Assembly: GCA_017992555.1 (NCBI GenBank)
Contig: JAGOOK010000007.1
Span: 1-51,107, forward strand
Origin: Caldisericia bacterium
GTDB taxonomy: Bacteria > Caldisericota > Caldisericia > JAAYUI01
Reading direction: 5' to 3'
DNA length: 51,107 nt
The position numbers and the translations under genes are program-made. Of the stretch, positions 1 through 51,107 are shown piece by piece (position 1 is the stretch's first letter; each line of letters starts with the position of its first letter). Below the pieces are notes generated by a model. That model worked only from the letters and a program-made list of their open reading frames with translations, had not been told where the DNA came from and made no database searches.

Positions 1-632
1 TCAACCTGTCGATTGAAGCAAGAAATCAGAACACGGGGGCAGATGGAGAGCTTGCAATGATGCAGTCTCTTGTCTGGACGTTGACAGAGATTCCGGGTGT
101 AAGAAAAGTTAAGGTCCTTGTTGCAGGAAAAACGGCGGACACGCTTGGCGGCCACATTTCAATATTTGACCCTATCGAAAGAATGGACCAAGTGCTTTTC
201 GACGAGAATGTAAAAGAAGGTGGCAAGGCCGTTCTTGTGTTCCTGTCGGTAGACATGGGTGATGGTATCTACTTGCCAGTGCCAAGAATAAGAAGCATCA
301 GGATAGATGCTGATCCAATCCAACAGGTTGTGAACTTGTTGTTGCAGGGAACAAACGCTGATGAGAGAGACTTCTCAATTGGTACCTGCATTCCTGGCGA
401 AACGAAACTGAATTCCATAAAAAAAGAAGGGGACCATTATCTTGTTGACCTGAATCTCGACACAAAGGCAATTCAGGACGCCAGTTACGAGACAACAATG
501 GTCAGGCAGTTAGTGATGACAATCACTGAACTCGACAGAAACTCTGCGGTTCTCTTGTCTATCAATGGCGAGATAAGGGAAAGCTTGCCGTATGGAACCA
601 AAACCGGCACACCAATCTTGAGGGGTCCTTGA
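1..632 (+). CDS. GerMN-domain protein, C-terminal part (5' end outside window)
   Basis: The reading frame is open to the left edge (first complete codon at base 3), so this is the C-terminal ~209 residues of a larger protein. It shows the end of one GerMN domain (TLTEIPGVRKVKVLV, then GGHISIFDPI) followed by a second, complete-looking GerMN copy (VFLSVDMGDGIYLPVPR through TITELDRNSAVLLSING). GerMN domains occur in GerM-type spore and envelope lipoproteins and as tandem pairs in secreted proteins; they are thought to mediate protein-protein contacts in the envelope. The missing N-terminus probably carries a signal peptide. The stop TGA overlaps the TTG start of the next gene by four bases, so the two are translationally coupled. 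The domain call is fairly sure; the cellular role is unknown, and the domain alone does not show that the organism sporulates. Confidence 0.8.
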   Translation, partial: NLSIEARNQNTGADGELAMMQSLVWTLTEIPGVRKVKVLVAGKTADTLGGHISIFDPIERMDQVLFDENVKEGGKAVLVFLSVDMGDGIYLPVPRIRSIRIDADPIQQVVNLLLQGTNADERDFSIGTCIPGETKLNSIKKEGDHYLVDLNLDTKAIQDASYETTMVRQLVMTITELDRNSAVLLSINGEIRESLPYGTKTGTPILRGP

Positions 633-2209
633 AAAAATTTCTAGCATTTTCACTACTTCTTGTCTTGCTGGCAACAGGTTCAACAATAAGGGGAAAATCA
701 TATTATTTCGAGTCTGACAAACCGTATGGCGAAGTGCTCTTGCATGTTGAAGGTGGCAAATATTACTGTCTCGGCAAGACACTTCCGCAAGATGTCAATG
801 CCATCAAAACCATCTACGAACAAACAGAACTGGGCAAGTTTCATTCATATGAAATGGTCCTTGATGAACTGAACGGCTTGTCGGAAAAATATCCTTTAAA
901 ATGTCACACGGTGTCGCTTGGACAAACGATCGAAGGCCGCGAGATCATGGCCTTGAGGTTCCAGCCAGAAAAACCCTCCCCAGCATTTCTTTTCATGGGT
1001 TGCCACCATGCCAGGGAATGGATGAGCGTTGAGGTTCCTCTCAGACTTGCCCACATTTTGGCAGAGAACCCGGGCAATGACAAAAGAATTGACAAATATC
1101 TGGCGAACTATGATATCTGGGTCATCCCCATGGTAAATCCTGACGGCCACTCCTATTCAATCAAGGAAAACAGGCTTTGGAGAAAGAACAGGACAAAACA
1201 ACAGGGTGGGGCAGTAGGTGTAGACCTGAACCGTAATTATGGATACAAATGGAGTGAACAGGGAGCTTCCGGAGACCCTTCCGATGAAACTTACCACGGC
1301 AACAAACCTTTTTCCGAAAACGAAACTTTCATTATAAAAACACTTTCAGAAGAAATACCCGTCATTGGCTGCCTCACATACCACACTTTTGGCGAGCTGA
1401 TTCTCTACCCTTGGGGATACACAAAAACAAAGACTTCCTTTAATGCCAAACTGGCAAAACTGGCCGAAGGAATGGCGAAAATTTCCGGGCCACCAAACGA
1501 CAACGACTATAAGGAAAAACCTCTTTCCGACAAATACGATTACATACCAATGCAAGCCTCGGGCCTCTACGAATCATCCGGTGATTGCACAGATTTTCTT
1601 TTTGCCGAGTTTGGAACTCCCGCATTCACAGTCGAAATGGGGGAGTCAAAAGATGCTTTTGCACCACCCGACACAATGATAGAACCGACAATAAACCAAG
1701 TGATGGAATTCAATTTCTATCTCATGGAAGAAACCCCGAAAGAGTTTGGCATACTCTATGGCAAAGTGACCGATATTTTCAAAAATCCCGTTCAGACGAA
1801 AATAACTATCCCAGGACTTGATCAATCACTAAAAACAGACCCTGAAACAGGAAAATTCTTCAGGGTGCTCCCGAAAGGCAAATATCTGGTGAGTTACGGA
1901 AAAGATCAGAAAAAACTTGTAGAACTCAAAGATAATTTCCAAAAGGTCGATTTCATTGTGGAATCAGATCAGAAAGCATCATTATCTGGCCAGATACTAG
2001 ACCAGCTGGGTAAACCAGTAAAAAGAAAATTGCAGTTGCTTGATGCCAGTGGAAACCTGGTTGAAGGAACTGCTTTTACGGAAAAGTTTGTCTACACGGT
2101 ACCAACCGGATATTACACAATAAGAGTTTTCCGCCAGGATATGGGGCCACAAGATTTAAAGGTAACACTCAAATCAAATATTGATATAGATCTAATTATC
2201 AGGGAGTAG
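629..2209 (+). CDS. Secreted M14 zinc carboxypeptidase with two C-terminal beta-sandwich domains
   Basis: A 526-residue exported metallocarboxypeptidase that removes C-terminal amino acids from peptides. Residues 1-20 form a signal peptide (MKKFLAFSLLLVLLATGST). Zinc ligands are visible as H127-x-x-E130 (HHARE) and H252 (YHTFGELILYPWGY). Substrate-binding W-R (184-185) and N-R (201-202, GVDLNRNYG) and the general-base glutamate E336 (FTVEMG) match the carboxypeptidase A family, so it should be active. After the catalytic domain (about 60-370) come two CarboxypepD_reg/transthyretin-like modules (about 375-450 and 452-526). The start is TTG, four bases inside the previous gene, with AGGGG just upstream. 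The 3' end overlaps the convergent lipoprotein gene by 11 bp. It probably works outside the membrane on imported peptides or on envelope proteins; substrate preference cannot be read from the sequence. Confidence 0.9.
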   Translation: MKKFLAFSLLLVLLATGSTIRGKSYYFESDKPYGEVLLHVEGGKYYCLGKTLPQDVNAIKTIYEQTELGKFHSYEMVLDELNGLSEKYPLKCHTVSLGQTIEGREIMALRFQPEKPSPAFLFMGCHHAREWMSVEVPLRLAHILAENPGNDKRIDKYLANYDIWVIPMVNPDGHSYSIKENRLWRKNRTKQQGGAVGVDLNRNYGYKWSEQGASGDPSDETYHGNKPFSENETFIIKTLSEEIPVIGCLTYHTFGELILYPWGYTKTKTSFNAKLAKLAEGMAKISGPPNDNDYKEKPLSDKYDYIPMQASGLYESSGDCTDFLFAEFGTPAFTVEMGESKDAFAPPDTMIEPTINQVMEFNFYLMEETPKEFGILYGKVTDIFKNPVQTKITIPGLDQSLKTDPETGKFFRVLPKGKYLVSYGKDQKKLVELKDNFQKVDFIVESDQKASLSGQILDQLGKPVKRKLQLLDASGNLVEGTAFTEKFVYTVPTGYYTIRVFRQDMGPQDLKVTLKSNIDIDLIIRE

Positions 2210-2927
2210 GCGGTTGTTCTCCAAACAAACTTTCGTAAATTGGATATATAAACCCTCCAGCTGCAAGATCAAATGAGTCCTTGTCGAATGTGGCGCCATC
2301 TTTTGCCTTCTGATATCTGGAGAGCGAGCTCAAAAGAGAATTCTTGGCTTTCTTGAAGGCATCGATAAGTCCACTATCGACTCCATCTTTTTCCGCTTGG
2401 GAGATTATTTTGTCGAGATTGGCAGTAAAAGTTGAATAATTAATGGCAAGCGCTTCTTCAGCGTCTTTTCTCTCAAACGGCAGTATGGGTTCTGTGGGTA
2501 CATCACCAACAGCATCCAGCATGGCCTTTGGGAAGATAAGTCCTTCCCTGTATTTGGCCAGAAGCTCATCATCATAATCAAACTGTGGGGAGCCTTCAAT
2601 TGGTGATCTTCCAGGCGGGGTTGCTGGTGCAAGTTTCTGGTCAATGAGACAAACGCCCAGCATCATCTTTTTTGCCCTTTGCTGCCCATACGCCTGCACT
2701 ATGGATCTTGGGACAGGACGGTTGCAAACAATAGTGTTTCCGTCTATATTTGTACGGGTTATTCTGAAATCGGAGCCAATGATCTCCAGATTCTGCCTTG
2801 CAACCTCGATCGCGGTCTCATACGAGAGCCTTATTGAGGCCAAAGCTTCATTGGCCGGAACAGGGTCCCTGCCACAGGACGAGAGCAAGAAAGATAGCGC
2901 AACAAATAGAAGGGGGAGTTTCTTCAT
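2199..2927 (-). CDS. Predicted lipoprotein of unknown function
   Basis: 242 residues. The N-terminus MKKLPLLFVALSFLLSSCG is a lipoprotein signal peptide with lipobox LSSC, so the mature protein should be anchored by C18. The rest is mixed alpha/beta, with a helical C-terminal half (about 150-225) rich in K, D and A; I recognise no family. Two further cysteines (in NTIVCNRP and MLGVCLID) could form a disulfide. There is no clear Shine-Dalgarno before the ATG. Instead a TTGACC/TTAAAT promoter sits about 10 nt upstream, suggesting an almost leaderless message. It is divergent from pyrG and convergent with the carboxypeptidase, overlapping that gene by 11 bp. Confidence 0.75.
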   Translation of the reverse strand: MKKLPLLFVALSFLLSSCGRDPVPANEALASIRLSYETAIEVARQNLEIIGSDFRITRTNIDGNTIVCNRPVPRSIVQAYGQQRAKKMMLGVCLIDQKLAPATPPGRSPIEGSPQFDYDDELLAKYREGLIFPKAMLDAVGDVPTEPILPFERKDAEEALAINYSTFTANLDKIISQAEKDGVDSGLIDAFKKAKNSLLSSLSRYQKAKDGATFDKDSFDLAAGGFIYPIYESLFGEQPPTP

Positions 2928-2941
2928 TCTATTAAGAATTT

Positions 2942-3009
2942 AAGTTCAAAAAAGTCGGCGGTCAACCGTTGACCGCTTTCCGGAAGAATGTATAAAAGTA
3001 CGAGAGGTG
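2942..3009. promoter_or_regulatory. Back-to-back divergent promoters on a 19-bp palindrome
   Basis: A perfect 9+1+9 palindrome (2958-2976, GCGGTCAAC C GTTGACCGC) contains a TTGACC hexamer in each orientation. Rightward: TTGACC at 2969-2974, a 16-nt spacer, TATAAA at 2991-2996, then the pyrG ribosome site GAGAGGTG at 3002-3009 and ATG at 3014. Leftward: TTGACC (2965-2960), a 16-nt spacer, TTAAAT, then ATG at 2927. The arms extend beyond the hexamers, so a dimeric regulator could also bind here. Confidence 0.6.
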
Positions 3010-3010
3010 A

Positions 3011-4639
<1,629 letters not shown>

Positions 4640-4653
4640 AAATCAGGTTTTTA

Positions 4654-7600
4654 ATGGAACAATCATATATCTTCATCAAGGGTGCGAGGGTGCACAATCT
4701 CAAGAATATTGACCTCACCCTCCCCAAAAACAGTTTAATTGTTGTCACAGGCCTCTCTGGCTCTGGAAAGTCCAGTCTTGCATTTGATACGCTCTACGCT
4801 GAAGGACAGCGTAGATACGTCGAGTCGCTTTCTGCCTATGCAAGACAGTTCATAGGTATGATGGAAAAACCCGATGTGGACTACATTGAAGGACTTTCAC
4901 CAGCAATCTCAATCGATCAGAAAACAGGATCAAGAAATCCGCGTTCCACAGTGGGTACAATGACAGAAATTTATGACTACCTGAGGCTTTTTATGGCCAG
5001 GGTAGGTACACCGCATTGTCCCAAATGCGGAAAACCAATCCAGAAGCAAACTGTCCAGCAGATGGTAGATACGCTCATGAGCGATTATCCTGGATTCAGG
5101 GCCACCGTACTTGCACCAATAGCAAGGCACCGCAAGGGCGAATACAAAGAGCAGATCGAGAAGATGCGTAAATCAGGATACACAAAAATGCGCATCGATG
5201 GGTTGACCGTTGACCTTGACCAGCCAATAAAGATGGACAAAAACGAGCGCCATACCCTGGAAGTGGTCATAGATCGTGTCTTGCTTGAGGAAGAATCAAA
5301 AACACGGCTTGCCGACTCGCTTGAAACCTCGCTGAAACTCGGGGAGGGTGTTCTCAGGGTACTTGTTCAGAAATCAAAAGATGACGAACCTATGGAACTC
5401 ACCTTTTCTGAAAACTTTGCCTGCCCCGACTGCGGTGTGGCGATTGAAGAAATCGAACCAAGACTTTTTTCGTTTAACTCTCCCTTTGGTGCCTGTCCAG
5501 TCTGCGATGGTTTGGGGAGAAAACTCGAAATATCAGAGGACCTGCTGATTCCAAACCCAAATTATTCAATAGTCGAGGGTGTGATAAAAGCGCCGGGTTT
5601 TGCATCAACCGACAGCTACTCGGTGGCCATAATCAAGCAGGTTGCAGAGGCTCTTGGGGCAGACCCATTTAAGCCATGGAAAGATCTCCCTGAAAAAATC
5701 AAAAAGGAAATTCTTTATGGGGGAGCAACAAAAAAGAAAATAAAGGTCCAGCTCACAAGCGAGCGTGGAACATTCAGCTATAATATTAATTTTGAGGGAA
5801 TCATCCCCTCAATACAGCGCAGGCACAAACAGACGCAAAGTGATGGCATGCGCCAGGCCTATGAAGAGCTTATGATTGAGGTCCCCTGCCCGGCATGTGG
5901 AGGAAAAAGGCTCAAACCAGAAGCATTGTCAGTAAAGGTGGGTGGGAAGAATATTGCAGAAATTGCCTCATGGCCAATAGACAAAGCATTCAATTTTTTT
6001 GAAACGCTGAAACTTTCAGAAAAAAACATGGCCATCTCCAAACAGGTAGTCAAAGAAATAAAATCCAGGCTCAACTTTCTTCTTGATGTCGGGTTGGCTT
6101 ATTTGAGTCTCGACAGGGGGTCGGCAACACTCTCTGGAGGCGAGGCCCAGAGGTTAAGGTTGGCAACACAAATAGGTTCCAGTCTTAGTGGTGTTCTCTA
6201 TGTCCTTGACGAACCATCAATCGGACTCCATTCAAAAGATAACAACAAACTGCTTTCTGCCCTCAAAAGATTGAGAGATCTTGGCAATACATTAATTGTT
6301 GTAGAGCATGACGAGGAAACAATAAGGGAAGCCGACTTTATCGTTGATATTGGCCCTGGCGCCGGAGTAAATGGCGGTCACATTGTTGGAACTGGGAGCG
6401 TATCAGAAATCTGCAAAGTTCCCATATCAGAAACCGGCATGTATTTGTCCGGCAAAAAAAAGGTGGAAATTCCAGATGAAAGAAGGTCCGGCGACGGAAG
6501 ATTTATAAAAATCGTCAAACCCACGGAACACAATCTTAAGGGGGAGGACATAACAATACCGCTTGGGACCCTGACTGTTGTAACAGGCGTTTCCGGATCA
6601 GGGAAAAGTACACTTGTAAATGATATCCTGTATGCCAGTCTCGCAAAAGAATTCTATTCTTCAAGGGAAATGCCAGGCAAGTGCGAAAAAATAGAAGGAA
6701 TCCGCAATCTCGATAAGGTCATCATTGTTGACCAGTCACCAATAGGTAGAACGCCAAGATCAAACCCAGCTACATACACAGGGCTCTTCACCTATCTCAG
6801 AGAACTCTTTGCAAAACTACCCGAATCCAGGGCAAGGGGGTATGAGGCAGGAAGGTTCTCGTTCAATGTGAAGGGCGGAAGGTGCGAGGCCTGTGAAGGC
6901 GACGGAATGATCAAGATAGAGATGCAATTTCTCCCTGACGTTTATGTGCCATGCGAAGTTTGCAAGGGCAAAAGGTTCAACAGAGAAACGCTGGAAATCA
7001 AATATAAGGGCAAAAACATTGCAGAAGTACTCGACCTCTCGGTTGATGAAGCATACGAGATGTTTGAAAGCATACCATCAATAAAAAACAAGCTCCATGT
7101 ACTGAGAGATGTTGGTCTCGGCTACATCAAACTTGGCCAATCGGCAACAACACTCTCCGGAGGAGAGGCCCAGAGGGTCAAACTCTCAAGCGAACTATCC
7201 AAGAGAGGGACAGGCAGGACACTCTATATCCTAGATGAACCAACCACTGGTCTTCATATGGCGGATACTCATATGCTCATAGAGGTCCTCAACAGACTGG
7301 TCGACAAGGGCAACACAGTGCTTATAATTGAGCACAATCTTGATGTTATTAAGTCTGCCGATTACGTCATTGATCTTGGCCCTGATGGTGGAGATGCTGG
7401 CGGAAAGCTCATTGCATTTGGCTCACCTGAAGAAGTTGCCGCAATCGAAGGTTCATATACTGGTGAATATCTAAAAAAAGTCCTTCCAAAAACAAGCATC
7501 GGGAAAACAAGAAGAAAAGAACATACAACACCAGTTCAACTGCCAGTCAGACCATTTGAAGAAACAAAGACGCAAAAAAAGACTGGCGGGAGAAAATTAA

Positions 7601-7686
7601 AGATAGTCGACGACGATATTGGCGAAGAAGCAATCCAGACATTTATTTCTGAGTTGGAAGCTCAGGAAGAAAAACATCAAGAGTAA
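4654..7686 (+). CDS. uvrA: Excinuclease ABC subunit A
   Basis: 1010-residue DNA-damage recognition ATPase of nucleotide excision repair; it dimerises, loads UvrB on damaged DNA and works in the cytoplasm. Two ABC cassettes are present: Walker A GLSGSGKSS (residues 33-41) and GVSGSGKST (about 645), with signatures LSGGEAQR at about 493 and 834. Zinc-binding cysteine pairs are seen in CPKCGKP, CPDCG/CPVCDG, CPACGG and CEACEGDG...CEVCKG. The protein is about 60 residues longer than typical UvrA: after about residue 945 it has a charged tail rich in K, T and E. It follows pyrG by 14 bp with only a weak ribosome site. The last 44 bp overlap the convergent secreted-protein gene. Confidence 0.97.
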   Translation: MEQSYIFIKGARVHNLKNIDLTLPKNSLIVVTGLSGSGKSSLAFDTLYAEGQRRYVESLSAYARQFIGMMEKPDVDYIEGLSPAISIDQKTGSRNPRSTVGTMTEIYDYLRLFMARVGTPHCPKCGKPIQKQTVQQMVDTLMSDYPGFRATVLAPIARHRKGEYKEQIEKMRKSGYTKMRIDGLTVDLDQPIKMDKNERHTLEVVIDRVLLEEESKTRLADSLETSLKLGEGVLRVLVQKSKDDEPMELTFSENFACPDCGVAIEEIEPRLFSFNSPFGACPVCDGLGRKLEISEDLLIPNPNYSIVEGVIKAPGFASTDSYSVAIIKQVAEALGADPFKPWKDLPEKIKKEILYGGATKKKIKVQLTSERGTFSYNINFEGIIPSIQRRHKQTQSDGMRQAYEELMIEVPCPACGGKRLKPEALSVKVGGKNIAEIASWPIDKAFNFFETLKLSEKNMAISKQVVKEIKSRLNFLLDVGLAYLSLDRGSATLSGGEAQRLRLATQIGSSLSGVLYVLDEPSIGLHSKDNNKLLSALKRLRDLGNTLIVVEHDEETIREADFIVDIGPGAGVNGGHIVGTGSVSEICKVPISETGMYLSGKKKVEIPDERRSGDGRFIKIVKPTEHNLKGEDITIPLGTLTVVTGVSGSGKSTLVNDILYASLAKEFYSSREMPGKCEKIEGIRNLDKVIIVDQSPIGRTPRSNPATYTGLFTYLRELFAKLPESRARGYEAGRFSFNVKGGRCEACEGDGMIKIEMQFLPDVYVPCEVCKGKRFNRETLEIKYKGKNIAEVLDLSVDEAYEMFESIPSIKNKLHVLRDVGLGYIKLGQSATTLSGGEAQRVKLSSELSKRGTGRTLYILDEPTTGLHMADTHMLIEVLNRLVDKGNTVLIIEHNLDVIKSADYVIDLGPDGGDAGGKLIAFGSPEEVAAIEGSYTGEYLKKVLPKTSIGKTRRKEHTTPVQLPVRPFEETKTQKKTGGRKLKIVDDDIGEEAIQTFISELEAQEEKHQE

Positions 7687-9799
7687 CTTTGCCGTCTGTT
7701 TGTGAGTAAATCATTTCACCCTTGAGAGCCATTGCAATCCCCAAAAGTGGTACAACTGGCCTCTCATTGATGAGTCTTGACGGGCACGGGAGCAGTATTT
7801 CATTTATCTCACCAGCACCCTCCTGCACATAAACCTTTGACTCACCAAGTCTATGGGTTATCTTGATGTCTCCCCTTTGCAATACATAATAGGTTGGTTC
7901 ATAGGTGTATTCGTACACATCAAGGGTTGCATCCAGCGCAAGCTTGAAAATTTCCAGAGGAACTATAATGGAGCTATTTTCAATAAATGGTTCTGGCCTC
8001 ACCCTTATTTTCGATTGTCCAAGATGACCAACAGAAGAACCAATGCGCATCTGGAATATGACATGCGTCCTGCCAAGGCTCCTGGTATATTTTAGCGGGA
8101 TTGTAAAGCATTGGCCTGTTTCAGGGCAAGTTGCATATATTTCTGCAGTGTTCTCGCCAACTGAAGCAAGGTCATTGATAATTGTTGCAGTAAAATATGT
8201 GCTTGTATTGCCGTATATTCTACCATTTGGCTTGCCAATAATAACCCAGGGGACTTCAGATTTTGCAATATATGAGACTGGGAGCTCTCCCTTGTTGAAA
8301 AGTGTTATTGAAGCGAGTGGAACACCCATGTTCAATTTGCCTTCAAGCGTTACTTCAGTAGTGCCAAGGGAAAGAAAACCTGGTTTTGGCGGCACAGCTT
8401 CTTTCTCACCAATTTTTTTCGCCATAACATCAACTTTTATTGAGCCATTTTTCCAGGAAACGACAATTTCACCCTGCGACTGTCCAAGCGTTAACGAATG
8501 CATGTCAAGCTCGATAGCTATATCAATCTGGTCAAATGGCATAATCTCAAAACCATTGTGCGAAACTGATATCCATGGATTACTCGATGATGTGAAAATC
8601 TGTTGAATCTCACCCGAATTGTTCCTCACTGTTAATTGGGACGTGGCATAAGGATGGCTTGAAGAAACACTTCCCAAATCAAGTTTTTTTGAGGAAAGCG
8701 AAATTTCAAAACCTGCTGTTTTGAGGGCAACAATTTTATTCGATTTTGTGGCAGCAAATATTTGGTCCAAGAAAGGTATCGGCTGGCCTATTGTTTCAGA
8801 TGGCAATTCAAGTTGCCAGAGTTTTTCGCCACTTTTTGGATCATGAAAACTCATCATTTTGCCAAAACAAAAGATATCATATGCTCTTGATGATTGAGGT
8901 TGAACAGTCACAGGCCAACGTTTTTCCCAAAGCTGGGTGCCATCTGAAAGCCTAAAAGAATAAATGACGTTCGATCCTGAACAAATTATGACATGATCAA
9001 TTGAGATGGTAGCTGGCCAGATTACCGGGCCTGTAACATTGGTCTTCCAAACTATATTGCCAGTAGCATTGTCCATTGTGTAAACGTTTCCAGATCTGCA
9101 AACAGCAACAACATGGCTCATCCTTGTTGAAATATGGGTCACTTCATCATTAAGATTCTTTGTCCATATCGTAAGGAGAGTTGATTGCGAGATTGCCTGG
9201 ATACCTTTTCTGTTTGGCGTCACTACAAAAGCTTCTTTTTGGGACAAAACTGGCGGCTCCAGGGAATAATCACATTGAACATAGTTCCCAACAACTCTGC
9301 CTTTATAAAGGTCAATGGCCATGGCAGACGATGTTCTAGCAACATGATTGAGGCCTTTAAGAAAAACGTAGTTTTCACCAATAACCGGTGTTGTGAGTTC
9401 ATCAAAGCCAAGATTGATGAGAAATTTCTGTTCCCCTCTCTCAAGATCGAAGGCCTGTATGTAACCAAGCTTACTAGTCACAAGGCCCATGGTCGATGTT
9501 GCGCAAGGGGTGTATTTTACATAATCAACGGTTTGTCTTTTCCATAGCTGGTTTCCTGTATCGGCATCCAGACAAACTATGCTATATTGACCAGAAACAA
9601 CAAGAACGTGTTTACCATTAGTTGCGCATGGTAGCTCTTCTGTTTCGTAATCTACATGCTTCTTCCATCTCATCGTCATTGGCTCACGCCCAATAAAGTT
9701 AACCCTGCCTGAATTACCCGGATCAGTGGGTGGTTCAGCGATTGCCGGGGAGGCAAAAAGAACAGAGAAAACGATGAGGAGAAGGAGCGATTTTTTCAT
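7643..9799 (-). CDS. Secreted PQQ-type beta-propeller protein with Ig-like and copper-amine-oxidase-N-like domains
   Basis: 718 residues with signal peptide MKKSLLLLIVFSVLFASPAIA. Residues of about 45-340 form PQQ-like propeller blades (repeats ending in TGNQLWKR, TGNIVWKT, DGTQLWEK, SGEKLWQL). Two Ig-like/BACON-type modules follow (from LDLGSVSSSHPYATSQL and from LSLGTTEVTLEG). The C-terminal ~110 residues resemble the Cu_amine_oxidN1 domain, a beta module common in surface proteins (IVPLEIFKLALDATLDV, RPVVPLLGIAMALKG). No catalytic residues are evident, so an envelope binding or scaffold role is the most I would infer. Its ATG overlaps the stop of the upstream gene in TAATG, so the two are translationally coupled. 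The 3' end overlaps uvrA by 44 bp. Confidence 0.8.
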   Translation of the reverse strand: MKKSLLLLIVFSVLFASPAIAEPPTDPGNSGRVNFIGREPMTMRWKKHVDYETEELPCATNGKHVLVVSGQYSIVCLDADTGNQLWKRQTVDYVKYTPCATSTMGLVTSKLGYIQAFDLERGEQKFLINLGFDELTTPVIGENYVFLKGLNHVARTSSAMAIDLYKGRVVGNYVQCDYSLEPPVLSQKEAFVVTPNRKGIQAISQSTLLTIWTKNLNDEVTHISTRMSHVVAVCRSGNVYTMDNATGNIVWKTNVTGPVIWPATISIDHVIICSGSNVIYSFRLSDGTQLWEKRWPVTVQPQSSRAYDIFCFGKMMSFHDPKSGEKLWQLELPSETIGQPIPFLDQIFAATKSNKIVALKTAGFEISLSSKKLDLGSVSSSHPYATSQLTVRNNSGEIQQIFTSSSNPWISVSHNGFEIMPFDQIDIAIELDMHSLTLGQSQGEIVVSWKNGSIKVDVMAKKIGEKEAVPPKPGFLSLGTTEVTLEGKLNMGVPLASITLFNKGELPVSYIAKSEVPWVIIGKPNGRIYGNTSTYFTATIINDLASVGENTAEIYATCPETGQCFTIPLKYTRSLGRTHVIFQMRIGSSVGHLGQSKIRVRPEPFIENSSIIVPLEIFKLALDATLDVYEYTYEPTYYVLQRGDIKITHRLGESKVYVQEGAGEINEILLPCPSRLINERPVVPLLGIAMALKGEMIYSQTDGKVTLDVFLPELPTQK

Positions 9800-12105
9800 T
9801 ATTTCGGTTGCACCTCAATCCTGTATTCTTTAATTGGGTAACCCTGCTGGTCGACTATTTCAGAATTTCTCGGGAAAATCTCCTTTGACAGACCTTTTGA
9901 CATCATAGCCCTCACCCAGAAGTTGAATGGTCTAGGTTCCTGCGGAGATACCTTGATCATCACCTTTCTTGTCACACCACTACCCCAAGAGTTCCACCTG
10001 ACAATGGCAACAGGGTGGATTGCTCTTATTTGCTGGCCGTCCCTATGGTCTATGAAGGACCCCGGATAATAGACATAAGCAAATGATGGATACTGGGCCC
10101 CAGTATCCGGATCGATTTCAATTACTGCGCCTTCCGGACAGGATATTGCCACTTCCGAAAGATCAGCATCAGCACCATCGTTTCTCACATATACACTCAA
10201 GACAAAACTCTCACCGGCCTTTGGAACCTGCGGCCAGTTCTCTATCTGATAAACAAAGGGTAATGGTCCTTTGTCATCAAGATAAAGCGTTGGTGCATTT
10301 GTGGTCACACCAGCAAAAATTGTTACCCTTGCTTCAGCACTCCTGTATGACCGATGGGTGGCCATGACCACCTGCTCACCTTCGCCAAGCCCATCGATCC
10401 TGTATTTTCCATAAATATCTGTCTTCGTCAGATGTCCAGCGCAAGACACTTCTGCATCGACAATTGGCCCGTTGGTTATCCTGTTAAGCACAAAACCCTC
10501 CAGAACGCCAGAAGATTTCGTGACAACAAACTTCCCTATGTATTCTGATTCGAGTCCATCAAGATCTGTGAGTGTAACAGACCATGTGTGTTCACCAACT
10601 GTAAGCGGGCCAATGGTAGGCGTCATGTAATCGATGACCATCATTCCGCCCATTGATACATCAACCCATTTAGCAAAATCGACATAAGCACAGATATTTT
10701 TGATTCCCCTGTCGTCCTGAGCTCTCACCTGGAGCTGAAAACTCTGGTAGTTTGAATATGGTGATTGCGGGTGTGTAATGACTTGCAGGAAGCTTGGTGG
10801 TTGTTCCCTTCCCCATACTCTATACCAGATTTCTTTTGTCTCCTCATAATATGGCCAGGTCATCCTGAATTTCAGCTTGTGCCAGCCAGGAGCATCAGTT
10901 GGAAGGGGCATCTTTTCCAGAATTATTGTTTCCGATGTTATCTGGAGCATCTGCTCATAATCACGATATGGGAGGTCATCTATCATCCAGACGCCAACCA
11001 CTTTGATGGTGCCTTTTCCACCAACCTTGATTCCAAGTTCTGCAACAAGTGGCGAGTTCTGGGTGACAGTCGTCCCATCGCCCGGGTAGATTATACGGGG
11101 CCATACCCATGCTTCTCCAACAACCCTGAAAGTTACAGCATTAGAAAGCAGTTCTGCCGGAGAAACAAGTTTAAACTGGACAGTATGCGGACCCGCAGAC
11201 TGGGCGGGTATGGTCATTTCATAAATAAATTCACCAGGACCAACAACAATCTTTTCAAGCTTGTCATACACTTTCCCATCAAGGAGGAGGTAACCAAGCA
11301 AGTTGAAAGAACCTGTCTGGGTAACGTTTATCTTAATTTTGACTTTTGTAGTGCCATCGATTGAAACAGTCGCATCCTGAATGACAGGATCGAGTACAAC
11401 CGCTATTGGTACCTTTGAAGAAACTGTGTATTTAATAATTCCTGATTTATATGCTGTCGGCAAATCAACTACCAGTTCAACGGTGTGGTCGCCAGAAAAA
11501 TTCGTTGGAAGTACCTGGGATACTTTTGCAACTGCCTGCCATGCAACCTGCATTTTTTGGGTGAAGGGGTGACTGACTCCATCAACAATCCACTTACCAG
11601 AAATCTCGTATGTTCCTTGACCCTTTAGTGGTATTTCGGCTTTCGCTTCAAAAAAATCACCCTGATTTACAACTTGGCCATTTGTTGGTGAGACGATTTT
11701 TACTCCAGAAGCATCTTGTTTCGGTGGATTGACAGTGTAGGTGGTCGAGGAAGTTTTTGACTCATTCGGGGATATAAGTTCAAAATAGATCTCGTGGCTG
11801 CCACTAAGAGATGTTGGCAGGAAGGTTTCAAAAATTATTGGCTCTGGTGATGGTGCCATAAGGGTCTTAAAATAGGTCGGCCCCTCCTGACCATCTATAA
11901 TGAAACGCCCCCAGATGGCAGTTTTACCCTCTCCGGTGAGAACAAATCTCACCCTGCCCACTAAATTTCCCAAGGCATCAATGGTGGGATTCCCTACTGG
12001 TGCTTCCAGGGTAACTGTGCAATGTGGTGGTTCCACAGAAGACGCTGAAAATACCGGAAAGCTCAAAGAGAGTATAACCGCAAGTGCAAAGGCAATACGC
12101 TTCAT
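9799..12105 (-). CDS. Secreted multi-Ig protein with carboxypeptidase-regulatory and CARDB-like domains
   Basis: 768 residues with a cleavable signal peptide (MKRIAFALAVILSLSFPVFSA). Four tandem Ig-like modules of about 100 residues (roughly 24-125, 130-228, 231-330, 333-432) share the pattern 'G-x-W-x-(I/L)-D-G ... G-x-H-x-(V/I)-x-F'. A fifth Ig-like domain, a CarboxypepD_reg-like fold (from GVLEGFVLNRITNG, about 533-610) and a CARDB-like domain (from QVPKAGESFVLSVYVRNDGA) follow. There is no membrane anchor or sorting signal. The start has GGAGGT four bases upstream. It is the first gene of a two-gene operon with the propeller protein. The pair is likely to form surface or extracellular fibres or a binding complex; this is inference from domain type only. 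Confidence 0.8.
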   Translation of the reverse strand: MKRIAFALAVILSLSFPVFSASSVEPPHCTVTLEAPVGNPTIDALGNLVGRVRFVLTGEGKTAIWGRFIIDGQEGPTYFKTLMAPSPEPIIFETFLPTSLSGSHEIYFELISPNESKTSSTTYTVNPPKQDASGVKIVSPTNGQVVNQGDFFEAKAEIPLKGQGTYEISGKWIVDGVSHPFTQKMQVAWQAVAKVSQVLPTNFSGDHTVELVVDLPTAYKSGIIKYTVSSKVPIAVVLDPVIQDATVSIDGTTKVKIKINVTQTGSFNLLGYLLLDGKVYDKLEKIVVGPGEFIYEMTIPAQSAGPHTVQFKLVSPAELLSNAVTFRVVGEAWVWPRIIYPGDGTTVTQNSPLVAELGIKVGGKGTIKVVGVWMIDDLPYRDYEQMLQITSETIILEKMPLPTDAPGWHKLKFRMTWPYYEETKEIWYRVWGREQPPSFLQVITHPQSPYSNYQSFQLQVRAQDDRGIKNICAYVDFAKWVDVSMGGMMVIDYMTPTIGPLTVGEHTWSVTLTDLDGLESEYIGKFVVTKSSGVLEGFVLNRITNGPIVDAEVSCAGHLTKTDIYGKYRIDGLGEGEQVVMATHRSYRSAEARVTIFAGVTTNAPTLYLDDKGPLPFVYQIENWPQVPKAGESFVLSVYVRNDGADADLSEVAISCPEGAVIEIDPDTGAQYPSFAYVYYPGSFIDHRDGQQIRAIHPVAIVRWNSWGSGVTRKVMIKVSPQEPRPFNFWVRAMMSKGLSKEIFPRNSEIVDQQGYPIKEYRIEVQPK

Positions 12106-12109
12106 CTAG

Positions 12110-12152
12110 ACCTCCGAAAAACAATTTTATAGCAAGCCACCACTCAATGCAA
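12110..12152 (-). promoter_or_regulatory. Promoter of the two-gene secreted-protein operon
   Basis: Minus-strand TTGCAT (12152-12147), a 17-nt spacer, and TAAAAT (12129-12124; the run TATAAAAT is 12131-12124). The ribosome site GGAGGT (12115-12110) begins 8 nt after the -10 box, so the leader should be only about 14 nt. Confidence 0.55.
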
Positions 12153-12255
12153 ATATTCAATGGTGTTTCTAGCATAAATAAAACCAAGTGACAAGCACAA
12201 AAACAATCTGTCGGTTTTAATCCTGTTATCAGAAACAACCTTTGGAAATATAAAC

Positions 12256-12272
12256 TATAATCCAGATGGGAG
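12256..12272 (+). promoter_or_regulatory. -10 box and ribosome site of the ABC exporter gene
   Basis: A consensus TATAAT at 12256-12261 is followed after 6 nt by GGGAG (12268-12272) and the ATG at 12278. No convincing -35 hexamer is seen at 16-18 nt. The distance favours the ATG at 12278 over the in-frame ATG at 12266, which would lie upstream of the expected transcription start. Confidence 0.5.
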
Positions 12273-12277
12273 ACACA

Positions 12278-14008
12278 ATGAAAAAAAAGGTAATCATAAA
12301 AAAGTTGGGGGTTGAACTGGATTTCACACCTCCAGAACCACCAAAAAGACACGGATTTGCGGAGAATTTAAAACATCTGAAAAGGGTCCTGCCTTATGCC
12401 AGACCATTGCTCAAGCATTTTATCTTACTTTCGCTTTTTTCCGTAATTTCAGCTGCATTTGGGCTGATTCTGCCGTTTGCACCAAAGATAATTCTGGATA
12501 ATGGAGTAGCAAAGGGTGATTTTGGTTTGATAGTCAACGTTTTGATGTTCACTTTCTGGGCGAATCTTTTTTCAATGCTTGTCGGATGGTTCAATGGTAT
12601 CTACTCGGAATACCTCTCAAGCTATATTGCGTTCAAAACCCAGGTGGATTTTTATAGAAAACTCTCAAAGCTCGACGAGGAGTACTTCGATTCCCAAAGA
12701 AGCGGTGACCTCATAAGCAGATCAAGCGGGCTTGCAAATGGAATTAGCTACATCTCAAGCTCGCTCAACACTGTATTCACGCTTGTTGTAAGGATTCTTG
12801 CCATTCCAGCGGCAGTTGCGGTAATGGACTGGAGGGTCGCTGCATTCGGGTTCCCAACACTCATCTTTACCACAACAGCATGGTACTTTATCCAGAGGCT
12901 ACTCCGTTCATACCAGAAAGCCAGAATGGATGCATCAGGAAAACTCAGTTCAACGCAATACGATCTTGTATCATCACTCTCGGATTTGAGGATGTCAGGT
13001 CAGACGCGAAGGGCCATGATGTCATACATCAGGGAATATGTTTCAGTATGGCGCATGGGTGTAGTCTCATCACTGGTCTCTTCAGGTTCTGGGCTGATTC
13101 AAAGCCTGGTGCTTGCTGTGGTGTCGCTTCTGATAAACATCTTTGGGTGGGGGCAGGTCACATCGGGTGCATGGACACTGGGCAAAGTGTCTGCCATTAC
13201 AATAGCATTTGGATATATAACATCACCACTACAGACAATGTTCTCCCTCTGGGAGGGACTTGTTGGAACATCAATATCGATACAGCGTTTCTTCGAGGTC
13301 TATGATGCCAAGGAACTACCAAAAACCGGCAAGGAAAAAATCCCGGATGGACCATACACAATCGAGTGCAAACAAATTGTATTTTCCTATGCCGAAAGCA
13401 AGGAAATATTGAAAGGACTGGACATCCAGGCAAAACCTGGCGAGATAGTCGCAATAACCGGTGATTCTGGAGCAGGAAAAACAACGCTGCTAAAAATTGT
13501 TGCAGGGCTCCTGAATCCAAAATCAGGGCATGTGGAAATAAACGGCACTGCGCTGGAGGAACTGGATGGACAAACCTGGAGGGGAAAAATAGGGTTTCTC
13601 AGCCAGCACCCATACTTCGGCCCAGGCAATCTGATTGAGAACATTACCTTCAGGCGCGAAACAAAAAATGACCCGATGGAAATGATAAAGCTCTGCAGGT
13701 TGTCAGTGGTGGCCGAACGGCTTGGCGACGGCCCGCTTGGAGAACGGGCAAGAAATATATCCGCCGGTGAGAAACAGAGGGTGGCCCTGGCAAGGGTCAT
13801 GCTGATGGACAGGGAAATACTCCTGCTGGATGAACCCCTCGCGCAGGTAGACATCCCAACGGCCAAAGAGATATTTGCAGACATATCTCCAATACTGAGG
13901 AAAGGAACCACAATCATCATAACACACAACCCAGTGCTGATAAAAATGGCAGACAAAATCTACTTTATTTACGATGGCAAAGCATTCGAGGGAGGGCAAA
14001 ATGTTTGA
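12278..14008 (+). CDS. ABC exporter, fused membrane and ATPase half-transporter
   Basis: 576 residues from the preferred ATG (GGGAG five bases upstream; an ATG four codons earlier also exists). Residues of about 30-310 are a six-helix type-I exporter membrane domain, preceded by a basic, proline-containing cytoplasmic stretch. The C-terminal ATPase has Walker A GDSGAGKTTLL, signature ISAGEKQR, Walker B EILLLDEPL and an H-loop in IIITHNP. It should act as a dimer exporting lipid, peptide or drug; the substrate cannot be read from sequence. No N-terminal C39 peptidase is present. It overlaps a 49-residue membrane protein gene by 8 bp and lies upstream of tldD/tldE, a context that would suit export of a processed peptide. 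Confidence 0.9.
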   Translation: MKKKVIIKKLGVELDFTPPEPPKRHGFAENLKHLKRVLPYARPLLKHFILLSLFSVISAAFGLILPFAPKIILDNGVAKGDFGLIVNVLMFTFWANLFSMLVGWFNGIYSEYLSSYIAFKTQVDFYRKLSKLDEEYFDSQRSGDLISRSSGLANGISYISSSLNTVFTLVVRILAIPAAVAVMDWRVAAFGFPTLIFTTTAWYFIQRLLRSYQKARMDASGKLSSTQYDLVSSLSDLRMSGQTRRAMMSYIREYVSVWRMGVVSSLVSSGSGLIQSLVLAVVSLLINIFGWGQVTSGAWTLGKVSAITIAFGYITSPLQTMFSLWEGLVGTSISIQRFFEVYDAKELPKTGKEKIPDGPYTIECKQIVFSYAESKEILKGLDIQAKPGEIVAITGDSGAGKTTLLKIVAGLLNPKSGHVEINGTALEELDGQTWRGKIGFLSQHPYFGPGNLIENITFRRETKNDPMEMIKLCRLSVVAERLGDGPLGERARNISAGEKQRVALARVMLMDREILLLDEPLAQVDIPTAKEIFADISPILRKGTTIIITHNPVLIKMADKIYFIYDGKAFEGGQNV

Positions 14009-14150
14009 ACAGAGATCAAAGATGCTTGATTTTTTCTTCAAGTTCTCGCTCGCTCTCCTGATCACAATAACACTGGCAATTGTCCTGTGGATGGTGGCCC
14101 TTGGAGGAATCAAGTGGCTTTTATACTGGGTGTCGCAAATCCTTAAATAA
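14001..14150 (+). CDS. Small single-span membrane protein (49 residues)
   Basis: The ATG at 14001 overlaps the exporter's stop codon by 8 bp and has GGAGGG four bases upstream, so it is translationally coupled. The product begins MFEQRSKMLDFFFKFSLALL and continues through a strongly hydrophobic segment (about residues 11-36), then a short aromatic amphipathic tail ending QILK. It is probably a membrane peptide accompanying the exporter, as small subunits do for several transporters. The alternative, a precursor substrate for the exporter and TldD/TldE, is less likely because there is no leader-like polar N-terminus. Confidence 0.7.
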   Translation: MFEQRSKMLDFFFKFSLALLITITLAIVLWMVALGGIKWLLYWVSQILK

Positions 14151-14172
14151 CAAAACCAAAACCGCCGTCAAA

Positions 14173-14221
14173 ACTTTGCTTGAAGTTTTGGGTCCAAAGT
14201 AATAACTTTGTTGTTACAAAG
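14173..14221 (+). promoter_or_regulatory. Alternating complementary repeats before tldD
   Basis: Four alternating elements: ACTTTG (14173-14178), CAAAGT (14195-14200), ACTTTG (14205-14210), CAAAG (14217-14221). The second and third make a perfect 6-bp hairpin with loop AATA; the third and fourth make a competing 5-bp hairpin ending 8 nt before the GAGG ribosome site. This is the layout of mutually exclusive structures in an attenuator or translational switch, but no ligand or leader peptide is recognisable. Confidence 0.35.
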
Positions 14222-14238
14222 AAATTTCCGAGGTGGCA

Positions 14239-15612
14239 ATGAAAACACTTTTGACTGGTTTGACAAAAAGAAATGACTGTGACTACCTTGAAATAAGGAT
14301 TGAAGACACAGACCACACTGGTATTTCCTATCAGGGCCATGACCTTGACCAGGTCCAAAGGACAAAAGCCTTTGGTGGTGCAATCAGGGCACTTTACAAG
14401 GGTGGCTGGGGTTTTGCTTCCTTCAATTCAATTAATGAATTGGAATCCAAGGTTGAAGCAGCTGTGCAGATGGCGCGCACCATTGGCAACACTATCAATG
14501 AAAAAAGTATGCTTGCGCCCACAAAACCAATCGTTGATACGGTAAAGCTGGACGTAAAAAACGATGTAAGAAATGTACCGCTTGGGAAAAAAGTTGACCT
14601 GCTAAAAGGCTATACAGAATTGATGCTTTCTGTTTCACCACTGATCAGGAATACGAGGGTTTATTACAAGGATGCGTATTCAAAACTATATTTTGCAAAC
14701 TCAGAGGGCACTTATATCGAACAGGAAAAGATGGATCTGGGTGCCAACTTCATTGCAATGTCTGCAAAAGATGGAACATCACAAAATTACTTTACTGGCG
14801 TTGGCTCCAGCAATGATTTTAATGTTGTTCTAGGCCTTGACCAGGAAGTGCGCGAGGTCTCTGAGACAGCAGTCAAACTACTCGATTGCGAGCAGGTCAA
14901 CAGTGGTGCTTACACTGTGATCCTCGATCCAATTCTCTCCGGCACATTCATTCACGAGGCATTCGGACACCTCTCTGAGGGTGACAATGTTTACGAAAAT
15001 CCCTCGCTTGCAGAGGTTATGACTATGGGCAGGCAATTCGGAAAACCAATCTTGAATGTCTATGACACTGGCTTGGACAAGGGAACAAGAGGATATCTAA
15101 AATATGATGATGAAGGGACACCAACAGAAAAAACCTATCTTATCAAAGAAGGCAGGCTTGTTGGAAGACTCCATAGCAGGGAAACGGCCGGAAAAATGGG
15201 TGAGAAAGCCACTGGTTCAGCAAGGGCAATAAACTATAAATTCGCCCCAATTCCAAGGATGCGCAACACCTGCATTGAGATTGGCAATTCCTCTATGGAT
15301 GAGATGCTCGACGGGATAAAAGACGGACTGCTCTGCCAGGGCGTCTTTGGTGGCCAGACCAACGGGGAAATGTTCACCTTCTCTTCAATGGTCACATACA
15401 AGATACAGAATGGAAAGATTGGACAGATGTGCCAGGGAAGTGTACTTCAGGGCAACGTCTTCGAGACACTTGGAGCAATCGATATGGTGGGCAAGGATTT
15501 CGTACAACCTGACAGTGCCGGCGGCTGTGGAAAGGGTGGCCAGATGCCTCTTCCAACCTCGCATGGTTCACCATCAATCCGCATCCAGAAGATTGTTGTT
15601 TCGGGAAAGTAG
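14239..15612 (+). CDS. tldD: TldD-family metalloprotease
   Basis: 457 residues. TldD pairs with TldE (PmbA) to form a cytoplasmic zinc protease that trims unfolded or modified peptides; in E. coli it cleaves the microcin B17 leader and the CcdA antitoxin. The metal motif HExxxH is intact (H239, E240, H244 in FIHEAFGHLSEGD) and the conserved GTRGYLKYDDEGTP block is present. The preferred start is ATG 14239 with GAGG at 14230-14233; a GTG two codons earlier is possible. The partner tldE begins 8 bp after the stop. An upstream ABC exporter suggests a peptide-processing and export locus, but housekeeping proteolysis is equally possible. Confidence 0.93.
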   Translation: MKTLLTGLTKRNDCDYLEIRIEDTDHTGISYQGHDLDQVQRTKAFGGAIRALYKGGWGFASFNSINELESKVEAAVQMARTIGNTINEKSMLAPTKPIVDTVKLDVKNDVRNVPLGKKVDLLKGYTELMLSVSPLIRNTRVYYKDAYSKLYFANSEGTYIEQEKMDLGANFIAMSAKDGTSQNYFTGVGSSNDFNVVLGLDQEVREVSETAVKLLDCEQVNSGAYTVILDPILSGTFIHEAFGHLSEGDNVYENPSLAEVMTMGRQFGKPILNVYDTGLDKGTRGYLKYDDEGTPTEKTYLIKEGRLVGRLHSRETAGKMGEKATGSARAINYKFAPIPRMRNTCIEIGNSSMDEMLDGIKDGLLCQGVFGGQTNGEMFTFSSMVTYKIQNGKIGQMCQGSVLQGNVFETLGAIDMVGKDFVQPDSAGGCGKGGQMPLPTSHGSPSIRIQKIVVSGK

Positions 15613-15620
15613 GTGCAAGC

Positions 15621-16958
15621 ATGATAGAAAAAATAATTGAGCAGGCAAAAAAACACTTTCAGAGCGTCGAGGTCATTCATTATAACAGAACAACAACACC
15701 GGTCAGTTTTGAATCCGGAAGGCTCAAAGAGATTTCAGAAACCCAAAGGGAAGGTTATGCAATGCGTGCCGTGAAAGACGGCAAGCTGGCCTTCTCGACC
15801 ACAACAAAACCAGGTGATGTTGAAGGCCTGATAAATCAGGCACTTGAAACAATACAGTACTCTCCAGTGATGGACTTTGAGTTTGCATCAAAAGCCAATT
15901 TTGCATCCCCAATCATAACAAGCAAAGAGACCAAAGAACTTACAGTCCAGCAAATGGTGGATATGGGCAAGGAAACCATCAGTGCAATATCCGGACTTCA
16001 CCCAAAAGCCAGGGCACACGCAGGTGTGTCAAAAAGCCATTTCAAGACCGAAATGGCAACAAGCAATGGCTTCAAAGGCTCTTACGAGAAGGACACCTTT
16101 TCCTGGGGATGTTACATAGACCTGACCGATGGTGACAATATGCTCAGCTGTGGCGAGGGTTTTATAGGCATCAAGGATGAGGCCAAAAAGAAAGAGCTGA
16201 TTGAAAAGGCAATCCGGAATTTTAAATATGGACAAAAAAATGTAAAAACCGAATCCGGCAAATATCCAGTGCTGTTTACACCAAACGCATTTCTCCACGC
16301 TATAAATATTCTTTTGGCATCCATTGGTGGTAAAAGTGTTGAAAGAAAAGTCAGCCCATGGACAGACAAACTTGGGACAAAAGTGACCTCTGAAGCTTTT
16401 TCTCTCATCGATGACGGTAGAATGGACCTTAGGAACCATTCTTGCCCTTATGATGATGAAGGCACCCCAACCCAGCGCACCTCACTCATTGAAAACGGCG
16501 TATTAAAAAACTTTCTTCTGGACAAAAGAACTGCAAAAAAATTGTCAATGGTATCAACTGGCAACGCATTCAAGAAAGGTGGCATCTTCAACCCTCCACC
16601 AGAAATTGACAACGCTCCGGTCATCACTCAATCCACAATAGTCATGCAGCCAGGTAACAAGCCTTCCAAGGAAATACTGAAAGGGATCAAAAAGGGCTTC
16701 TATTTTGATGGGCTCATTGGGACCATGATGGGCAACCCGCTGACGGGCCAGCTTGCTGGAAATGTCGACCTCGGGTTCTTGGTAGAAAACGGTGAGATCG
16801 TCGGCAGAATAAAAGATGCCATGGTATCAGTCAATCTCTTTGAAGCATTAAACAACAACATAGCTGCAATAAGCTCAGATACGGAAATTTCAGGCTTTAA
16901 CGGAGAGATGGTTCTCCCATATATTCTTCTTGACAACTGCACTGTAGCCATTGGATGA
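15621..16958 (+). CDS. pmbA: TldE/PmbA-family partner of TldD
   Basis: 445 residues. This is the non-catalytic partner in the TldD/TldE heterodimer: it shares the fold (FESGRLKEISETQREGYAMR at the N-terminus, NHSCPYDDEGTPTQRT in the C-terminal half) but lacks HExxxH. AGGTG lies 7-11 bp before the ATG. The gene ends 8 bp before a strong rho-independent terminator, which closes the exporter-tldD-tldE unit. Confidence 0.92.
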   Translation: MIEKIIEQAKKHFQSVEVIHYNRTTTPVSFESGRLKEISETQREGYAMRAVKDGKLAFSTTTKPGDVEGLINQALETIQYSPVMDFEFASKANFASPIITSKETKELTVQQMVDMGKETISAISGLHPKARAHAGVSKSHFKTEMATSNGFKGSYEKDTFSWGCYIDLTDGDNMLSCGEGFIGIKDEAKKKELIEKAIRNFKYGQKNVKTESGKYPVLFTPNAFLHAINILLASIGGKSVERKVSPWTDKLGTKVTSEAFSLIDDGRMDLRNHSCPYDDEGTPTQRTSLIENGVLKNFLLDKRTAKKLSMVSTGNAFKKGGIFNPPPEIDNAPVITQSTIVMQPGNKPSKEILKGIKKGFYFDGLIGTMMGNPLTGQLAGNVDLGFLVENGEIVGRIKDAMVSVNLFEALNNNIAAISSDTEISGFNGEMVLPYILLDNCTVAIG

Positions 16959-16966
16959 TAGAACCT

Positions 16967-17010
16967 GACCAGGTCGACTGTATCTGTAGCCGACCTGGTC
17001 TTTTCTTTTT
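16967..17010 (+). terminator. Rho-independent terminator after tldE
   Basis: A perfect 10-bp stem GACCAGGTCG / CGACCTGGTC (16967-16976 with 16991-17000), a 14-nt loop, then TTTTCTTTTT (17001-17010). Confidence 0.9.
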
Positions 17011-17054
17011 TAAGCGTTTTTGATAAATTGTCTTGTTGAGACACGGGAGGTAAC

Positions 17055-17678
17055 GTGATTCAGATAACGAGCACAATTTACGGAAACATCAACGGTGTCC
17101 AATTTTTAGGAAACCACAGTGGCACAGCAAGTCCAAGCAACGGCACATCGTCCTCAACAATACAGTACACCGCATTTCCTCTGGATTTCACTCCTCTTGG
17201 TTGCAGGTCATGGACATGCAAACACCATCTTTCGGTTTGCATGGAAACTGAAGGCGCAATCAATCTTCTAAACTTTGCTGGAGGTAATTACGACACCGAT
17301 GAAACCGTTTTGTACCCGGGCGGTGGACAGATCATAACAACAAGTCAGGTCAGGCTTGCAAATCCCAACCTTGAGACATGCCAGCAAACCTTCAGCGGTA
17401 ATGCCCAGATCACAAAAGAAATTTTATCATTGGAACCTTTTACAGAGACTTTGATACCAGATGGGCTAGGAAAAATCATCAAACAAGGCTCAAGAAGAAT
17501 CGTTTTTTCAGATGACTCATCGATTGTTCTAACATGGTCCGGGGTTATTCTTTTTGTTGACCAATCATTGGTGTTTCCTTTTGCACAAGCAATCGATTAT
17601 AATTACTTAAGTGCTTCCTTCGATAGGCCGAATCTTCTGCTTACAAAAAAGCTCATTGCCGTAGCGAGGAGACTATGA
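17055..17678 (+). CDS. Protein of unknown function
   Basis: 207 residues from a GTG start with GGGAGG at 17045-17050. No family is recognised. The N-terminal third is rich in S, T, G and N (SGTASPSNGTSSSTIQ), followed by a cysteine cluster (GCRSWTCKHHLSVCMETEG) and predicted beta-strands with an aromatic segment near residues 165-185 (VLTWSGVILFVDQSL). There is no signal peptide. The stop overlaps the ATG of the acetyltransferase gene in ATGA, so the two are co-translated, which suggests a functional link. The three close cysteines and two histidines could bind a metal; this is speculation. Confidence 0.7.
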   Translation: MIQITSTIYGNINGVQFLGNHSGTASPSNGTSSSTIQYTAFPLDFTPLGCRSWTCKHHLSVCMETEGAINLLNFAGGNYDTDETVLYPGGGQIITTSQVRLANPNLETCQQTFSGNAQITKEILSLEPFTETLIPDGLGKIIKQGSRRIVFSDDSSIVLTWSGVILFVDQSLVFPFAQAIDYNYLSASFDRPNLLLTKKLIAVARRL

Positions 17679-18190
17679 CGGGTGAAAATAAGGTAATCAT
17701 CGAAATAGTAGACCCAGAAACATTGGGTCAGGAAGAAAGAAAAAAACTTGTTGATGAAATAATCTCCCTAAGTAGACAATACCAGAAAATCATGCGTTTG
17801 CATTTAGATGTTCCGAAAAACCATGTGGAAACTGATGAAATAGACAAATACTATTATGATATGGCACTTGATGACTTAAATAATTTGTTTATTGTAGCAA
17901 AAACCGGAGAGAACAGCCCAATTATAGGCTATGCCTATGGCGAGATCTGCCATAAACATGACGACCTGGTCTCGCCACCCTTTATAATTATAAATGAGGT
18001 TGCCATAGACGATCATTACCACAAAAATAAGTTGAAGCAGGCATTGATAGCCAAGGTTGAGGAAACTGCAAAAATTAAGAAGATCAAGCAAATAGTTATT
18101 GATGTGCACGAATTCAATAAAGAATCCTTAGAAGTTTATGAAGCATCTGGTTTTAAAACTCTCATCCGGAAGATGATCAAAATAATTTAA
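17675..18190 (+). CDS. GNAT-family N-acetyltransferase
   Basis: 171 residues. The pattern fits a GNAT fold: FIVAKTGENSPIIGYAYGEI (beta-3/4), INEVAIDDHYHKNKLKQALI (acetyl-CoA loop region, with a degraded R/Q-x-x-G-x-G/A motif) and the closing IVIDVHEFNKESLEVYEASGF. Substrate unknown. It is coupled to the preceding unknown gene by a 4-bp overlap. No terminator is evident after it; the AT-rich stretch that follows has only a short palindrome without a T tract. Confidence 0.75.
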   Translation: MTGENKVIIEIVDPETLGQEERKKLVDEIISLSRQYQKIMRLHLDVPKNHVETDEIDKYYYDMALDDLNNLFIVAKTGENSPIIGYAYGEICHKHDDLVSPPFIIINEVAIDDHYHKNKLKQALIAKVEETAKIKKIKQIVIDVHEFNKESLEVYEASGFKTLIRKMIKII

Positions 18191-18365
18191 AGAAATTTCT
18201 TTCCTGAAATTCATATATTTTCCCAAAATTCACACTAACTATTAAAAAATAATCAAAATGACATTAATGTTTAGCAATATATTTACCAATAGTTTAAATT
18301 TCAGCAACACTACGAAAACGAGAATATTCCTCTCAGAAACTGCAAAAATAAGATAATTTGACCCA

Positions 18366-18421
18366 TTGACTATTAGCACTAACCTCATAAAATGATAGCG
18401 GCTGTTTATTCTGTAGAGGTG
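18366..18421 (+). promoter_or_regulatory. Promoter of the large propeller/DUF11 gene
   Basis: TTGACT (18366-18371), a 16-nt spacer and TAAAAT (18388-18393). The ribosome site AGAGGTG (18415-18421) lies five bases before ATG 18426. The preceding 175 bp (18191-18365) are AT-rich and hold nothing else I recognise. Confidence 0.5.
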
Positions 18422-18425
18422 AAAA

Positions 18426-21400
18426 ATGAAGCATAGATGCTTAGCTATTGTTTTGTCTGCACTGATGTTGCTGTCATCTTTTGTAGCAACACCTTTAATT
18501 AAAAATGTTGCAAGCGCCACTTTATGGGTAAATGTAAAAGACCAAACATACAATCCAGGGCCACCAAAAACAAATGCGAATGTTAGTGTAAACACCGGGA
18601 CTTCTACAGAAGCCTCGCTTGCGATTGACTCACTTGGAAGACCACATATCGCATGGACAGACAACACTGGTACAAGCCCGGTTGCCACAGATATATTCTA
18701 TGCTTGGTGGGATGGAGCAAACTGGGTCAATGCCCAAGGCACAATCTACAATGGCTCAAATGCCAACGTCTCAAAAACGAGACTCGCTTCAATCAATCCA
18801 TCGCTTCAGCTCGATTCCAATGACATGCCACATATAATCTGGGTGGACACAACATGGGGAAGCAATTATGAGCCAGCATACGTACATTGGGATCCGGTTG
18901 ATGCTCGCTGGGAGCAGGACAACGATTCCTCATATGATGCAACCGGAAACTGCAGGATAAGCCCTCCTGGTCAAATCAACTACTATAACCCATGCCTCAG
19001 GCTTGATTCCAATAATCTTCCACATGTTTCAATGACAATGGATGACAAGGGTGATAGAGAAATAATTTATGCCAGACTGACTGCTGCCGGAACAACAAAC
19101 TGGGTCAGTCATAATGGTACTGCATGGTCGGGTGGTGGTGGCATGACCGCTGTCATCGTAAGCCAGACCCCAGGCAAAGATTCTGAATTCTCATCACTTG
19201 CTCTGGATACAAACAACAGGCCACACATTGCATGGCAGGACATGAATTGGGGAATCACATGGGAAATTGCTTATGTTTATTCCAATGGCACAAACTGGCT
19301 CAATGTTCAGGGAAATATCTGGACTCCAAACAGCCCGAATGTTTCCAACAATACCCCGATTTCCATTAGACCATCACTCGAACTGGACACAAACAACAGG
19401 CCACACATTGCATGGTCAAACATGACAGCCAGCGGCAATTTTGATGTTTTCTACGTTAGATGGAATGGGTCATCCTGGATCACTATAAACAATGCTGCAT
19501 ACAATGGTACCAATGCAAACATCACCAATAATACTGGTGATTCAAACACTCCATCCCTTGAGCTTGACTCAAACAATAACCCACACGTGTCATGGTCAGA
19601 CAACACCTGGAACAGCAATTTTGAAATTTGTTATTTCTACTGGAACGGATCAAACTGGCTTTGTGGAAACAAGCAAACATACAGTCCCACTGATGGGACA
19701 AATGTCGTTGTCAGTGCCAATAGAAGGGATTCACTTGAACCAGACCTGATCGTCGACAGTGCCGACATGCCACACATCTCATGGGAAGACTTCACATACA
19801 ATGAAGCGAGTGATTACGACCCAACAAATCCGCCCAAAAACTGGGAAATAATGTATGTTAGACTTTTCTTCAACATGACCGGCACCTTCGATCTGACAAA
19901 GGAAGTCGATGTAGACGGTGATCTTGATTTCACCGATGACACTGCACCAGTAAGGGGCGGCGACACACTCACTTATAGATTAAGCTGGTCTTTTGACAAT
20001 CCAGATGACGACCCGCTCAGGGGTGCCTACATCACAGATGCAATACCAAATGGAACAACATACATTGGTAATTCTGCCAACCCGGCAATAACATCATATT
20101 CGACTGATGGCGGCTCCACCTGGATTGCTGGTGATGCACCAAATGGCTCGCCAAGTGGGACTATACTGCGCTGGGCAATAGCAAACGACGAAGAAGATGA
20201 CCTAGTATTCACTTTCCAGGTATTGGTTGATGAAACCGTTACTTCAAACATCTGCAACAGGGCAACTTTCAAGCACCGTTTTGACAGAAACATCCCACTC
20301 GTGTCAAACGAAGTTTGCAATACATCAGGAGCAATAGGCTTTATAAAATCGTCTTCCAAGACTGACTATTTCTCCAATGAAGTGATCGTCTTCACACTTA
20401 CCGTAAATTCAGCATTCAATGCCTCAACAAACGTTATTGTAACAGACACTTTCCCAGTTGAGCTCATGTATCTTTCCTCATCCGAACCAGTCACCGTCAA
20501 TGGTAATGTAATACAGTGGGGTGTTGGTGACATGGCAACCGGTGAGATAAGAACATTGACCATCTCTTTCAGGGTTCTTCCGGATTACAACTTTGGCGGA
20601 GAGCCACTTACAGTGACAAACTTTGCCGTATGCACAGCAAGAGGTATTGAGCCAGTCAATTCCCAGGCCACCGTCACAATCCATACTCGTGGCGCTACAC
20701 TGACAAAAACAGTCAACCAGCGCTACTTCAAGAAGAATGAAATAGTCCAGTTTACCCTTGTTGTAACAAATAACGGTACAGACCCTCTCACTGAAGTCAC
20801 GCTTGTTGATGAATTGCCAAATGTTCTTGCCTATATCCCTGTTGAACCACCACTCGGTGAAGTCAAAAATGGCATCTGGACTCTCTACATTGGTACTATC
20901 ATGCCAGGTGAGTCACTAACTTATGTTCTGAGCTTCAATATTGACGAGCACCAGATATTCGGTGAAGAGACCCTGGAATTTGTAAACAACGCAATACTCT
21001 TCACAAATGAGCTCGACCCAATAACAGCTAAGGCCCCATTCGGGATCTACAGACCAAAGACCCAGATTACAAAAACCGCAAAAGCAATGGTACTGAGGCC
21101 AACGGACCTCATAGTCTTCACAGTGACTGTTGCAAATGTTGGCGGTGATGTCGCCAGTGAAGTATTCATGACGGACCTGTTCCCAAGGGAGTTCGAATTT
21201 GTCTCATCAAGGCCTGCGAACCAGGGTGGTGCAACTTCTGTAAAATACGACATTGGCGACCTCCAACCAGGGGAATCAAAAAGGTTTGTATTGACATTCA
21301 AAATCAAGAACCCGGACATGCTTCCAAGGACCAGCAACATGGTGCTTGTCAATACCGGAAAAGTCTCGGCCCTCGGCCTTCCGGACAAATATGCCTACGC

Positions 21401-21722
21401 AACCATTATCATCGTTCCAGACAATGCCAGAAGAGAGCTCAGCGTTGTCGCTACTTGGAAGGGAATAAACACAAAAACCTCGGAAGGCAAATCCGGCCAG
21501 GAAATGGAACTTACGATAGTCTGTAAAGATGGCGCTTCACCATATGAAGTTACTGTCGATTTCGGAGATGGTTCCAAGAAAGAAATTTTCACCGCAATAA
21601 ATGAAGAGCCACACACACTAACGCACACCTACACCTCAGCTGGTGATTACAAAGTAATTATTTCGGTTGATGACGCATTCGGCCTCAACAAAAAGGTCGA
21701 AAGAATCGTCCATATGAAATAG
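18426..21722 (+). CDS. Large secreted protein: seven-bladed propeller, DUF11 repeats and PKD domain
   Basis: 1098 residues with an N-terminal signal peptide (hydrophobic about 7-28, cleavage near NVASA). Residues of about 60-480 hold seven repeats of the form 'P-S-L-x-L-D-(S/T)-N-N-x-P-H-(I/V)-x-W ... W-x-G-x-x-W', consistent with a seven-bladed propeller. Four DUF11-type modules follow (starts at FDLTKEVDVDGD, GFIKSSSKTDYF, TLTKTVNQRYF, QITKTAKAMVL). The C-terminus is a PKD domain (VTVDFGDGS ... HTYTSAGDYKV). No LPXTG or membrane anchor is seen, so it is exported or held by other proteins. It probably acts in adhesion or as a surface-layer or extracellular matrix component (inferred from domains). 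A strong terminator follows. Confidence 0.85.
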   Translation: MKHRCLAIVLSALMLLSSFVATPLIKNVASATLWVNVKDQTYNPGPPKTNANVSVNTGTSTEASLAIDSLGRPHIAWTDNTGTSPVATDIFYAWWDGANWVNAQGTIYNGSNANVSKTRLASINPSLQLDSNDMPHIIWVDTTWGSNYEPAYVHWDPVDARWEQDNDSSYDATGNCRISPPGQINYYNPCLRLDSNNLPHVSMTMDDKGDREIIYARLTAAGTTNWVSHNGTAWSGGGGMTAVIVSQTPGKDSEFSSLALDTNNRPHIAWQDMNWGITWEIAYVYSNGTNWLNVQGNIWTPNSPNVSNNTPISIRPSLELDTNNRPHIAWSNMTASGNFDVFYVRWNGSSWITINNAAYNGTNANITNNTGDSNTPSLELDSNNNPHVSWSDNTWNSNFEICYFYWNGSNWLCGNKQTYSPTDGTNVVVSANRRDSLEPDLIVDSADMPHISWEDFTYNEASDYDPTNPPKNWEIMYVRLFFNMTGTFDLTKEVDVDGDLDFTDDTAPVRGGDTLTYRLSWSFDNPDDDPLRGAYITDAIPNGTTYIGNSANPAITSYSTDGGSTWIAGDAPNGSPSGTILRWAIANDEEDDLVFTFQVLVDETVTSNICNRATFKHRFDRNIPLVSNEVCNTSGAIGFIKSSSKTDYFSNEVIVFTLTVNSAFNASTNVIVTDTFPVELMYLSSSEPVTVNGNVIQWGVGDMATGEIRTLTISFRVLPDYNFGGEPLTVTNFAVCTARGIEPVNSQATVTIHTRGATLTKTVNQRYFKKNEIVQFTLVVTNNGTDPLTEVTLVDELPNVLAYIPVEPPLGEVKNGIWTLYIGTIMPGESLTYVLSFNIDEHQIFGEETLEFVNNAILFTNELDPITAKAPFGIYRPKTQITKTAKAMVLRPTDLIVFTVTVANVGGDVASEVFMTDLFPREFEFVSSRPANQGGATSVKYDIGDLQPGESKRFVLTFKIKNPDMLPRTSNMVLVNTGKVSALGLPDKYAYATIIIVPDNARRELSVVATWKGINTKTSEGKSGQEMELTIVCKDGASPYEVTVDFGDGSKKEIFTAINEEPHTLTHTYTSAGDYKVIISVDDAFGLNKKVERIVHMK
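19209..19415 (+). repeat. Exact 27-bp direct repeat between propeller blades
   Basis: The same 27 bases (start ACAAACAACAGG, end CATTGCATGG) occur at 19209-19235 and 19389-19415, exactly 180 bp apart, encoding the blade core TNNRPHIAW. Sixty codons is one blade plus linker, so this marks a fairly recent internal duplication or conversion. Confidence 0.85.
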
Positions 21723-21744
21723 GTTCAGTTAAAAATCTCAATTA

Positions 21745-21780
21745 TTAAAAAAGGCCCTCTTAAAAGAGGGCCTTTTTTAA
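21745..21780. terminator. Bidirectional terminator between convergent genes
   Basis: Complementary arms TTAAAAAAGGCCCTCTT and AAGAGGGCCTTTTTTAA (21745-21761 with 21764-21780), with a T tract on both strands. It can end both the large secreted-protein gene and the MarR-GNAT gene. Confidence 0.92.
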
Positions 21781-21804
21781 TTTTCAAACAATAACAGTTT
21801 CAAG

Positions 21805-22746
21805 TTACTTTGAATGTTTGTAATACCTCATCTCGGCATATCTGTTTACAAAACCTATCCTCTCATAAAGGCGCTGAGCACCCTTATTGGCATACTCGAC
21901 ATGCAGATAAATATCGCCCCTGGACTCCTTTACGGCCGTTTCTATGAGTTTTCTCCCAATCCCGTGGCTACGGTTGTTTTGGTCTACCCCTACAAAAAGA
22001 AGGCACTTGTCGGGGATGTAGCCCTGCATTCTCGTTTCGAGCATCACCACAGCACCAAGCAGTTTTTTGTTTTGGATAGCAAGGACAATAAAACCACCCT
22101 TTCGCGGATCACCACCTATGGCATCATCTATACCCCTTAGCGTATCCTCAAAAGTATCTTCGTAAGGGTGTAGGGCATCCATAATAAAACGCGCAAGGCC
22201 ATCGGCCGTTGTAAAGAATTCTAGCGAACCCAGCGAATCGACTCTATAGATTTCTACTTTCCCACAATCGCCATCAAATGTGCCAACAAGCATGGGGCCA
22301 TCATCCTCACTTTTAGCTAGTCCGTCTGTTTCAAGCGCCAGTGCAAGCTTGGCAACCATTGGGCCAAAAATTTCCTTGTCCCAAGACCCAAGCGACTCAA
22401 GAGCATCTTCAAGCCCCGAGGGCGGGAGACCATCAAGTTTTTCTTCTCCCTTTTTGGTTATCGAAATGACGACAGACCGCCTGTCACGTTTTGACTGGTT
22501 TTTCTTCACCATCTTTTTCGCTTCAAGCCTGCTTACCACACCTGTAAGGGTGGAAATGCTTATTGAAACGGAATTGGAGAGTTCGCTTGCAGTCATGGGG
22601 CCCTTGCGTAGAAGTTCCTGCATGACAGAGAGTTGCGGCAAGGTAACCCCTGACTTGCTTACCGCAAGTTTTGATCTTTTTGCAATCGCGTGATTGATCT
22701 TTCTGATGGAGCCTAATATGTCAGCTTCAGTATAAGTTTTTTCCAT
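21805..22746 (-). CDS. MarR-type regulator fused to a GNAT acetyltransferase
   Basis: 313 residues from ATG 22746 (AGAGGA six bases upstream; an ATG 33 bp further up overlaps the -10 box and is not used). Residues of about 1-135 are a winged-helix MarR domain (LPQLSVMQELLRKGPMTASE; wing KKNQSKRDRRSVVISITKKG). Residues of about 165-313 are a GNAT domain with FVGVDQNNRSHGIGRKLIE as the acetyl-CoA loop and a C-terminal RLYERIGF. MarR-GNAT fusions are known, but effector and substrate are not predictable. The gene is divergent from a small membrane protein, its likely target, with an operator-like palindrome over its own -10. Confidence 0.88.
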   Translation of the reverse strand: MEKTYTEADILGSIRKINHAIAKRSKLAVSKSGVTLPQLSVMQELLRKGPMTASELSNSVSISISTLTGVVSRLEAKKMVKKNQSKRDRRSVVISITKKGEEKLDGLPPSGLEDALESLGSWDKEIFGPMVAKLALALETDGLAKSEDDGPMLVGTFDGDCGKVEIYRVDSLGSLEFFTTADGLARFIMDALHPYEDTFEDTLRGIDDAIGGDPRKGGFIVLAIQNKKLLGAVVMLETRMQGYIPDKCLLFVGVDQNNRSHGIGRKLIETAVKESRGDIYLHVEYANKGAQRLYERIGFVNRYAEMRYYKHSK

Positions 22747-22774
22747 AAATTGTCCTCTAATTTTTTTGGTTAGG

Positions 22775-22794
22775 AGCATTATACATAAAATGCT
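22775..22794. promoter_or_regulatory. MarR-type operator candidate over the regulator's -10 box
   Basis: The 20-bp imperfect palindrome AGCATTATAC/ATAAAATGCT matches in 8 of 10 positions per half. It contains minus-strand TATAAT (22783-22778), the regulator's own -10, preceded by TG as in extended -10 promoters. A second AGCAT-like dyad (ATGC-AAATA-GCAT) lies about 50 bp further toward the divergent gene. Autorepression is the natural reading. Confidence 0.5.
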
Positions 22795-22886
22795 GTTTAT
22801 TGCAAAATTTAAATGAGTCAGATTTAATTATGCAAATAGCATGATTTTACATATTTTGGTTTCAGTTGGAACTATCTCACTGCAAC

Positions 22887-22927
22887 TTGAAGAACAATCT
22901 TGCATAAGATATAATTGGCATGGAGGT
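22887..22927 (+). promoter_or_regulatory. Promoter and ribosome site of the small membrane protein gene
   Basis: TTGAAG (22887-22892), a 17-nt spacer, TATAAT (22910-22915), 6 nt, GGAGGT (22922-22927), 5 nt, ATG 22933. The leader should be about 11-12 nt. Confidence 0.65.
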
Positions 22928-22932
22928 ACAAC

Positions 22933-23340
22933 ATGGACAAAACCGAAGTTTCACAGATTAAAACATCAGGTATCATACTTGGGATTACATTTCTTTTTAT
23001 ACCGATAGTAGCACTTATCTACTCATTTGCTACATTCAAGAAGAACGAGAGAATCCTTATTGCCCAGTGGGACAAGGTCTCTGCTGAAAACAAGGAAAAA
23101 CTCAGGGCAATGAGTTCTGCACTCCTTGCAACATGGCACGCAGCATTTGCCCAGCTTGGGCTTTCATTGATGCTTGCAGCATTCCTAGGTTATATGTATG
23201 GGCTCGATGCGTTGAACAAAACCGCCTCTATAAACACATTTATGTTCTTCTTCATAGTTGCTGCAGTAATCGTTCAGGTCTGGGCTGGAGTAAATGGATT
23301 TATTCTCTCCAGAAGCACCTATTCCCAGGAAGCCAAATAG
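22933..23340 (+). CDS. Small integral membrane protein
   Basis: 135 residues with three hydrophobic segments (about 12-34, 65-85, 98-122) and a charged loop between the first two (FKKNERILIAQWDKVSAENKEK). No family is recognised. The start at 22933 is set by GGAGGT; upstream in-frame codons (TTG 22915) overlap the -10 box. It is divergent from the MarR-GNAT regulator and could be regulated by it. The last 22 bp overlap the convergent S-adenosylhomocysteine hydrolase gene. Confidence 0.72.
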   Translation: MDKTEVSQIKTSGIILGITFLFIPIVALIYSFATFKKNERILIAQWDKVSAENKEKLRAMSSALLATWHAAFAQLGLSLMLAAFLGYMYGLDALNKTASINTFMFFFIVAAVIVQVWAGVNGFILSRSTYSQEAK

Positions 23341-24548
23341 CGGACTTGCTCTTCAGTCAGCTGGTCGATCTTTACTTCCACTGATTCCAATTTGAGCCTG
23401 GCGACATCCATATCCACCTTTTGTGGAACCGGAACCACGTCTTTTGCCAGGCTCTTTCCATTTTCCAGACCATAAAGCAGGGAAAGTGCTTGTAAAGAGA
23501 ACGAGAGGTCCATGATCTCCGCAGGGTGGCCATCGGCACACACCAGATTGACAAGTCTCCCCTCGCCAAGCACGTAGGTTTTTTTCCCAGAAGGCAGTGT
23601 ATATTCCTGGATATTGTTTCTGGCTTCTCTGTGAGAAATCGCATAGTTTCTGAGCTGAGCCATTGACACTTCCACATCAAAATGTCCGGCATTGCAAAGG
23701 ATTGCCCCGTCTTTCAGCAGATCGAAATGCCTGTTATCGATTATGTTGATGTCACCTGTTGCGGTCACAAAGATGTCGCCAATCCTGGCCGCATCTTTCA
23801 TCTCCATGACCTCACAGCCGTCAAAATAGGCTTCCATTGCCCTGATGGGGTTCACTTCAGTCGCCACAACCCTTGCACCGAGGCCTTTTGCTCTCATTGC
23901 GAGTCCCCTGCCAACCCAGCCATAGCCAGCTATGACAACTGTTTTCCCACATACTGTTAGATTGGTTGTCCTCATTATTCCATCCCAAGATGACTGGCCT
24001 GTTCCATACCTGTTGTCAAAAAGGTACTTGCTCTGGGCGTCATTCACGGCAATCACAGGACATGGCAGCTTGCCCTCACGAGCAAGCGCCCTCATCCTTG
24101 TCAAACCAGAGGTTGTTTCTTCTGTTGCACAAAGAATTTTCATTGAAGGGTGTTTTCTGACCATTGTCACAACAAGATCCGCACCATCATCAAGGACAAG
24201 GTCTGGACCAATTGCCAGGGTGCTCTCAATGTTTTCCTCATGCTCGATCTCGCTTTCACCCCTTCTTGCAAAAACATTTACACCAAGGGAAGCCAGACCA
24301 GCAGCAACATCATCTTGCGCAGTAAGGGGATTTGAAGAGCAAATGGCAACTTCGGCACCTGATAATTTGAGTACCTTTGCAAGATAAGCTGTTTTGGCCT
24401 CAAGATGTATGGACATGGAGATTTTGACCCCGCTAAACTTGCCTTTTAGATATTCCGAAAGATTCGTGAGGACAGGCATTCTTTTTGAAACCCAATCTAT
24501 CTTCAAAAGACCTGCATCTTTTAGTTTTTCATCATAAATTCTGCTCAT
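23319..24548 (-). CDS. ahcY: S-adenosylhomocysteine hydrolase
   Basis: 409 residues, the short (archaeal/Thermotoga-like) form. It splits S-adenosylhomocysteine into adenosine and homocysteine with tightly bound NAD, regenerating the methyl cycle in the cytoplasm. Visible motifs are the NAD-binding AGYGWVGRGLAMRAKGLGA, the substrate and NAD regions ICSSNPLTAQDDVAAGL, EETTSGLTRM and VNDAQSKYLFDNRYGTGQS, and NAGHFDVEV. AAGGAGGAG lies four bases before the ATG. It shares only the 3' overlap with the membrane protein gene. Confidence 0.95.
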   Translation of the reverse strand: MSRIYDEKLKDAGLLKIDWVSKRMPVLTNLSEYLKGKFSGVKISMSIHLEAKTAYLAKVLKLSGAEVAICSSNPLTAQDDVAAGLASLGVNVFARRGESEIEHEENIESTLAIGPDLVLDDGADLVVTMVRKHPSMKILCATEETTSGLTRMRALAREGKLPCPVIAVNDAQSKYLFDNRYGTGQSSWDGIMRTTNLTVCGKTVVIAGYGWVGRGLAMRAKGLGARVVATEVNPIRAMEAYFDGCEVMEMKDAARIGDIFVTATGDINIIDNRHFDLLKDGAILCNAGHFDVEVSMAQLRNYAISHREARNNIQEYTLPSGKKTYVLGEGRLVNLVCADGHPAEIMDLSFSLQALSLLYGLENGKSLAKDVVPVPQKVDMDVARLKLESVEVKIDQLTEEQVRYLASWE

Positions 24549-24608
24549 TAAACTCCTCCTTGTGCAAACAACAAAATAGCAGATTTCTTTTCCATTTAAA
24601 AGTTTGCA

Positions 24609-24636
24609 TTGAAAAGAGTAAAAGCCTTGCTAGAAT
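24609..24636 (+). promoter_or_regulatory. Leaderless-type promoter of the 24644 membrane protein
   Basis: TTGAAA (24609-24614), a 16-nt spacer, TAGAAT (24631-24636), then 7 nt to ATG 24644. There is no Shine-Dalgarno, so the expected transcript starts at or next to the A of the ATG. Confidence 0.6.
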
Positions 24637-24643
24637 GCTTTGC

Positions 24644-25447
24644 ATGAATAAGAGAACAATTGCCCTTGTTATCGCTGGTGTTCTTGCCCTTACATCAATC
24701 ATACTCGACCAGCTTGGCCTCATAGAGGGGTTGAAAAATGGCTTTTTTATATACATCCTAATCTCAGTCCTCATCATTGCCATTGGGATTACAAGCAAAA
24801 ACAGGGGTATTCTAATGGCATCAATCGTTTTTGGAGTAGCACTTTCTGTTGGGAAAATTATTTCCATGGGATACATACCCCTCGAAAATTTGAGCATTAA
24901 ATACTTCAGTTTTATAAATATTGTGCTCCCAGGGATAATCCTTGGCATAGCAATATGGCAAAAGAAATGGACTCTTGTGTACTGTTTTTTAATGCTCTTT
25001 GCGTCATTCTTTATTTCATCACTTGTCAAATCAGGCCTTGTTTCTCCAGTCTGGTCGTGGGTCTCACTTGGCCTCTCTTTTGTTGGAACCTTGTGGATCA
25101 CTCTATGGTCGTCCAATTTTGAAGTGGCCGACACAAAAAGCAAATATTTGGCAGTGGTTGGGCCTGTTTTTGCCGTTTTTCTTGCTACCGCTCTCCCAAT
25201 TGAAGGGCCCTTTACAACAACTGCCCTCATTTTATCAATTATAGCTTCATCCCTGTCATGTTTCTTTCTTGTTCAATCCAAAGGTGGGATTTTGGCCGTT
25301 TCAGCAATGCTACTGGCAATCTCATGGCCAATCATGCCTTCAAACTACTGGTTTGGCTGGCTCCCTTTCATATTTGAAATATCAGCATTCCTTTGTATCG
25401 GGATATATCTTGCCCAGACAAGGCCCCAAAAAGAGCTTATAGAATGA
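24644..25447 (+). CDS. Polytopic membrane protein of unknown function
   Basis: 267 residues and about eight to nine hydrophobic segments spaced through the length (starting MNKRTIALVIAGVLALTS), with short polar loops. No transport or enzyme signature is seen. The start is chosen because the promoter -10 ends 8 nt before this ATG; codons further upstream would precede the transcription start. It is divergent from ahcY with 95 bp between starts. Confidence 0.7.
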   Translation: MNKRTIALVIAGVLALTSIILDQLGLIEGLKNGFFIYILISVLIIAIGITSKNRGILMASIVFGVALSVGKIISMGYIPLENLSIKYFSFINIVLPGIILGIAIWQKKWTLVYCFLMLFASFFISSLVKSGLVSPVWSWVSLGLSFVGTLWITLWSSNFEVADTKSKYLAVVGPVFAVFLATALPIEGPFTTTALILSIIASSLSCFFLVQSKGGILAVSAMLLAISWPIMPSNYWFGWLPFIFEISAFLCIGIYLAQTRPQKELIE

Positions 25448-25599
25448 TTTTGCGCGGTAGCTGTAATATTTTTGCACACTAATTTATAGCTGCCATTAAA
25501 CATATTCTTAAACCCGTACAAATACCTGATCCGGAATTAAATCCTGCAGGCACTTTCTTTTAGATATATCCAAAACATTATCATCTTCCATTCTTAGCG

Positions 25600-25639
25600 T
25601 TGACAAGAATAGCAGCACTTTTAGAATCCAAAAAGAGGA
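25600..25639 (+). promoter_or_regulatory. Promoter of the zinc-ribbon/DUF2007 gene
   Basis: Consensus TTGACA (25600-25605), a 16-nt spacer, TAGAAT (25622-25627), 6 nt, AGAGGA (25634-25639), ATG 25650. The preceding intergenic stretch from 25448 shows nothing else. Confidence 0.7.
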
Positions 25640-25649
25640 TAAAAACAAC

Positions 25650-26093
25650 ATGAATATTTGCCCAAAATGCAAAACAATATGTGATGAAACCGATGAAATT
25701 TGTCCAAATTGCGGTGAAGATTTTTCTGATTATGACGAAGAAGAACTTGAATCAGGGTTCGAACCAGAAATTCTTTACATGGCTGACAACCTGGCAGAAG
25801 CCCAGGCCATAGTAGAATTTTTGAGAGAGAATGACATTGCTGCAACCTACATTGATCAATCTTCGCCAACAAGGTTCATGACCGCAATGAGACCTTCTTC
25901 AGCCAACTCAGTTCCAGTTTTAGTTCCAGATGAATCAATTGAGGAGGCACAAGAGATGCTGGAGGAATATATGGCGGCAGTTCCAGATCTTGCCAGTGAA
26001 TTTCAGGATGACGAAGAAGACGATTTTGACGATGATTTTGACGATGAAGACGATGATGAGGAAGAGGAGTATAAAGGCTCTCAAGTTTGCTGA
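25650..26093 (+). CDS. Zinc-ribbon, DUF2007-like protein with an acidic tail
   Basis: 147 residues in three parts. An N-terminal zinc ribbon has two CxxC pairs (CPKCK and CPNCG, residues 4-22). A DUF2007-like domain ('putative signal transducing protein') runs about 38-110 (LAEAQAIVEFLRENDIAATY; VPVLVPDESIEEAQEMLEEY). A very acidic tail of almost only D and E covers about 118-140. There is no signal peptide. DUF2007 proteins often stand alone and have no firmly known function; the acidic tail could mimic nucleic acid or bind cations (inference). Two terminator hairpins follow. Confidence 0.75.
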   Translation: MNICPKCKTICDETDEICPNCGEDFSDYDEEELESGFEPEILYMADNLAEAQAIVEFLRENDIAATYIDQSSPTRFMTAMRPSSANSVPVLVPDESIEEAQEMLEEYMAAVPDLASEFQDDEEDDFDDDFDDEDDDEEEEYKGSQVC

Positions 26094-26109
26094 TTTAATA
26101 GCCACTAGA

Positions 26110-26150
26110 TAATAAAAAAGCTGGTTTTTTCAAAACCAGCTTTTTTATTA
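26110..26150. terminator. Long bidirectional terminator hairpin
   Basis: A perfect 19-bp stem (26110-26128 with 26132-26150; core AAGCTGGTTTT/AAAACCAGCTT) with a 3-nt loop, flanked by A and T runs. It ends the zinc-ribbon gene and can act in both directions. Confidence 0.92.
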
Positions 26151-26197
26151 TTCAAGAAACCATGGAAGTTTATTCGTGCATTTGTGCTCAAAAAAGC

Positions 26198-26229
26198 AAA
26201 AAAGGCCAGCTTTTAAGCTGGCCTTTTTT
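26198..26229. terminator. Second bidirectional terminator hairpin
   Basis: AAAAAAGGCCAGCTT / AAGCTGGCCTTTTTT (26198-26212 with 26215-26229), T tracts on both strands. It lies 27 bp beyond the stop of the minus-strand gene that follows and is probably that gene's terminator. Confidence 0.92.
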
Positions 26230-26256
26230 GTGGAAAATCTAGATTTGAGCTACTCT

Positions 26257-26790
26257 CTACTCTCTTCCAGTCCCTGGTGAAACAATGTTGATTGTGACCG
26301 GACGCTTACGATATCTGACATCAAGGTTTGGATTGACTGTGCGTTCTGTCCTGCCTGCTTTGTCGGTTGCCCTTGTCAGAAGCTGGTAGGTTGAGCCCTG
26401 AATTGATGTGTTGAGCTCATAGGACCACTCATTTGTCTTGGTGTTCAGATTTGCCTTGAACCATGTTGAACCGCCATCAAGCGAGATCTCGATGTTGTTG
26501 ACTGGGGCCTGGCCCTTGCATTCACCCATTAGATTAAATGGAAGTCTGATTGTGTCATTCTCAAGAACATTGCTGCACCAGCTCTTTGGCGTCGGATCCG
26601 ATGCCAAATCGGTATCAGCTGACCCACCGGTGGCTGCACCTGCGGGTGGTGGTGGAGGCGCACCGCCTCCTCCAGAAGGACATCAGCCATATGGTCTGAA
26701 AGCCGTTGAACCATTGGTTCCATAGGTCACCGGCATCATCAAACCACAGGCTAAGGCAAACAGTACTGAAACAACTAGTAGTTTTTTCAT
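26257..26790 (-). CDS. Small secreted Ig-like protein interrupted by one in-frame UGA (candidate recoding or nonsense)
   Basis: Starting at ATG 26790 (AAAGGAG eight bases upstream), the frame gives a good signal peptide (MKKLLVVSVLFALACGLMMP, then VTYG) and continues to residue 35 (FRPYG). Codon 36 is TGA (26685-26683). The same frame then stays open for 141 more codons: Cys, a GGGG/PPPPP linker and an Ig-like domain (SLDGGSTWFKANL, ATDKAGRTERTV). Without readthrough the signal peptide and the domain are separated, and no ATG follows the stop (the first candidate is a TTG at 26607). A hairpin with a 7-bp perfect stem and GUG loop starts a few bases after the UGA. Options are selenocysteine insertion, a real nonsense mutation (TGG to TGA), or a sequencing error. 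I rank nonsense/error and recoding about equally. Confidence 0.6.
26650..26674 (-). promoter_or_regulatory. Hairpin 3' of the in-frame UGA (SECIS-like geometry)
   Basis: On the mRNA strand: UGG-A-GGAGGCG, loop GUG, CGCCUCC-A-CCA, i.e. 7 bp, an A/A mismatch and 3 more bp. The loop starts 19 nt after the UGA, and its first base is G. It also encodes Gly-rich then Pro-rich residues, whose codons are complementary, so the hairpin could be incidental. Confidence 0.4.
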
Positions 26791-27225
26791 ATGTTTGGCT
26801 CCTTTCGCCTGAATTTATGCTAGTATTCAATCACAATTCAATCTTAAATGCAATGGTCCATTTTGGTGATATTTACACTAGTTTTGTGCTAGGTTCATAA
26901 ATCATCACGCAAACGCTGTATTTTCTTACAAACAACAATTTTATATTTTCGCTTATTTTTCGGTAATATATCATCATATCATAAAAAGAATCCAAAATTT
27001 ACCAGGTTGAATGATAGCGTGATAACATTCAACAATAATTTCACATTTTGAATCTTGTTGGCCTGTTATCAAATCAAATCAGAACTAAACTATATGAAAT
27101 CAAAATTTCACAAATTTTAGAAGTGAAGGTGATTTTAAGAAAACAATGGTAAAAAGCGAAATATCTGGAAGCGGTTTATTCTTATTTAACCAGAATAATC
27201 AATTTAGACACTAATATAATTCTAT
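26791..27225. other. AT-rich 435-bp divergent intergenic region
   Basis: It holds the minus-strand promoter for the UGA-interrupted gene (TTGAAT and a TAAATT box about 18 nt apart near 26815-26845) and the deoB -10 box at the right end. One perfect 8-bp inverted repeat, GTTGAATG / CATTCAAC (27006-27013 with 27026-27033, 12-nt spacer), lies in the middle. I see no gene, RNA or terminator in it. Confidence 0.5.
27215..27220 (+). promoter_or_regulatory. deoB -10 box, leaderless layout
   Basis: A perfect TATAAT ends 5 nt before ATG 27226, with no Shine-Dalgarno. No clear -35 hexamer is seen. Confidence 0.5.
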
Positions 27226-28419
27226 ATGAACGGGAAAAGCGCTGTTCTGTTGGTCATTGATGGTCTAGGAGTTGGGTGTCTACCTGATGCTGCACAGTAC
27301 GAGGATACAGGCACATCAACTCTCTCCCATGCCACCGAAAATGGCAAATTAAATTTACCATATCTCACAAAATTTGGTCTGTACAAACTTTGTGGCAGGG
27401 ATGGACCAAGCCAGGCATCAACAGGTCGCATGGTTCCTAAATCATCAGGCAAATCAACAGTAGAAGGCCACTGGGAGATGATGGGTCAGCCAAAAACTAA
27501 TCCTTTTAACATTTTCCCAGATGGGTTTTCTTCAGAGATCATGGATACTATATCTAAGCTCATAGGGAGAGGTCTCCTTGGTGGTCAACCAGCTTCAGGA
27601 ACAAAAATCATCGAACAGCTTGGAGAACGTCACCAAAAAACTGGCATGCCGATAATCTATACATCAGCCGATTCCGTACTGCAGGTTGCAGCCCATGAGA
27701 ATACGATACCAGCAAACGAACTTTACGAGATTTGCAAAACAATAAGGAACAACTTTAATCAACCAGACAGCTTTGCGAGGGTAATTGCCAGGCCATTTGC
27801 TGGTGAGCCAGGAAATTATTACAGAACCTCCAGGAGAAGGGATTTTACACTCAAGATCCCGGAACCAAATGTCCTTTCAGAGCTCAAGAAACGCAATATA
27901 AATATATCTGGGGTGGGGCGCATAGCTGACCTTTTCCCAGAATACCTTGATACTTTTGATAATCCACCCGGCAATATTGAGTGCCTTGAGCGAACAAAAA
28001 TGTATAGGCAGATGTATCATGGTTTCGTCTTTGCCAATCTTGAAGACCTGGACATGCTCTATGGCCACAGACGCGACAAGCAGGGATATGCAAAATCACT
28101 TGCAGAGCTTGATGAGGCATGGCCCAAATTCCTCATGTCTCTTGCAAATGATGATCTTCTAATAGTCGCGTCTGATCATGGCTGTGACCCAACACATGAG
28201 AAACACACCGATCATACAAGAGAATACACCATGTTGATGTGCTACATGAAAGGTTATGAGGGCGTTGATCTTGGGACAAGGCAATCGCTTTGTGATGTTG
28301 GAGCGACAATCCTGGATTTTTTTGGGATAAATCCTTTGTGTGGTGAATCTGTGCTAAAGGATGCCACTAGCTGCAAAAAGAAAACCAAGACCTCAACAAA
28401 TTTCTACAACAACAATTAA
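27226..28419 (+). CDS. deoB: Phosphopentomutase
   Basis: 397 residues, usual length. It interconverts ribose-1-phosphate (or deoxyribose-1-phosphate) and the 5-phosphate, linking nucleoside salvage to sugar metabolism, in the cytoplasm. Alkaline-phosphatase-superfamily metal and phosphate motifs are present: LLVIDGLGVGCLPDA, GKSTVEGHWEMMG (the family usually has T-x-T-GHWE; here the second Thr is Glu, while the first is kept), TSADSVLQVAAHE and SDHGCDPT...TDHTREYTM. The message appears leaderless. Its TAA stop overlaps the stop of the convergent P-loop ATPase gene (TTAA), with no terminator between them. Confidence 0.95.
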   Translation: MNGKSAVLLVIDGLGVGCLPDAAQYEDTGTSTLSHATENGKLNLPYLTKFGLYKLCGRDGPSQASTGRMVPKSSGKSTVEGHWEMMGQPKTNPFNIFPDGFSSEIMDTISKLIGRGLLGGQPASGTKIIEQLGERHQKTGMPIIYTSADSVLQVAAHENTIPANELYEICKTIRNNFNQPDSFARVIARPFAGEPGNYYRTSRRRDFTLKIPEPNVLSELKKRNINISGVGRIADLFPEYLDTFDNPPGNIECLERTKMYRQMYHGFVFANLEDLDMLYGHRRDKQGYAKSLAELDEAWPKFLMSLANDDLLIVASDHGCDPTHEKHTDHTREYTMLMCYMKGYEGVDLGTRQSLCDVGATILDFFGINPLCGESVLKDATSCKKKTKTSTNFYNNN

Positions 28420-29120
28420 CCTCTTCTATATATCCAATTGACTCTTGGTTTTTCTTCCCAAGGATATTTTATAAAAAGTTGCAATGGAAGCATTGGAGCT
28501 GGAAGATCATCCTGAGTAACATCTTTCAGATATTCGTGTGAAACGGCCACAAATTTTATTGGAAGTTCCATTTCTTTTGAGGCTTGCTTCACTATTTCTA
28601 AGCCTTCAAGGAAGTCTTTTCTTGTACTTTTTTCCTTAAGGTGTGGGTTCGCAACAATATGCGTGAATCTAGTATGCGCTCCAAAAGCAACCTCACCTGC
28701 AATTGTCTTTATCTGATCCACGGTTTTGGAAAATGGTCTAAAAGGATTTACTACCAATATAAACTCGTATCCATTAGTTTCGATCCTCGGCATCACTTGT
28801 GCAAGTGCCGTTGAACCCTGCTTATCGCCACCGACATCTACAACGAGTTTTCTGGACTTGTCCGCCACCCACGCATACAAGTGTGTTGGAATTATTGGCA
28901 TATCAGCAAAAGCAATTGATCCTTCCGGCGTCAGGACTTCAAGTCCTGCCTTCCTCAAGATGTCCGCTTTATCCCTGATTCGTATGTATGGTTTGACAAC
29001 ATCAAAATCTAAAAGGGCAACTTTTTCATCATTCTGGTGAAGATAGAGGGCATAATTTATGGCAACCTCTGTTTTGCCGGTACCAGTAGCGCCGGCAAAA
29101 ATAAATATTCTTGCTTCCAT
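28416..29120 (-). CDS. P-loop ATPase/GTPase of the SIMIBI (MinD/CobQ-like) type
   Basis: 234 residues from ATG 29120; the frame continues upstream, but that part lies inside the previous gene. Walker A is GATGTGKT (residues 10-17), followed by VALLDFDVVKPY (Walker A'/B region) and KLVVDVGGDKQGS (switch-like). The fold is typical of MinD/ParA/CobQ-type nucleotide switches. There is no membrane-targeting helix at the C-terminus. It begins one base after the stop of the butyrate-kinase-like gene, so the pair is probably a unit. Function unknown; an accessory or partitioning role for the kinase-like protein is inference. Confidence 0.8.
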   Translation of the reverse strand: MEARIFIFAGATGTGKTEVAINYALYLHQNDEKVALLDFDVVKPYIRIRDKADILRKAGLEVLTPEGSIAFADMPIIPTHLYAWVADKSRKLVVDVGGDKQGSTALAQVMPRIETNGYEFILVVNPFRPFSKTVDQIKTIAGEVAFGAHTRFTHIVANPHLKEKSTRKDFLEGLEIVKQASKEMELPIKFVAVSHEYLKDVTQDDLPAPMLPLQLFIKYPWEEKPRVNWIYRRG

Positions 29121-29121
29121 A

Positions 29122-30114
29122 TCAGTTTTCCTTGTATGCGATGGCCATCTCCATAAGTGCAGATGAAGGGTCAATCCCAAGGGGGATTGGATCTTTGATA
29201 TAACCAACATAATTCTTTAACTCTGCAACCAATTCCCCATCAGTAGATAACGGCCCAACAAATCCAATACCATCAACTTTGCCTTTGAGGCTTGCGGCCA
29301 TTTTCCCAGTTGATTTTGCTACTCCATAGACAAAAGCTTTATAAACATTTTCTGCTTTCTTATTGCCAGATTCTACCATTTTCCTGACTTCATTCAGATT
29401 GGATGTTCCAAGATGACCCAGAATACCCGATTTTCCTCTCACCTTTTCAAGCATCTGCTCTTTGGTATATTTGCCAGAAAAGGCCATTCTGTAAACACAT
29501 CTCTGACCAAAAAACCCTGATCTTGTTGGCGTCATAGCGCCTTCGCCATCGTAGGAATCTTCAATATCCAGCAGTCCGCCTTTTTCATGGGCGCATGCAG
29601 ATATCTCGTCGCTGCTCAAATAAATTGAGACAATATTGGATTGTTCATACTCCTTACCAGTTATTCTGCACAGCTCTTTTGCCCCAAGGAGGTGCTCAAA
29701 TGTTCTTGCAACTATCCTGCGCTGGATTTGAGGTATGCCAGAAAACACAGCAACAGGCGGTAATTCACCATAAGTAAGCGGATACGCAAGCATGGCCTTC
29801 TTGGGAGCAAGCAACAAAAGTATCTGTGGACAGACATTGGTTTTCTCATGGCCAAAGGTGTCGCAGGCTATCTTTGAAGAAAGCTCATTGTCCAATATCG
29901 TGATTTTATTACATGTTTGATGGGTCATGGAATAGCAGGTAATTCCTAAATCAGTCGACATGCCACCCATCTGTATGGCGATCTTTTCCGCAATCGAACC
30001 AGTTTCGCATGGACATTCCGGATAAGCAAAATTTGCGCTTGATATTTTGTTTCTGCCATCAAAAACAGAGGCTTCAATTGCGTTCTCGGCTGGGAATAGG
30101 GTCAATACCTTCAT
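29122..30114 (-). CDS. Degenerate butyrate kinase paralogue (probable pseudoenzyme)
   Basis: 330 residues aligning over the full length with the genuine butyrate kinase at 35011-36072: PTRSG vs PERSG, FSGKYT in both, LGTSNLNEVRKM vs LGTNDVREVLDR, LKGKVDGI vs LKGRVDAI, YVGYI in both. The catalytic elements are lost: the N-terminal phosphate loop NPGSTSTK is replaced by FPAENAIE, and the AHMGGGIS loop by YLSSDEIS. It probably keeps the ASKHA fold but not kinase activity, and may be a regulatory or structural partner. The start ATG overlaps the upstream stop (ATGA), and the P-loop ATPase gene follows after one base. Confidence 0.8.
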   Translation of the reverse strand: MKVLTLFPAENAIEASVFDGRNKISSANFAYPECPCETGSIAEKIAIQMGGMSTDLGITCYSMTHQTCNKITILDNELSSKIACDTFGHEKTNVCPQILLLLAPKKAMLAYPLTYGELPPVAVFSGIPQIQRRIVARTFEHLLGAKELCRITGKEYEQSNIVSIYLSSDEISACAHEKGGLLDIEDSYDGEGAMTPTRSGFFGQRCVYRMAFSGKYTKEQMLEKVRGKSGILGHLGTSNLNEVRKMVESGNKKAENVYKAFVYGVAKSTGKMAASLKGKVDGIGFVGPLSTDGELVAELKNYVGYIKDPIPLGIDPSSALMEMAIAYKEN

Positions 30115-30731
30115 TTGCCACCTTCCATGTGTTTGTTTTTAGCAAAAAAATCTTTGTCGGTAACTCTAAGAGTCTCAGCGATTTTTCTAAATTCTTCCTT
30201 TACATCCTCATCACCCATCGGCGCCCAGGCTCTTATCTCTATGTAGCCTTTGTCGATTGGTAGATCAACAATCAAATTGAAGACTTTGCTGTTACTGGAT
30301 GTCACGGTTATTTCATACTCATACCATCTTGCATCGAGATTACCAAGGATGATATTGTCTTTCTTTAAAAGTTTTACGTTATTGGATACTGGAAGTTCCA
30401 TGAGCTTTCTAAAATCCCCAAGAGATACATTGTTATCGTTGTATGATGCACAAACAAACGCATATTCGTAATTCTCTTCATCATCCCATTTGGAAATCTT
30501 GATGGGGGCCTTGTGGAATATCGTATAGCTATAGGCTCCAGTTTCTTTTCTAAGTTCCCCGAAATATTTGAATGATTCCCAGGATTTGCCGGTTTCGAGC
30601 GTATAAAAAGGCCCCATATAGGTTGAAGGTTCTTTTCCAGAAGACCTGCAGGAATAAAAAACGACCATCAGGATTGCTATTGTCAGAAAAGCAACAGCAA
30701 AACTAATGGTTTTCCTGGAAGTATTTTTCAT
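30111..30731 (-). CDS. Lipoprotein with PsbP/DUF1795-like domain
   Basis: 206 residues. Positive N-terminus, hydrophobic segment and lipobox FYSC (C28) indicate a lipoprotein. The mature part starts MGPFYTLETGKSWESFKYFG and ends AETLRVTDKDFF, the same head and tail pattern as its two upstream neighbours. The start lies 29 bp inside the previous gene with AAAGGT upstream; the end overlaps the butyrate-kinase-like gene by 4 bp. The domain assignment is by resemblance only; function unknown. Confidence 0.7.
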   Translation of the reverse strand: MKNTSRKTISFAVAFLTIAILMVVFYSCRSSGKEPSTYMGPFYTLETGKSWESFKYFGELRKETGAYSYTIFHKAPIKISKWDDEENYEYAFVCASYNDNNVSLGDFRKLMELPVSNNVKLLKKDNIILGNLDARWYEYEITVTSSNSKVFNLIVDLPIDKGYIEIRAWAPMGDEDVKEEFRKIAETLRVTDKDFFAKNKHMEGGK

Positions 30732-31155
30732 TTGTTACCTTTAATGTCCTGGCCGCCTCAAGTATTGGTTCCTTGGAAGTTATCACGGTCCCGAAACCCA
30801 TTATGAAACCACCATCTATCTGAAGTTTGAAATAAATTTTCTCTCTTTGCCCATTTTTGGCACCGGTGAATTCCATTGTTTTGCCATCAACAGTTTCTTG
30901 CCATGTTGAAATGATTTCGTCCCCTTCCATCTCGCTGGCTTCCACAGATTCCCTCCAGACCATCCCGTCAGGCCACCATTTTATCTGGACCCTACATTCC
31001 GGACCCTGGAACGCCAACCTCTGGGGGGAATTCTCTATTGGGAAACGCTCCGGGATAACCATCGTAAAAAACGGGCCTTTCACCAGAACGCCACTCGCAC
31101 AAGCACAAAAAGCAACTGTCAACAAAACCACCAAGGCAAATTTGGTCATTTTCAT
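30703..31155 (-). CDS. Small exported protein, probable lipoprotein, PsbP/DUF1795-like
   Basis: 150 residues from ATG 31155 (AGGGAG about 10 bases upstream); a longer frame to 31218 overlaps the previous gene and lacks a ribosome site. The N-terminus MKMTKFALVVLLTVAFCACA is a signal peptide with a poor lipobox (FCAC). The mature part begins VKGPFFTMVIPERF and ends LEAARTLKVTNEKYF, matching the next gene. It is the second member of a run of three related genes. Confidence 0.7.
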   Translation of the reverse strand: MKMTKFALVVLLTVAFCACASGVLVKGPFFTMVIPERFPIENSPQRLAFQGPECRVQIKWWPDGMVWRESVEASEMEGDEIISTWQETVDGKTMEFTGAKNGQREKIYFKLQIDGGFIMGFGTVITSKEPILEAARTLKVTNEKYFQENH

Positions 31156-31186
31156 ATCTATAATTCTCCCTTCTGAAAGACAAGTT

Positions 31187-31723
31187 TCAAGGAACAAAGG
31201 ATGGATTTGTAAACTCAATTTTTTGTATCAATTTTTTAATTTCCTCAAGATCCACCGACGACCCTGGTTGCACTGAAGCAATTATTTCCAAGCACCACCC
31301 GTCAAAGGGAAACACCGCTCTAAAAATGGACCTGATCACCTGGGTACCAGTTTGGTCTTTTTGGTTAATCTGCTCAGTAAATACGGCCATATTCCCGGCC
31401 TTGGCCTCGCTACTCACAATAGTTTCTGCATAAGGCGGGAGTGTGCCTGTTTCAAGTCCCTTTGTGACACCCTTTTTAAATACCCCTTTAAACCATTTAA
31501 ACGAGCAAAAAGCAGTTTTTCCAGTCATGTCATTGATGCTTTCTATTTTCTCCCTGTCCGGCATCAACACAATCTGATAAGAAAAACCATCGGGAACTTC
31601 AACCTGATACATCCCCTTTGGAATCTCCATTTCAAAAAATGACCCTTTTACAGTATTGCTACCACATCCGGCCAGAAAACAAAAAGTTAGTCCAAAAACT
31701 GCCATTGCCAGCACTTTTTTCAT
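31187..31723 (-). CDS. Lipoprotein with PsbP/DUF1795-like domain
   Basis: 178 residues with a clear lipobox (LAGC in MKKVLAMAVFGLTFCFLAGC). The mature part starts VKGSFFEMEIPKGMYQVEVP. First gene of the five-gene operon that continues through the butyrate-kinase-like protein to the P-loop ATPase. AGAGGTG is five bases before the ATG, immediately after the gdhA terminator T tract. Confidence 0.75.
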   Translation of the reverse strand: MKKVLAMAVFGLTFCFLAGCGSNTVKGSFFEMEIPKGMYQVEVPDGFSYQIVLMPDREKIESINDMTGKTAFCSFKWFKGVFKKGVTKGLETGTLPPYAETIVSSEAKAGNMAVFTEQINQKDQTGTQVIRSIFRAVFPFDGWCLEIIASVQPGSSVDLEEIKKLIQKIEFTNPSFVP

Positions 31724-31738
31724 TAAAACACCTCTTTT

Positions 31739-31766
31739 AAAAAAGGGGCGACCAAAAGGTCGCCCC
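31739..31766 (-). terminator. gdhA terminator, possibly an attenuator for the next operon
   Basis: Minus-strand stem GGGGCGACC / GGTCGCCCC (31766-31758 with 31753-31745), loop TTTT, then TTTTTT (31744-31739). Only 3 nt separate the T tract from the ribosome site of the next gene, so that operon has no space for a promoter downstream of the hairpin. Confidence 0.88.
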
Positions 31767-31790
31767 GGTTTCTACTTTCCACCAATCTGA

Positions 31791-33137
31791 TCAGACTATA
31801 CCCTGGGCTATCATTGCGTCAGCGACTTTTCTAAAACCAGCAATGTTTGCACCAAGAACATAATTGTGCCTCTGCCCAAATTCCTCAGCCGCATTATAGG
31901 CCGAATCATGAATTTCTTTCATTATTCTCTGCAAATGTTTATCAACTTCATCCCTTGTCCATGCCATGTGGAGGGCATTCTGTGTCATTTCAAGTCCCGA
32001 AACGGCAACTCCACCTGCATTGGCAGCTTTTCCAAGGCCATATAGTATACCATTGTTAAGGAATATCTTTACTGCCCCTGGAGTTGAAGGCATATTCGCA
32101 CCCTCAGAAACGGCAACGCAGCCACCCTTAACAAGTGCCTCTGCGGATACTTCATCAAGCTCGTTTTGCGTTGCGCAAGGCATGGCCACATGATAGTTGT
32201 GGGCTTTCCAAATTCCCTGAGCACCATCAAAATACTTTGCGTTATATTTCTCTGCGTATTCCTTGATTCTGCCCCTCTTGACATTTTTGAGCCACATGAT
32301 GAAATGTAGCTTTTCTTTGTCGATTCCAGCTTCATCAATTATGTAGCCGTCCGAATCAGAGCAAGTTATAACCTTGCCACCAAACTCGGTGACCTTCTCA
32401 ATGGCATACTGTGAAACATTTCCAGAACCTGAAATTGCCACTAGCTTACCCTTTAAATCCAGGCCCTTGGTAGCAAGCATGTTCATCAGGAAGTATGTTG
32501 CACCATAACCTGTGGCCTCTGGACGTATGAGCGAGCCTCCAAAGGTAATTCCCTTTCCAGTAAATACACCAGAAAACTCATTCATGAGCTTTTTGTACTG
32601 GCCAAACAGGTAGCCTATTTCTCTGCCTCCAACGCCTATGTCTCCGGCAGGAACATCGGTATTTGGGCCAAGATGACGGAAGAGCTCATTCATGAAGCTC
32701 TGGCAAAATCTCATTACTTCATTGTCAGATTTGTTCTTGGGGTCAAAATCTGCTCCGCCTTTTCCTCCACCCATTGGAAGGGTGGTGAGGGCATTCTTGA
32801 GAATCTGCTCAAAACCAAGGAACTTCAGGATTGATATATTTACACTCGGATGAAACCTCAAACCACCTTTGTACGGTCCAATTGCACTATTAAATTCTAT
32901 CCTGAACCCCCTGTTTACAATGATGTCCCCTGCATCACTGACCCATGGTACACGGAACATTACTACCCTTTCTGGTTCAATGATGCGCTCAACGACACGC
33001 AGCTTCCTGTAAACCGGATTGCGCTCTATGAGCGGCTCCAGGCTTTCCACAACTTCGTGGACTGCCTGGTGGAACTCCGGCGAAGCCGGGTCCCTTTGTT
33101 TAACAATAGACATAATCTCGTCAATAAAATTTGACAC
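31791..33137 (-). CDS. gdhA: Glutamate dehydrogenase (NADP type)
   Basis: 448 residues, normal for the hexameric NADP-type family. It interconverts glutamate and 2-oxoglutarate plus ammonia in the cytoplasm. Motifs: GPYKGGLRFHPSV and PMGGGKGGADFDPK (substrate and catalytic lysines), VPAGDIGVGGREIGYLFGQY, and the nucleotide-binding AISGSGNVSQYA. The start is GTG with AAGGAGAG upstream. Downstream is a terminator hairpin, upstream the ptb-buk genes on the same strand; the context suggests amino-acid fermentation. Confidence 0.97.
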   Translation of the reverse strand: MSNFIDEIMSIVKQRDPASPEFHQAVHEVVESLEPLIERNPVYRKLRVVERIIEPERVVMFRVPWVSDAGDIIVNRGFRIEFNSAIGPYKGGLRFHPSVNISILKFLGFEQILKNALTTLPMGGGKGGADFDPKNKSDNEVMRFCQSFMNELFRHLGPNTDVPAGDIGVGGREIGYLFGQYKKLMNEFSGVFTGKGITFGGSLIRPEATGYGATYFLMNMLATKGLDLKGKLVAISGSGNVSQYAIEKVTEFGGKVITCSDSDGYIIDEAGIDKEKLHFIMWLKNVKRGRIKEYAEKYNAKYFDGAQGIWKAHNYHVAMPCATQNELDEVSAEALVKGGCVAVSEGANMPSTPGAVKIFLNNGILYGLGKAANAGGVAVSGLEMTQNALHMAWTRDEVDKHLQRIMKEIHDSAYNAAEEFGQRHNYVLGANIAGFRKVADAMIAQGIV

Positions 33138-33208
33138 CCTACACTCTCCTTTTCTTTACGCGCAGGCATCTTTTGCGCCGCCTGCAAAGCGCGAGTCAAT
33201 TAGAAGTC

Positions 33209-34117
33209 CTAGATTCCAGCAATCAGGACGGATGCTGCAATTGCATTCAATTTCGACTCTGCCGTATCAGACCTTGAAGGCACTATTACCGGGACCTTGG
33301 CGCCAAGGACGATTCCGGCCGTCTCGGCGTTACAGTTTCCCAGGTAAACCAGGGCCTTGTAGAATATATTGCCTGATTCAATGTTTGGCATAAGTAGTAC
33401 ATCGGCGTCTCCGGCGACTTCCGATACAATACCCTTGTGCTCTGCGGCGTGCTTATTGACGGCATTGTCCATTGCGAGTGGACCATCAATAATCACGTCT
33501 TTCCCAAACTGCTTTCTGTCTCCCATCTTTGCGAGTATGGCTGCATCCATTGTCGAGACAACCTTGTTTGAGACAGTCTCAACGGACGAACAGACTGCCA
33601 CTTTTATCGGGCTGATGCCAAGTGCCCTGGCAACAATAATTGCATTTTTAAGTATTTCTATCTTTTCATCGAGGGTTGGTGCTGGAACCATTCCACCATC
33701 AGTCATGATCATGAGCTTTCTGTATGTGCTGGTTCCAATAAGACCAACATGTGAAAGTACCTTGCTTTTTGCAAGACCCTTTTCCTTGTCCAGAATGGCC
33801 TTGAGAAGTATCGGCGTACCAACAAGACCTTTCATAATTATTTCAGCTTTTCCATTTCTGATTTCTTCAACTGCCACCTTTGGGGAAACTGTTGGATCCG
33901 GCTGGTGGATTATTGGCCATGGAATTTCCATATTAAGCTGAGATGCAATTTTCTTGATTTCAGGTTCGTTGCCAACAAGAATTGGCTCGATAATTTTTTG
34001 ATCAACCGCCATTTTGACTGCTTCAAGAACAACATCGTCCTCTGCAGCAGCAACAATAAGTTTTTTTGGGCCTTTCTTTTTAGCAACTTCAATAAGCTGT
34101 GCAAAATTTTCAATCAT
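33209..34117 (-). CDS. ptb: Phosphate butyryltransferase
   Basis: 302 residues of the Ptb/Pta family. It converts butyryl-CoA (or a related short-chain acyl-CoA) and phosphate to butyryl-phosphate, the step before butyrate kinase. Typical signatures are present: GLVGTPILLKAILDKEKGL, SHVGLIGTSTYRK, MTDGGMVPAPTLDEK, DGPLAMDNAVN and VLLMPNIESGNI. AAGGAGAG precedes the ATG by 7 bases. The gene sits 17 bp after the YjaZ-like gene in the buk operon. The 71-bp gap to gdhA has an imperfect GC-rich dyad (GCAGGC/GCCTGC) without a T tract. Confidence 0.95.
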   Translation of the reverse strand: MIENFAQLIEVAKKKGPKKLIVAAAEDDVVLEAVKMAVDQKIIEPILVGNEPEIKKIASQLNMEIPWPIIHQPDPTVSPKVAVEEIRNGKAEIIMKGLVGTPILLKAILDKEKGLAKSKVLSHVGLIGTSTYRKLMIMTDGGMVPAPTLDEKIEILKNAIIVARALGISPIKVAVCSSVETVSNKVVSTMDAAILAKMGDRKQFGKDVIIDGPLAMDNAVNKHAAEHKGIVSEVAGDADVLLMPNIESGNIFYKALVYLGNCNAETAGIVLGAKVPVIVPSRSDTAESKLNAIAASVLIAGI

Positions 34118-34134
34118 TATTTGTCTCTCCTTGG

Positions 34135-35007
34135 TTATTGAAAAATTGAACCTTGAACAATTTTTTGCGCAGGCATCGATATTAGATCCCTGCTTGTAGA
34201 CTCTTTGTGCTTTGAAAGATAACCCTTTACAATCTGGTATCCAACCGCAAAACCAGCACAGAAAGGAAGATCAGATCCATAACCGCCATACAGGAAAGGC
34301 CTGTGTCTGTCCATGCCGACAAGTTTCAGATTGTCCCTGTATTTTGGCCACAAGGTTTTTACCTGATCAACCGTCAGACTTGATGCAATATCTGAAATAA
34401 ACTGCGGCCCATGTTGCTCTTCAACAAAAACCTCCGAAAGGCCTTCATTTACAATTGCAGAGGCAAGATCAAAATGCGGCCCGCCAATCGGGAAAAGAGT
34501 GGCCCTCATCTGATGGTGATATTCCCTCGCAACAGAAGCCTTCAAATGCACAAGCGAATATGTTGTTGGCCAGATTGAAAAGATTATATAAGGTGGAACG
34601 CTGCCAAAACCTGTGTACCCCTTAAAACGTTCTACAACATCGGGTTTTGTCCTGTCAGCAATAAGTAGTGCCCATATTGCGGCTGGCCCACCAAAATATT
34701 TGCGTGACATTCTGAGAGTTTCTTCTACTTTTTCCCAGGCCTGGAAAGCAACAAGGGCATCGTAAGCCGCCCTTACCTCCCTGAGATCATCATCAGGATC
34801 AAATAGCATCCCCAACCTGAGAAGCTGGTAGCCTGAAAAACCAGACATACCCTGGCTCATTAAATCCCATAATGCTTGAAGCGGGTCTGCCAGCATTTTT
34901 CGCTGTAATTTGACCCTCTCCCTGCCTTCGACCTTTGGACCTTCTTCCAGGAATTTTAGCAGTAGGTCCTTGGTCGGCACCTGTACAAAATCCTGGAGTG
35001 TCGCCAT
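34135..35007 (-). CDS. YjaZ/DUF2268-like protein with altered zinc motif
   Basis: 290 residues. The region SVAREYHHQMRATLFPIGG followed by SAIVNEGLSEVFVEE resembles DUF2268 (YjaZ-type predicted Zn-protease), where HExxH precedes an NEGLAE-type helix; the closing FAVGYQIVKGYL also fits. Here the first histidine of HExxH is arginine (AGG codon, not one base from His), so the usual zinc site is incomplete. There is no signal peptide. Its ribosome site AAGGAG lies inside the end of buk and only 3 bp separate the genes, so it is part of the buk-ptb unit. It may be a pseudoprotease or use another ligand set; family assignment is by motif only. Confidence 0.65.
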   Translation of the reverse strand: MATLQDFVQVPTKDLLLKFLEEGPKVEGRERVKLQRKMLADPLQALWDLMSQGMSGFSGYQLLRLGMLFDPDDDLREVRAAYDALVAFQAWEKVEETLRMSRKYFGGPAAIWALLIADRTKPDVVERFKGYTGFGSVPPYIIFSIWPTTYSLVHLKASVAREYHHQMRATLFPIGGPHFDLASAIVNEGLSEVFVEEQHGPQFISDIASSLTVDQVKTLWPKYRDNLKLVGMDRHRPFLYGGYGSDLPFCAGFAVGYQIVKGYLSKHKESTSRDLISMPAQKIVQGSIFQ

Positions 35008-35010
35008 TTT

Positions 35011-36072
35011 TTAGTACTCCTTCGCTTTCTCGACGCCCCTTAGAACTCTCAGTCCTCCTTGGGCGAGTGCCTCCATCTCCATCTGACCCCCATAAACAAC
35101 CACTTTGGCAATATAGCCAACATAATCAGTGATTCTCGAAACAACATAATCAGAATACGCGATGGAACCAGTGAGAATAATTGCGTCAACTCTACCTTTT
35201 AGGGCGGTTGCCATGATACCTATTTCCTGGGATATTTGATAGATCATGGCATCAAGGACCATTTTAGCCTTCATGTCTCCATTTTTTATCCTATCAAGCA
35301 CTTCACGTACATCATTTGTGCCAAGATAAGCGTAAATACCACCCTTTTTTGAAGTTATGGTCGCAATATTATCTTCTGTATACTTTCCAGAAAAACACAG
35401 CTCAATGAGCGAGGCCAGCGGGAGCCAGCCAGAACGTTCTGGCTGAATTGGACCAGCCTCTTTTGCATTGTCGTAATCAGCTATTCTTCCTACCTCGACA
35501 GGTACAATCGAAATGCCACCGCCCATGTGGGCGACAACAAATCTGGATGTTCCAGGGGTGATGCCAAGCTCTTTAACTGCTCTTCTGCAAGCAGCTCTGA
35601 TATTGAGAGCATGACCCAGTGACACCCTTTCGCATTCAGGGAAACCAGCTACTCTTACAAAATCTTCGAATTCATCAACCGACACAGGATCAACAATATA
35701 AGCTGGAATACCTCTTTCTTTCCTTATCATGTCGGCAATGATTCCGCCAAGAGTGGATGGATGGTCTGCTCTCTTTGATTCAATGAGATCAACAAGCATT
35801 GCATCATTGATAATATAAGTGCCTGCTGGAATTGGTTTGAGAGGTCCGCCCCTGCCAACAACACATTCAATGCTTTCTTCTGGGATAGAATGTTTGGACA
35901 GGAAATCTTTTATGGCTTTGAGCCTGAATGGTGCCTGGTCTGATGTTTTTGGAAAGCTAGCGAGTTCCTCATTACTATGTGTAATGTTCTCCTGCGCTAT
36001 CTCTTTTTCGTCGTCGAAGACTGCCACCTTGGTTGAGGTGGAGCCTGGGTTAATGACTAGTACCCTTGCCAT
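35011..36072 (-). CDS. buk: Butyrate kinase
   Basis: 353 residues. Transfers phosphate from butyryl-phosphate to ADP, yielding ATP and butyrate (or a branched-chain analogue). ASKHA-fold motifs: VLVINPGSTSTKVAVF (phosphate loop), FVVAHMGGGISIVPVE, GPIQPERSGWLP, LKGRVDAIILTGSIAY. AAAGGAG precedes the ATG. It is first in the operon buk, YjaZ-like, ptb. A degenerate paralogue is encoded 5 kb away on the same strand. Confidence 0.96.
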   Translation of the reverse strand: MARVLVINPGSTSTKVAVFDDEKEIAQENITHSNEELASFPKTSDQAPFRLKAIKDFLSKHSIPEESIECVVGRGGPLKPIPAGTYIINDAMLVDLIESKRADHPSTLGGIIADMIRKERGIPAYIVDPVSVDEFEDFVRVAGFPECERVSLGHALNIRAACRRAVKELGITPGTSRFVVAHMGGGISIVPVEVGRIADYDNAKEAGPIQPERSGWLPLASLIELCFSGKYTEDNIATITSKKGGIYAYLGTNDVREVLDRIKNGDMKAKMVLDAMIYQISQEIGIMATALKGRVDAIILTGSIAYSDYVVSRITDYVGYIAKVVVYGGQMEMEALAQGGLRVLRGVEKAKEY

Positions 36073-36103
36073 AGGCTCCTTTCAGGTTGCGGTTTACTTG
36101 CTT

Positions 36104-36131
36104 ATTTTATCCTTTTTAGCCAGTCGGTCAA
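36104..36131 (-). promoter_or_regulatory. Promoter of the buk operon
   Basis: Minus-strand TTGACC (36131-36126), a 16-nt spacer, TAAAAT (36109-36104). The expected leader of about 25 nt holds the AAAGGAG site before ATG 36072. Confidence 0.65.
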
Positions 36132-36170
36132 TGAAGCAACACACCGCAACTGCAATAATCTTTTACTATT

Positions 36171-37193
36171 CTATTTCAATCCATTCTTGAGGTATTTTGC
36201 GACCTTCTGATTATGTTCTGCGATGGTTTCAGAGAAGTCGTTGTAGCCTTTGCCAGTGGCGACAAAAAAGAAATAATTTGTCTTGGCTGGCCAGAGTGCC
36301 GCCTCAATGGCCGATAGCCCTGGATTGCACACCGGCCCAGGAGGTAACCCAGGATATTTGTAAGTATTGTAGGGCGAATCGACTGCAAGCTCTTTCAATG
36401 TAAGGATCACCGAAGGCTTCTCGAGAACATAACCGACAGTTACGCAAGATTCGAGCTTCCAACCTGCCTTCAACCTGTTCCAGAAAACCGATGAAACATT
36501 CTTCATTTCCTCAGTAGTTCCAGATTCCCTCTCGATTATTGAAGCAAGTGTGACCAGCTCGTGGACACTCAGCCTAAGTTCCTTGCATCTTGCTTCAAAC
36601 TTGCTGGTAAATATTTGTTCAAATTCTTTCAACTGGCGCTTTATAAGTCCTTCTGCAGAGACATCATCAAGAAGATACGTGTCAGGATAAAGATAACCCT
36701 CAAGCGATTTGCCCTTTATAGTTTTTGAAAATTTGAGCTGGAAGCTATCTTTTGAGTTTAAGGCAAGCTCCCTGTATTTTTCACCATCAAAACCGCGCAG
36801 GTATGAGAGCAACATTCCAATCTCCCTGGCTGTTCTTCCCTCTGGAACGAGAATTTTTGTGGGTGGGAGTCTGCCTTCTGTCATGAGTTTTTTTATAACC
36901 TGGGGCATCGAAAGCGGCTCGCCAAAGGTGAAAACACCGGCCTGGAGTTTCGGGCCAGCCTCTTCCCTGCGGATTTCATAAAGAAAAACCCATTCAGAGC
37001 TTATGAGTCCTTTATCAGCAAGTAGTTTTGCTATCTGGGAAGGTGAGGAACCAGCTTTGACTTCAAATGTGACCGGATATTCAGCATTGCCATAAAGTGT
37101 AGCAACAGCATTTTGCATCCATAGATAAAAACCACCCACTGCGACCAACAAAACGAGGACAAAAACGCCTGCCCATAAAAGGACCCTATTCAT
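36171..37193 (-). CDS. mltG: Endolytic murein transglycosylase
   Basis: 340 residues from ATG 37193 (AAGGAG five bases upstream; an ATG one codon earlier is also possible). MltG cuts nascent peptidoglycan strands at the membrane and helps set glycan length. It has an N-terminal membrane anchor (VLLWAGVFVLVLLVAVGGFY), a LysM-like region (EVKAGSSPSQIAKLL) and the YceG catalytic block with glutamate in LASIIERESGTTEEM, closed by KYPGLPPGPVCNPG. It overlaps the end of rlmN by 8 bp, so the two are co-translated. Confidence 0.95.
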   Translation of the reverse strand: MNRVLLWAGVFVLVLLVAVGGFYLWMQNAVATLYGNAEYPVTFEVKAGSSPSQIAKLLADKGLISSEWVFLYEIRREEAGPKLQAGVFTFGEPLSMPQVIKKLMTEGRLPPTKILVPEGRTAREIGMLLSYLRGFDGEKYRELALNSKDSFQLKFSKTIKGKSLEGYLYPDTYLLDDVSAEGLIKRQLKEFEQIFTSKFEARCKELRLSVHELVTLASIIERESGTTEEMKNVSSVFWNRLKAGWKLESCVTVGYVLEKPSVILTLKELAVDSPYNTYKYPGLPPGPVCNPGLSAIEAALWPAKTNYFFFVATGKGYNDFSETIAEHNQKVAKYLKNGLK

Positions 37194-38193
37194 CATCGCT
37201 CCTTCTTGCGCGGAGCTGGCCGCACGCAGAATCAACCCCAAGCCCAAGGCTTTTTCTTACAGTTGCATCCCTCCCCTGTGACCTCAACCTTTCAAGGAAA
37301 AATCTTATTTTTGCTGGGTTTGATGGTCTGTAGGATGCACAATCCGTCGGATTGTAAGGGATCAGGTTTATAAGGGATGCTATGCCATCTGTGATATCTG
37401 CCAGTGCATCTGCACTGTCCAGCCCATCATTGACACCATCAAGCATCACGTATTCAAAAGTGACCCTGTTGCCCGTCATTCCCTGATAAAGCTTTATCTC
37501 TCCAATAAGTTTTCGTATCTGCATTACTTTTGCAGCTTTTGGCATAATCCTCTCCCTGAGTCTTTGGGTTGGGGCATGCAAGGATATGGCCAGATTAACT
37601 CTCGGAAGCTCCTGTGCGAGTCTTGTTATCATGCCAGGTATGCCTACAGTTGAAACAGTCATATGTCTCTGTGACATACCAGCTTCATCCTGGAGCCTCA
37701 ACACGGATTCTTTAAAGTTCACCCAATTGAGCATTGGCTCCCCGACACCCATGAAAACAACATTTCTTGGTTTGGGTCTAGCAAGTGCCACCTGATAGAT
37801 GATTTCTGATGCTTCAAGATTTCTTTCCAAACCCGTGCTTCCCGACTGGCAAAATGTGCAGGACAATGGGCAACCAACTTGCGTCGAAATGCAAATCGTC
37901 ACATGTCCTGCCGTTCTCATAAGAACGGACTCAATAGCATTCCCATCTTCCAACCTCACAAGCAACTTGACAGAACGATCACGCGATACTGCAGTCTTTT
38001 CAACATAAGGCCCCTTTGAAAAATTTTCCTTCATTATTTTTCTAAGGTTTTCTGGCAAATCAGTCATTTTCTCAGGATCAAGGACACTCTTCTCCCAAAT
38101 CCACCTGATGATTTGATTTGTTCTGAAAGGCTTTTCCCCAAGACCTTCAAACCATTTTGACAGCCCTTCCCTGGAAAGCTCAAGAATGTTCAC
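37186..38193 (-). CDS. rlmN: Dual-specificity rRNA/tRNA adenine-C2 methyltransferase
   Basis: 335 residues from GTG 38193. Radical-SAM enzyme methylating A2503 of 23S rRNA and A37 of some tRNAs. The iron-sulfur motif CxxxCxxC is in GCPLSCTFCQSG, the SAM region in VVFMGVGEPMLN, and the methyl-carrying cysteine in SACGQLRA near the C-terminus. A TTG two codons upstream is possible, but the promoter -10 ends right before it, whereas GTG 38193 has the 6-nt gap found at other leaderless genes. Divergent from the PEBP lipoprotein gene. Confidence 0.93.
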   Translation of the reverse strand: MNILELSREGLSKWFEGLGEKPFRTNQIIRWIWEKSVLDPEKMTDLPENLRKIMKENFSKGPYVEKTAVSRDRSVKLLVRLEDGNAIESVLMRTAGHVTICISTQVGCPLSCTFCQSGSTGLERNLEASEIIYQVALARPKPRNVVFMGVGEPMLNWVNFKESVLRLQDEAGMSQRHMTVSTVGIPGMITRLAQELPRVNLAISLHAPTQRLRERIMPKAAKVMQIRKLIGEIKLYQGMTGNRVTFEYVMLDGVNDGLDSADALADITDGIASLINLIPYNPTDCASYRPSNPAKIRFFLERLRSQGRDATVRKSLGLGVDSACGQLRARRSDDE

Positions 38194-38199
38194 AGACAA

Positions 38200-38228
38200 A
38201 TCTTACAAATAGATTGGGGGGCTTACAA
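38200..38228 (-). promoter_or_regulatory. Leaderless-type promoter of rlmN
   Basis: Minus-strand TTGTAA (38228-38223), a 17-nt spacer, TAAGAT (38205-38200), then 6 nt to GTG 38193. No Shine-Dalgarno. Confidence 0.55.
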
Positions 38229-38257
38229 GGATTCAACAAAAACAAAACATCAGGCCA

Positions 38258-38286
38258 TTTACAGAGCAAAACCAACCCAATAAAAT
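38258..38286 (+). promoter_or_regulatory. Leaderless-type promoter of the PEBP lipoprotein gene
   Basis: TTTACA (38258-38263), a 17-nt spacer, TAAAAT (38281-38286), then 6 nt to ATG 38293. No Shine-Dalgarno. Confidence 0.6.
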
Positions 38287-38292
38287 CACATT

Positions 38293-38856
38293 ATGAGAAA
38301 ATTTGTTTTGCCATTATTGATTGGAGTTTTTTGTGTTATATGCCTAGTAATGATTGGTTGTGGAGTGAAAAGTGAGACATCTTCAGAGATTAACGGGGAA
38401 ACAATGAAAATATCAAGTCCTGCTTTTGAAAATGGCGGCATGATACCCAAAAAATATACCTGCGATGGGAAGAATATTAATCCACCACTTTCTTTCTCAG
38501 ATCTTCCAGACAACACAAAAAGTGCCGTCCTCATCTGTGATGATCCCGATGCACCAAGCGGACATTTCACGCATTGGCTCATTTATGACATCCACCCACT
38601 TGCTCTTTCCGTAGGCGAAAATGAACCAAAAACAAGGATTATGACCAATGGCTCAAGACAGGGGCAAAATGATTTTGGAGAGATTGGTTGGGGTGGGCCA
38701 TGTCCCCCTTCTGGCACGCACAGGTACGTGTTCAAGCTTTATGCGCTAGACAAAATGCTCAATCTTGATCTGGGTGCAAAGAGAAAGATCATTGAAACGG
38801 CCATGCAAGGTCACATTATCGCTGAAGCAGAGTTTACTGGCACTTACGGAAGGTAG
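38293..38856 (+). CDS. PEBP-family (YbhB/YbcL-like) lipoprotein
   Basis: 187 residues. The N-terminus is a lipoprotein signal with lipobox MIGC (about C23). The rest is a phosphatidylethanolamine-binding-protein/Raf-kinase-inhibitor-like domain: NPPLSFSDLP, LICDDPDAPSGHFTHWLIYD and the ligand-site GPCPPSGTHRYVFKLYALD. Bacterial members are exported or cytoplasmic and of uncertain role. The promoter places the start codon at the transcription start. The stop lies 3 bp from the stop of the convergent ruvX gene. Confidence 0.88.
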   Translation: MRKFVLPLLIGVFCVICLVMIGCGVKSETSSEINGETMKISSPAFENGGMIPKKYTCDGKNINPPLSFSDLPDNTKSAVLICDDPDAPSGHFTHWLIYDIHPLALSVGENEPKTRIMTNGSRQGQNDFGEIGWGGPCPPSGTHRYVFKLYALDKMLNLDLGAKRKIIETAMQGHIIAEAEFTGTYGR

Positions 38857-38859
38857 GTT

Positions 38860-39294
38860 TCAATCAGAATCGGGATCAATGTCGGCCATTCTCTGGGAAA
38901 AGGTCTCCAAATACCTCATGAGAATGAGCTGGGCCTCAATAGCATCCTTTTTTTCCCTCATCTGCCTGTCCGTTTTGCCCATATCATGGCCAAGGTTCCT
39001 TGCTTCAATAGAGGTTAGGCTCTCATTCACAAGAGCAACATCAATACAAAGAGCCTCTTTGAGTCTGCCGGCAAAACCCCTCACAAACTTGGCCCACTCT
39101 GATTCAACCTCGCTTGCTGGATAGCCAACAACAAGCAGATTGGCACCTTTTTCCAGAACCACTTTTCTTATGGCTTCAATGTCTGAAGGGAGATCGCTTC
39201 TCTTGATTGAGAGCAGGGGAAAAGAAAACAAACCATCCGGGGAATATGCAACACCAATATTTTTTGTGCCAAGATCAAGCGCAACTATCGACAC
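38860..39294 (-). CDS. ruvX: YqgF/RuvX-family nuclease (pre-16S rRNA maturation, putative Holliday junction resolvase)
   Basis: 144 residues from GTG 39294, overlapping the upstream stop as TAGTG. RNase H-like fold with ALDLGTKNIGVAYS (first acidic residue), LLVVGYPAS, VNESLTSIEAR and the closing KKDAIEAQLILMRYLE (catalytic Asp). A longer frame upstream lies within the ferredoxin domain of the neighbour and is less likely. alaS and ruvX are commonly close in Firmicutes; here the reductase gene lies between them. Confidence 0.88.
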   Translation of the reverse strand: MSIVALDLGTKNIGVAYSPDGLFSFPLLSIKRSDLPSDIEAIRKVVLEKGANLLVVGYPASEVESEWAKFVRGFAGRLKEALCIDVALVNESLTSIEARNLGHDMGKTDRQMREKKDAIEAQLILMRYLETFSQRMADIDPDSD

Positions 39295-40229
39295 TAGATG
39301 ACCCTGAGGCAATGGAGTGGACATTGACCAGTACAATAGGTGCAAACAATGCACTTGTCATGGTCAATGACTGCTTTGTTTTCAGAAAGGTTGATGGCTT
39401 CCTGTGGACAGAACTTAACGCAAGTTCCACAGCCGATACACCAGAAAGAGACAAGCATCTTTCTTGGAATAGCCTTAAGTGGCGGTGGATCCTTGCCTTT
39501 AAAAAGCTCAAGGTTCCAATCCACTTCGCTTGGGTGCTTCATTCCGATTGCAACAGAGTGCGCGTATGAGAAATTAATACAATATTTTATGGCCCTTTTT
39601 GCGTCATGGAGGAGCTTGCCACCAGCCAGGGCTTTCATCAGATACGTTCCCTTGCCAGTTTTATAGTCCCATTCAAGCTCTTTCTCCATGTCCTCTATCG
39701 AGCCATCCTTGATTCCCCACCCTTCAACATTGAACATCGAGAAGACGCACTCAAGCTCAGGTATTTGCCTTATGAGCTTTGTTACTTCAACAGTATGCGT
39801 TGAAACACCAACCACCCTTATGAGGCCCTTACTTTTGTACTCAAGGAGCACATCCAAAGCTCCCCTATGACCCTTTAGAGTGAGCGCAGTTTCCTGCTCG
39901 TGGAGGAGATATATCGGGATAACATCAAGCTTCATCTCCCGAAGAGATTTCTCAACAGATTGCCTCATTTTTTCGGGGGTTTCGGCGTATGATTTGGTTG
40001 CTATGACGGCATTGTGCCTGATGCTTGGCGGGAGCATTCCAATCTGGTTCTGGCTCTCATAAAGCTCGGCAGTATCAAAAAAATTGATTCCCCTCTCCCA
40101 AGCATAGGACATAACCATGACTGCATCCTGCATGGAGAGGTTGGCTTGAAGCTGGCCTATCGTGAGTGTTCCAAAACAGAGCCTTGAGACATCAAGACCA
40201 GTGTTTCCAAAAGGCACTCTTTCAATCAT
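39294..40229 (-). CDS. Aldo/keto reductase with C-terminal 2[4Fe-4S] ferredoxin domain
   Basis: 311 residues. The AKR barrel has the catalytic tetrad elements: Asp and Tyr in FFDTAELYE, Lys in VIATKSYAE, His in IYLLHEQETA. The last ~50 residues carry two ferredoxin clusters (CIGCGTCVKFCPQEAI and CIVCTYCTGQCPLHCL). Such fusions occur in anaerobes; electrons could pass between NAD(P)H or ferredoxin and an unknown carbonyl substrate. The ATG overlaps the alaS stop (ATGA), and the stop overlaps the ruvX start, so three genes are coupled. Confidence 0.92.
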   Translation of the reverse strand: MIERVPFGNTGLDVSRLCFGTLTIGQLQANLSMQDAVMVMSYAWERGINFFDTAELYESQNQIGMLPPSIRHNAVIATKSYAETPEKMRQSVEKSLREMKLDVIPIYLLHEQETALTLKGHRGALDVLLEYKSKGLIRVVGVSTHTVEVTKLIRQIPELECVFSMFNVEGWGIKDGSIEDMEKELEWDYKTGKGTYLMKALAGGKLLHDAKRAIKYCINFSYAHSVAIGMKHPSEVDWNLELFKGKDPPPLKAIPRKMLVSFWCIGCGTCVKFCPQEAINLSENKAVIDHDKCIVCTYCTGQCPLHCLRVI

Positions 40230-42829
40230 TTTACCAATATCTGATGCAATTCGGTTTCCAGAGTTGATGTCAGCTGACCAAATTTTGAAGATTCAATACC
40301 ACCAGCCTGGCCAAGATCCGGTCTTCCGCCACCCTTGAACCCAACTATGCTTGCAACTTTAGTTACAAGTTTGCCACAGTGAAGTGTTGTTACAGGGATA
40401 CCCTTGCTTATCACACCCAATACAAAAGAATTGCCATTCTTTGAGATAATTGCAGCAACCCCATGATCAAATGGTTCCAGGGCAAAATCGGCAACCATCC
40501 TTACACCATCCATATCAAACCCATCGGATCTAGCGATAATGACCTGTGTTACACCCATACTTTTTGCCTGGGTTGTCACTTTTTCAGCTTCAGCCTTGGC
40601 CATCTGGGCAACCATTGCCCTGTTCTTCTTCTGCAGATCATTTAAATTGTCCAAGACCTGCTCTATTTTGCCTTTTATCTGCTTTTGCCCACATGCAAGC
40701 AATTCGCCAACATCAAAGAGCTTGGCTTCCTGCTCCTGAACATATAACAATGCTTTCATGCCAACTTTTGCTTCTATCCTTCTCAGGTTGGCACCTATGG
40801 AAGACTCAGAGATTATCTTGAAGAAACTTATCTGGCCGGTTGAGACTACATGACACCCACCACAAAGCTCCTTTGATATCTCCGGGATAGTCACAACCCT
40901 GACAATATCACCGTATTTTTCTCCAAAAAGTGCCACTGCACCGATCTTTTTGGCCTCTGCTATTGGCATTTCTGCAGTATTTAACAGGATATTCTCAAAT
41001 ATTCTTTCGTTCACCCAACGCTCAATTGAGAGCAGGTCATCCCTCGATATTTCACCCATTTGGGTAAAATCAAACCTGAGTTCTTCTTCTCCAACCCAGG
41101 AGCCTGCCTGTGCAGCATGCTCACCAAGGAATTTACGAAGCCCAGCATGCAGAAGGTGGGTTGCGGTATGGGACTTAACTATTTTTGATCTTCGTTCAGA
41201 ATTGATTTCCAGTTTGATACTCTGACCAACTTTAAGTGTTCCCTTAGTGATGCGGGCTTTGTGGAGAATAAGCCCCTCAACAGGCGACGTAGTATCAATT
41301 ATCTCGAGCTGGCAAGTCTCAGTTGAAGCCTTGCCTGTATCGCCAATCTGACCACCCTTTTCAGGATAAAACGGGGTTTCTTTGACTGTGAACTGAGCAT
41401 TCTGGCCCTCTGTGGCCGCATTTTCCGAACCTTGTTTTGTAAGAATACCTAGTACTTCCGAGGTACCACTGAAACTATCATACCCTGTGAAACGGCACCA
41501 GCCAGTTTCGTCCCTGAAGGCTATAAGCGCTGTTGCCATTTCAAATTCTTTTTGACCGGTAAACGCCATCCTGCCGCGCATTCTCTGCGCCTCAAGCTCG
41601 GCGTTGAAACCATCAATGTCTACGTCGCTTCCCTCTTCACGAGCAATTTCCTGCGTCAGATCGAGCGGGAACCCATAGGTGTCATAAAGCTTGAACGCCA
41701 CTTTACCTGGTATCTTGCCCTTTTTCCCCTTGATTGCCGCAATTTCATCGGAGAGCATCTGGAGCCCAACAGCAAGCGTTGATCTGAATTGAGCCTCTTC
41801 ATTTGTGAGTATTTTTATTACCGCTTCTTTACGCTCATTGAGGAATGGATATGCTTTAGAGTAGTTTTCAACAACAGGCATCGCGAGTTCCCCAAGGAAA
41901 GACTCTGAGATGCCTATCTTTTTGCCGGCAAGAGCAGCCCTTCTGATGAGTCTTTTGAGAACATAACCTCTGCCATCATTTGATGGGAAGACGCCATCGG
42001 AAACAAGGAAAACGCAAGCCCTTATGTGGTCCGCAATGAGGTTTCTTCTCTGAATATCAGTGTTGTCAGGTGCAATCTTTGATATCGCTGAAATTATTGG
42101 AGTAAAAAGATCAGTTTCAAGACTTGACCTGACACGCTGTGATGCTGCAGATATCCTTTCAAGTCCCGCACCAGTGTCAATATTTTTTGCTGGCAGTGGC
42201 TCCCTGAGTCCACCAGGCTTTGCATCATACTGTGTAAAAACAATGTTCCACAGTTCGGTAAAACGTTTATTGTCAGAGTCGAATTCTTTTCCAACAAATG
42301 GTATTGGCTCCCCAGCTTCCCAATCGTAATATATTTCCGAGTCAGGGCCGCAGGGGCCAACTTCACCCATCATCCAGAAGTTGTCTGATTTGTTTTGTAT
42401 TCTGTCTTCTTTTACCCCGATCGATTTCCAGATTTCTCTGCTCTCATCATCCTCAGGATAGACGGTAACCAGGAGTTTTTCTGGGTCAAGACCCACAATC
42501 TTGGTCAAAAATTCCCATGCCCAGGGGATGGCATCCTGCTTGAAGTAGTCACCAATTGAAAAATTGCCGAGCATTTCAAAAAAGGTGTGGTGAAATGGTG
42601 ATTTGCCTACATTCTCAATATCATTGGTTCTCAGGCATCTCTGGCAACTAACCAGCCTTCTGGAGATTGGCTTGCGCTCACCTGTAAAATAGGGTTTTAG
42701 TGGCACCATTCCCGCGAGAGTAAACATGACAGTTGGATCTGACGGAATTAATGAGGCACCTTCGAGCCTGTAATGGCCCCTTTCAGCAAAAAAGGAGAGA
42801 AAACTCTCCCTGATATCTTCTGATTTCAT
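40226..42829 (-). CDS. alaS: Alanyl-tRNA synthetase
   Basis: 867 residues, full length. Charges tRNA-Ala and clears mischarged Ser/Gly. Catalytic core at the N-terminus (HTFFEMLGNFSIGDYFK; FTELWNIVFTQYD), editing domain with zinc ligands HTATHLLHAGL and CGGCHVVSTGQ, and a C-Ala domain ending in GGGRPDLGQAGG. The start ATG has only a weak ribosome site; sepF ends 19 bp upstream, so it is likely read from the division-gene transcript. Confidence 0.98.
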   Translation of the reverse strand: MKSEDIRESFLSFFAERGHYRLEGASLIPSDPTVMFTLAGMVPLKPYFTGERKPISRRLVSCQRCLRTNDIENVGKSPFHHTFFEMLGNFSIGDYFKQDAIPWAWEFLTKIVGLDPEKLLVTVYPEDDESREIWKSIGVKEDRIQNKSDNFWMMGEVGPCGPDSEIYYDWEAGEPIPFVGKEFDSDNKRFTELWNIVFTQYDAKPGGLREPLPAKNIDTGAGLERISAASQRVRSSLETDLFTPIISAISKIAPDNTDIQRRNLIADHIRACVFLVSDGVFPSNDGRGYVLKRLIRRAALAGKKIGISESFLGELAMPVVENYSKAYPFLNERKEAVIKILTNEEAQFRSTLAVGLQMLSDEIAAIKGKKGKIPGKVAFKLYDTYGFPLDLTQEIAREEGSDVDIDGFNAELEAQRMRGRMAFTGQKEFEMATALIAFRDETGWCRFTGYDSFSGTSEVLGILTKQGSENAATEGQNAQFTVKETPFYPEKGGQIGDTGKASTETCQLEIIDTTSPVEGLILHKARITKGTLKVGQSIKLEINSERRSKIVKSHTATHLLHAGLRKFLGEHAAQAGSWVGEEELRFDFTQMGEISRDDLLSIERWVNERIFENILLNTAEMPIAEAKKIGAVALFGEKYGDIVRVVTIPEISKELCGGCHVVSTGQISFFKIISESSIGANLRRIEAKVGMKALLYVQEQEAKLFDVGELLACGQKQIKGKIEQVLDNLNDLQKKNRAMVAQMAKAEAEKVTTQAKSMGVTQVIIARSDGFDMDGVRMVADFALEPFDHGVAAIISKNGNSFVLGVISKGIPVTTLHCGKLVTKVASIVGFKGGGRPDLGQAGGIESSKFGQLTSTLETELHQILVK

Positions 42830-42848
42830 TGTCGCAATCGCTCTGGAC

Positions 42849-43286
42849 TTAGTCTATATCGTCAAGTGCCCCTGACCTAGAGCCCTCCTCCCAGTTCCTC
42901 AAGCGCTCCGATGCAACGGCAACGTTGGAAGTTGCAAACAAAAAGACGTTCTTTCCAATCTTTTCAACAACGCCATCCAGAGCGTAGCAGGCCCCTGAGA
43001 CAAAATCAATAAAGCGCCTTGCAACTTCCTTATCGGTGTCCTCGAAATTAGCCATGATGGGTTTGCCATGTTTCAGCGAATCAACGGCCTTCCTCGCCTC
43101 ATCAAATGAGGCTGGTGTTATGACAACAACCGTTAGTTTCTTGAGTACGCTGGCAAGTTGTGATGCTTGGGAGGATTTTTTAGGCAAGGGGTCCACAGTT
43201 GCTGGAACTGCGGCCTCAAGTATCGGCTCATCGTCTTCCTCTTCTGACAACCCGAGTATGTTTTTAAACCAATCGCCAAAGCCCAT
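42849..43286 (-). CDS. sepF: Cell division protein SepF
   Basis: 145 residues. SepF polymerises and ties FtsZ filaments to the membrane, a substitute for FtsA. The N-terminal amphipathic helix MGFGDWFKNILGLSEEE would bind the membrane. The core KLTVVVITPASFDEARKAVD through FIDFVSGACYALDGVVEKIG fits the SepF domain. The ATG overlaps the yggS stop (TAATG) behind GGAGGTGAA. No ftsA is seen in the window, consistent with SepF as main anchor. Confidence 0.92.
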   Translation of the reverse strand: MGFGDWFKNILGLSEEEDDEPILEAAVPATVDPLPKKSSQASQLASVLKKLTVVVITPASFDEARKAVDSLKHGKPIMANFEDTDKEVARRFIDFVSGACYALDGVVEKIGKNVFLFATSNVAVASERLRNWEEGSRSGALDDID

Positions 43287-43954
43287 TATTCACCTCCAAA
43301 CAGTGCCCTGCCAAGCCTTATCATGGTTGACCCATGCTTAACTGCCAGCTCGTAATCGTCGCTCATTCCGTATGAGCGCTCGATCTTCGTCGACAGCCTG
43401 TCTTCCAGTTTTTCGGCCAGACCATCCGCTTTATCAAAAATATGTTCCCTGAAAATGTCCGGCGCGTCAACAGGGGTCATCGTAAAAACGCCGGAGAGAA
43501 CCAAAGACTTACAGTTATTTATAATAAAATCGCAAAGCTGGTCAAATTCCTGGAGAAGACAACCTGTTTTCTGCTTTTCTCCGGATATGTTCACTTCTAC
43601 CATGATGGGTAATGGTCGCAAGGTCGCTTTGTTAAGATTTTGGGCAAGCTTTGCCGAGTCTACTGTATCTATGGTATCAAAGATTGCACATGCTTTTGCG
43701 GCCTTATTTGTTTGCAAATGGCCTATCATGTGCAAAGAAAAATCTTTCCTTAAGGGATGGTTTTCCCATCTCAGGGCAGTCTGTAATCTGTTCTCGCCAA
43801 TTATCCTCAATCCCTCTTCAAACAAAACATTCACCCTGTCTATGGTCGTATATTTGACTGCAGCAAGTATCTTAATGGAAAAAGGATCCCGGCCGGCTGC
43901 AATTGCAACCTGTCTAATCCTGCCCTTTATGGATTCGTAGTTTTGCGAGAGCAC
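43286..43954 (-). CDS. yggS: YggS/PLPBP-family pyridoxal-phosphate homeostasis protein
   Basis: 222 residues, single-domain alanine-racemase-like barrel. PLP lysine in ILAAVKYTTID; GENRLQ, HMIGHLQTNKA, VEVNISGEKQKTG and SYGMSDDYELAVKHGSTMIRLG are family hallmarks. It buffers intracellular pyridoxal phosphate and is often found between ftsZ and sepF, as here. The start is GTG overlapping the ftsZ stop (TAGTG). Confidence 0.95.
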   Translation of the reverse strand: MLSQNYESIKGRIRQVAIAAGRDPFSIKILAAVKYTTIDRVNVLFEEGLRIIGENRLQTALRWENHPLRKDFSLHMIGHLQTNKAAKACAIFDTIDTVDSAKLAQNLNKATLRPLPIMVEVNISGEKQKTGCLLQEFDQLCDFIINNCKSLVLSGVFTMTPVDAPDIFREHIFDKADGLAEKLEDRLSTKIERSYGMSDDYELAVKHGSTMIRLGRALFGGE

Positions 43955-45027
43955 TATTGTTGTTTTTTGCGTAAAAATGGCGGTATATCAAGTTCTCTTT
44001 TGTTGCTGACAAGGTTCTTGAGGTCTCCCTCTTTTATTGTTGGTGTCTTGATGGTCAGATTCTGTGGTTGTGTTGAAAATCCGGTCGCGATGACAATGAC
44101 CTTTAGTTGGTCTTCCATCTTTGGATCAATAACGGCACCCCAAACAATATTGGCTTTTGAATCGATATTTTTGGTTATATAGCGTGCAACATCGTTTGCT
44201 TCCGAGATCTTGAAATCTTTTCCACCTATTGTATTGCAAAGCAGACCTTTTGCTCCCTCGAGGGAATGGTCGAGCAATGGTGAACTGATTGCCATTCTTG
44301 CTGCTTCTTCGGCCCTGCTCTCACCCTTGGCTGTACCGATACCCATCCAGGCAGTGCCAGCATCTTTCATGATTGTACGAACATCAGCAAAATCAACGTT
44401 TACAAGGCCAGGTACCGTTATGATTGTCGTAATGCCTTCCACCGCCTGGCGAAGTACCTCGTCTACCATGAGGAAAGCCTCTGTAAGGCTTGTGTTGCGG
44501 TCGGTTGCATCAAAAAGTCTGTCGTTGTTGATGCATATCATCGCATCAACCTTGTCCTTGAGTTTCTCAATGCCGCCTTCAGCAACATTCATGCGCCTCT
44601 CGCCTTCAAAACTGAATGGTTTTGTAACAATGGCAATTGTGAGTGCACCAAGGTCGCGGGCAATCTGTGCAACTACAGGTATTGCACCTGTGCCAGTACC
44701 TCCACCCATGCCTGCGGTTACAAATATGAGGTGGGCGCCAGAAAGCATTTCTGCAATTATATCCTTGCTCTCCTCTGCAGACTTTTCTCCAAGGTCCGGT
44801 ATGCTGCCAGCACCAAGTCCTCTGGTGACCTTTGGGCCAATCTGTATTTTTGATGGTGCCTGTGACATTCTGAGGGTTTGGGTGTCGGTGTTTATGGAAA
44901 TAAATTCAACTCCTTCGAGGCCGCATTCAATCATTCTGTTGACTGCATTGTTGCCTCCACCACCAATTCCAACTACCTTTATGAGGGCGTTTGAACCTTC
45001 CCAAACATCAAATGCATTTGATGACAT
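43954..45027 (-). CDS. ftsZ: Cell division protein FtsZ
   Basis: 357-residue tubulin-like GTPase forming the division ring. GGGGNNAVNRMIECGLEGV at the N-terminus, tubulin signature GGGTGTGAIPVVAQI, T7-loop region VNVDFADVRTIM, and a conserved C-terminal peptide DIPPFLRKK for partner binding. The linker between core and tail is very short. AAGGAAGG precedes the ATG by five bases. yggS and sepF follow with overlaps. Confidence 0.98.
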   Translation of the reverse strand: MSSNAFDVWEGSNALIKVVGIGGGGNNAVNRMIECGLEGVEFISINTDTQTLRMSQAPSKIQIGPKVTRGLGAGSIPDLGEKSAEESKDIIAEMLSGAHLIFVTAGMGGGTGTGAIPVVAQIARDLGALTIAIVTKPFSFEGERRMNVAEGGIEKLKDKVDAMICINNDRLFDATDRNTSLTEAFLMVDEVLRQAVEGITTIITVPGLVNVDFADVRTIMKDAGTAWMGIGTAKGESRAEEAARMAISSPLLDHSLEGAKGLLCNTIGGKDFKISEANDVARYITKNIDSKANIVWGAVIDPKMEDQLKVIVIATGFSTQPQNLTIKTPTIKEGDLKNLVSNKRELDIPPFLRKKQQ

Positions 45028-45061
45028 AGATGCCTTCCTTTTCTAGCAAAAAACTCCGGAA

Positions 45062-45089
45062 ATTATAGTTTTTTGCCAACAAATTTCAA
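45062..45089 (-). promoter_or_regulatory. Promoter of ftsZ
   Basis: Minus-strand TTGAAA (45089-45084), a 16-nt spacer, TATAAT (45067-45062). The leader would be about 28 nt with AAGGAAGG before ATG 45027. It lets ftsZ be read independently of the upstream ftsQ-like gene. Confidence 0.6.
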
Positions 45090-45104
45090 CTTTTCCAACA
45101 TGAC

Positions 45105-45956
45105 CTAATAGGGGCATGTTGTGACTTGATAAGGAACATCAAGTTTTATAACGGCTGGGAGCTGGCTGCTATTTCCAAGGGACTTGAGGTAGTGAGAAAG
45201 AGCTCCAAACCTAACATCCATAAATTCATCTGCCAAACCAAATACAATCAAGGTACCTTGGGAGGTTTCAGCGTAAAAACCTTGCATGCTCTCCAGGTAC
45301 GCCCTCTTGTACTTTCCATTAAACATCGCTTTTGCAATACCATCCGGGTAGCTTGCAGGGGCGAGGAAAACACCACCCTTTGATCCAGATGATGCAACAT
45401 ATTCTGATTTATTGTAGAACAAAGTTTTGATTTTTACAGGCAACAATTTCTTATATTTAAGAATCTGCGCAACCACTGGAGCCATCTTGTCGTTGTAAAA
45501 GCTTGCATCAAGCATCCCATAGCCGCCAGGTTGCAGGTATGCCACCTCCATCTCGACAGGTGCATCCTCAGAAACTCTTATTGAATCAACTATTCTTCCT
45601 TCGACATCAACAGCTACCTTGCCCGCATTCATCTTCAAATTGTAAGTTTCTTTCTTCTCCTTGATTGTCACTGTAGCAGAGAAGAAAAAATGCCTTTTTA
45701 TAGTCACATCTTCAAGAAGCGGGCCAAGGGTATCTTTTGCGTCATCAAATATTGAATTTGTTGTTGGGACAAGCCCCATTACAAGTTTTGTTTCCAAATA
45801 ATCGACTACTTTTGGTACTGGTATTCTTTCGGTTTTGCCAATATTGACTCTTGAGATCGGCACCAAAGGAGGGAAAAATGATAGGAAAATCATTATCACT
45901 AGTAAAATCCCCACAGCCAAGAAAACAACTCTAAGAGCTCTCGGGACCGATTTCAT
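45105..45956 (-). CDS. ftsQ: FtsQ/DivIB-like division protein
   Basis: 283 residues: a short basic cytoplasmic N-terminus, one membrane span (about 9-29, VVFLAVGILLVIMIFLSF), then an external region beginning with a POTRA-like segment (ISRVNIGKTERIPVPKVVDY; LGPLLEDVTIKRHFFFSATV). FtsQ links early and late division proteins. Sequence similarity is faint, and the call leans on topology, POTRA pattern and position directly before ftsZ. The message is probably leaderless. Confidence 0.7.
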   Translation of the reverse strand: MKSVPRALRVVFLAVGILLVIMIFLSFFPPLVPISRVNIGKTERIPVPKVVDYLETKLVMGLVPTTNSIFDDAKDTLGPLLEDVTIKRHFFFSATVTIKEKKETYNLKMNAGKVAVDVEGRIVDSIRVSEDAPVEMEVAYLQPGGYGMLDASFYNDKMAPVVAQILKYKKLLPVKIKTLFYNKSEYVASSGSKGGVFLAPASYPDGIAKAMFNGKYKRAYLESMQGFYAETSQGTLIVFGLADEFMDVRFGALSHYLKSLGNSSQLPAVIKLDVPYQVTTCPY

Positions 45957-45964
45957 GGTTTCTT

Positions 45965-45992
45965 ACTATACACAATTAACCTTTTTTGTCAA
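45965..45992 (-). promoter_or_regulatory. Leaderless-type promoter of the ftsQ-like gene
   Basis: Minus-strand TTGACA (45992-45987), a 16-nt spacer, TATAGT (45970-45965), then 8 nt to ATG 45956, with no Shine-Dalgarno. Confidence 0.65.
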
Positions 45993-46262
45993 TTAGTCTG
46001 ACTTCGGATGGGCTTGACTTTTTAGAAGCAGGTCACGCAAATCCCGTGGGGAAGGACAAAAAAACGGCATGATAAAATACTGCATAAATCAATATTAAGT
46101 CTATGTTGCAAAAAAGAAATCGGCAGGCCCGATGTCACTGTTTTAACTTCCATCTCTGGAAGATTACTAAATCACGAAAAATAAAAACGCCGGTGTGGCC
46201 TATATTCTATTGGCAAACCGGCATTTTTAGGCGAGTGTAGATACAAAATATTAGTTTTTTGG
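45993..46262. other. Intergenic region between ftsQ and ftcD
   Basis: Apart from the ftsQ promoter at its left end and the terminator at 46189-46222, this stretch shows no gene. A GGTCACGCAAATCCCGTGG segment near 46031-46050 faintly recalls a c-di-GMP riboswitch core but lacks its helices. Confidence 0.4.
46189..46222 (-). terminator. Terminator of the hutI-ftcD operon
   Basis: GCCGGT / ACCGGC arms (46189-46194 with 46217-46222) with an inner GCC/GGC pairing and T-rich runs on both strands (GTTTTTATTTTT on the minus strand). It lies 40 bp beyond the ftcD stop. Confidence 0.7.
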
Positions 46263-47798
46263 TTACATTTGCTTTATTTTTTCGAGCACAAATTTGTGGA
46301 TCTCGTCACACTGGGGGATCGCTTCCTTTTCAATCTTGTCAGCTTCTGCCATCATTTTTGATGCCATCTCCTTGTCTTCAAGGGAAGGCAGGTTGATCAT
46401 GACATTCATGTATGCACCATAAATTGCAGTTTTAATAGATAAGGCAGCAACACCAGCATCAGAAACGGAATTCGGGTTTCCCTTCTGCACAACCGTCTTA
46501 ATAAGAGGAATTGCCATTGCAGCGGTCCTCATCGTGTTGAGCGGAACAAGGCTCGCTTTTGCAATTGCTTCCTGCATCTTTTTCTGCCTGAAGGCATCTG
46601 ACTCAGGAGTGCCGGATGGAAGCTTTCTGCATGCAAGCATTTCATTGAATGCGTCAGAGTCCTCCTGGATGAGCGACAGGAGCTTTTCGGTAATCTCGTC
46701 TGCCTTTGCAGCGACCTTTTCCATCTCCTCTTTTACTTCGGCATATTTTTTGCCCTGCGACAGCTTGGCAACCATTGCAGAAAGCCCAGCACCAAGTGCA
46801 CCGGCAGAAGCGGCAACAGAGCCACCACCCGGGGCTGGCGACTTGCTTGCAACCTCTCTGATGAAGTTCTTTGGTATCCAGGAAACCTCCCCAGAGTCCG
46901 AAGCGCCAATCCTGAGGTCAATTATCTGTGCCTTCTTGAAATCCCATACGTTCATGTATGAAACGCCTACGTCAACAAGCGCGTCAAGCGGGAGGAGGCC
47001 AACTATTTCGGCACCTATCGGGAGCACACCCAGCCTTTCGGACTCTCTTTTGACGAACTCATAAGCGGTCCTTATTGAGGTCTTCTTGTAGTTCGTCAGG
47101 TTCATCGAAACCTGGACAAAGCCCCTTTCTCTGATCGAGAAACCAAGGGCTTTGACAAACCTTAGCCCGCCACTCCTGAACCTGATAAGTTTTGCGATCT
47201 CTTTTGCCACTTCGATATTCTGGGAGCCAAGGTTCACGTTGAAGGCGACAAGAGGCATCCTGGCGCCAACAACAACTGCTCCAGCCGTTGGGTGCATTAC
47301 AGGTTCGCCTATATCAGGGTTTCTTTCAGGCTTCTCACCCATTTCCTTCTTTATGCATTCATACTCGCCCTGCCTGATGTTTGACAGGTCCTGGCGCTCA
47401 GGAATTCTTGCGGCATCTTCGTAGAGGTAGACTGGAATTTTCAGTTCTTTCCATATCCTCTCGCCAAGCGACACCGCCAGCTTGACAGCCTCCTCTGTTG
47501 TAATTTCAGAAATCGGGACAAACGGGATGACATCTGTTGCGCCAAGGCGCGGGTGTTCGCCCCTGTGTGTGTTCATGTCAATCAGCTCTGATGCCACTTT
47601 GCACATTCCGAATGCTGCATCGGCAGCCGCCTCTGGCTCCCCGACGAATGTCACGACACACCTGTTGTGATCAGCATCCATCTGCACATCAAGCAGTTTG
47701 ACGTTCGGGGTGTCCTTTGCAACCTGAGCTATTCTGTCTACAACATCTTTTCTTCTGCCTTCAGAGAAATTTGGTACGCATTCAACTAGTCTGGCCAT
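46263..47798 (-). CDS. ftcD: Bifunctional glutamate formiminotransferase / formimidoyl-tetrahydrofolate cyclodeaminase
   Basis: 511 residues fusing two enzymes. Residues of about 1-300 are the formiminotransferase (LVECVPNFSEGRR; NTHRGEHPRLGATDVIPFVP), moving the formimino group of formiminoglutamate to tetrahydrofolate and releasing glutamate. Residues of about 320-511 are the cyclodeaminase (SKSPAPGGGSVAASAGALGA), giving methenyl-THF and ammonia. The fusion order matches the animal enzyme and some bacteria. AAGGAGG lies four bases before the ATG, which is 13 bp inside hutI. Confidence 0.96.
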   Translation of the reverse strand: MARLVECVPNFSEGRRKDVVDRIAQVAKDTPNVKLLDVQMDADHNRCVVTFVGEPEAAADAAFGMCKVASELIDMNTHRGEHPRLGATDVIPFVPISEITTEEAVKLAVSLGERIWKELKIPVYLYEDAARIPERQDLSNIRQGEYECIKKEMGEKPERNPDIGEPVMHPTAGAVVVGARMPLVAFNVNLGSQNIEVAKEIAKLIRFRSGGLRFVKALGFSIRERGFVQVSMNLTNYKKTSIRTAYEFVKRESERLGVLPIGAEIVGLLPLDALVDVGVSYMNVWDFKKAQIIDLRIGASDSGEVSWIPKNFIREVASKSPAPGGGSVAASAGALGAGLSAMVAKLSQGKKYAEVKEEMEKVAAKADEITEKLLSLIQEDSDAFNEMLACRKLPSGTPESDAFRQKKMQEAIAKASLVPLNTMRTAAMAIPLIKTVVQKGNPNSVSDAGVAALSIKTAIYGAYMNVMINLPSLEDKEMASKMMAEADKIEKEAIPQCDEIHKFVLEKIKQM

Positions 47799-49012
47799 GA
47801 TGCCTCCTTGCCTTTGATGAATGTCATTTTTGCGTGGTCCACGCCAAGTTCATAGGGTATCATTCTGTAAGATTCAACATCATAAATGACAAAATCGGCC
47901 CTCTTGCCTTTTTCTATAGAGCCGACCCTGTCGTGTGACCTGATGGAGTATGCAGCATTGATTGTGGAAGCAGATATGGCCTGCGCCGGCGTCATGCCCA
48001 GCTTCAAACATGCCAGCCCAACCACAAATGGCATTGACTGGATCGTGCAGGAACCTGGGTTTCTGTCAGAAGCAATGGCAGCAACACAACCCGATTCAAT
48101 GGCTTTTTTAGCTCTGGCAAAAGGTTTACCCAGAAAGAAAGATGTCCCAGGAAGGAAGGTTGCAACAGTTTCTGATCTTGCCATGTCCTCAAACCCTTTG
48201 TCCGAGGCACCAATCAGGTGGTCTGCAGAGACGGCACCGAGTTTTGCGGCAAGTGAAGCGCCGCCAGTGTCAGCAAGCTCGTCTGCGTGGAGCCTCACCG
48301 GCAAGCCAGAATCTTTTACAATCTCCTCTGTTTCCTCGTTTGTGAACGCCCCCTTATCGCAGAACACGTCGATAAAATCAGAATAAGGCTTGCATACATA
48401 GAGCATTTCCCCTTTTACGAGAGAAACAAAATCATTCCTGTCAATATTTTTGGGTATAGCATGGGCGCCCATGAAAGTCGTTTTGGCCTCAACACCGAAA
48501 TCATGGATGAGTTTTTTTGCAACCATGAGCATTTTCATCTCTGCATTGACCTCAAGCCCATAGCCCGACTTCATCTCAAAAGCCGTTGTTCCGGTTTTGA
48601 TCATTGCTTTTAGGCGTTCTGCCGACTGAGCATAAAGCTCTTCATAAGAGGCCGATCTGGTGACATTGACAGTGTTGAGTATGCCGCCACCCTTTGCCAT
48701 TATCTCCTCGTAAGTTGCACCCTGGAGCCTCATTTCGAACTCGGCAGACCTGTCACCGGCAAAAACAACGTGGGTGTGGGAGTCCACAAAACCAGGCAGC
48801 ACACAACATCCATTGGCATCAATGATGGTGTCTGGTTCGTAATTTGAAGCAATCTCGCTTTCTGTTCCAACAGCAACAAAAAGGCCGTCTTTGACAGCAA
48901 AAGACCCATTTTTAACGATTGCCAGATCATCCATCTGGTCGCCCTTTCGCGGACACGGGCCAGCCAAGGTCAAAAGTTCAGAGCAATTACGAAGTATCAG
49001 ATCGGCTTTCAT
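47786..49012 (-). CDS. hutI: Imidazolonepropionase
   Basis: 408 residues, amidohydrolase superfamily. Opens imidazolone propionate to formiminoglutamate, the substrate of the next gene. Metal-binding HTH in GFVDSHTHVVFAGDRSAEFE; GGGILNTV; HADELADTGGASLAAKLGA; VSADHL; ASDRNPGSCTIQSMP. The start overlaps the upstream stop (ATGA), and the end overlaps ftcD by 13 bp. Histidase and urocanase are not in the window. Confidence 0.97.
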   Translation of the reverse strand: MKADLILRNCSELLTLAGPCPRKGDQMDDLAIVKNGSFAVKDGLFVAVGTESEIASNYEPDTIIDANGCCVLPGFVDSHTHVVFAGDRSAEFEMRLQGATYEEIMAKGGGILNTVNVTRSASYEELYAQSAERLKAMIKTGTTAFEMKSGYGLEVNAEMKMLMVAKKLIHDFGVEAKTTFMGAHAIPKNIDRNDFVSLVKGEMLYVCKPYSDFIDVFCDKGAFTNEETEEIVKDSGLPVRLHADELADTGGASLAAKLGAVSADHLIGASDKGFEDMARSETVATFLPGTSFFLGKPFARAKKAIESGCVAAIASDRNPGSCTIQSMPFVVGLACLKLGMTPAQAISASTINAAYSIRSHDRVGSIEKGKRADFVIYDVESYRMIPYELGVDHAKMTFIKGKEASWPD

Positions 49013-49638
49013 GGTGTTTTTATTGAAAGAATCATTTTCTCTATTGCTTTTTTTTCTTCATCACCAGAGTAGGACCCATTGAAGAAAATCATTGCACCCT
49101 TTGACTTTACGGTGGCCAGAGGCCAGCCCTTCTCAAAAGTGTACGATCCCTCTTTTACCCCTGGAATCTTTTCACCCTTCTGCAAAATTTCCTCAGTCAT
49201 ATACTTCTTTGGGTCATTGATGCCACCCATGTAACCAAAAAACTTGTCGTAATGTTCTTTATCTCCAACCCACTCTTTCAAAAAAACCGCACAGGTGAGG
49301 ACATTGCCAGTAAATTTTTCTATCTCCATGTTCTGGCCTTTTGGGTAAAAAACGAAGGAATAGCTTGCATGGCCAAGCGAACTGTCAAATTTGACAACGT
49401 CAGCGCCCTTGTAATATACCCAGTCTTCCGGCAGTTCCATTTCAAAGAGGTCGTTTGGATCGCTAAACAGATTATCTTTTTTGGGAGTGGATCTCGCTAG
49501 AAAGAAAATTGCCATACCCACTGCAACAAGGACAACAAGCACGAGAAAACCATAAAGCAGATTTTTTATAACTTTTTTCTGTTTGCCCACTGCACCACCA
49601 CGGGACTTTATTTTTGATAAACGGTTTTTGTTTGACAT
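49009..49638 (-). CDS. Membrane-anchored PsbP/DUF1795-like protein
   Basis: 209 residues: a basic cytoplasmic N-terminus (MSNKNRLSKIKSRGG), one membrane span (about 28-50), and an external domain starting LFEMELPEDWVYYKGADVVK and ending IEKMILSIKTP. The 'F-x-M-x-(I/L)-P' start is shared with the three lipoproteins at 30111-31723, so it seems a fourth member of the same family, anchored by a helix rather than lipid. It sits 6 bp after rtcB and overlaps hutI by 4 bp; why it belongs with histidine breakdown is unclear. Confidence 0.65.
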   Translation of the reverse strand: MSNKNRLSKIKSRGGAVGKQKKVIKNLLYGFLVLVVLVAVGMAIFFLARSTPKKDNLFSDPNDLFEMELPEDWVYYKGADVVKFDSSLGHASYSFVFYPKGQNMEIEKFTGNVLTCAVFLKEWVGDKEHYDKFFGYMGGINDPKKYMTEEILQKGEKIPGVKEGSYTFEKGWPLATVKSKGAMIFFNGSYSGDEEKKAIEKMILSIKTP

Positions 49639-49644
49639 CCTGTT

Positions 49645-51087
49645 TTACCCCTTCACAACACCAAGTGGTCTCATTTTTGCAATTTTTCTGGCAATTCCTG
49701 CACCATCCAGAACATCAACCACCATGGCAACGTCTTTATATGCACCAGGGGCTTCTTCGCTGACAGTTTCAGAATTCGCCGCCTTAAGGTATGTCCCATT
49801 CTGCCTCAGTTTCTCGATGACTTGTCCAGGTCTGTAGTTTTTGATCGCCTGCGTTCTGGAAAGCACTCTTCCCGCACCGTGACAGCAAGATGCAAAAACC
49901 TCGTCAGCACCTTTTTTGGTGCCCACCATGACAAAAGAGTATCGCCCCATGTCGCCTGGAACAAGTACTGGATGGCCAGTTTCCCTGTATGCTTCAGGAA
50001 GCCCAGAGAAACCTGCAGGGAAGGCCCTTGTGGCACCCTTGCGATGAACAACCACTTTTCTACCAAGGTGCGCTTCCCTCTTCGCAATGTTATGGGCAAT
50101 ATCATATACAATTCCCAAACCGAGCTTTTCCTGGTTTATTCCAAGGGACCTTTCGAGACTTTCCCTGACCCAGTGGGTTATCATCTGCCTGTTTGCCCAG
50201 GCATAGTTTGCCGATGCAGCCATGGCGCCAAAATAGCGCTGGCCTTCGGGAGACATGAATGGCGCGCATGCAAGTTGTCTGTCTGGGAGCTCAATGCCAT
50301 ACATTTTTGCAGCATTTTGCATGACATCTATGTAATCAGTTGCTACCTGGTGTCCGAAGCCCCTCGATCCAGTGTGTATTAGCACAACCATTTGGCCAAT
50401 AAAAAGCCCGAATGTTTTTGCTGTTTTCTCATCATAAATCTCGGTGACTTCCTGAATCTCCAGAAAATGGTTGCCTGCACCCAGAGTCCCGAGTTGTGGT
50501 GCGCCCCTCTTTGCTGCCTCTTTTGAAACGGCATCAGGGTTTGCTCCGGCCATTTGCCCGCCATCTTCAATGAATTGCAGGTCTTCCTGGTAGCCATAGC
50601 CTTTTTTGACCGCCCAGGCAGAACCTTCAACCAGTACCTTTTGGAGTTCCTGGCGTTCCAGCCTTATTTTTCCTTCAGAACCCACACCAGACGGGACATT
50701 GTTATAAATCGAGCCAATTATCCTCTCGATATGTTTTATGACATCGCGGGCCACCAAATTAGAGCGAAGGAGCCTGACACCGCAGTTGATATCGTATCCG
50801 ACACCACCAGGAGAGATAATGCCTTCTTTTTCGTCAAATGCAGCTACACCACCAATCGGGAAACCATAACCCCAATGGATGTCAGGCATGGCAAATGATG
50901 CCCCGATTATGCCAGGCAAAGAAGCAACATTGGCGACTTGTTCTAGCGCATTGTCTGCAAAAAGACCCTGTTCCATGGGGACAGAACAAAAGACAATCCC
51001 CGGCACCCTCATAAAAGCTTTGTGAGTGACGGGGATTTCAAGCCGGTTTTGGTCCAGCCTGTTTGTTTTACCTTGCCAAACAGCCAT
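49645..51087 (-). CDS. rtcB: RNA-splicing ligase RtcB
   Basis: 480 residues. GTP- and Mn-dependent ligase joining 2',3'-cyclic phosphate or 3'-phosphate RNA ends to 5'-OH ends in RNA repair. Conserved blocks: GGVGYDINCGVRLLRS (metal Asp and Cys), GTLGAGNHFLEIQ, LIHTGSRGFGHQVA, CSVPMEQGLFADNAL, and SCCHGAGRVLSR with the guanylated histidine. The start ATG 51087 fits the family's usual N-terminus, though no ribosome site is visible in the last 20 bases of the window. The downstream gene follows after 6 bp. Confidence 0.97.
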   Translation of the reverse strand: MAVWQGKTNRLDQNRLEIPVTHKAFMRVPGIVFCSVPMEQGLFADNALEQVANVASLPGIIGASFAMPDIHWGYGFPIGGVAAFDEKEGIISPGGVGYDINCGVRLLRSNLVARDVIKHIERIIGSIYNNVPSGVGSEGKIRLERQELQKVLVEGSAWAVKKGYGYQEDLQFIEDGGQMAGANPDAVSKEAAKRGAPQLGTLGAGNHFLEIQEVTEIYDEKTAKTFGLFIGQMVVLIHTGSRGFGHQVATDYIDVMQNAAKMYGIELPDRQLACAPFMSPEGQRYFGAMAASANYAWANRQMITHWVRESLERSLGINQEKLGLGIVYDIAHNIAKREAHLGRKVVVHRKGATRAFPAGFSGLPEAYRETGHPVLVPGDMGRYSFVMVGTKKGADEVFASCCHGAGRVLSRTQAIKNYRPGQVIEKLRQNGTYLKAANSETVSEEAPGAYKDVAMVVDVLDGAGIARKIAKMRPLGVVKG

Positions 51088-51107
51088 TGTTACTGCTGTT
51101 TTGCCAG

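Follow-up and report, generated by a model that had tools for sequence, protein, structure and literature searches.

A single UGA codon interrupts a gene for a predicted exported protein

The window, by which we mean the whole stretch of 51,107 nucleotides that was analyzed, comes from a 70%-complete genome of the phylum Caldisericota. On its reverse strand we located a frame that starts with ATG (26790), continues for 34 more codons, is interrupted by TGA at codon 36 and then runs through 141 sense codons to a TAG stop (26259-26257). A preliminary description had placed a signal peptide and an Ig-like part in this one frame, split only by the TGA and with a Cys codon next to it, and all of these elements are indeed present. 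The gene and its features are the following.

26799-26805, (-): ribosome-binding site AAAGGAG, read directly from the sequence
26257-26790, (-): whole gene, for a predicted exported selenoprotein of 177 residues with selenocysteine (Sec) at position 36 and a TAG stop; open except for UGA-36
26719-26790, (-): signal peptide, about residues 1-24, recognized by inspection from MKK and a hydrophobic stretch; cleavage site approximate
26683-26685, (-): UGA codon 36, read as Sec; UGA in five of five genomes
26680-26682, (-): Cys codon TGT directly 3' of UGA-36; the Cys is invariant
26605-26679, (-): Gly/Pro-rich linker, residues 38-62, probably disordered, as judged from its sequence and a pLDDT of about 30
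26650-26674, (-): SECIS-like hairpin with 3+7 bp by folding; its GUG loop (26661-26663) begins 19 nt 3' of the UGA
26281-26553, (-): putative Ig-like beta-sandwich domain, about residues 80-170, from sub-threshold domain matches and strands at 80-170 in a low-confidence model
26197-26230, (-): intrinsic terminator directly 3' of the TAG stop, with 15 pairs, a 4-nt loop and a T-run, found by a consensus scan

With U written at the UGA, the protein reads MKKLLVVSVLFALACGLMMPVTYGTNGSTAFRPYG-U-CPSGGGGAPPPPPAGAATGGSADTD..., followed by the Ig-like domain. The motif around UGA-36, FRPYG-U-C-P, lies between the signal peptide and the Gly/Pro-rich linker. From ribosome-binding site to terminator the gene forms one transcription unit, and it appears to stand alone without an operon partner. 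Upstream lies a divergent phosphopentomutase-like gene (27226-28419, (+)), and the convergent downstream neighbor (25650-26093, (+)) encodes a zinc-ribbon protein (CPKC...CPNC) that has a C-terminal Cys and a long tail rich in Asp and Glu; both genes were named by inspection. Rfam gave no match within the window. The in-frame start listed downstream of the UGA, TTG at 26607, would yield 116 amino acids lacking a signal peptide, in line with the earlier statement that no start codon restores one.

We compared the protein with known families and structures. Pfam and NCBIfam returned sub-threshold matches only, at about residues 65-163 (Big_13, Mo-co_dimer and SorT/SoxC), and PDB sequence and fold searches agree weakly with Ig-like and sulfite-dehydrogenase C-terminal matches; Foldseek gave no match at E <= 0.001. 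An identity as sulfite dehydrogenase was rejected: at 27 bits the match to the SorT/SoxC models is far below their cut-offs of 420-570, it covers no more than the last ~75-90 aligned model positions, and the molybdenum-cofactor catalytic domain is absent. The structure model predicts a helix for residues 3-15, within the signal peptide; it is poor overall, with pLDDT near 30 around the Sec, and leaves the arm unreadable. Neither this poor model nor the domain searches contain a thioredoxin fold. No selenoprotein model of NCBIfam release 20 matches the protein at E up to 5, and its architecture is absent among the 119 selenoprotein families tabulated in 2026 (PMC13188914).

The UGA codon and the residues that follow it are conserved

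The gene was found in 5 of the 54 Caldisericota genomes searched, all of one family: G000 (the window genome), G039, G040, G041 and G042. Each copy contains a single internal TGA and is preceded by the same AAAGGAG 5' of the ATG. The preliminary description had asked whether homologues carry UGA, Cys or Trp at codon 36; the alignment has UGA at this position in all five genomes, and neither TGG nor any other sense codon in any of them. The most distant member, G042, shares 58% protein identity and retains FRPYG-U-CP intact. The same UGA is present on the separately assembled contigs JAKIZT010000002, JAAYUI010000012 and JAGOOO010000053, which probably represent the G039, G040 and G041 genomes, and we have kept the count at five. 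The codons flanking the UGA vary synonymously among genomes (GGC/GGT, TGT/TGC). Across the alignment, Sec36, Cys37 and Cys91 are the only invariant residues able to do chemistry.

Downstream of the UGA and hairpin, dN is 0.021 and dS 0.41 between G000 and G040 (dN/dS about 0.05); between G000 and G042, the latter being a join of two overlapping contig ends, dN is 0.38 and dS, near saturation, is 2.1 (dN/dS about 0.18). In the first codons 3' of the UGA, dN ranges from 0 to 0.23, and the residues between the UGA and the TTG at 26607 are conserved as protein. Strong purifying selection acts on the sequence that follows the UGA. Contig ends divide the gene in G041 and G042; the two pieces of the G042 copy (G042:C26:1-463 and G042:C8:139686-139922) differ at two residues of their overlap (L/P, I/M), which suggests a strain mixture at the assembly break.

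Neither a homologue with Cys at position 36 nor any relative outside the five genomes was found among the 54 phylum genomes, in a peptide-pattern scan of genome contigs, or in viral contigs and plasmids, which leaves this protein without the customary Sec/Cys pair of homologues and counts against the Sec reading. Plasmid matches cover the Ig-like part only, two of these in sulfite oxidases. A match in Opitutae (L022) was dismissed as a chance match in an unrelated frame, and another in G029 (L163), antisense to listed frames, looks like a chance match as well.

The same genomes encode selenocysteine machinery and other UGA genes

The preliminary description had named selA, selB, selC and selD as the genes to look for, and selA, selB, selD and a tRNA-Sec are all present in the window genome. 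The respective models score 495 bits for selA (cut-off 268), 324 bits for selB (cut-off 242), 254 bits for selD (cut-off 125) and 78.6 bits for tRNA-Sec (gathering 47). The tRNA-Sec follows directly downstream of selB (L001:1501-3461, that is G000:C10:127516-129476), and the coordinates in G040, G041 and G042 show this arrangement too. Among the 54 phylum genomes, selA, selB and selD score above cut-off in exactly the five carriers of the window gene; because these five form one clade, this co-occurrence counts as one phylogenetic contrast, not five. The tRNA-Sec reaches 73-79 bits in four of the five. In G039 no tRNA-Sec rises above background and the selB match is also incomplete, perhaps the result of a contig break. 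A few other genomes of the phylum have matches to the tRNA-Sec model near 48 bits, which we read as ordinary long-arm tRNAs. A genetic code with TGA as Trp was rejected, since UGA is the commonest ordinary stop and ends 295 of 680 long frames.

We surveyed the window genome for further UGA-bridged frames. Of these, 569 were uncovered by long frames in other readings, 150 had a nearby Cys or U-His, and 42 had a hairpin fitting the model described below; the screen was designed post hoc, and of the 42 most must be false positives. Ranked by hairpin energy, the window gene comes first, with selD in fourth place and a 779-codon frame for an exported protein in sixth. Codon-usage and hexamer scores proved too blunt for such genes, picking up mostly adjacent genes and antisense frames. 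In selD the in-frame UGA occurs in all five genomes, within TDCAG-U-ASKWGP (AGCAG-U-ASKWGP in G042); the loci are L068 (G000:C14) and L049-L052, with CAG-U-ASKWGP as their motif.

The 779-codon frame (L157:2815-5151, (-), corresponding to G000:C10:93815-96151) encodes a second exported UGA protein, with a signal peptide, a thioredoxin-like UxxC domain (CEIFVEPN-U-TKC), Ig-like/BACON domains and a C-terminal Cu_amine_oxidN1 domain. It matches the Omp28-related selenoprotein model (NF045500) weakly. Its UGA is conserved in the five genomes, being kept in G042 at 36% identity, and aligns with a CxxC Cys of a paralogue in the same genome. In the hairpin of this gene the stem ACUGC/GCAGU gives way to CCGAU/AUCGG with the loop CGUG[CA] retained, although the G042 form falls short of the -7.5 kcal/mol limit. 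On comparison, this protein proved unrelated to that of the window gene.

The downstream hairpin fits the bacterial SECIS model but is largely expected from Gly/Pro coding

The bacterial SECIS model asks for a loop of 3-9 nt with G in its first two positions, 16-37 nt from the UGA, and an energy <= -7.5 kcal/mol (PMC13188914). When the 60 nt after UGA-36 are folded, 8 nt stay unpaired, the stem counts 3+7 bp and includes an A-A mismatch, and the GUG loop begins at 19 nt, which reproduces the hairpin as first described. The window-gene hairpin fits the model in G000, G040 and G042, and in all homologues its distance from the UGA is suitable and its loop opens with G. The GUG loop resembles the GUC and CGUG loops of two control genes, selD and the Omp28-like gene; in selD the G-first loop lies 17 nt after the UGA.

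We then compared each hairpin with random synonymous recodings drawn from genome codon usage. For G000, 99% of recodings fit the model and 55% are at least as stable, and for G040 the values are 94% and 49%. The earlier fit to the SECIS model therefore stands as far as geometry and loop are concerned but discriminates poorly, and the caution that Gly-rich followed by Pro-rich coding yields hairpins automatically was well placed. G042 has Gly-Ala-Ala-Ala where the window protein has Gly-Gly-Gly-Gly-Ala, and only 19% of the recodings of its hairpin region (CPGGAAAPPPPPP) fit the model, 6% being as stable. The same comparison for selD of G000 gave 19% and 0%. The hairpin would suit a SECIS but is weak evidence by itself, exceeding chance only in light of the distant G042 homologue, and it is the weakest part of the evidence for selenocysteine. 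Because Gly/Pro coding makes it nearly automatic in the window genome, the case for selenocysteine rests instead on UGA conservation, coding constraint and the machinery.

Decoding of UGA-36 and possible roles of the protein

Machinery, a UGA in five of five homologues and purifying selection after the UGA together support the earlier selenocysteine reading, and UGA-36 is very probably decoded as Sec. We judge the window gene to be a genuine selenoprotein gene whose family has not been catalogued and which would use a known decoding mechanism. SelD and SelA would make Sec-tRNA(Sec), and SelB, by analogy with established bacterial Sec biology, would deliver it at UGA-36, aided by the downstream hairpin. 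The product would then be exported via its signal peptide. About 12 residues into the mature protein would come the Sec-Cys pair, placed on a flexible arm rich in Gly and Pro that connects to the Ig-like domain.

We weighed other accounts of the interrupted frame. A single base change would open it, and a TGG at this codon had been put forward as an alternative; neither a misread TGG nor a decaying pseudogene explains the gene, because the UGA is kept in five genomes, several of them separately assembled, down to 58% identity with synonymous sites near saturation, and is followed by sequence under strong purifying selection (dN/dS about 0.05-0.18, with synonymous changes at the flanking codons). 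We consider the probability of an error or a pseudogene negligible. It is also highly improbable that the locus makes two separate products, with the signal peptide as one fragment and the remainder translated from an internal start: the TTG at 26607 could provide that start, but the residues that precede it, back to the UGA, are conserved as protein, and a product begun there would not be exported. Of the stop codons, UGA is the leakiest, and suppression without selenium, by a near-cognate tRNA such as that for Trp or by programmed readthrough, would generate a short and a long form; the weak SECIS evidence is compatible with such a process. The short form would, however, be a bare signal peptide, the genomes encode a full Sec system along with two further UGA genes of Sec type, no homologue has TGG or another sense codon at this position, and the neighboring Cys suits Sec. 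Selenium-free suppression is thus very unlikely.

If UGA-36 is decoded as Sec, the likeliest role of the protein may be that of an exported Sec-Cys redox arm, a tentative assignment made because Sec adjoins Cys in a disordered exported arm. The pair could cycle between selenolthiol and selenenylsulfide outside the cytoplasm and might trade electrons with the other exported UGA protein (UxxC, Omp28/thioredoxin-like) of the same genomes, while the Ig domain might hold the arm on a partner or surface. Counted against this role are the missing operon partner and thioredoxin fold and the poor structure model. The main alternative is a selenoprotein in which the Sec-Cys pair would serve to bind a metal ion or hand on selenium, and not for thiol redox chemistry. 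A disordered arm without a thioredoxin fold would suit this, and a relation to metals or mercury is noted for several tabulated selenoproteins in which Cys and Sec are neighbors (PMC13188914); on the other hand, there are no metal-transport neighbors, and the invariant candidate ligands are limited to Sec36, Cys37 and Cys91. We regard such a role as possible but somewhat unlikely. Returning to the redox arm, the most specific proposal is an exported selenoprotein of new architecture, with Sec-Cys on a disordered N-terminal arm and an Ig-like domain, that would take part in a lineage-specific extracytoplasmic selenium redox relay with the UxxC Omp28-like selenoprotein, its Gly/Pro linker serving as both protein hinge and SECIS stem. 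In its entirety this proposal is doubtful.

The gene adds a probable selenoprotein family that the current catalogue (PMC13188914) does not list, and it indicates that Sec is used in the phylum Caldisericota; our literature search found no paper reporting this. One paper lists selenocysteine utilization for 'Ca. Lithacetigenota' as a function outside the core set of Caldiserica and Coprothermobacterota (PMC9751293). Automatic annotation would stop such a gene at the UGA or miss it. It also provides a concrete illustration of the way in which the composition of the protein itself could give rise to a SECIS, because the coding of the linker produces the hairpin almost automatically.

Comparison with known systems

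We finally compared the window protein with systems that share some of its features. SelD in its Sec form (TIGR00476) occurs in the same genomes and likewise has an in-frame UGA followed by a hairpin with a G-first loop, but it is a cytoplasmic enzyme of known family without sequence relation to the window protein. The Omp28-related selenoprotein (NF045500) is an exported Sec protein with a distant UxxC relative, its UGA invariant, in these genomes; it has a thioredoxin-like UxxC domain, whereas the window protein lacks such a domain and gives no match to the model. The C-terminal Ig-like dimerization domain of SorT, SoxC and SorA (PF03404) is weakly similar to residues 65-163, yet the matches are below cut-off, the window protein lacks the molybdenum domain, and at that position those enzymes carry no Sec. 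In the GxUC CopZ-like 2Fe-2S protein and the CU metal proteins (PMC13188914), Sec also adjoins Cys, but in domains other than those of the window protein. The C-terminal arm of mammalian thioredoxin reductase (PMC10957665) offers an analogy only: it is mobile, carries adjacent Cys and Sec and could form a selenenylsulfide. The two proteins are not homologous, and in the window protein the order is reversed (Sec-Cys) and the pair is found near the N terminus of a predicted exported protein rather than on a flavin enzyme.
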